Origin: Salinivenus sp.
GTDB lineage: Bacteria; Bacteroidota; Rhodothermia; Rhodothermales; Salinibacteraceae
Direction of reading: 5' to 3'
Assembly: GCA_018609755.1 (NCBI GenBank)
Contig: JAHENZ010000276.1
Location: 1 to 33,701 of the forward strand
Length of the DNA stretch: 33,701 nucleotides
Made by a program: the position numbers and the translations under genes. The notes under the pieces are model-generated. The model had not been told where the DNA came from, searched no databases, and worked only from the letters and a program-made list of their open reading frames with translations. Of this stretch, positions 1 to 33,701 are shown one piece after another; position 1 is the stretch's first letter; each line of letters opens with the position of its first letter.

Positions 1-870
1 GCCCAATTCCTCCACCTCTGGCCCGCCGGCCTGCTTTTTCTCCAGGAGCATTTCGCGCTCCATCCGGTCTTTCCGGACATTCTCTTTGAGCCGTGGCAGC
101 TCGTGACGTACAATTTCATGCACACGAGCGGCGGTCTCAACGGCCTCTTGCACATCGGCTTTAACATGCTGTGGCTCTACTGGATCGGCAAAGAATTTGA
201 ACGAATGCACGGCCAGCAGCAGTTCTGGACCGTGTATCTCGTCACCGGGGTTGGGGGCGGACTGCTTTGCCTGTTGCTTGCCCAAATCTTCCCTGAGATC
301 GCGGGCGGGATGATCAACGGGCGAGACGTGCCGGTGGTGGGGGCTTCGGCTGCGGTCGTCGGTGTCATCATGACGGTCGCGATCCTGTACCCGTACAAGC
401 AGATTGGACTCCTTTTCCTCGGGGTCGTGCGCCTGCTGTACGTGGTCGTCGGCTTCCTCATCATCGACGCATTGCTGATGCTGTCAACCAGTGGCACGGC
501 GGTGGCGGCCCACTGGGGCGGTGCGCTCACGGGCTTCCTCTACGCCAAAGTGGTGCGAGACGAAATCGGGGTCCCCTCGTGGATGGCGCCCCTCTTCGGG
601 GGCAACCGGTCCCGCTCCCGACGATCGTCCGCCCGCGTCCCGACGCTGATGGAGCGTATAAAGAGCTTCTTCACGAGTGATACGGGAGATGCAAACTCCG
701 GCTCTGACTCCCGCACCCGCCCGACTTCGTCTTCGGACGGGGCCCCGGCCCAGCGCTCCAACAACCGCTCGAAGGAAGTCGACCGCATCCTCGATAAGAT
801 CAGCGAACACGGCTGGGATGCTCTCAGCGACGACGAAAAGCGAACGCTCCACGAGGCCAGTGAATCATGA
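1..870 (+). CDS. Rhomboid family intramembrane serine protease (5' end outside window)
   Basis: Integral inner-membrane serine protease that cleaves transmembrane substrates. The reading frame is open from base 1, so the true start lies upstream. The GTG at 103 is internal, because conserved rhomboid sequence (FEPWQLVTYNFMH) is already running across it. The catalytic serine sits in VVGASAAVVG (Ser codon 346-348) and the catalytic histidine in AHWGGALTGFLYA (His codon 511-513). The HIGFNMLWLYWIG segment is the usual second-helix signature. After the membrane core comes a roughly 100-residue hydrophilic, Ser/Arg-rich linker. It ends in ILDKISEHGWDALSDDEK, a C-terminal tail I recognise from Bacteroidota rhomboids. 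Substrates cannot be deduced from the sequence. The gene ends 210 bp before ispG on the same strand. Confidence 0.93.
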   Translation, partial: AQFLHLWPAGLLFLQEHFALHPVFPDILFEPWQLVTYNFMHTSGGLNGLLHIGFNMLWLYWIGKEFERMHGQQQFWTVYLVTGVGGGLLCLLLAQIFPEIAGGMINGRDVPVVGASAAVVGVIMTVAILYPYKQIGLLFLGVVRLLYVVVGFLIIDALLMLSTSGTAVAAHWGGALTGFLYAKVVRDEIGVPSWMAPLFGGNRSRSRRSSARVPTLMERIKSFFTSDTGDANSGSDSRTRPTSSSDGAPAQRSNNRSKEVDRILDKISEHGWDALSDDEKRTLHEASES

Positions 871-1080
871 CGGTGGCGATTGTCGACTGTGGAACTCCGA
901 CGCTTGTGTACTGGAACCGGGGGGAGAGTTACATACTTCTGAGCGTACTCTACGGGCGAATCTCACTTGAAATGCACTAGTGTGACGCCAACGTTGCACG
1001 CGGAGCCCCTCCCATGTGGAGCCTCTGACCGCTCCTACCGTACGAGTGCTGATTATTCGTCTTCTCACTAACTCCTGTTC

Positions 1081-2298
1081 GTGCCTATGGACCGCCCACG
1101 CCGCGAAACGCGCCCCGTTCAGGTTGGCGACGTACAAATTGGAGGCGACGCCCCTGTCTCCGTCCAGTCGATGACCACTACCAAGACGCACGAGGTGGAG
1201 AACACCCTCGACCAGATCAACGAGCTCGCGGAGGCGGGGGCCGACATCATGCGCGTCGCGGTGCCCCGGCCCGAGGACGCAGACGCTCTCGCCGACATCG
1301 TGCAGGGCGCCACCGTTCCCGTCGTGGCCGACATTCACTTCAACTACCAGTATGCCCTGAAGGCCATCGAGGCGGGCATCGACAAGGTGCGCATTAATCC
1401 CGGCAACATCGGCAAGCCGGAATGGGAACGGGAAGTGCTCCAGGCGGCGAAAGAGGCGGGGATTCCGATTCGGATTGGCGTCAATTCCGGCTCGCTAGAG
1501 GAGGACATCCTCGACAAGCACGGCTATCCGAAGCCGGAGGCCCTTTTCGAAAGCGCGATGCGGCACGTGGAGGTGTGCCACAAAAATGACTTCGAGGACA
1601 TCGTGATTTCGGTGAAGCACTCCGATCCAATGTACATGATTCAGGCCTACCGTAAGGTGGCGGAGGAGACGAACTTCCCCTTACACCTGGGCGTGACCGA
1701 AAGCGGGACGCTCGACACGGGCACAGTGAAGAGCTCGATCGGGATCGGGTCGCTGCTGGCCGACGGGATTGGAGACACGATTCGGGTGTCACTCGCTGCC
1801 GATCCGGTGGAAGAGGTGAAGGTCGGCCACCGCATTTTGAAGTCGCTCGGCATTGGCCGTCCCGGTGTGAACATCATCGCCTGCCCCACCTGCGGCCGAC
1901 TGGTGGGCGATCTTTTCTCCATTGTTGAAGAGGTGGAGGACGCAGTCGCCGAGCGCAGCTTCGACAAAAACCTAAATGTGGCCCTCATGGGCTGCGCCGT
2001 GAATGGCCCGGGGGAGGCCGCCGGCGCCGATCTCGGCATCTCGCTGGGCCGGGGTCGCGCGCACTTCTTCAAGCACGGCGAGGTGGTGGACACGGTGCCC
2101 GAAGACGAGATTGTGGAGCGCCTCCTGGACGCCATCGACAACTGGGACGAAGAGGACGAAACCGTGGCCGAGGACGAAGAATCGGTCTCAGCGCCCCCTC
2201 CCTCCGGCGATGGGGCCCCAACCGATGCGGACGAAACGACCTCCGACGAGGAGCCCGGCGGAGCTGGGGTTACAAAGCCGGACCTCCCGACGTCATAA
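1081..2298 (+). CDS. ispG: 4-hydroxy-3-methylbut-2-en-1-yl diphosphate synthase, short form
   Basis: Cytosolic iron-sulfur enzyme of the MEP pathway that converts MEcPP to HMBPP, the precursor of IPP and DMAPP. The N-terminal TIM barrel begins with the typical VQVGDVQIGGDAPVSVQSMT stretch. The [4Fe-4S] ligands are visible as Cys268 and Cys271 (ACPTCGR), Cys305 (MGCAVNGPGEA) and Glu312. The protein is 405 residues. The catalytic part is about 355 residues, matching the two-domain E. coli type rather than the long three-domain type. It is followed by a low-complexity acidic tail of about 50 residues rich in Asp, Glu, Pro and Ser, a likely halophilic addition. The start is GTG at 1081, with ATG at 1087 as an alternative two codons later. 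The 210 bp upstream should hold its promoter, but I see no clear consensus. Confidence 0.95.
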   Translation: MPMDRPRRETRPVQVGDVQIGGDAPVSVQSMTTTKTHEVENTLDQINELAEAGADIMRVAVPRPEDADALADIVQGATVPVVADIHFNYQYALKAIEAGIDKVRINPGNIGKPEWEREVLQAAKEAGIPIRIGVNSGSLEEDILDKHGYPKPEALFESAMRHVEVCHKNDFEDIVISVKHSDPMYMIQAYRKVAEETNFPLHLGVTESGTLDTGTVKSSIGIGSLLADGIGDTIRVSLAADPVEEVKVGHRILKSLGIGRPGVNIIACPTCGRLVGDLFSIVEEVEDAVAERSFDKNLNVALMGCAVNGPGEAAGADLGISLGRGRAHFFKHGEVVDTVPEDEIVERLLDAIDNWDEEDETVAEDEESVSAPPPSGDGAPTDADETTSDEEPGGAGVTKPDLPTS

Positions 2299-2470
2299 AC
2301 TCGGCTCCGTCTCTATCGGCTGTCGTCGTCCCCCCGAATTGTTTTCGGCAAGATTGCGGAGAAACTGAAACGCCTCCTCGCGGACGCCCGGAAACGGCGA
2401 ATGAGACTCGAGGATCGTCTATGGAGGGGAAACGGTGGGATGGACGTTTGACGAGGATGTTCGTACGAGT

Positions 2471-2600
2471 CTAGTGGTGCGTCAAGTTTTCCATGTCGAG
2501 TAGAGCACCGATCAATGAACGGCATTCAGGCCGTTGAAGCGGCATTCAAGTGGGCATACTCAATTCGACACCCGACACCTTCGGCTTGACTGACCACTAG
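2471..2600 (+). mobile_element. MITE-like inverted-repeat element, copy A
   Basis: A 130-bp non-coding element beginning CTAGTGGTGCGTCAAG. Its end, read on the opposite strand, begins CTAGTGGTCAGTCAAG, so the terminal inverted repeats match at 14 of 16 positions. A weaker match (TGTCG.GT) continues in register to about base 31. A second copy lies at 15985-16115, about 82% identical by hand alignment with a single 1-base gap and the same orientation. No transposase is encoded, so it would depend on an IS transposase elsewhere in the genome. I see no clean direct target duplication; the CTAG at each end could be part of the repeat or of the target. It sits in intergenic DNA, as such elements usually do. 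Confidence 0.75.
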
Positions 2601-2667
2601 CAACCTGTTGCGCATTGGGGTTTGGAAGCTCGCCCGAGCGAATTTTTTGCACTACGAATACTCTGAA

Positions 2668-2681
2668 AGGGAAATTTCCCT
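2668..2681. promoter_or_regulatory. Perfect 14-bp palindrome, possible operator
   Basis: AGGGAAATTTCCCT reads identically on both strands. It lies in an AT-rich stretch about 220 bp before the TMEM220-like gene that heads the ebo genes. A dimeric regulator site is plausible, but a chance palindrome cannot be excluded. Confidence 0.3.
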
Positions 2682-2899
2682 CACCTGCCAAATTATCTCC
2701 AATGCATTTGGTATTTTTAGAAGCAAGTGTGAAGGTGAGTCTATGCGCAACAGCCTGCTAGGTCGAAACCCGCGCCGACCGATCCGACGGAAGCAACTCC
2801 AAACCCGTCGTTCTCGGTCCCCATCCTTCGGCGAACCTGCCCCCTTTGGATGCGTGCGATGAGATCGCGATCTTTCGTACTCAAAACGTCGGCTAGCGC

Positions 2900-3298
2900 A
2901 TGGCACGCACGCTTTTCCGAATTGGAAATGGTCTGATGCTCTTGCTTTTCGTGACCGCGGCGGCGGTCCAATACAATGATCCCGATCCCTGGCTCTGGAT
3001 GAGCGTGTACGGGGCCGCAGCGCTTTGCTGCGCCCTCTTCTTCGCCGGACGCCTTCCGGCGCTCGTCTCCGGACTTCTAACGGGGGGGTGTCTGCTCGGG
3101 GCGCTCTACTTCACGATTCGTATTCTCTTCGGGTCTGTCCCCTTCTTCGACGTGACCGGACAAGAGATGATGGGGCTTATGGAGGAAACCCGAGAGATGC
3201 TTGGGTTTTTGATCACAGGCCTTTGGACTGGGGCGCTGACGTGGCGCACGCGCACGATGTCGACCTCCCCGCCCGCCGCGCCTGAGTCCTCCCCCTAA
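2900..3298 (+). CDS. TMEM220-family small membrane protein
   Basis: A 132-residue protein with four predicted hydrophobic helices (about residues 8-24, 33-50, 54-76 and 100-116). The loop QYNDPDPWLW (residues 24-33) is the hallmark of the TMEM220 family, known in eukaryotes and many bacteria but without an assigned biochemical role. The C-terminus is a short Thr/Ser/Pro-rich tail. The ATG at 2900 directly precedes the first hydrophobic helix (MARTLFRIGNGLMLLLF). It ends only 31 bp before eboE on the same strand, so it is probably the first gene of the ebo transcript. That would suggest a membrane role linked to the ebo-dependent metabolite, but co-transcription is inferred from spacing only. 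Confidence 0.8.
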   Translation: MARTLFRIGNGLMLLLFVTAAAVQYNDPDPWLWMSVYGAAALCCALFFAGRLPALVSGLLTGGCLLGALYFTIRILFGSVPFFDVTGQEMMGLMEETREMLGFLITGLWTGALTWRTRTMSTSPPAAPESSP

Positions 3299-3329
3299 TT
3301 CCCCGCCCTCCACTGCTCCCCCTTCCCCC

Positions 3330-4535
3330 GTGCGTGTCGGCCCGGCTAACGAATTCCACCTTACGTACTGCACCAACATTCATCCGGGTGAGGAATGGCC
3401 GGAGGTCGCGTCCACTCTGAAACAGCACCTCCCCGGCCTTAAGGCCCAGGTGTCGCCGGACGCCCCGTTCGGGGTGGGACTGCGCCTCTCCAACCGGGCC
3501 GCCGTGACCTTGCTGGAGGGCGATCGGCTCTCGCGATTTCACGACTGGCTCCAGTCTGAAGGACTCTACGTCTTTACGCTGAACGGTTTTCCGTACGGCA
3601 GCTTTCACGGGACACGGGTAAAGGACGACGTGTATGCGCCCGACTGGCGATCGGAGAAGCGGGCCGCATATACACGTCTACTGGCCCGCATTCTCGCTCG
3701 CCTCCTGCCCGACGGCCTCACGGGCAGCATCTCTACGTCCCCACTCTCCTACAAGCCGTGGCTGGACGCGGAGACGCAGGAGACGGCCTTTCGCCGGGGC
3801 AGCTATCACCTGGCCGAGATGGCGGAGACGCTCGCGCAAATCGAAGCGGAGACCGGCACGCATCTCCACGTCGACCTAGAACCGGAGCCGGACTGCCTGA
3901 TCGAGAATACGGCGGAGTCGATTGCGTTCTTCCAGGAATGGCTCTGGCCCGTGGGCGGAAGTCATCTGGCCAATCAACTCGGCGTGTCGCAAGACGAAGC
4001 GGAGTCGCTGCTCCAGCGTCACGTGCAGCTCTGCTACGACACCTGCCATTTCGCCGTCGAATACGAGGAACCGGAGACTGTCTTCGATCGCCTATCGACG
4101 GCGGGCGTCCCGATTGGCAAAATTCAGTTGAGCGCGGCGCTGCGCGTCTCGCTACCCGAGGACCGGTCCGCCCTCACCGATCAACTGCAGCCTTTTGCGG
4201 AGGACACGTACCTGCACCAGGTGGTGGAACGTCACAATGACGGCTCACTGAATCGTTTTCGGGATCTGCCGGACGCCCTTCCCCACCTTGCCGAGACCGA
4301 CGCGGAGGAGTGGCGCATTCACTACCACGTCCCCATCTACTCCGACGCGTACGACGGCTTACACTCCACACGCGGCGACATCGGCCGCACCTTGGCGGCG
4401 CTCCAGGAGGACCCCTTTTGTCCCCACCTCGAAATCGAAACGTACACCTGGGACGTGCTGCCAGCCTCCCTGAAAGAGGACCTCCCCACCTCCCTCCAGC
4501 GGGAGTATGATTGGATTCTTTCGAACCTGGACTGA
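3330..4535 (+). CDS. eboE: EboE, TIM-barrel sugar isomerase/epimerase-like protein of the ebo cluster
   Basis: A 401-residue protein of the xylose-isomerase-like TIM-barrel superfamily, identified as EboE from its N-terminal signature FHLTYCTNIHPGEEW and its position beside the other ebo genes. Likely metal-binding or catalytic residues of the barrel are Glu184 (DLEPEPD), Asp237 and His240 (YDTCHFAVEYE), His333 (HYHVPIY) and Glu370 (LEIETYTWD). There is no signal peptide, so it should be cytosolic. The reaction and substrate are not known for this family. The start is GTG at 3330, 31 bp after the TMEM220-like gene. The next gene, eboF, begins 12 bp after the stop, which strongly suggests co-transcription. 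Confidence 0.88.
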   Translation: MRVGPANEFHLTYCTNIHPGEEWPEVASTLKQHLPGLKAQVSPDAPFGVGLRLSNRAAVTLLEGDRLSRFHDWLQSEGLYVFTLNGFPYGSFHGTRVKDDVYAPDWRSEKRAAYTRLLARILARLLPDGLTGSISTSPLSYKPWLDAETQETAFRRGSYHLAEMAETLAQIEAETGTHLHVDLEPEPDCLIENTAESIAFFQEWLWPVGGSHLANQLGVSQDEAESLLQRHVQLCYDTCHFAVEYEEPETVFDRLSTAGVPIGKIQLSAALRVSLPEDRSALTDQLQPFAEDTYLHQVVERHNDGSLNRFRDLPDALPHLAETDAEEWRIHYHVPIYSDAYDGLHSTRGDIGRTLAALQEDPFCPHLEIETYTWDVLPASLKEDLPTSLQREYDWILSNLD

Positions 4536-4547
4536 CCTGGAGATCTC

Positions 4548-5960
4548 ATGGAAAAGACTGTGGTACTGAACGTCGTGGGCCTCACGCCCGAATTGCTCGG
4601 AGAGCATACGCCCTTCCTCTCAAAATGGGCAGAGGGCGGGCAACAGGCCACCGTCGAACCGTCGCTCCCCGCGGTCACGTGCTCGGTGCAGTCCACCTTC
4701 CTCACCGGCACGCCGCCCAGCGAACACGGCATCGTGGGAAACGGCTGGTACTTCCGCAACACCGCCGAAATCCGCTTCTGGTTGCGCTCGGGTCGGCTCA
4801 TTCAACGGCCGTACCTCTGGGAAACGGCCCGGCAGATGGACCCGGACTTTACCGTCGCGAACCTCTACTGGCGATACGCCGCCTACTCCGGCTCGGACTA
4901 CGTGGTGATCGAGCGGCCGATGTACGCGGCAGACGGACGGAAAATTCCGGATCTCTACACCACGCCGTCCGGCTTTCGATTCGAATTGCAGGACGAGCTC
5001 GGACAGTTTCCCCTCTTCAACTTTTGGGGACCGACCTCCTCCATTGAATCCAGCGAGTGGGTGGCCGACTCGGCCAAGATGACGGAGCGCCGGTTCGACC
5101 CGACGCTCACACTTCTCTACCTTCCCCACCTCGATTACAACCTCCAGCGCATCGGTCCGCACGACCCGGATCTCGCCAATGACCTCCGCGAAATCGACGA
5201 GGTCTGCAAGGACCTGATCACGTTCTACGAGGATCGGGGCGCACAAGTGATTTTGCTGTCGGAGTACGGCATCCGGCAGGCCGACCGACCCGTGGCCCTA
5301 AACCGCATGCTGCGTCGGGAGGGCTATATTACCGTGCGGGAAGAAATGGGCGGCGAGCTTCTGGTGCCCGGGGCGTCCGACGCATTCGCCGTGGCCGACC
5401 ATCAGGTGGCCCACATCTACGTGCGGGACGAGGACGACATCGCCGACGTCCGGTCCCTCGTGGCCTCGACGGACGGCGTCGATCAGGTGCTCGATGCCAA
5501 CACGAAGGCGGACTACGACCTCGACCATCCGCACTCCGGTGAGCTGATTGCCATTTCGGAGCGAGATGCCTGGTTCAGCTACTACTACTGGCTGGACGAC
5601 GACATGGCGCCGGACTTTGCCCCGACCGTAGAGATTCACCGCAAGCCGGGCTACGACCCCGCCGAGCTCTTTTTGGACCCCGACCTCACCGCTCCGAGGC
5701 TCCGGTCCGCAGCCCGCCTGCTACAGAAAAAGCTCGGCTTCCGCTACGTGATGGACGTGATTCCGACGAACGGGAAACTGGTGAAGGGGTCGCACGGGCG
5801 CCTGCCGGACACCACTGACGAAGGCCCTCTTCTCATCAGCAACCAGTCGTCCGGCCTCTCCACCGATGCCCTTCAGGCGACCGACGTGCACGACGTGATT
5901 CTGTCGCACCTCACCGGGGAGTCGATGGAGCAGATAAAGAGTGCATCAAGGGGGCAGTAG
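4548..5960 (+). CDS. eboF: EboF, alkaline-phosphatase / nucleotide-pyrophosphatase-fold protein
   Basis: A 470-residue member of the alkaline phosphatase superfamily close to the nucleotide pyrophosphatase/phosphodiesterase and phosphonoacetate hydrolase group. The nucleophile motif PAVTCSVQSTFLTG is present, with Thr44 as the expected nucleophile. Several usual metal ligands are changed. The DG of the first strand is VVG (Val10). The GH of the second motif is replaced in HLDYNLQRIGP (Asp196 kept, Gln200 in place of His). SDHG has become SEYG (Glu239, Tyr240). His416 (GSHGRLP) is retained. From memory these changes recur in ebo-linked homologues, so this may be a subfamily trait. There is no signal peptide. 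ATG 4548 is preceded by GGAG at 4539-4542, a plausible ribosome site. Substrate unknown. Confidence 0.87.
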   Translation: MEKTVVLNVVGLTPELLGEHTPFLSKWAEGGQQATVEPSLPAVTCSVQSTFLTGTPPSEHGIVGNGWYFRNTAEIRFWLRSGRLIQRPYLWETARQMDPDFTVANLYWRYAAYSGSDYVVIERPMYAADGRKIPDLYTTPSGFRFELQDELGQFPLFNFWGPTSSIESSEWVADSAKMTERRFDPTLTLLYLPHLDYNLQRIGPHDPDLANDLREIDEVCKDLITFYEDRGAQVILLSEYGIRQADRPVALNRMLRREGYITVREEMGGELLVPGASDAFAVADHQVAHIYVRDEDDIADVRSLVASTDGVDQVLDANTKADYDLDHPHSGELIAISERDAWFSYYYWLDDDMAPDFAPTVEIHRKPGYDPAELFLDPDLTAPRLRSAARLLQKKLGFRYVMDVIPTNGKLVKGSHGRLPDTTDEGPLLISNQSSGLSTDALQATDVHDVILSHLTGESMEQIKSASRGQ

Positions 5961-6052
5961 ATCGGGGACACGGGGGCACCTTCCGCCCGACCACCCGTTG
6001 AAAATATTCTCTCTTTTGGAACCGCTTTTCCCACCATCCAACCGCTTTCTCT

Positions 6053-6943
6053 ATGAACCGATCGCGCGTGAAAGAGCTTCTGTCCGAGTGGCTTGGTCGC
6101 GTGGCCGCGGATGACGGTCTCGACTGGCTGCACGAACAACGAGAGGAAATCGCAACCGGCGCCCCGCGACGCACGTTCTACACGTCGTTTAGCGCCGTGA
6201 CCCGCTACATCGACAAGCACGACTTAAATCTCTCGACCGAGGACCTGAACGCCGCAGACGAGGCCCGATCGGGCTGGCAACCCGTAAACTGGAGTGCCGA
6301 TCAGGCCGGGCGTACGCTGATTGTGCTGAGTCTCCCACACGAGAACAAGGACGAGTACCTGCACGTGCTCGACCGCGTCTTTACGCACGCCGACGTGGGC
6401 GAGTCGGTGGCCCTCTATCAGGCGCTTCCCCTCCTTCCCTACCCGGAGGCGCATCGCGATCGAGCCGCCGAAGGAGTGCGGACCAACATGACGTCGGTGC
6501 TCGAAGCGGTGGCTCACCGGAATCCCTATCCGGCCGAGCACTTTGATGAGGGCGCCTGGAATCAAATGGTGTTGAAGCTCATCTTTGAGGGCAGTCCCCT
6601 CTACCCCATCCACCGGCTCGACGAACGGGCCAACCCCACCCTCGCCCGCATGCTGGTCGACTACGCCCACGAACGCTGGGCGGCCGACCGCTCCGTGCCG
6701 CCCGAGCTCTGGCGCCTCGTCGGGCCGTATGCCCAAGCCAGCGCGCTCGACGACCTCGAACGGGTGCTGCACGACGGCACCGCCGCCGAGCGCGAAGCCG
6801 CCGCCCTGGCCCTCTCCGCAAGCCCGGTCGCCCGTGCCGAAACGCTCCTGCAGGACGAAGCGCCTGAACTCAAACAGGAGGTCGAGTCCGGATCGCTGAC
6901 GTGGAAAGACTTTCAGGAAAAGCGGCTGGAGGCGATGGCGTAG
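6053..6943 (+). CDS. eboA: EboA domain protein
   Basis: A 296-residue, mainly helical, acidic soluble protein. It is recognised as EboA by the conserved core around residues 157-182 (NPYPAEHFDEGAWNQMVLK, then GSPL) and by its place in the ebo cluster. No catalytic motif can be recognised. The family has no known enzymatic activity and could be a scaffold or binding partner for the other Ebo proteins. The C-terminal part (about residues 215-280) reads like short helical repeats (DDLERVLHDGTAAEREAAAL), resembling HEAT-type repeats. The gene begins 92 bp after eboF and is followed by a 93-bp gap with a strong palindrome before eboB. Confidence 0.87.
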   Translation: MNRSRVKELLSEWLGRVAADDGLDWLHEQREEIATGAPRRTFYTSFSAVTRYIDKHDLNLSTEDLNAADEARSGWQPVNWSADQAGRTLIVLSLPHENKDEYLHVLDRVFTHADVGESVALYQALPLLPYPEAHRDRAAEGVRTNMTSVLEAVAHRNPYPAEHFDEGAWNQMVLKLIFEGSPLYPIHRLDERANPTLARMLVDYAHERWAADRSVPPELWRLVGPYAQASALDDLERVLHDGTAAEREAAALALSASPVARAETLLQDEAPELKQEVESGSLTWKDFQEKRLEAMA

Positions 6944-6977
6944 GATCGCCGCCTGCCTGTCGAAAAACGGCCTCCGA

Positions 6978-7002
6978 AGCGCCGTTGGATTCCAACGGCG
7001 CT
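6978..7002 (+). promoter_or_regulatory. Perfect 12-bp inverted repeat between eboA and eboB
   Basis: The arm AGCGCCGTTGGA (6978-6989) and its exact complement (6991-7002) are separated by one base. In RNA this would form about 10-11 base pairs with a 3-5 nt loop. It is not followed by a T-run, so it is a poor intrinsic terminator. It could be an mRNA stability or processing element that sets the ratio of upstream to downstream ebo products, or a protein-binding palindrome. Confidence 0.6.
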
Positions 7003-7036
7003 ACTTCGTCACTTTCACCAAAGGACCTTTCCATTG

Positions 7037-7999
7037 ATGAGCGACGCTACAAACGCAGACTCTCCCGACGATCCCATGATGTTTCTGGATCCCCACGTGC
7101 ACATGGTCTCCCGCACCACCGACGACTACGAGGCGATGCGGGACGCGGGCGTGGTGGCGGTCATCGAGCCCGCGTTCTGGCTCGGCCAGCCGCGCACTAG
7201 TCTCGGGGCCTTCGAGCACTACTTCAGCATGCTGGTGGGCTGGGAGCGATTTCGGGCGGGCCAGTTCGGCATCCGGCACTATTGCACCATCGGCCTCAAC
7301 TCGAAAGAGGCCAACAACGTTGGCCTTGCCGAGGACGTGATGGACCTGCTCCCCCTCTATGCCTGCAAGGAAGGCGTGGTCGCCATCGGCGAGATCGGCT
7401 ACGACGACATGACCGACGCCGAGGACCGGTTCTTCCACGAGCAGGCAGAGCTGGCGAAGGAGCTCGACATGCTGGTTATGGTGCACACGCCCCACCGCAA
7501 CAAAAAGGAGGGCACCAGCCGCAGCATGGACCTTTGCGAAGAGCACGGCATGGACCCGTCTCGCGTCATCATTGACCACAACAACGAAGAGACGGTCGAG
7601 GAGGTGCTGGATCGCGGGTACTGGTGCGCCTTCACCATCTATCCGGAGACGAAAATGAGCAACGAGCGGATGGTGGACATCGTCCAGCAGTACGGCTCAG
7701 AGCGCATTTTCGTGGACAGTGCGGCGGACTGGGGCGTGAGCGACCCGCTGGGTGTGCCAAAGACGGCGAAGCTGATGCTCCAACGCGGGATTCCGGAGGA
7801 AGACGTGCGAAAGGTCTGCTACGAAAACGCCCTCACCGCCTACAGCCAGAGCGGGCAGATCGACGAGGAGGACTGGCTGGATCCGCCCGCCATCGACCAG
7901 CGGCAGCTCTACGGCGGGAATTCGGTGCTGCGCGGCGGCCGTGATCCGGAAGTGCGAGACCCGGACGAGCGGCGACACGACAACTTGATCATTGACTGA
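7037..7999 (+). CDS. eboB: EboB, TatD-family metal-dependent hydrolase of the ebo cluster
   Basis: A 320-residue amidohydrolase-superfamily TIM barrel of the TatD type. Metal-site residues are in the expected order: His20 and His22 (DPHVHM), Glu119 (AIGEIGYDD), His150 (VMVHTPH), His181 (IIDHNNEE) and an Asp in FVDSAADWG (Asp227 or Asp231). True TatD proteins act as 3'-5' exonucleases. EboB members carry a longer N-terminal loop (FWLGQPRTSLGAFEHYF) and their substrate is unknown. I chose ATG 7037 over the in-frame TTG at 7034, which would add one residue. There is no signal peptide. It sits between eboA and eboC, with a 41-bp gap before eboC. Confidence 0.9.
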   Translation: MSDATNADSPDDPMMFLDPHVHMVSRTTDDYEAMRDAGVVAVIEPAFWLGQPRTSLGAFEHYFSMLVGWERFRAGQFGIRHYCTIGLNSKEANNVGLAEDVMDLLPLYACKEGVVAIGEIGYDDMTDAEDRFFHEQAELAKELDMLVMVHTPHRNKKEGTSRSMDLCEEHGMDPSRVIIDHNNEETVEEVLDRGYWCAFTIYPETKMSNERMVDIVQQYGSERIFVDSAADWGVSDPLGVPKTAKLMLQRGIPEEDVRKVCYENALTAYSQSGQIDEEDWLDPPAIDQRQLYGGNSVLRGGRDPEVRDPDERRHDNLIID

Positions 8000-8040
8000 C
8001 CCTCGATCCGCGAAGCCTTCAGGTCACTCGTCGTTGATCT

Positions 8041-8961
8041 ATGAACGCGTCCCCCTCCCTGAATCAACAGCTCTGGGCGTACAGTCAACTGCTGCGCCCG
8101 GCCAACGTCGTCACGGCTCTCGCTGACGTGCTGGCGGGCCTCGCAGTAGCAGGAACCACCCTCTCCCTGAGTGGCGGAACGGCCCCTGTAGAACCGTTCT
8201 CAATAGGGGCGCTCCTCGTATCGACGGTCGGATTGTATGGAGGCGGCGTCGTTCTAAACGACGTCTTTGACGCGCCGCTCGACGCCGACGAACGCCCGGA
8301 GCGCCCCATCCCCAGCGGACGCGCCTCCCGCACCGGCGCCGCACTTTTCGGCGGGCTTCTCCTGGCCGCGGGCATTGGAACCGCCCTCCTCGTCAACATG
8401 GCAAGTGCTCTCGTGGCCATCCTGGTCGCCGGAGGCGCCGTCCTGTACGACATTTCCGCAAAGCACCACGTCGTCTACGGTCCGGTAATGATGGGGCTGT
8501 GCCGTGGGGGGAATCTTCTGCTCGGCGTGAGTGCCGTACCCGCCCTCCTTCTCCAAAACACGTATCTCGTCCTCCTTCCCCTCGCGTTCGTCGGCGCAAT
8601 CACGAGCATTAGTCAAGGGGAAGTGCACGGCGGGAAGCGCCGGACTGGGCTGCTGGCCCTGGGCCTCATCGCAGGCGTTCTCGGCAGTCTTTTTGCACTG
8701 GGATTCCGTGGGGACTACCGGGGCCTTCACGCCGCTCCGTTCGCCCTGCTCCTTGCCGTCCAGGTGGTGCCCCCATTCGTGCGGGCTGCCCGAACCCCGG
8801 CCCCCGAACCGATTCAGGATGCCGTACAATCGGGCGTAGTGGCCTTGATTCCGCTCAACGCCGCCCTTGCAGCCGGGTTCGGTGGCTGGGCCTACGGCGG
8901 GCTCGTCCTTGCCTTGCTCCCGGTGTCGTTCGGTCTATCCCGCCTCTTCGACGTAACATAG
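8041..8961 (+). CDS. eboC: EboC, UbiA-family membrane prenyltransferase
   Basis: A 306-residue polytopic inner-membrane protein with about eight to nine hydrophobic helices. It belongs to the UbiA superfamily, which transfers a prenyl chain from a prenyl diphosphate to an acceptor. The first Mg-diphosphate motif is clear: NDVFDAPLDADERPERPIPSG (Asn73, Asp74, Asp77, Asp81). The second acidic motif is reduced to YDISAKHH (Asp137) followed by GPVMMGLCRGGNLLLG, a form I associate with EboC. The prenyl donor and acceptor are unknown. It is the only multi-spanning membrane enzyme of the six ebo products, so it may anchor the pathway at the inner membrane. eboD begins 53 bp downstream. Confidence 0.9.
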   Translation: MNASPSLNQQLWAYSQLLRPANVVTALADVLAGLAVAGTTLSLSGGTAPVEPFSIGALLVSTVGLYGGGVVLNDVFDAPLDADERPERPIPSGRASRTGAALFGGLLLAAGIGTALLVNMASALVAILVAGGAVLYDISAKHHVVYGPVMMGLCRGGNLLLGVSAVPALLLQNTYLVLLPLAFVGAITSISQGEVHGGKRRTGLLALGLIAGVLGSLFALGFRGDYRGLHAAPFALLLAVQVVPPFVRAARTPAPEPIQDAVQSGVVALIPLNAALAAGFGGWAYGGLVLALLPVSFGLSRLFDVT

Positions 8962-9014
8962 CCGCCGAGGACGGGTACGAGAAGTGCTTCTGATCAGTTG
9001 TAGATTTCTCCCGC

Positions 9015-10223
9015 ATGCAGTCGATTCACCAGGAGTTTTCGGTCTCATTCTCGTACGACGTTCACTTCACGAAGACCCTCTTTCATCCGGACAACGAGTT
9101 ACTGGTCGATGCCGTTGCCGACCCGGACGAGCCGATGCCGAAGAAGATGGTGGCCGTCGTCGACGAGGGCTTGCTTGACCATCACGAGTCCCTCCTGGAT
9201 CAGATCCAAGCCTACACGGATGCGCACGACGAGACGCTCGATTTGGCGGCCTCGCCGATCGTGGTGCCGGGCGGAGAAGCGGCAAAAAATGACCCCGATC
9301 TCGTGGACGACATCCATGAAGTCATCTACGAGACGCGGCTCGACCGGCACGCCTACGTTCTTGCCGTAGGAGGCGGGGCGGTGTTGGACTTGGCCGGATA
9401 CGCCGCCGGGACCGCCCACCGAGGCATTCGACTCATTCGCGTCCCCACCACGGTCCTCTCCCAAAACGACTCGGGGGTGGGAGTGAAGAACGGCATCAAC
9501 GCCTTCGACACGAAGAACTTCCTCGGCACCTTCGATCCCCCCGACGCGGTGTTGAACGACCTGTCCTTTCTTCGCACGCTGGACGACCGCGACTGGCGCG
9601 CGGGAATTTCCGAGGCCATCAAGGTGGGTCTTCTCAAAGACGCAGCGTTCTTCGACTACTTGTGCGAGCACGCCGCTGCACTCGCCCCGCCCACACGCGA
9701 CCTGGACGCGATGAGTCACGTCGTCCACCGCTGCGCGGCACTGCACCTCAACCACATCGCCACGTCCGGCGATCCGTTCGAAAAGGGAAGCTCTCGCCCA
9801 CTCGACTTTGGCCACTGGGCCGCCCACAAGCTAGAGGAGCTGACCAACTACACATTGCGACACGGCGAGGCGGTGGCCATCGGCATTGCGCTCGACTGTG
9901 CCTATTCCCACCTCGTCGGACGCCTTTCGGCCGAGGAGCTTGACCAGATTCTGGATCTCACGTCAGCGCTCGGATTTGACCTCTACGTCCCCGAGCTGGA
10001 CCAACACCTCGACGAGCCCGACCACCCCGACTGCCTGTTCCAGGGGCTCGACAGCTTCCGCGAACATCTGGGCGGCGAGCTCACAATCATGCTCCTAGAT
10101 GCGATCGGCCAGGGGATCGAGGTCCACTCCGTCGACCGAGATCGGTACCGAAAGGCCGTGTCGATCCTTCGGGATCAACAGGGCGCGCGCACCGACATAG
10201 CACGTTCCCAACCACTCTCCTGA
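9015..10223 (+). CDS. eboD: EboD, 3-dehydroquinate-synthase-like sugar phosphate cyclase
   Basis: A 402-residue member of the sugar phosphate cyclase superfamily. The NAD-binding stretch is VGGGAVLDLAGYAAGT (residues 118-133). The zinc ligands are Glu200 (ISEAIKVG), His267 (DFGHWAAH) and His283 (LRHGEAVAIG). The active-site loop reads LSQNDSGVGVKNGIN (residues 148-162), where true DHQ synthases usually have a DASVGGKTGIN-type sequence. It is therefore an EboD-type cyclase rather than the housekeeping aroB product. The true substrate, probably a phosphorylated sugar or keto-acid sugar, is unknown. It is the last gene of the ebo run and meets galK tail to tail with a 93-bp gap. ATG 9015 opens just before the conserved start FSVSFSYDVHFT. 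Confidence 0.9.
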   Translation: MQSIHQEFSVSFSYDVHFTKTLFHPDNELLVDAVADPDEPMPKKMVAVVDEGLLDHHESLLDQIQAYTDAHDETLDLAASPIVVPGGEAAKNDPDLVDDIHEVIYETRLDRHAYVLAVGGGAVLDLAGYAAGTAHRGIRLIRVPTTVLSQNDSGVGVKNGINAFDTKNFLGTFDPPDAVLNDLSFLRTLDDRDWRAGISEAIKVGLLKDAAFFDYLCEHAAALAPPTRDLDAMSHVVHRCAALHLNHIATSGDPFEKGSSRPLDFGHWAAHKLEELTNYTLRHGEAVAIGIALDCAYSHLVGRLSAEELDQILDLTSALGFDLYVPELDQHLDEPDHPDCLFQGLDSFREHLGGELTIMLLDAIGQGIEVHSVDRDRYRKAVSILRDQQGARTDIARSQPLS

Positions 10224-10256
10224 ACCAAGCGGCCGTAACTGCGGGAGAGTTGCCGC

Positions 10257-10287
10257 CGGGGGCTAGCCTCTCCATACATCGCCCCCG
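10257..10287. terminator. Possible bidirectional hairpin between convergent eboD and galK
   Basis: CGGGGGC (10257-10263) pairs with GCCCCCG (10281-10287) across a 17-nt loop, with TTT following on the plus strand. The stem is short and the loop long, so it is only a weak terminator candidate. The position between two convergent genes fits. Confidence 0.3.
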
Positions 10288-10316
10288 TTTCAACGAATTC
10301 GCCGACCCGTCGTGAA

Positions 10317-11525
10317 TTACCGCCCAACGACTCCGACGCCGGGAGCCGGCTGGCAGGCTAGCATCTCCAGCTCCGCTCCAAACCGCTCGGCGTATGCCTG
10401 CACCACCTCTTGCGCTTGAGCCTTTCCATACCCCGTTCGGGTCCACGCCATCACCGCACCCCCAAACCCTGCTCCCGTCAGACGCGCCCCGAGCACTCCC
10501 CCCTGTTCGCGGAGCTGATCCACGACAAAGTCGAGCGCCTCCGTGCTGTTTTCGTAATCTGCCCGCGAGCTGGCGTGCGACTCAAACAAAAGCGTCCCGG
10601 CCTCCTCCCGCTCTCCGGCCTCCAACAGCTGCACCATCCGTTGCACCCGACGGTGCTCCGTGGTTACGTGCCGGGCCCGACGATAGAGTGTTTCCGGCAA
10701 TTGTTCTCTGAGCTGCTCCAACCGTGCGGGCGGCACGTCCACCAGATGCTCAACCTCCTTCATTCCCAGCAGGGATCGCAACTCCTCCCGCACGGCCCGC
10801 GACTCATCATGCCGTTCCTGGTACCCGCCCTCGGACAGGGCATGGGCCTGATGCGTCCGAAAAATCCAGATCTTTGTCTCCGGCGGAAAGGGCACTGAGT
10901 CAATCTCCTCCGTCCGCGCATCGAGCCGTACGAGCCGGTCGGCGCCCCCAAGCGCAACCACCGCCTGATCGAGCAACCCGCACGGGACCCCCACAAACTC
11001 ATTTTCTGCCCGCTGCGCAAGTCGGGCCAGTTCCCCGAGCTCAAACTTGCCCCCGTACGCCTCGCTCATAGCAACCCCGCTGGCGAGCTCCAACGCCGCA
11101 CTGGAGCTAAGTCCCGCTCCGACCGGCAGTGTGCTTCCCACCCGAAGCTCAAAACCCACCGGCAACTCCAACCCCTCCGACCGTAGGACGTTGATCATTC
11201 CCAGCACGTAATTTGCCCATCCCTCCGTTCCAGACTGCCGCTCAATCCGGTTCAGGTCCACCTCCACGGTCGGTACGTCGGCTTCGCTCCGCAAGCGGAC
11301 CTGCCGGTCGGATTGGCGTCGGAGGGCCACCTCCACCCGGCGGTCGATCGTCGCCCCCATCACCCATCCTCCATTGTAGTCGGTGTGGTTGCCGATAAAT
11401 TCGACCCGCCCGGGCGCCGAAGCACGGACGTCGACCGGATCCTCGATTTCTAAAACCGATGCGATATCCGGAGACCGCTCCTCGGCAGATCCCCGGTTGA
11501 ATCGCTTCTCAGAAGACTGGCCCAT
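10317..11525 (-). CDS. galK: Galactokinase-like GHMP kinase
   Basis: A cytosolic 402-residue GHMP-superfamily sugar kinase, closest to galactokinase (galactose + ATP to galactose-1-phosphate). The sugar-binding signature is APGRVEFIGNHTDYNGG (residues 37-53). The ATP-binding loop is LPVGAGLSSSAAL (133-145), the catalytic base region is VPCGLLDQAV with Asp186, and the third motif is LTGAGFGGAV. The signature departs from the classic GRVNLIGEHTDYN: Glu42 replaces Asn, and Asn46 replaces the Glu that contacts galactose. Specificity is therefore uncertain, though the overall assignment is firm. It lies 78 bp downstream of the oxidoreductase gene on the same strand and may be its last operon partner. 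Confidence 0.85.
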   Translation of the reverse strand: MGQSSEKRFNRGSAEERSPDIASVLEIEDPVDVRASAPGRVEFIGNHTDYNGGWVMGATIDRRVEVALRRQSDRQVRLRSEADVPTVEVDLNRIERQSGTEGWANYVLGMINVLRSEGLELPVGFELRVGSTLPVGAGLSSSAALELASGVAMSEAYGGKFELGELARLAQRAENEFVGVPCGLLDQAVVALGGADRLVRLDARTEEIDSVPFPPETKIWIFRTHQAHALSEGGYQERHDESRAVREELRSLLGMKEVEHLVDVPPARLEQLREQLPETLYRRARHVTTEHRRVQRMVQLLEAGEREEAGTLLFESHASSRADYENSTEALDFVVDQLREQGGVLGARLTGAGFGGAVMAWTRTGYGKAQAQEVVQAYAERFGAELEMLACQPAPGVGVVGR

Positions 11526-11603
11526 CGAACAGGTGTACGTCTAGAGACTCACGACCGCCGGCGATTCCCCCACCGGCGCCTCCCCCTCAACTCTCAGCGT
11601 TCA

Positions 11604-12935
11604 CTATGCGTCCGCAGAGGTGGTCTGTGGCTTGCCTCCTCGGTTGAGTTTCGTCTGTCCCGGTGCGGGCACGTCGGGAATGGGAAGCGAGCTGAACTTG
11701 TAGGTATCGGGGCCAAGGTCGAGCTCGGCGTTCATCACGTCGTCCCAGGTAATTTCCTGACCGGTGTAGGCGGCTTCTCGCCCCATAATGGCCGTCAGCA
11801 CGCTCTCCGCGACACGCTGCCCCTCGTTGAGAGGATCTCCGTTTCGAATGCTCGCCACGAGATCGGCGTGCTCCTGTACGTAGGGATTCACATCTTCCCC
11901 TTCGTAGGTCCAGTTCGTCTCGCCCTCAATTTTCGAGTGGCCGTCCGAGGTACCCTTCGTACCGATGATGTGCTCTTCCACACGGGATGGGGTTCCTTCC
12001 TGCTGGCGACACATGCTGTAGACCCGCGCCCCATTCTCGTACTGAAACTCGATGCCAAAGTGATCGAAGATGTGACCGTACGAGGGATCGGTGCGCACCT
12101 GTCGGCCACCCACCCCCAATGCCTTCACCGGATGATCCTGCAGGGCCCAATTCGCCACGTCGATGTTGTGGACGTGCTGCTCGACGATGTGGTCGCCGGA
12201 GAGCCACGTAAAGTAGAGCCAGTTGCGGACCTGCCACTCCATGTCACTCATGCCCGGCTTCCGCTCGTGGTGCCACAACCCGCCTTGATTCCAGTACACC
12301 TGGGCGGTCTTCACGTCGCCGATCGCACCGTCGTGAATGCGCTTCATCGCGGCCCGGTACGCTGGATCGTGCCGGCGCTGCGTCCCCGCGACGACGGCGA
12401 GGCCTTTGTCTTCCGCCATCTTGGACGACTCGATCACCGACCGAATGCCCGTCGGATCCACGGCGACCGGCTTCTCCATGAAGACGTGGGTCCCGGACTC
12501 GATTGCCGCCCGGAGATGCTGCGGACGGAAGGCCGGGGGGGTCGCAAGAATCACGAGGTCCACGTCACTGTCCAGCACCTTCTCATAGGCGTCGAAGCCA
12601 AGGAAGGTATGATCCTGATCCACCTGGAAGCTGTCCCCGAGGCGCTCCTTCAGCTGCTCCTTCGACTCCTCCATCCGATCCTGAAAGAGGTCGCCCATCG
12701 CCACGAGCTCGATCCCGTCGGACGATCGATAGCAATCATTGGCGGCGCCCGTCCCTCGCCCCCCACAGCCCACGAGGCCGAGGCGGATGGTGTCGGTGCC
12801 CCCGGCGTACGCAAAGTTGCCCGACGCCATAAGGGCCGAGGCGCCGGCGGTGGCAATGGTGCTACGCTTTACAAAATCGCGTCGGGTAATGCCGTCCCCG
12901 GAATCGGGGCCGTTCTGATCGTTGTCGTGACTCAT
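11604..12935 (-). CDS. Tat-exported Gfo/Idh/MocA family oxidoreductase
   Basis: A 443-residue NAD(P)-dependent sugar or cyclitol oxidoreductase. I chose ATG 12935 because it opens directly into a twin-arginine signal, TRRDFVKRSTIATAG, with Arg18 and Arg19. The longer open frame starting at 13046 would bury this signal. The mature part begins with the Rossmann motif LGLVGCGGRGTGA (residues 52-64) and contains the EKPVAVDP motif (Glu154-Lys155-Pro156) typical of the family. Folded export by Tat fits a protein that carries its nucleotide to the periplasm. The substrate is not evident. GH109 glycosidases share this fold and the Tat signal and are a less likely alternative. It starts 50 bp after the SUMF1-like gene and is followed by galK. 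Confidence 0.9.
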   Translation of the reverse strand: MSHDNDQNGPDSGDGITRRDFVKRSTIATAGASALMASGNFAYAGGTDTIRLGLVGCGGRGTGAANDCYRSSDGIELVAMGDLFQDRMEESKEQLKERLGDSFQVDQDHTFLGFDAYEKVLDSDVDLVILATPPAFRPQHLRAAIESGTHVFMEKPVAVDPTGIRSVIESSKMAEDKGLAVVAGTQRRHDPAYRAAMKRIHDGAIGDVKTAQVYWNQGGLWHHERKPGMSDMEWQVRNWLYFTWLSGDHIVEQHVHNIDVANWALQDHPVKALGVGGRQVRTDPSYGHIFDHFGIEFQYENGARVYSMCRQQEGTPSRVEEHIIGTKGTSDGHSKIEGETNWTYEGEDVNPYVQEHADLVASIRNGDPLNEGQRVAESVLTAIMGREAAYTGQEITWDDVMNAELDLGPDTYKFSSLPIPDVPAPGQTKLNRGGKPQTTSADA

Positions 12936-12985
12936 GATTTTGGATTCAAGTGGAAGGTAGAAAAATCGCAAGTGAAAGGCGCCCG

Positions 12986-13855
12986 TCAGTTGCTCACCGT
13001 GCGCACGACCCGGAAGCCGACAAAGGGAGCGTCCGAGAGCCACCATTGGCTTTTCGGCAACTGGGGATCGGACTCCTGCCAGGCGGGCAATTTTTGCTGG
13101 TGGGCCGAACAGTGCGTCTCATCTGCGCTGCTCTGGTACGATCCCCCCCAAACCTGTGGCGTGGAGTCCTCCCCTGCGTCCGTCGGCCTCACGTGCTCCG
13201 CCGCGTTTCCCAACTGATCGTAAACGCCGATGTCACTGGGCGCTAGGGACGCTGCAGGGTGTGCCTCCTCGTCCGCGTTGCCCTGGTACCATGCTCGCTC
13301 CCCGAGCTGGTTGGCACCCCAATTCTGCGCTCCATCGTAGCCAAGCTGACAGGCGTGTTTCCACTCCGCAGGGGTGGGGAGGCGGTACGAATGCTCGGTC
13401 TTCCCCGAAAGCCAGCGAGCGTACTGCTGCGCCGCATTCCGCGTGACCGCCAGCGCCGGGTACTCCTCTTGTCCAAACCCCGGAATCTCGTTGCCGAACC
13501 CATAGGGTTTGCTCGGAAGCGAGATTGCATCCGCCTCGGCCTCGTCAAGGCCCTCCATGTCTTCATCGAGCCGATAGGTATCGAAGGCGTCCCAGCGCAC
13601 CTCCGTCCGTGCCATCCAGAAGGCGTCGACGGTCCGTTCCTCCCCGTTCACGGTGACGGAACCGCCGGGCACCCGCACCATATCGAATTCGACCAGCGTC
13701 TTGGGAATGGACTCGGTGTACGTTTCCGCGGAATCGTCCAGCGGGGCCGGGGCCGCTGAGCGATCGGGAGCCTCGTTCTCGACGTCCAGTCCCAGGGGGA
13801 CGAGGCCGAGCCCCACGAACAGAAAAATTATACTTCCCATTACGAGACTGCGCAT
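12986..13855 (-). CDS. SUMF1/FGE-sulfatase-domain protein with N-terminal signal anchor
   Basis: A 289-residue protein with one hydrophobic N-terminal segment (MGSIIFLFVGLGLVPLG) followed by an acidic linker. A formylglycine-generating-enzyme-type domain begins at FDMVRVPGGSV (about residues 57-67) and continues with AFWMARTEVRWDAF, YRLPTPAEWKHAC, GNAAEHV, WGGSY and FVGFRVVR. The region that carries the paired active-site cysteines in true FGE has only one Cys (ETHCSAHQQK). Sulfatase activation is therefore unlikely, and no sulfatase gene is in view. ATG 13855 is preferred because the longer start at 13876 would overlap the divergent apbE gene; ATG 13840 is a further alternative. It is probably the first gene of a run with the oxidoreductase and galK. 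Confidence 0.8.
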   Translation of the reverse strand: MRSLVMGSIIFLFVGLGLVPLGLDVENEAPDRSAAPAPLDDSAETYTESIPKTLVEFDMVRVPGGSVTVNGEERTVDAFWMARTEVRWDAFDTYRLDEDMEGLDEAEADAISLPSKPYGFGNEIPGFGQEEYPALAVTRNAAQQYARWLSGKTEHSYRLPTPAEWKHACQLGYDGAQNWGANQLGERAWYQGNADEEAHPAASLAPSDIGVYDQLGNAAEHVRPTDAGEDSTPQVWGGSYQSSADETHCSAHQQKLPAWQESDPQLPKSQWWLSDAPFVGFRVVRTVSN

Positions 13856-13857
13856 AC

Positions 13858-14880
13858 GTGGCTGTTCGTTCGTCAAATCGTGGTGCTGAGTTTTATCGGT
13901 GGTGTCAACGGCTTACAGCGTGCGTCCTCTTCTCGCTTCTGCTCCCGGTTCCCTCGGGGCAGGCACAAGACACGCCCCTTCAGCGGTTCGAGTACCGCCA
14001 GACCCGAATGGGCATGGCCGTCCGCGTCGTCTTGTACGCCCCAAGCGACAGCGTGGCCCGGCGGGCGGGCACGGCGGCGTATCGCCGGATGGCGGAGCTC
14101 GAACAAATCTTAAGCAGTTATCGGTCGTCGAGTGAGCTCAACCAGGTTCGTAAAGAGGCCGTCGGCTCCCCCGTTCGCGTGAGCGCCCCGCTCTTTACCG
14201 TTCTTCAGCAGGCCCAGCGGCTGGCCCGCCAGTCGGATGGCGCCTTTGACGTCACAGCCGGCCCCCTCTTCGACCTCTGGGCACGAGCCCGCGAAACCGG
14301 CACCCTCCCCGACTCTTCGGCCATACAGCGGACCCAAAAACGGACCGGATGGTCCAAGATCCAGCTGAATGAGACCCGCCGAACCGTCCGGCTGCAGGCA
14401 GACAGTATGCAATTGAATCTGGGTGGCATCGCAAAGGGGTACATTCTGGATCAAGCCCTGGATACCCTCCGTGCTCTCGGCATCTCTCGGGCCCTCATCG
14501 AAGCCGGCGGCGACCTCATAATGAGCGGGCCTCCCCCTTCAAAGGAGGGATGGCAGATCCAACTCCCCGGGGCAAACCCGGAAAGAGAGTCCCAAACGTA
14601 CGATCTTACTCACAGCGCCGTCTCCACATCCGGAGATACCTACCAGTCCGTCGTTATCAACGGCACGCGATACTCCCACGTCGTCGATCCCCGCACCGGT
14701 CTCGGCCTCACACATCACCTCTTGGTCACGATTATAGCGAAAAACGGAATGACGGCCGACGGCCTCGCCACCACCGTCAGTGTCCTCGGTCCGGAGGAGG
14801 GCCGTGCCTTCCTTCAAGAACACTACCCCGACGTCACGGCCTACATTCGCCCCCACCCCCAGTCTCTTTCCTCAGAGTAG
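13858..14880 (+). CDS. apbE: FAD:protein FMN transferase, exported
   Basis: A 340-residue ApbE-family enzyme that moves FMN from FAD onto a Thr of target flavoproteins outside the cytoplasm. The N-terminus carries a signal peptide (hydrophobic LTACVLFSLLLPVPSGQAQ, likely cleavage near residue 37), so it is periplasmic. Family motifs are RMGMAVRVVLY, SYRSSSELNQV, DGAFDVTAGPLFDLW, NLGGIAKGY (Gly189 to Lys193), IEAGGDL, SHVVDPRTG (Asp277 to Gly281) and MTADGLATT with Asp301 and Thr305 as likely metal ligands. GTG 13858 is the only start codon I find ahead of the signal peptide. It is two bases from the divergent SUMF1-like start. No obvious flavinylated target or Rnf/Nqr gene is in the window. 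Typical family length. Confidence 0.93.
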   Translation: MAVRSSNRGAEFYRWCQRLTACVLFSLLLPVPSGQAQDTPLQRFEYRQTRMGMAVRVVLYAPSDSVARRAGTAAYRRMAELEQILSSYRSSSELNQVRKEAVGSPVRVSAPLFTVLQQAQRLARQSDGAFDVTAGPLFDLWARARETGTLPDSSAIQRTQKRTGWSKIQLNETRRTVRLQADSMQLNLGGIAKGYILDQALDTLRALGISRALIEAGGDLIMSGPPPSKEGWQIQLPGANPERESQTYDLTHSAVSTSGDTYQSVVINGTRYSHVVDPRTGLGLTHHLLVTIIAKNGMTADGLATTVSVLGPEEGRAFLQEHYPDVTAYIRPHPQSLSSE

Positions 14881-14963
14881 TTCTTCAGAGTGAGCACGGC
14901 ACAACCATTCACATCCCTTACGAGGACGCTGACCGCCGAACGCAGAACGCCCTGTACGCTTAC

Positions 14964-15899
14964 TCAGGCGTCAAACGAATCCACCGACACATACGCGTCG
15001 ATCACAGCTTGCTCGCCCGATTTTCCGTCCATCGAGGCCCCGTGCTCCATCCCCACGATGCCCTCATACCCCTTCTCGTGGAGGTGCTTGAACACGTTAC
15101 GGAAATTAATTTCACCAGTGGTGGGCTCATTCCGGCCCGGGTGATCCCCCACTTGGACGTAGGCAATCTCGTCCCACGCCGCGTCGAGGTTGGGAATCAG
15201 GTTGCCCTCCGTAATCTGCTGATGGTACGCGTCGTAGAGAATCTTACAGGAGGGGCTGTCGACCGCCCGGCAAATTTCGTAGGCCTGAGCGGTATGAGTC
15301 AGAAACTGATTCGGGTGATCGCGGCGGTTATTGAGCGGCTCTAAGACCATCACCAAGTCGTGCGGCTCCAAAATCGCGGCCGCCTCGCGGAGCGTCTCGA
15401 TGAGATTCGCCCGCTGGTAGCCTTCGTCCAGGCGGAGATCACGGGCCCCGGGCACGACGGTCATCCACGTAGCGTTGACCCGCTGCGCCACTTCCACAGA
15501 CTCCCGAATCTCGTCGAGAAACTTCTGCCGGGGCTCGTCTTCGCCCGTCACCAGGGCCGGCTCGCCCCAACTGATCGAGTGCGCCACAAAGACGCCCATC
15601 TGCATGTTATGCTCTTCCAGGGCCCCTGCGATTCGTGTTTGCGTCCGTTTCGACCGGCCCTTCATTCCGTTGTCCTCCAACGCCGAAAAGCCGTGCTCGG
15701 CCATAAACGAAATCTGATCCACCGGATCCGACCCAGCGTGTGCTTCAAAGAGCCCAAAGTGGGGCGCATAGTTCAGATGAAAGTCCGCCGTTGGCTCTGA
15801 ACGAAACAGTGAAGACGCCACTGCATCCGTCGCGCCGGACGTGCCCAGGAGAGTTCCGCCCGCCAACGCACTCCGTCGTAAAAAATGACGCCGATTCAT
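14964..15899 (-). CDS. Tat-exported hydroxypyruvate-isomerase-like TIM-barrel protein
   Basis: A 311-residue sugar isomerase/epimerase-like protein closest to hydroxypyruvate isomerase (Hyi). ATG 15899 opens into NRRHFLRRSALAGG, a twin-arginine signal. The longer frame from 15917 adds six residues of little value. The barrel residues expected for a divalent metal are Glu187 (VLEPLN), Asp223 and His226 (YDAYHQQ) and Glu285 (GMEHG). The signature GDHPGRNEPTTGEINF (residues 251-266) is the Hyi hallmark. The reaction is probably an aldose-ketose or hydroxypyruvate-type isomerisation in the periplasm, but the substrate is unknown. It lies downstream of susD on the same strand, with a MITE-like element between them, and converges with apbE. 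Confidence 0.88.
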   Translation of the reverse strand: MNRRHFLRRSALAGGTLLGTSGATDAVASSLFRSEPTADFHLNYAPHFGLFEAHAGSDPVDQISFMAEHGFSALEDNGMKGRSKRTQTRIAGALEEHNMQMGVFVAHSISWGEPALVTGEDEPRQKFLDEIRESVEVAQRVNATWMTVVPGARDLRLDEGYQRANLIETLREAAAILEPHDLVMVLEPLNNRRDHPNQFLTHTAQAYEICRAVDSPSCKILYDAYHQQITEGNLIPNLDAAWDEIAYVQVGDHPGRNEPTTGEINFRNVFKHLHEKGYEGIVGMEHGASMDGKSGEQAVIDAYVSVDSFDA

Positions 15900-15984
15900 A
15901 ACCGCTCTGCTGCACAACTCAAGTCAAAAAACGAGCTTCCCACAAAACGACCGTACGCCCGGCCCGCAGGGAATACGGACCGGG

Positions 15985-16115
15985 CAAGTGGTGCGTCAAG
16001 TTTTCCACGTCGAGTCGATCGTTGATCGATGGACTGGTATTCAGCCCATTGAAGCAGCATTCAGATCAACGTATTCAATTCGACACCTGACATCTTCGAC
16101 TTGACTGACCACTAG
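15985..16115 (+). mobile_element. MITE-like inverted-repeat element, copy B
   Basis: A 131-bp second copy of the element at 2471-2600, in the same orientation and about 82% identical. Both ends are the best-conserved parts. The left end reads CAAGTGGTGCGTCAAG and the right end, on the other strand, CTAGTGGTCAGTCAAG. The left CTAG has become CAAG. It lies between the start of the Hyi-like gene and the end of susD, both on the minus strand, so a transcript running out of susD would pass through it and could fold its ends together. Confidence 0.75.
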
Positions 16116-16154
16116 GTCGGGCCAATCACGATAAGCGATCAATCGTCCGCTTAA

Positions 16155-16175
16155 TCCCAAGTAGCTCCCTTGGGA
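16155..16175 (-). terminator. Short hairpin directly after susD
   Basis: TCCCAAG (16155-16161) and CTTGGGA (16169-16175) form a 7-bp stem with a 7-nt loop that touches the susD stop codon. No long T-run follows on the minus strand (only TTAAG), so termination would be weak or factor-assisted. Confidence 0.4.
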
Positions 16176-18053
16176 CTAATTACAGAGCGGATTCTGCGCC
16201 TCTCCGAGATTGGGATTCCGGTTGACTTCGTCATTGGGGAACGGCAAGAAGTAGTTGCAGTCGTCCCACTCCCGTTCCTGTAGATTGATGACCTTGTAGG
16301 AGTAGTCGTACATGTCCTGAGCAATGAGCTCTCCGAGACTCAGGTCCGAACTTGGACTGCCGGTGAGTTCCCCCGTGATCTCGATGGCGTGCGCATCCTG
16401 GTAGGCTTCTTCCCCAATCATCCAGCGGCGCACGTCGAAGTAGCGGTGCCCCTCGAAGGCCAGCTCCACCTCGCGCTCCTGCCGAATTTCCTCCAGGAGT
16501 TCAGTCTGATCGCTAGTGGTCACGTCCGGCATGCCCACGCGAGAACGCACTTTGTTCAAGGCCTGACGGGCCGTTCCCAGTTGCCCGAGATTGGCCGCGG
16601 CCTCCGCCTTGTTCAGCAGCACCTCGGCGTACCGAAGATAAATCCAGGGATTGTATGCCTGCTCGTTATTCGGCACAATGTCACGGTCGACGAACTTGCG
16701 CAGGTTGTATCCGGTCTGCGAAGAGTTCCAGGACTGCGGCCCTGCATCGGTGTCGAGCCCGCCCTGCATACTTCCGTCCTGCATCTCGTACACGCCCGTC
16801 TGGACCACTCCCACCGGATCGGTCGAGCGGGGCGTGCCCGCCGGACGCTCTCGCCAATCGTTCCCGTTAAACTGAATGTTGGCTTTGAGGCGAGGATCGC
16901 GCTCCTCGTACGGGTTCTCGGCCTGTACGGGATCTCGGTCCGGCGCCTGTTCTTCGGGGTTCGGAAGGCTCGGATCGCCCCCTTCCCACTGAAAGTCGGA
17001 GCCGTCCGCCATCTCGTAGGCGTTCACGTGCTGCTGCGTCGGCGTGTCGCCCGACCACGAGAAGTACCCATTGGGACTGACAAACTGGGACTGGTTGTGG
17101 TTGAAGTCGGCGTCCGCATCGAAGTATCGCGCCCAGATGGTGCCGTTCGGATTTCCCTTCGTGAACAGCCGGTGATACTCCTCAGACGACAGATTCTGTT
17201 CGAGGCCGTGGGGCCACACGTCGATCACGGCCTGAGCAGCATCGAGGGCCGCCTGCCACCGATCCATTTGGTTCCCGCTCGTGTGGCTCACGTACTGCGC
17301 CACGTCGCTACCGCTAAACGGACTGTCGTTGTACAAATCGCTCGCCGAGTAGAGGAGCACGCGAGACTTTAGGGCTCGTGCGGCGGCTTCCGTCGCAGCT
17401 CCCTGACGCCGGGCCTCCTTGCCCGCCAGCAACGTGGCCGAGGAGTCGAGGTCCGACACGATGAAGTCGATGGTTTCGGGGAAGGTGTTTCGTTCCACCT
17501 GATATTGCTGTTCTCCCGATCCCAGCTCAAAGACCTGCTTGACGAGGGGAACACCGCCGTAGAGCTTCATGAGGTTCTGATAGAAGAATCCCCGCAGGAA
17601 GTAGGCCTCTCCCAAAAGCTGCTCCCTCTGGTCGGGGGGGACTTGCTCGTTCCCCTTCACATTCTGAATGAAGAGATTCAGGTCCCGAATCGACGACCAG
17701 ACGCTGCCCCAGTTGTATCCCTGATAGTATGGATCGTCGGCCGCACGCCACCCCGGGGCGTCCCAGATGCCCCGATCCCCAGGGGACACGTTGGACATAA
17801 TGTTCTGCGTGCCGGGGTGACCGTGCGTGTTGTAGGCCTCGTCCGTGACACCGGGCGTCTGCATCGGGTCGCCGAACCCGATTCCCGTTCGGGTATAGAT
17901 CTGATTTAGGTACGACTGTGCGAGAGCCGGATCCTCAAACACCTGATCGGCCTCAAATTCATCTTTGGGACTCAAATTCAGACTGTCGCAGCCCGCCAGA
18001 AGTAGCAGTGAGCCGACAAAGGAGAACGTGATGATGCGTGTCAATGATCTCAT
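16176..18053 (-). CDS. SusD/RagB family outer-membrane nutrient-binding lipoprotein
   Basis: A 625-residue surface lipoprotein that captures glycan and forms a lid over its SusC partner. The lipoprotein signal is ITFSFVGSLLLLAGC with Cys22 as the lipidated residue, followed by DSLNLSPKDEF, an acidic stretch suited to surface export. The N-terminal SusD-like half contains ALAQSYLNQIYTRTG. The C-terminal RagB/SusD domain shows the classic ALNKVRSRVGMP, IRQEREVELAFEGHRYFDVRRW and a Tyr-rich end. The length is a little above the usual 500-600. The start at 18053 gives a compact signal with Arg2 and Arg6. It follows susC by 121 bp that hold a strong hairpin, the usual SusC-SusD order. Confidence 0.95.
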   Translation of the reverse strand: MRSLTRIITFSFVGSLLLLAGCDSLNLSPKDEFEADQVFEDPALAQSYLNQIYTRTGIGFGDPMQTPGVTDEAYNTHGHPGTQNIMSNVSPGDRGIWDAPGWRAADDPYYQGYNWGSVWSSIRDLNLFIQNVKGNEQVPPDQREQLLGEAYFLRGFFYQNLMKLYGGVPLVKQVFELGSGEQQYQVERNTFPETIDFIVSDLDSSATLLAGKEARRQGAATEAAARALKSRVLLYSASDLYNDSPFSGSDVAQYVSHTSGNQMDRWQAALDAAQAVIDVWPHGLEQNLSSEEYHRLFTKGNPNGTIWARYFDADADFNHNQSQFVSPNGYFSWSGDTPTQQHVNAYEMADGSDFQWEGGDPSLPNPEEQAPDRDPVQAENPYEERDPRLKANIQFNGNDWRERPAGTPRSTDPVGVVQTGVYEMQDGSMQGGLDTDAGPQSWNSSQTGYNLRKFVDRDIVPNNEQAYNPWIYLRYAEVLLNKAEAAANLGQLGTARQALNKVRSRVGMPDVTTSDQTELLEEIRQEREVELAFEGHRYFDVRRWMIGEEAYQDAHAIEITGELTGSPSSDLSLGELIAQDMYDYSYKVINLQEREWDDCNYFLPFPNDEVNRNPNLGEAQNPLCN

Positions 18054-18082
18054 AGGTTTTGGGAGCTACCCTCGATAGTACG

Positions 18083-18094
18083 TGAGATATCTCA
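18083..18094. promoter_or_regulatory. Perfect 12-bp palindrome upstream of susD
   Basis: TGAGATATCTCA lies 30 bp upstream of the susD start, between the start codon and the susC-susD hairpin. It may be a protein-binding palindrome or a small stem near the ribosome site. The role is not clear. Confidence 0.3.
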
Positions 18095-18105
18095 GAGTCT
18101 CTGTC

Positions 18106-18136
18106 GTGCCCCGCCCGCTCGATCCGGGCGGGGCAC
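18106..18136 (-). promoter_or_regulatory. Strong GC-rich hairpin between susC and susD
   Basis: GTGCCCCGCCCG (18106-18117) is exactly complementary to 18125-18136, giving a 12-bp, nearly all-GC stem with a 7-nt loop. It starts 38 nt after the susC stop in the transcript. No T-run follows, so it is more likely an RNase barrier or partial terminator that sets the susC:susD ratio than a full terminator. Confidence 0.6.
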
Positions 18137-18174
18137 CTTGTTTCAGGCGTGAGTACGCTCTGGGAAAGGGTCAA

Positions 18175-21100
18175 TCACAGATCCATCCGGATGCCGAACG
18201 TGTACGCCTTTTCCGGCGGGTATACCTGTCCGGAGTTGACCCGAATTTCCGGATCGTACACGTTGAGCGGCGTGAGCGTAACGAGATTTCGTCCACTCAG
18301 GTAAACCTGAAACCGACCGATCCCGGCCGTTTCTGTCAGGCTTTCCGGCACCGTGTAGCTGAGTTGAGCGGCCTTCAGGCGGAGGTACTTGGCGTCGCGC
18401 AGAAAGTAGGTGTTGGCATTCGAGGCCCAGTACGGCTGCACTCGCTCGTAGGCGCGCGGCCCCGATGCGTCCGTGTTGTCCGGCGTCCACCGATTCTCTG
18501 CAAACTCCTGGTAGTAGTTTCCGAAGGAGCCGGCGGACCCGGTGAATACGTACTGCCGGACCTGCGCAGCCCCCTGGACCTGAAGGTTCAGATTGAAGTT
18601 GCCGTAGGTCGCTCCCAGGTTCAGCCCGCCGATGAGGTCCGGCCGGTTGTTTTCGGAGACCCGGCGTCGATCGTCGGCGTTGATCGTACCATCCCCATTG
18701 AGATCCCTGAATCGAACGTCTCCCGGTCGGGCCCCCGCAAAGTGGGCGTCCGCATTGTCAATCTCTTCCTGCGTATTCCAGATGCCGTCAGCCACGTAGT
18801 AGAGCTCCGGATTCTCGGGATCGTTCGGCATCGGCCGTCCTTCGCTCTGCTGCCACTCCGGTAGGCCGTCCGGCTCGGCGAAGTTTACGATCTCGTTTTC
18901 AGAGTAGGTGATGTTCCCCCCTACGCGGAACGAGAAATTCGAGGTGACGTCGTGCGTAAAGTTCGTCTGCGCCTCAACACCGTAGGTGCGCACCTCCCCA
19001 ATGTTTTCGTCGGGCAGGCTGAATCCAGCCGTCTGCGGGATGGCCACTCCCCGAGGCCACAAGATGTCCGAGCGGTTCTGGTGGAAGTACGTGACCCCAA
19101 ACGAGAGGCTATTGTCCAACACGGCCCCTTCAAGCCCCACGTCGAATTGAGTAGCGACCTCCCACGTAATGTCCGGATTCGGTACCCGGGTCTGCTCGAT
19201 CGTGGTGCCGAGCCCATCGGCAAAGGCCGTCTGACCGCCCAACTGGAAGGTCCGGCGGAACTGATAGGGATCGACCTGGTCGTTTCCGGTCTGCCCGTAC
19301 GACGACCGGATCTTGAGGCGATCGAACGCCTCGCCCGTGAAGTCGGCAAACCAGTCTTCCTGTGCAATGCGCCATCCGGCCGAGACCGACGGGAAGAAGC
19401 CGAAGCGGTCTCCCTCCGGAAAGATGTACGAGCCGTCGTACCGGGCGACAAACTCGAGGAGATATTTCTCCTGGTAGTTGTAGTTGGCCCGACCGAAGAA
19501 GTTAAAGCGTGCGGAATGCCAGCCGGTGCCGTAAATGTCTTGCTGCTCCGTTCCACCGGCCGTCAACTCCTCCACTGCATCGGTAATGAAGAAGCGACGG
19601 AAGGAACTGGTGGTATCGGCATCCGAGGACTGCCACTCGGTCCCGAGCAGAACGCTCGTGTTGTGGTCTCCGAACTCCGTCTCGTAGGAGGTCGTCGCCC
19701 GGAGCATGACGTCTTGCACGTCTCGGCCTTCTTCCGTCAGCCGGGGCTCCGGAACGCCGACTTGTGACGATTCCAGTTGGGGATCTTCAACCTCTTCCCC
19801 GTTGGGGCCGGGAGCACAGTTCGAGCAGGAATACAGCGTCCAGGGCTTCTGCCACCGCTTCCGTTTGAGAAAGTGACGGTCGTACGCAACCGTTCCCTCA
19901 GTAGTCCACCCCTCCACTCCGGGAATGTCGTACGTCAGGTCCAGATTGCTCTGGAAGAAGTACGTATTTTCGTCGTCATACCCGGTGCGGGTAGCTACAA
20001 CCGGATTCACGCCCTCTTCCTGGGCGGGTCCCGGTTGACCGTTGGGCCAAAAGGCCGGCTCCGTCGGCTTACCGCGCTGGAGCATCTCCCAGGCCGCATT
20101 AATTCCGCGAGTCCAGGCTGGAATGCTTCGCTGCTCGAATCGACCGTGAACGTTGAGATTCAAGTTGAGATCGTCGGCTACGTCTCCCTGAAGGTTGCTC
20201 CGAAAGCCCAGCTTGTCGAATCCAGTGCCACTGCTGACGAGAATGCCGTCCTCCGTTGCAGCGTTGAACGACGTCCGGTACTGGAGATTCTCACTCCCGC
20301 CGGTGATGGACGCACTCGCAGTCGTCTCCTGCGAATAATTTTTCAGCGCTTCGCCGTACCAGTCCGTGTTGTGGTACGTGTAGCTTTCGTCAATCCCGCC
20401 CGACTCCCTCACTCGCTGAAACCCCTCAACGTAGTCCTGATCGAACGCAGGGCTAACGTTCCTGTATTCCGTCTGCTCGTTCATCATCTGGATATACGTC
20501 CAGGCATCGGCCATCTCCGGAACCACCGTCGGCCGTGTGTAGCTCCGTTCCACGTTTGCGTTGATCCGCGTTTCGCCGGCGCGCCCTTGCTTCGTCTTCA
20601 CGAGAATCACGCCGTTGGCGGCCCGCGACCCGTAAATCGCAGCTGAAGCATCCTTGAGCACGGACACGCTCTCGATGTCGGACGGATCGAGTCGAGCGAG
20701 CCCGCCCTGCCGGCCCGGAACGCCGTCAATCACGACTAGCGGCGAGGAATTATTGAGCGTGGAGGCTCCCCGAATGAGGAGATTAGAGTTGTCGCGCCCC
20801 GGACGCCCACTCGGATTCACTCCAATGAGGCCCGGAACGGATCCCTGAAGCGTCTGCGTGAGATTGGTCGTCGGCTGCACGTCCAAATCCTCCCCTGAAA
20901 CCTGACTCACCGAGCCCGTCGTCGTCTCAATGGTCTGCTCCTGATACCCCACGTTCACCACGACCTCTTCCATCGCCGTAACGGACGGCTGTAGCTGCAC
21001 GTTGATCTCCGAACGTCCGTCAATCGGCACTTCCTGCTCCTGATAGCCCACAAAGGAGAAGACGAGCGTCTCTTGGTCCGAGGGCGCCTCAATTGTAAAG

Positions 21101-21369
21101 CTCCCGTTCGCCCGCGTCGTCGTTCCAATCTGTGTGCCCTGGACGACAATGTTTACGCCCGGGAGCGTCGTCCCCTGCTCCGCATCCACCACCTCACCGG
21201 TCACGGTGTGCTGAGCAAGTGTGGGCGACGCCCAAACGGCGGCTACCACCAGAAAAGACGCGACGAGCATTCCGGCTCGCCCGAGTAAGCGACGTTTCCG
21301 AGGGACGTTCCACTCGGAACGCAGAAGGGAAAGGAGTGAAGCGAACAACTGGGTTGTAACCGTTTGCAT
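18175..21369 (-). CDS. SusC/RagA family TonB-dependent outer-membrane transporter
   Basis: A 1,064-residue outer-membrane receptor that imports oligosaccharides with energy from TonB. I chose ATG 21369; the longer frame to 21477 has no signal-like start. The signal peptide has an unusually long N-region, with hydrophobic core MLVASFLVVAAVWASPTLAQ ending near residue 53. A carboxypeptidase-regulatory-like domain follows (about 55-130: TVTGEVVDAEQGTTLPGVNI). Next are the TonB-box-like MEEVVVNVGYQEQ (133-145) and a plug domain with IRGASTLNNSSPLVVIDGVPG and KDASAAIYGSRAANGVI (about 145-260). The rest is beta-barrel, ending in AYTFGIRMDL. It pairs with the SusD downstream. The 574-bp AT-rich region upstream carries several possible regulator sites. 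Confidence 0.95.
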   Translation of the reverse strand: MQTVTTQLFASLLSLLRSEWNVPRKRRLLGRAGMLVASFLVVAAVWASPTLAQHTVTGEVVDAEQGTTLPGVNIVVQGTQIGTTTRANGSFTIEAPSDQETLVFSFVGYQEQEVPIDGRSEINVQLQPSVTAMEEVVVNVGYQEQTIETTTGSVSQVSGEDLDVQPTTNLTQTLQGSVPGLIGVNPSGRPGRDNSNLLIRGASTLNNSSPLVVIDGVPGRQGGLARLDPSDIESVSVLKDASAAIYGSRAANGVILVKTKQGRAGETRINANVERSYTRPTVVPEMADAWTYIQMMNEQTEYRNVSPAFDQDYVEGFQRVRESGGIDESYTYHNTDWYGEALKNYSQETTASASITGGSENLQYRTSFNAATEDGILVSSGTGFDKLGFRSNLQGDVADDLNLNLNVHGRFEQRSIPAWTRGINAAWEMLQRGKPTEPAFWPNGQPGPAQEEGVNPVVATRTGYDDENTYFFQSNLDLTYDIPGVEGWTTEGTVAYDRHFLKRKRWQKPWTLYSCSNCAPGPNGEEVEDPQLESSQVGVPEPRLTEEGRDVQDVMLRATTSYETEFGDHNTSVLLGTEWQSSDADTTSSFRRFFITDAVEELTAGGTEQQDIYGTGWHSARFNFFGRANYNYQEKYLLEFVARYDGSYIFPEGDRFGFFPSVSAGWRIAQEDWFADFTGEAFDRLKIRSSYGQTGNDQVDPYQFRRTFQLGGQTAFADGLGTTIEQTRVPNPDITWEVATQFDVGLEGAVLDNSLSFGVTYFHQNRSDILWPRGVAIPQTAGFSLPDENIGEVRTYGVEAQTNFTHDVTSNFSFRVGGNITYSENEIVNFAEPDGLPEWQQSEGRPMPNDPENPELYYVADGIWNTQEEIDNADAHFAGARPGDVRFRDLNGDGTINADDRRRVSENNRPDLIGGLNLGATYGNFNLNLQVQGAAQVRQYVFTGSAGSFGNYYQEFAENRWTPDNTDASGPRAYERVQPYWASNANTYFLRDAKYLRLKAAQLSYTVPESLTETAGIGRFQVYLSGRNLVTLTPLNVYDPEIRVNSGQVYPPEKAYTFGIRMDL

Positions 21370-21375
21370 ATCATC

Positions 21376-21387
21376 GGAAACGCTTTC
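21376..21387 (-). promoter_or_regulatory. LacI/cre-like operator candidate at the susC start
   Basis: GGAAACGCTTTC lies 7 bp upstream of the susC ATG. Read on the minus strand with flanks, it is TTGAAAGCGTTTCC, close to the general LacI-family/cre pattern TGNAANCGNTNNCN. A repressor bound here would block translation initiation DNA or transcription. No LacI-family gene is in the window. Confidence 0.4.
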
Positions 21388-21507
21388 AAAAAAAAGGATA
21401 GGTCCCCTGCCTACGCCCTCGATGTCCGGGAAAACAGTGGTGTATACGCCGAAGCCGGTCCTTGCCCGCAGGGGCATCGGTGAGCAGGCCGGTTTCGTGC
21501 GTTCTCA

Positions 21508-21545
21508 GAACAGGTAGAACTGAATTAAATCGGTTTTACCTGCTC
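21508..21545 (-). promoter_or_regulatory. 13-bp imperfect inverted repeat in the susC leader
   Basis: GAACAGGTAGAAC (21508-21520) and GTTTTACCTGCTC (21533-21545) are complementary at 11 of 13 positions, with a 12-nt AT-rich spacer. It is either a dimeric regulator site or an RNA stem-loop in the susC 5' leader. Confidence 0.4.
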
Positions 21546-21704
21546 GAAATACACAAAACTGCTGACTCAGACAGTAGATTTCTACGAGTTAACAACGTGT
21601 ATTTCAAACGTCAATACCCTCTTCACTACTTCTTCTATTTATATTCACGAATAGAGGGAAGAGAGCATCTCTTCCGCTAAGCTTTCCGACTCGGTGGTTA
21701 ATCG

Positions 21705-21712
21705 AACCGGTT
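21705..21712. promoter_or_regulatory. AACCGGTT palindrome upstream of susC
   Basis: AACCGGTT sits within ATCGAACCGGTTTTGTC. The same 8-bp core occurs at 32717-32724 upstream of the GH97 gene. The CG-centred palindrome resembles LacI-family operators. With only two occurrences and a short core, chance is possible. Confidence 0.35.
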
Positions 21713-21745
21713 TTGTCAATAAATTACCGATACTAGGTGTCGGCC

Positions 21746-21759
21746 ATCGGTACACCGAT
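21746..21759. promoter_or_regulatory. ATCGGT-AC-ACCGAT inverted repeat
   Basis: Two perfect 6-bp arms with a 2-bp spacer lie in the susC upstream region, about 40 bp from the AACCGGTT site. They share the CGGT/ACCG element with that site and may bind the same regulator. Confidence 0.35.
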
Positions 21760-21943
21760 TGATATTGGCCAGAGTGTTGCCATGCAAGTTACAATCTGGC
21801 CTTCACTCTCACTTCACTACATCTTCAATAAATAGGACGCGCCCTCTTCCATTTCTCCCATTTTTTCTGTTACGGCTCCCACTCCTCCAGTAATGAAACC
21901 CATTTCACCCTGCACCGCTGTCTATACGTGTTATTTCCATTTC

Positions 21944-24900
21944 TCAGTGATTCCTCCTGTCCCTTTTCATTCTCTTCCGTCCCCCGTCAGCTCCGTGTAC
22001 GACCACCTCAGTTACGGTTTCAGGGACCCAAAGTCGACGGGACGACTGCGAGAGATAGGTGGAGCCGAAGTAGAGTTCTTCGGTCCGCGTCGAGCCGTCC
22101 TCATAGGTCAGCACGGCACGGCGATCAAGTGGCCGAAGGGGCACGAACCCTCCCCTTCGCTGCGTGGGCTTGAAGGTCTTCAGGGAATCGTCGTTCTGCG
22201 TAGCCACGAGGAGCGAAGTGGTGTCTGTGGTCGCCACCTCGGCTACTGCTTTCGCATCGCCCGGGACGAGGAATCCACTCTCCGGATACGGAACCGGCGC
22301 AAAGTGCCCCGTCCCCTCCCCCCGAAGGAGCATTCCAGTAAACGCGTCTGCCCGTCCCGTTTCTGCATCGGGGGCGTACCAGTTGCCCACCATCAGAAGA
22401 TCCAGCACGCCGTCGCCGGTGTAATCCCCGACCTGGATGCCGAAGACCGGGGCAGTCTGCACCCGGGCCGGAAGAGTTCGCATCGTGAAGGTGCCGTCCC
22501 CTTGATTCTCAAGAACACTCGTGTCGAAGTGCACTGCTTTTGCCGTGTATGCGTCCGTCAGCTCGTCCTCTGAAAATAAATCATCGATTGTCGCCCGGGC
22601 GTAGGCCTGCTGGGTGGGCACGCGGCGCATCATGCCGTTGATCTTCCCAAGCATCTCCTCGCGGCTATGCAGCGGGTATCGTGCTCCTCCGACCGACTGC
22701 GAAAGCACCGCCTCAACGGTTCCGTTGCCGTCAAAATCCGTCGCGTGCACCTGAATGGGCTCGTTCGCGGACGCGTCGTAGCGGGTGTTGCGCCCTACGT
22801 TTCCGGCGACGTAATCGGTGTCCCCATCCCGATCGAAATCCCCGGCGGCCAGACTATTCCACCAGCCCGTGGTTTCGGAGAGGCCCATCTGCTGCGTCAC
22901 GTTGCGGAACTGCCCATTCTCATTCCGAAAGAAGGTAATCGGCATCCACTCGCCCACCACGAGAAGGTCCACTCTACGATCACCGTTAAAGTCAGTCCAG
23001 AGGGCGTCGGTTACGAGCCCCGGTTCAGCCAGCTCAGGAGCCACCTCCTTGGTGACGTCGGTAAACTGCACCTCATTCTCGTCGGAGTCATTCCGTAGAA
23101 GGTAGCTGCGCGAGGGAAGGGGGTAGTTCTGGCCCTGGACCCGTCCCCCAACAAAGAGGTCCAGGTCCCCATCCCGGTCGTAATCGGCAGCCCTAACGAC
23201 CGATCCGCTTGCAGTAATGTCCGGCAGTGCGCCCTCTGCACGCTGAAACGAGCCGTCTCCATTGTTGAGAAAAAGCCGATCCTGATAGCTGTCTCGAAAA
23301 TTGCCCGGCGGCCCGGTATTTCCTCCCGATACCACGTACAGGTCGAGATCTCCATCCCCATCGGCATCAAAAAACAGCGCCCCCATGTCCTCGTGCGACT
23401 GCCGCATCGGCAGCGGCTGCTCCTCGAAGCGCCCCGGGGCAACCTGCCGGTACAGCACACGCTCCTGCATCGGATCGGCCCCCACGAAGATGTCGTCGAG
23501 TCCATTTCCGTCCGCGTCCCCCACGGCAATCCCGGGCCCGTTCTGCGAGTAGCGATGGGGCAGCATCGGGTTCATCTGAAAATCCTGAACGTTCATATCA
23601 CGGTGCCGATAGTCGAGGCCGCGTTCGGCCGCCGACACGGCCTGGAAGAGGATCGAGTCGGACATTGCTCCGGCACGATTCGCTCGTGAGCCTCCCTGGG
23701 AACCGGCCGTCGAGTCGTACACGAGCGTCAGGACCTGGTCGGTCTCCACTTCGGTCCGAACCTGAACCGTGCCGTCGGGCCACGTGACGCGGAGCGAGTC
23801 CGCCGTGGAATCGGCGCCCAGGCCAAAGTGCACGATGCCTTCCACAGTGGACTGGAATCCCCGATACGGCGAGTAGTCGACGGACTGCGTCGCCCTGTCA
23901 TTGTACAGTGTCACCTCCGCCCCGAGCCCTGCCAAATTCCCCTCTGGCCCACGAAGCTCCATCCGCACGGCGTGTCCTCCCTCCTGCTCGTCAGTTTGAT
24001 TTTCCAGAATCGTGGCCTTGCGGTTGACGTTGTTCGTCACGAGGTCCAGATCGCCGTCCCGATCGAGATCGGCAAACGCAGTCCCATTGGAGATTCCCGG
24101 TGCAGGTGGGACCCATTCTCCCGTCCGATCCTCAAACCGGTACTCCTCCCCTCCTTCCTTCGCCGAACGGACGTTCTCGTAGAATCGGTTGGGAATGTGC
24201 ACCGTCGGCAACTCCGACATGGCCTCGTCGAGTGATGACTGCGGCCCGGCACTCCTCTGCTCCCGGCGCCGAACGAAGTCGAGATGCGTGATGAGCGGCC
24301 CGAACCCATTCGTCACGAAGAGGTCCCGATCCCCGTCGTTGTCGTAATCGGCCAAGAGGGGCGCCCAACTCCAGCCGGACGCGGCAATGCCCGCCTGCTG
24401 TCCAACCTCACTGAAAGGAGCCATCCCATTCGGTCCCATCCCGTTGTGGAGCTGAAGCGTGTTGCGAGGGTACTGCCACATACTGTCGTCCCGCGTGCCT
24501 TCAAGGGAGATGAGCCGTCGCCGCTGTCGCTCCGTCGGAAGCGCATCGAGCGCCAGAATGTCCGGCCAAGTGTCATTGTTGACGTCAACCACGTCCACCC
24601 CCGCAGCCCCGTGCGTCTGGTGGCGCAGATAGGCCCGGCTCCGATCGACGAACGTCCCGTTTTCCTGGTTCACGTAGAGCCGATCACGACTCTCCCCATC
24701 ATTCGCCACGTAGAGATCAGAGCGACCGTCGTCGTTGACGTCAGTAACGGCGAGCCCCATTCCGTCGCCCGTTCCGGCAATGCCCGCGTCCTCCGTCACC
24801 TCGGTGAACGCCCCTCCGTCATTACGATACAGTCGATCCCGACTCGACGACTCCCGCCCCTCTCCTCCTGCAGATGCCTGCTGCCGCTGACCGGTCGCCG

Positions 24901-25489
24901 AATTCAGCACGTAGAGGTCCAGGTCGCCATCTTGATCGTAGTCAAAGAAGGCTGCGTGCGTCGAATACCCCGCATCGGCAATGCCGTATGCCGCCGCCTT
25001 TTCCTCAAACGTCGGAATGCTGTCGGCCCCAGTACCTTGGTTCACGTAGAGCCGGTTGGCACGCCCGTCGACAATTTCGCTTGGCCCGCCGAGCGAGACG
25101 TAAATGTCCGTCCAGCCGTCCTGATTGACGTCGACCAGCGTCACGCCGGTCGACCAGACGTTCGGGGCCACCACCTCCGCCTCGTCGGTCACGTCCCGAA
25201 ACTGAAGGTTACCCTCATTGAGGTAGAGCTGGTTCTCCACCGTATTTCCGGCAAAATAGAGATCCGGGCGCCCGTCCCCGTTCAGGTCGCCCGCCGCCAC
25301 CCCGCCCCCGTTGTAGACGTTGGGGAAATCGAGCGGGTTCAACAGGGAATCGTCTTCCGGAATGGTGTTGACGAAGTCTACGCCGGTCTGAGTGGCGTCG
25401 AGCCGGGTAAAGAGCCGCTCCTGCTCCTGCGCACATCCCCCCGCCAACAGAAAAAGCAGAACCAGCAGCGTCTCGCGAAGAACACGCAT
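21944..25489 (-). CDS. FG-GAP/VCBS and ASPIC/UnbV repeat lipoprotein (CRTAC1-like), third of three
   Basis: A 1,181-residue predicted surface lipoprotein. The signal MRVLRETLLVLLFLLAGGC places the lipidated Cys at residue 19. Two propeller-like halves are built from calcium-binding FG-GAP repeats with DxDxDG loops. Examples are DLNGDGRPDLYFAG, DVNQDGWTDIYVS, DYDQDGDLDLYVLN and DLDRDGDLDLVTNN in the first half. The second half has DADGNGLDDIFVG, DADGDGDLDLYVVSGG, DYDRDGDLDLFVGG and DYTGDGVLDLLMVGN. An ASPIC/UnbV domain lies between them (about residues 510-590: YSPYRGFQSTVEGIVHFGLG ending in WPDG). Single-unit CRTAC1 proteins are about half this length. The function in bacteria is not established. 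Such proteins commonly neighbour SusC/SusD genes, so binding of glycan or matrix at the surface is a reasonable guess. It ends 574 bp before susC and starts 56 bp after its paralogue. Confidence 0.9.
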   Translation of the reverse strand: MRVLRETLLVLLFLLAGGCAQEQERLFTRLDATQTGVDFVNTIPEDDSLLNPLDFPNVYNGGGVAAGDLNGDGRPDLYFAGNTVENQLYLNEGNLQFRDVTDEAEVVAPNVWSTGVTLVDVNQDGWTDIYVSLGGPSEIVDGRANRLYVNQGTGADSIPTFEEKAAAYGIADAGYSTHAAFFDYDQDGDLDLYVLNSATGQRQQASAGGEGRESSSRDRLYRNDGGAFTEVTEDAGIAGTGDGMGLAVTDVNDDGRSDLYVANDGESRDRLYVNQENGTFVDRSRAYLRHQTHGAAGVDVVDVNNDTWPDILALDALPTERQRRRLISLEGTRDDSMWQYPRNTLQLHNGMGPNGMAPFSEVGQQAGIAASGWSWAPLLADYDNDGDRDLFVTNGFGPLITHLDFVRRREQRSAGPQSSLDEAMSELPTVHIPNRFYENVRSAKEGGEEYRFEDRTGEWVPPAPGISNGTAFADLDRDGDLDLVTNNVNRKATILENQTDEQEGGHAVRMELRGPEGNLAGLGAEVTLYNDRATQSVDYSPYRGFQSTVEGIVHFGLGADSTADSLRVTWPDGTVQVRTEVETDQVLTLVYDSTAGSQGGSRANRAGAMSDSILFQAVSAAERGLDYRHRDMNVQDFQMNPMLPHRYSQNGPGIAVGDADGNGLDDIFVGADPMQERVLYRQVAPGRFEEQPLPMRQSHEDMGALFFDADGDGDLDLYVVSGGNTGPPGNFRDSYQDRLFLNNGDGSFQRAEGALPDITASGSVVRAADYDRDGDLDLFVGGRVQGQNYPLPSRSYLLRNDSDENEVQFTDVTKEVAPELAEPGLVTDALWTDFNGDRRVDLLVVGEWMPITFFRNENGQFRNVTQQMGLSETTGWWNSLAAGDFDRDGDTDYVAGNVGRNTRYDASANEPIQVHATDFDGNGTVEAVLSQSVGGARYPLHSREEMLGKINGMMRRVPTQQAYARATIDDLFSEDELTDAYTAKAVHFDTSVLENQGDGTFTMRTLPARVQTAPVFGIQVGDYTGDGVLDLLMVGNWYAPDAETGRADAFTGMLLRGEGTGHFAPVPYPESGFLVPGDAKAVAEVATTDTTSLLVATQNDDSLKTFKPTQRRGGFVPLRPLDRRAVLTYEDGSTRTEELYFGSTYLSQSSRRLWVPETVTEVVVHGADGGRKRMKRDRRNH

Positions 25490-25545
25490 TCGTCGGGTGG
25501 GGATCGTTCATCAGTCGACAGCGCTCCGCAATGGACCTCTCCTCC

Positions 25546-28500
25546 TCAGCGCTTTCCAAGAGCAACTTGACGCGTGCCCTCAGCGCCGTGGATCACAATT
25601 TTCTGTACGGTTGAAGGGACCCACAGCCGTCGCGAGGACTGCGAGAGATAGGTGGATCCGTAGTGGAATTCCTCTTTTCGAGTAGAGCCGTCTTCGTATG
25701 TGAGCAGGGCGTAGCGATCGAGGGGCCGAACCGAGACGTAGTGTCCGTCTCGCCCGGTTGGGGCAAATGCCTTCAGCGAATCGTTATTCTGCACGACCGC
25801 GATCATAGCAGAGTCGGTCCCCGTCGCGATTGTAGACAGTCCCTTCGCATCCTTCGCTGCCAGAAATCCGCTCTTCGGATACGGGACCGGCTCGAAGTGC
25901 CCATCTCCCGTTCCTCGTAGAAACTGTCCCACGGACGCGTCTGCGCGGCCCGTTTCGGGATGGGGGGCGTACCAGTTACCGACCGTCAGTAGATCGAGAT
26001 GCCCGTCGCCGTCGTAATCGCCGGTTTGCATCCCAAAAACAGGCGCCATTTGCACCGGCCTCGGCAGCGCCCGAAGCGCAAACGTGCTATCTCCTTGCAG
26101 GTCAAGAACCGAGCTCTCGAATCGAACGGCCGTAGCGGAATAGACCCCGTCACGCTCTGACGCCGGAAAGACGTCGTCGAAGGTGGCGTCCGCGTACGCC
26201 CGATGCGACGAAACGCGCTGTCCGATCCGCCGCAGTTGACCGGTTAGGACTTCATAGCTGTGGGCCGGCACCTCTGTCCCTTGCTCGTACTGGGAGAGCA
26301 CCGGGTCAATCTGGCCGTCCTGGTTAAAATCTTTGGCATGAACCCGAACCGGCTCCTCGGGCGACGCCTCGTAGCGGGTGTTGAGCCCGAGATTGCCCGC
26401 CACGTACTCCGTCTCGCCGTCGCGATCGAAGTCGCCCGTCGTGAGGCTGTTCCACCACCCCTCCGTCTCGTGGAGCCCCACCTCACGGGTCGCGTCGGTA
26501 AACCGAGTGCCGGTATTTTCAAAGAGCGTGATCGGCATCCACTCGCCCACGACGAGAAGATCCGACCGTCCGTCGCCGTTGTAATCCGTCCAGAGCGCGT
26601 CGGTTACGAGTCCAACCTCGGCCAGATCGGGAGCACGCTCCTCGGTCACGTCCGTAAACTGAATCCCGCTTGCGTCCGTGTCGTTGCGCAAGAGATAGCT
26701 GCGCGGCGGCAGCGGATACTCGCCCGGCCGCACCCGTCCGCCGACGAAGAGGTCGAGATCGCCGTCCCGATCATAATCCGCCGCCGTCACCACCGATCCG
26801 CTGGTGGCCACGTCGGGCAGAGCGCCCTCCGCACGTCGGAACCGGCCCGGCCCGTCATTCACGTACAGCCGATCCTGATACGCCTCCGCCGCGGTACCAA
26901 GCGGCCCCACGTTGCTACCCGACACCACGTACAGATCCAGATCCTCGTCGCCATCAGCGTCAAAGAGGAGTGCCCCCATGTCTTCGTACCCGTACGTCCC
27001 CGAGTAGCGATGCTTCATATTGAGGGCTCGTTTCTGAAACTCTCCCGGGGACGTTTGCCGGTAAAGCACCCGTTCGTGCCCCCGGTCCGCCCCCACGAAC
27101 ACGTCGTCGAGGCCGTTGCCGTCCACGTCGCCCACGGCGATGCCGGGCCCATTCTTCGTGTACTGATGCGGAAGAAGGGCATTCTGCTCGCGTCCGCCCG
27201 TCTCGGTGTGTCGATGTGCAAGGCCTCGTTGGGCAGCCACAGCCCGAAAGAGCGTGGAATCGGGACGGGCCTTGTACGGAGAGTTCGGAACAGTCGCCGT
27301 CGAATCGTACCGCACGTCGATCACCTGCCCTGCCGCTACGTCGGGGCGACGCTGCGTGGTGCCGTCCGGCCACGTCACCGTCAGCGAATCCGCCGTGGAA
27401 TCGGCCCCCAGCCCGAAGTGGACGATGCCTTCGACTGTGGACTGGTATCCCCGGTACGGAGAATGATCGTGCGACTGGGTCGTACCGTCATTGTGGAGTT
27501 GCACCTCGACTCCGAGTCCCGACCGATTGCCTTCCGGCCCGTGCAGATCGACGCGCAGGGCGTTCGCATCGGATCGCTCGTCGGCCCGGTTTTCGAGGAG
27601 AGTCGCTTCATCGTTGACGTTGTTCGTGACGAGATCCAGATCGCCATCCCGGTCGAGGTCGGCAAAGACGGCCCCGTTCGAAATGCCGGGCTGCGCCTCG
27701 GCCCAGGTGCCCGTTCGCTTGGTGAAGTGCAACGGCCGCCTCGCTCCCCGGTGATCGTTCTCAAAAAACCGATTGGGCAGGTGCACCACCGGCAGTTCGT
27801 CCATCAGGTCGTAGAGTGCGTCGGGCGTTTCGCCGCTCGCTCCGAAGGCCCGCAGCTTTTGCCGCTGCTGAGCAAAGTCAAGATGGGTGATGAGCTCCCC
27901 AAAGCCGTTGGACACGAAGAGATCACGATCCCCGTCGTTGTCGAAGTCGGCCAGAAGGGGCGCCCAGCTCCACCCCGTGGCTTCGATCCCGGCCAATTGC
28001 CCCACCTCGCTGAACGGGGCCGCCCCTTTTAGCCCCACACCGTTGTTGAGCTGTAGCGTGTTGCGCACGTACTGCCACATTTGATCGGTGCTGTTGCCCC
28101 GCGTGGACACGAGTCGACGACGGCGACGATCCTGGGGCAACATGTCGAGCACGAAGAGGTCCTCTCGTCGATCATTGTTCACGTCGGCAATGTCGACCCC
28201 CATCGCACTGTACGACTGATGTCGGAGGTCTCGCCGACTCCGATCGGTGAACGTGCCGTCTCCGTCGTTTACATAGAGATGATCCCGCGTGTGTAGATCA
28301 TTCGCCGCATAGACGTCCGGCCACCCGTCGTTATTCACGTCGCTCACCGCCAGGCCGAGCCCATAGCCGTTCTGCGTAATGCCGGCAGAGTCCGATGCCT
28401 CCGTGAAGGTGCCGTCTCCCTCATTGCGATAAAAGCGATCCCGGTTGGAACCGGTCGATCCCTTCCCCGGACGACCGCGCGTCCGTACCGTGGCCGTGTT

Positions 28501-29124
28501 CAGGACGTAGAGGTCCAGGTCCCGATCCCGATCCGCGTCGAAAAAGGCCGCGTGCGTCGAGTACCCCGCATCGGCAATGCCGTATGCCCCCGCCTTCTCC
28601 TCGAACGTCGGAATGCTGTCGGCCCCAGTGCCTTGGTCTACGTAGAGCCGGTTGCCACGCCCGTCGACAATTTCCTTCGGTCCGCCGAGCGAGACGTAAA
28701 TATCCGTCCAGCCGTCCTGATTGACGTCCACCAGGGTCACGCCGGTCGACCATACGCCGGGCGCAGTCACCCCCGCCGCCTTCGTCACGTCCCGAAATTG
28801 AAAATCACCTTCGTTGAGATAAAGGCGATTGTCGACGGCATTTCCGGCAAAATAGAGATCCGTGCGCCCATCCCCGTTCAGGTCCCCCGCCGCCACTCCG
28901 CCCCCGTTGTAGACGTAGAAGAAATCGAGCGGATTCATCAGCGAGTCGTCCTGGGGAATGGTGTTGGCAAAGTCTACCCCCGTTTGGCCTACAGCACGTC
29001 GTATGAAGAGCCGATCCTCGCTCTGCGTACACCCGACGGCCAGAACGAGAAGTCCCACCCCCAGCGCCCACATTCCCACCCTCGCGTAAAAACAACGGTC
29101 ATTTTGAAAGACGATATTGCTCAT
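25546..29124 (-). CDS. FG-GAP/VCBS and ASPIC/UnbV repeat lipoprotein (CRTAC1-like), second of three
   Basis: A 1,192-residue paralogue of the gene downstream, with the same order: lipoprotein signal, FG-GAP half, ASPIC/UnbV domain (about residues 530-610, YSPYRGYQSTVEGIVHFGLG), second FG-GAP half. The hydrophobic signal is MWALGVGLLVLAVGC, with Cys32 if the start is ATG 29124. An in-frame ATG at 29073 would give a shorter signal beginning right at the hydrophobic core but without basic residues, so I keep 29124. Calcium loops include DLNGDGRTDLYFAG, DVNQDGWTDIYVS, DFDNDGDRDLFVSNG, DVDGNGLDDVFVG and DYDGDGHLDLLTVGN. Its first 170 residues are strikingly close to those of the downstream paralogue. 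It starts 34 bp after the first gene of the array ends, which implies one transcript. Confidence 0.9.
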   Translation of the reverse strand: MSNIVFQNDRCFYARVGMWALGVGLLVLAVGCTQSEDRLFIRRAVGQTGVDFANTIPQDDSLMNPLDFFYVYNGGGVAAGDLNGDGRTDLYFAGNAVDNRLYLNEGDFQFRDVTKAAGVTAPGVWSTGVTLVDVNQDGWTDIYVSLGGPKEIVDGRGNRLYVDQGTGADSIPTFEEKAGAYGIADAGYSTHAAFFDADRDRDLDLYVLNTATVRTRGRPGKGSTGSNRDRFYRNEGDGTFTEASDSAGITQNGYGLGLAVSDVNNDGWPDVYAANDLHTRDHLYVNDGDGTFTDRSRRDLRHQSYSAMGVDIADVNNDRREDLFVLDMLPQDRRRRRLVSTRGNSTDQMWQYVRNTLQLNNGVGLKGAAPFSEVGQLAGIEATGWSWAPLLADFDNDGDRDLFVSNGFGELITHLDFAQQRQKLRAFGASGETPDALYDLMDELPVVHLPNRFFENDHRGARRPLHFTKRTGTWAEAQPGISNGAVFADLDRDGDLDLVTNNVNDEATLLENRADERSDANALRVDLHGPEGNRSGLGVEVQLHNDGTTQSHDHSPYRGYQSTVEGIVHFGLGADSTADSLTVTWPDGTTQRRPDVAAGQVIDVRYDSTATVPNSPYKARPDSTLFRAVAAQRGLAHRHTETGGREQNALLPHQYTKNGPGIAVGDVDGNGLDDVFVGADRGHERVLYRQTSPGEFQKRALNMKHRYSGTYGYEDMGALLFDADGDEDLDLYVVSGSNVGPLGTAAEAYQDRLYVNDGPGRFRRAEGALPDVATSGSVVTAADYDRDGDLDLFVGGRVRPGEYPLPPRSYLLRNDTDASGIQFTDVTEERAPDLAEVGLVTDALWTDYNGDGRSDLLVVGEWMPITLFENTGTRFTDATREVGLHETEGWWNSLTTGDFDRDGETEYVAGNLGLNTRYEASPEEPVRVHAKDFNQDGQIDPVLSQYEQGTEVPAHSYEVLTGQLRRIGQRVSSHRAYADATFDDVFPASERDGVYSATAVRFESSVLDLQGDSTFALRALPRPVQMAPVFGMQTGDYDGDGHLDLLTVGNWYAPHPETGRADASVGQFLRGTGDGHFEPVPYPKSGFLAAKDAKGLSTIATGTDSAMIAVVQNNDSLKAFAPTGRDGHYVSVRPLDRYALLTYEDGSTRKEEFHYGSTYLSQSSRRLWVPSTVQKIVIHGAEGTRQVALGKR

Positions 29125-29158
29125 AGACCGGAAACGATGTGACGTGGACGGTGAGGAT

Positions 29159-32100
29159 TCACTCAGCCTGCTGGGCCTTCACTGGAGCCTCCGGCAGACC
29201 TCTTTCGGGGATCGCCCGGTAGACCGCGAGGGAATCCCGGTTCCGGCCAAAAAGGAGCCGATCCCCAAGCTGGAGCACACTGCGAACGTCTCCTTTCAGT
29301 GCGAAGCCGGACCGTCGCTGGGGAACGTACGAGAACTCCCCGCTGCCGTCGCCCCGAAGCAGCACACCGTAATTGGCGTCGTACTTCGGAAAGCGAATCC
29401 GGGTCTCGTTCATATTCCCCGTCAGAAGTAGGTCGATGTCACCGTCCGCGTTATAGTCCATCGGGTGGGCATCATACACCGGCGCGTACTGGGCTTCCAC
29501 CGGCAGATCCTTCCGCTGCAGCGTGCCATCTTCTCCAAAGAGAAAGAGAGCCGTTTCGAGATGATGGGCCTCCAATCGTCCGGCACTCTCTCGCTCCTGT
29601 GCTGTGAGAAGATCGTTGAGCGTAGCATTGGCGTACGCCTCGTAGTTGGAAAATCGTGCGCCGAGAGAAGGAACGGTTTCTTTGAGCCGATCGAGCAAAA
29701 CGTGCGGATACCGCTGCCCGTCGATGTAGTAGCTGAGGATGGGGTCGATCTGCCCGTTGTTGTCGAAGTCGTCGTAGAAGAGCTCCGCCGGCTCTTCTTC
29801 GGTGGCGCTGATTTGCGTGTTGCGCCCGAGGTTCCCGGCCAGGAGCCCCACACGCCCGTCTCCCATCTCGAATACGTTCACGCTGTACCAAAAACCGGTG
29901 GGCGGCCCGTCAAAGTAGGCGTCCGTGGTTTCAGTAAGGGTCCCATCGCCCACTTCAAAAATCCGAATGGGCATCCACTCCCCCGCCACGACGAGGTCCG
30001 CCGCCCCGTTGCCGTCCACGTCCTGCCACACCGCATCGGTCACCATGCCGGGAGTCTGAAGTGCGGGGGCCACCTCGCCGGTCCGGTCCGAGAAGGCCCC
30101 CTCCCCTTGGTTCATCAATACGTAGCTGCGGGGGGATTCCGGGTAGCGTCCCGGAATGACACGTCCTCCCACAAAAAGGTCGGGATGACCGTCGCCGTTT
30201 ACGTCGCTCGAGGTGACCGCCCCGGTGCTGGTGCGCATGCGGGGCAACGCATCCGGTGCCGCCGCAAACGAGCCGTTACCGTCGTTGAGGTAGAGCCGAT
30301 CCTGCAACGCAGGGTCGTTCTCAGAAAAGCCGCCGTAGCCGCCGCTGGCCACGTAGAGGTCCATCGCGCCGTCGCCGTTGGCGTCGAAGAAGAGGACCTC
30401 CACGTCGTTCGCGGCCCGATCCTCCTCAAAAGCAGGCTGGGAGCTCCGTGCGAACTGCCCGTTCGGCTGCTGGAGGTAGAGGCGGGCGGCCTGCCCGTTG
30501 CCGCCTCCCACAAACACGTCCTGCCGACCATCTCCGTTCACGTCGGCCTTCGCCATCGCCGGCCCCTCAAAAGACTTTGCGTTCACCAGTAGCGGCTGGC
30601 GGCGGAAGTCGTCAATGTCCCCCTCCATCCGATGCTGAAAATCAAACGGAGCGGCCTCGGCACGAAAGAGCACGGAATCGGCACCCGAAGAGGGCTGTGC
30701 ACTCGACGCGTTGTCCTGCCGCAGCGCGATCGTCTGATCGGCCGCCACGGTCGTCAGCGTCTGCGTATTCCCATCGGGCCACCACACGCGGAGAGAGTCA
30801 ACCGATGTGCGGTCCCCGAGGCCGAAGTGCAAGGTCGGGCTCACGCTGGAGAGGTAGCCTCGGGCCGGATACTGCTCCCGGTACTGGCGAAGGGTATCGG
30901 AAAAGAGGGTCACCTTCGCGCCAAAGCCGTAGGTATTCTGTCCCAATCCCTCCAGCTGCACCTTGAGATAGTGGTGCTCGGTCTGCTGGGCGGCCCGATT
31001 TTCGTACACCGCCGCCGGATCAGTGATGTTGTTCGTCACCAGATCCAGATCGCCGTCCCCGTCCAGGTCCGCGTACGCCGCGCCGTTGCTGTTGAGTGCA
31101 TCCCCCAGCCCCCACTCCGACGACACCTTTTCAAACCGCTGCCCGCCCTCATTCCGAAACGCATAATTTTCGAGCGTGGTGGCCGGCATGTTCTTCATGA
31201 GAACCGCCACGTCCTTCGGCTTCAGATCGTAGTTGCGCTTCTGAATGTACTGCCGACGAAAGCGGATGAAGTCCCGATTCGTGATGTCGTGGAAAATGCC
31301 GTTCGTGACGAAGAGGTCTTGCCACCCGTCGTTGTCGTAATCGGCGATGAGCGGCGCCCAGCTCCAATCCGTGTTGGAAATGTCCGCCAGCTGTCCAATC
31401 TCGCTGAACCTCGGTGCGGAGTCCGCCCCTAACGTCCCGTGATTCAACTGCAGGGTATTGGCGGTGTACTGGTGATGGAAGCCCGACGCGACGTTGGTGT
31501 CGAACGCGCTGCGGTCGTTGGGGACGTGAAGCAGTTTCTGCCGCCGATTGTCCTCGGCGATCATGTCGAGGACGACGACGTCCGAGCGCGTGTCGTTGTT
31601 AATGTCCGCGACGTCCACCCCCATCGAGGCACGGGAGATGTGCCCCATGCTCTGACGGATCGTGTTCGTGAACGTGCCGTCTCCGTCGTTCACGTAGAGA
31701 TAGTCGGGCGGCGAGTAGTCGTTGCCCACGTAGATGTCCGGCCAGCCATCTTTGTTGAAGTCCGATACGGCTGCTCCGAGACCGTAGGTCAGCGGGGAAT
31801 TTTGGATGCCGACCTTTTCCGTCACGTCGACAAAGCGCCCCTCCCGGTTCTCGTAAAAGTGATTGCCGTTGACCGAGTCCTCTTCCGCCAGTCGCTGTTT
31901 GATGCTCTGACTGGTCCCCCGCGCGATGGTCTTCACGTTGTGGGTCTGGAGATAGAGGTCGAGGTCGCCGTCGCGGTCGTAGTCGAAAAAATAGGCCTGA
32001 TTGCTGGAGTGCGGATTCGCCAGCCCATACTCCGCCGCCCGCTCCTCAAACTGCGGAACGCCGTTCGCGTCCGTCCTCTGGTTGATGTAGAGCTCGTCCA

Positions 32101-32560
32101 CCCGGCGGTCGAGCGGCAATTCCCCCGAATAGCACACGTAGATGTCCAAAAGGCCATCGCCGTTCACGTCGGCCATTGTGACACCCGTATTCCAGGTATT
32201 CTTCCGTCCCTGCACCCCGGCGGCCTGACTTACCGCCCGAAATTGCATCCCGCCCTGATTCAGGTAGAGCGCATTGTAGCCCATGTTGGCCGTAAAATAG
32301 AGGTCGTCCCTACCATCCCCGTTCACGTCCCCCACCGCCACGCCGGCCCCGTTCGAGAAGTACTCATAAAGCAATTCGGTGCGGTGCGGCGTCGGGTTTT
32401 CGGAGAGGGTATTGGCAAAAGTGACCCCAGTAGAATCAGGATCCAGCCGAGTAAACAGGGGCGGCTGTTCCTGCTCAGGGCCATCCGGGCTCGTGGAGCA
32501 TCCCCCCAGTAGGACGAACGCAAGACCAAACAGGACACCAAAAAAGAACCGAAGAGTCAT
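29159..32560 (-). CDS. FG-GAP/VCBS and ASPIC/UnbV repeat lipoprotein (CRTAC1-like), first of three
   Basis: A 1,133-residue predicted surface lipoprotein and the most divergent of the three tandem paralogues. The signal MTLRFFFGVLFGLAFVLLGGC has the lipidated Cys at residue 21, followed by STSPDGPEQEQ. FG-GAP loops include DVNGDGRDDLYFTAN, DVNGDGLLDIYVCYSG, DYDRDGDLDLYLQ, DYDNDGWQDLFVTNG and DLDGDGDLDLVTNN. The ASPIC/UnbV domain is near residues 545-610 (YPARGYLSSVSPTLHFGLG ... WWPDGN). A second FG-GAP half follows, with DVNGDGRQDVFVGGG, DVNGDGHPDLFVGG and DYNADGDIDLLLTGN. It is the promoter-proximal gene of the minus-strand run and is divergent from the GH97 gene across 194 bp. No enzymatic motif is seen. 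Confidence 0.9.
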   Translation of the reverse strand: MTLRFFFGVLFGLAFVLLGGCSTSPDGPEQEQPPLFTRLDPDSTGVTFANTLSENPTPHRTELLYEYFSNGAGVAVGDVNGDGRDDLYFTANMGYNALYLNQGGMQFRAVSQAAGVQGRKNTWNTGVTMADVNGDGLLDIYVCYSGELPLDRRVDELYINQRTDANGVPQFEERAAEYGLANPHSSNQAYFFDYDRDGDLDLYLQTHNVKTIARGTSQSIKQRLAEEDSVNGNHFYENREGRFVDVTEKVGIQNSPLTYGLGAAVSDFNKDGWPDIYVGNDYSPPDYLYVNDGDGTFTNTIRQSMGHISRASMGVDVADINNDTRSDVVVLDMIAEDNRRQKLLHVPNDRSAFDTNVASGFHHQYTANTLQLNHGTLGADSAPRFSEIGQLADISNTDWSWAPLIADYDNDGWQDLFVTNGIFHDITNRDFIRFRRQYIQKRNYDLKPKDVAVLMKNMPATTLENYAFRNEGGQRFEKVSSEWGLGDALNSNGAAYADLDGDGDLDLVTNNITDPAAVYENRAAQQTEHHYLKVQLEGLGQNTYGFGAKVTLFSDTLRQYREQYPARGYLSSVSPTLHFGLGDRTSVDSLRVWWPDGNTQTLTTVAADQTIALRQDNASSAQPSSGADSVLFRAEAAPFDFQHRMEGDIDDFRRQPLLVNAKSFEGPAMAKADVNGDGRQDVFVGGGNGQAARLYLQQPNGQFARSSQPAFEEDRAANDVEVLFFDANGDGAMDLYVASGGYGGFSENDPALQDRLYLNDGNGSFAAAPDALPRMRTSTGAVTSSDVNGDGHPDLFVGGRVIPGRYPESPRSYVLMNQGEGAFSDRTGEVAPALQTPGMVTDAVWQDVDGNGAADLVVAGEWMPIRIFEVGDGTLTETTDAYFDGPPTGFWYSVNVFEMGDGRVGLLAGNLGRNTQISATEEEPAELFYDDFDNNGQIDPILSYYIDGQRYPHVLLDRLKETVPSLGARFSNYEAYANATLNDLLTAQERESAGRLEAHHLETALFLFGEDGTLQRKDLPVEAQYAPVYDAHPMDYNADGDIDLLLTGNMNETRIRFPKYDANYGVLLRGDGSGEFSYVPQRRSGFALKGDVRSVLQLGDRLLFGRNRDSLAVYRAIPERGLPEAPVKAQQAE

Positions 32561-32716
32561 GAGGGGTGGAACAGTTGCAGTAAACGGGTCCTTCCCGAGC
32601 CAACCCGTCCGGACATACGCTCGCTCTGATCCTCGAGTTCGAGCAGAGCGTGAACCTTCACGGAGGGTCGTCGCATGGAGGTATTTGCGGGACGGCCATC
32701 GGTTTCATTATACTCT

Positions 32717-32724
32717 AACCGGTT
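32717..32724. promoter_or_regulatory. AACCGGTT palindrome between the CRTAC1-like array and GH97
   Basis: AACCGGTT, within CTCTAACCGGTTCAATC, lies 30 bp upstream of the GH97 start and 156 bp upstream of the divergent lipoprotein gene. The core is identical to that at 21705-21712 ahead of susC. A LacI-type regulator acting on both promoters would link them, but the site is short. Confidence 0.4.
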
Positions 32725-32754
32725 CAATCTCTTGCCTTTTACGACTGCCGCCCC

Positions 32755-33701
32755 ATGCAACCGTTTCCAACCTCCTTTCGGCCCCTGTTCGCCCGTGTCG
32801 GCTCTGTGGCTCTCACCCTCGTCACGATCGGCGTGCTCGTGCTCCCCGCCCAGGCCCAGACGCACGAGGTACAGTCGCCTGACGGAAAGGTCGTCGCGAC
32901 CGTGCAGACCGACGGCCCCCATCTGAGCTATTCTGTGTCCTACGACGGGCAAACGATCGTGGAGCCGTCGCCCATTTCCATGACGCTGGCCGGGCGGACG
33001 GTCCTCGGCGCGAATCCGAGCGTCGAAACCACCTCCCGACGCCAGGGAAACGAAACCCTGGAGCCGGTCGTGCCGGAGAAATTCGCCGAGATCCCCAACC
33101 AGTTCCGCGAGCTCCGCATCGACTTTGCCAAGGACTTCTCCCTGGTCGTGCGGGCGTACGACGGCGGTGCGGCCTACCGCTTCGAAACCAGCCGGGGCGA
33201 CCGCATCACCGTAGAGACGGAGCAGGCCACCTTCGATCTGGCCGACGGGCAAGGCACCGGGCTTCCCACGCTGTACTGGGCGCGCAACGAGAACAGCTTC
33301 ATCACGCACTCGGAGTCCTACTATCAGCCGCCCATGCCGCTCGACAGCATCGGCGGGCAAATGAGTACGCTTCCCCTCCTCGCCACCTACGAAGACGGGC
33401 CGCGCGTGGCCGTCACGGAAGCCAACCTGCGGGACTACGCCGGGATGTTTGTAACAGGCGACTACGCAGCACGAGAGGGGGACGCCCGCCTCCATGGCAC
33501 CTTTCCGGAAGTCGCGACGGACGTGGCCATCTTTCAGGACGACGAGCGCAACACCTATCCCACCGAGCGAGCCGACTACATCGCCCGGACGAGTGGCGAG
33601 CGGGCCTTCCCCTGGCGCGCTGTTATCGTAGAGGAGAATGACGCCGCTCTGCTCGAAAACCAGCTCGTCTACAAGCTGGGACCGGAACTCCGCCTCGACG
33701 A
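32755..33701 (+). CDS. GH97 family glycosidase (3' end outside window)
   Basis: Exported glycoside hydrolase, likely alpha-glucosidase or alpha-galactosidase. The frame opens with ATG 32755 and runs to the end of the window with no stop (315 codons visible). The signal peptide has core VALTLVTIGVLVLPAQAQ, with likely cleavage near residue 35. The GH97 N-terminal beta-sandwich is recognisable: VQSPDGKVVATVQTDG, LSYSVSYDG, QFRELRIDF, VVRAYDGGAAYRFET, YWARNENSFITHSESYYQP, LPLLATYEDGPRVAVTEANL, DYAGMF and FPWRAVIVEEN. The catalytic barrel, which would tell inverting glucosidase from retaining galactosidase, lies beyond the window. The gene is divergent from the CRTAC1-like/susCD genes and completes a polysaccharide-utilisation locus. 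Confidence 0.9.
   Translation, partial: MQPFPTSFRPLFARVGSVALTLVTIGVLVLPAQAQTHEVQSPDGKVVATVQTDGPHLSYSVSYDGQTIVEPSPISMTLAGRTVLGANPSVETTSRRQGNETLEPVVPEKFAEIPNQFRELRIDFAKDFSLVVRAYDGGAAYRFETSRGDRITVETEQATFDLADGQGTGLPTLYWARNENSFITHSESYYQPPMPLDSIGGQMSTLPLLATYEDGPRVAVTEANLRDYAGMFVTGDYAAREGDARLHGTFPEVATDVAIFQDDERNTYPTERADYIARTSGERAFPWRAVIVEENDAALLENQLVYKLGPELRLD

Follow-up and report, generated by a model that had tools for sequence, protein, structure and literature searches.

The window, a stretch of 33,701 nucleotides from a Salinivenus sp. draft genome (5.0 Mb, 328 contigs), carries two copies of a short repeat that we call family A. The first lies downstream of ispG (GcpE, 1081-2298) and the second between susD (16176-18053, minus strand) and a gene for an AP_endonuc_2 TIM-barrel protein (14964-15917, minus strand). 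Both copies are outside genes and family A has no coding capacity, as the original prediction had described them. They were found where that prediction had placed them, at 2471-2600 and 15985-16115, with the ends given there, and its estimate of about 82% identity agrees with the computed 82% over 128-129 bases. The predicted extent of about 130 bp was right in location and needs refining at its boundaries, since the limits took in the target CTAG; when the TA duplication is allowed for, the element proper measures 124 bp in copy 1 and 125 bp in copy 2 (Table 1). Copy 1 carries the inverted terminal 16-mers CTAGTGGTGCGTCAAG and CTAGTGGTCAGTCAAG without a mismatch, whereas copy 2 begins with CAAG instead of CTAG. 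Directly abutting copy 1 is a second, distinct element (D) that had escaped the first reading.

Table 1. Coordinates of family A and of other CTAG-ended elements (window positions unless a locus is named)
Feature	Position	Strand	Remarks
Family A copy 1, element proper	2474..2597	+	inverted repeats at the ends: GTGGTGCGTCAAG / GTGGTCAGTCAAG
Left CTAG of copy 1	2471..2474	.	C of the target, TA of the duplication and the element's first G
Right CTAG of copy 1	2597..2600	.	common to copy 1 and the abutting element D
Family A copy 2	15988..16112	+	older subgroup, 82% identity to copy 1
Left target site of copy 2	15985..15988	.	degenerate, CAAG
Right CTAG of copy 2	16112..16115	.	
Element D, distinct, CTAG-ended, non-coding, 165 bp	2597..2761	+	ends CTAGCAACCTGTTGCGCAT / CTAGCAGGCTGTTGCGCAT; abuts copy 1
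Family B copies	L035 1038-1269; L016 1401-1642; L074 8661-8834; L088 6385-6628		
Family C copies	L156 7730-7902; L150 265-440		

Copy number, distribution and target site of family A

Copy 1 has 42 matches in its own genome, 40 of them at 91-100% identity. The motif GTGGTSMGTCAAGTY occurs 55 times in this genome and its reversed control not at all, and the 16-base end CTAGTGGTNNGTCAAG, with up to 2 mismatches allowed, occurs 97+99 = 196 times against 21+26 = 47 for the reversed control. The end repeats are therefore far beyond chance, and these counts of end patterns suggest a family total of roughly 75-100 copies in the 5.0-Mb assembly. We read 67 distinct copies with their flanks, which are unrelated to one another, and the many copies with variable flanks that a mobile element should show are thus present. 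Family A is about 124 bp long and non-coding, with 13-bp bipartite terminal repeats (ends TAGTGGTGCGTCAAG / TAGTGGTCAGTCAAG, pattern TA-GTGGT-NN-GTCAAG); the 67 copies include a subgroup with CTAGTGCT ends. Among the 48 full-length copies of the main group, 35 match the consensus at 90% identity or more and the other 13, at 63-83%, are older; copy 2 of the window falls in this older layer. One copy (L153, 12855-12982) apparently lies inside a protein-coding frame that is open across the joined flanks.

Outside this genome family A is sparse. When 12 further genomes of the genus were surveyed, divergent copies of full length (69-79%) turned up in two and one weak partial match in a third, and the remaining nine had none; there were zero matches in the other sampled genomes of the family and order. 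An exact end match was present in the named relative 'Bacteroidetes bacterium SW_9_63_38', whose name, together with the gene content, suggests a Salinibacter-like genus.

The pre-insertion state was found at one paralogous and two orthologous sites, each with a single CTAG where the element sits. The paralogous empty site (L139, contig C253) reads CCGCTAGAGGCACGC, and its filled counterpart (L013, contig C266) reads CCGCTAG-element-CTAGAGGCACGC. For the site L012 (contig C277), the orthologues L177, L180, L181 and L174 (genomes G008, G001, G012 and G011) have CTAG without the element, as do L165, L166, L168 and L169 (genomes G010, G003, G004 and G008) for the site L028 (contig C91); at these two orthologous sites the alignment is good on the coding side and poor on the intergenic side. 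The target was therefore a pre-existing CTAG, and the comparison with loci lacking the element, proposed in the original prediction as a way to find the target duplication, points to a duplication of TA. The outer neighbour of the TA differs from consensus at 16 of 134 ends, compared with 5 of 134 for the first or last base of the element itself (Fisher p 0.02); targets other than CTAG are so few that this test of TA versus CTAG has limited power. In each of the nine copies that have T on the left, the inner right end retains C. The data favour, with modest statistical support, the central TA as the duplicated unit, with C-TA-G preferred, rather than the whole CTAG. The same preference for TA within CTAG is attributed to IS630 (Tenzen and Ohtsubo 1991, as cited in PMC2170065).

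Type of mobile element and candidate transposases

The original prediction of a miniature inverted-repeat transposable element (MITE) holds on the strength of the many copies, unrelated flanks, empty sites and ISs with matching ends; the family, which it had left unnamed, can now be assigned to the IS630 type (Tc1/mariner superfamily), and we put the probability of this assignment at about 0.88. IS630-family ISs whose ends match the terminal repeat, the kind of partner that had been suggested for it, exist in the same order. Those at L199 and L201, with several copies in each of two genomes, have ends TAGTGCTG[TC]GTCAAG (full readings CTAGTGCTG[TC]GTCAAG and CTAGTGC[TC]G[CT]GTCAAG), and an IS of the same genus, at L202, has the end TAGTGGTCAGTCAAC (longer reading CTAGTGGTCAGTCAAC). 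The reading frames of all three match PF13358 (DDE_3), and the ISs are likewise flanked by C-TA-G. In the 14 positions that follow the TA, they are identical to the MITE ends at 12-13, against a maximum of 11 among 39,276 background TA sites. Further in lies a second block, TGTCGRGT in the MITE and TGACGGGT or TGTCGGAT in the ISs, where the best pairs agree at 10-11 of 18 positions.

In the own genome, searched as a 328-contig draft, no IS with exactly the family A ends was found. The IS630 elements with readable ends there differ from family A (C84, TACTGCACTGTCAAC; C236, TAGTACCGCGTCAGG), and for a third IS630 match (C211) no ends were resolved. Since the assembly is a draft, the cognate IS may be missing from it, may have been lost, or may never have been present. 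What is identified is the type of IS that moved family A, and mobilisation in trans is therefore something we infer. A related IS, present in the cell today or in the past, would supply an IS630-type transposase that binds the element ends, excises the element at its TA borders and joins it to the TA of another CTAG.

The best-surviving alternative, which we nevertheless consider improbable, is that an IS5-family (IS427-like) transposase mobilises the MITE, in which case a 4-bp CTAG or 2-bp TA duplication is expected. MITEPsy1 of Pseudomonas syringae, whose insertions at CTAG or YTAA produce a 4-bp duplication (PMC3189936), offers a precedent, and the genus does contain CTAG-bounded IS5-type ISs of about 915-955 bp (L111 1379-2293, L104 1004-1959, L109 855-1809). 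Two transposase families in the genus thus share the target, so CTAG alone names no transposase. However, the ends of the IS5-type elements (CTAGGTCGTACTGAC, CTAGGCACTGTTTGA) are unlike those of family A, whereas the IS630 ends match closely, and the outermost base is apparently not duplicated. Transposases matching PF01609, PF13340 and PF13546 were also considered as candidates in the own genome and two relatives; they yielded CTAG-ended IS5-type elements, none with family A ends.

The alternative offered by the original prediction, a structured interspersed RNA/DNA repeat, is still less probable; such a repeat would be maintained because it serves the host (like REP, ERIC or BOX, or in mRNA processing or termination). 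Single copies do fold better than shuffled sequences (z -3.1 to -4.5), but the consensus fold consists of terminal-repeat pairs and one adjoining helix: 6 of its 12 pairs are the outermost terminal-repeat pairs, and its one compensatory column is also in the terminal repeat. Any MITE would be expected to show consensus pairing mostly in its terminal repeats. The consensus fold of family A revealed no conserved RNA structure with covariation in the interior, the interior diverges freely, an Rfam search gave no match, and 10 of the 12 other genomes of the genus have no copy or a single weak partial match. About a quarter of the insertions lie directly at the TAG ending a long reading frame, and this TAG survives the insertion, which could be taken as a sign of function; yet ordinary CTAGs occupy this position at a similar rate (14/51 versus 28/137 and 51/226). 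A targeting of stop codons, suggested by 17 flanks in which a frame of at least 150 codons ends exactly at the TAG, was rejected for the same reason. Few insertions occur at CTAGs that lie within long frames in the other phases. The structured-repeat explanation is refuted, in its present form, by the freely diverging interior. Ordinary segmental duplication of one locus, which two similar copies within one window might suggest, is refuted by the 67 distinct copies, their unrelated flanks and the precise empty sites, and its likelihood is negligible. Family A, read as an IS630-type MITE, is best accounted for as selfish mobile DNA tolerated at harmless sites.

Chains of elements at a scarce target

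CTAG was observed 200 times, where base composition would predict 1170 and a Markov model 379. Because CTAG is scarce, element ends form a sizeable share of the available sites. Of the 67 family A copies, 28 directly abut another CTAG-ended element, either family A itself or one of B, C and D. Element D, which shares the right CTAG of copy 1, has further copies at L156, L027 and L017 (77-87%). Family B is CTAG-ended and non-coding, about 170-240 bp long, with ends CTAGTGGWCTGTTAC, and often adjoins family A; family C is CTAG-ended too, measures about 175 bp, has the ends CTAGTG..CTTGCACAAC and adjoins family A in about ten places. A partial match to element D (ends GCAACCTGTTGCGCAT / GCAGGCTGTTGCGCAT) was noticed beside the IS5-type IS in L111.

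Each insertion leaves a CTAG at both ends, and these ends would serve as new landing sites, so that elements of different families would pile up head to tail, sharing one CTAG. We tentatively raise the possibility, without counting it as likely, that several unrelated MITE families of the genus share the CTAG target with element ends as preferred landing sites, and that the resulting self-propagating chains restrict most insertions to a limited group of harmless sites that keeps regenerating. The locus shows different MITE families chained at a scarce palindromic target.

Comparison with known systems

The ISs at L199, L201 and L202 resemble family A in their terminal repeats and in the TA between C and G; unlike family A they are autonomous, measure 1.2-1.3 kb and carry a first reading frame in addition to the DDE_3 reading frame. 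IS630 of Shigella sonnei, as cited in PMC2170065, also inserts into the TA within CTAG, but it is an autonomous IS, and the likeness noted is one of target site. MITEPsy1 is a 100-bp bacterial MITE that inserts at CTAG, yet it is probably of IS5 type, with a 4-bp duplication, use of YTAA and other ends (PMC3189936). The closest known system is RUP of Streptococcus pneumoniae, a 107-bp non-coding, intergenic repeat with about 100 copies and TA at its termini, whose ends resemble those of IS630-Spn1, the IS630-family IS to which its movement in trans is ascribed (PMC2229807). Family A shares with RUP the short non-coding, intergenic, multi-copy form, the TA termini and the IS630-like ends, a likeness at the level of description. 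It differs in its host, in a target that is specifically the TA of CTAG, in being one of several abutting families, and in that matching ISs were found only in relatives. A literature search for MITEs in Salinibacter found no report. Mobile DNA of this kind is well known; as a new family of it, family A adds to the Salinibacter group what is very probably an IS630-type MITE family, together with its target site, its empty sites and candidate autonomous relatives.
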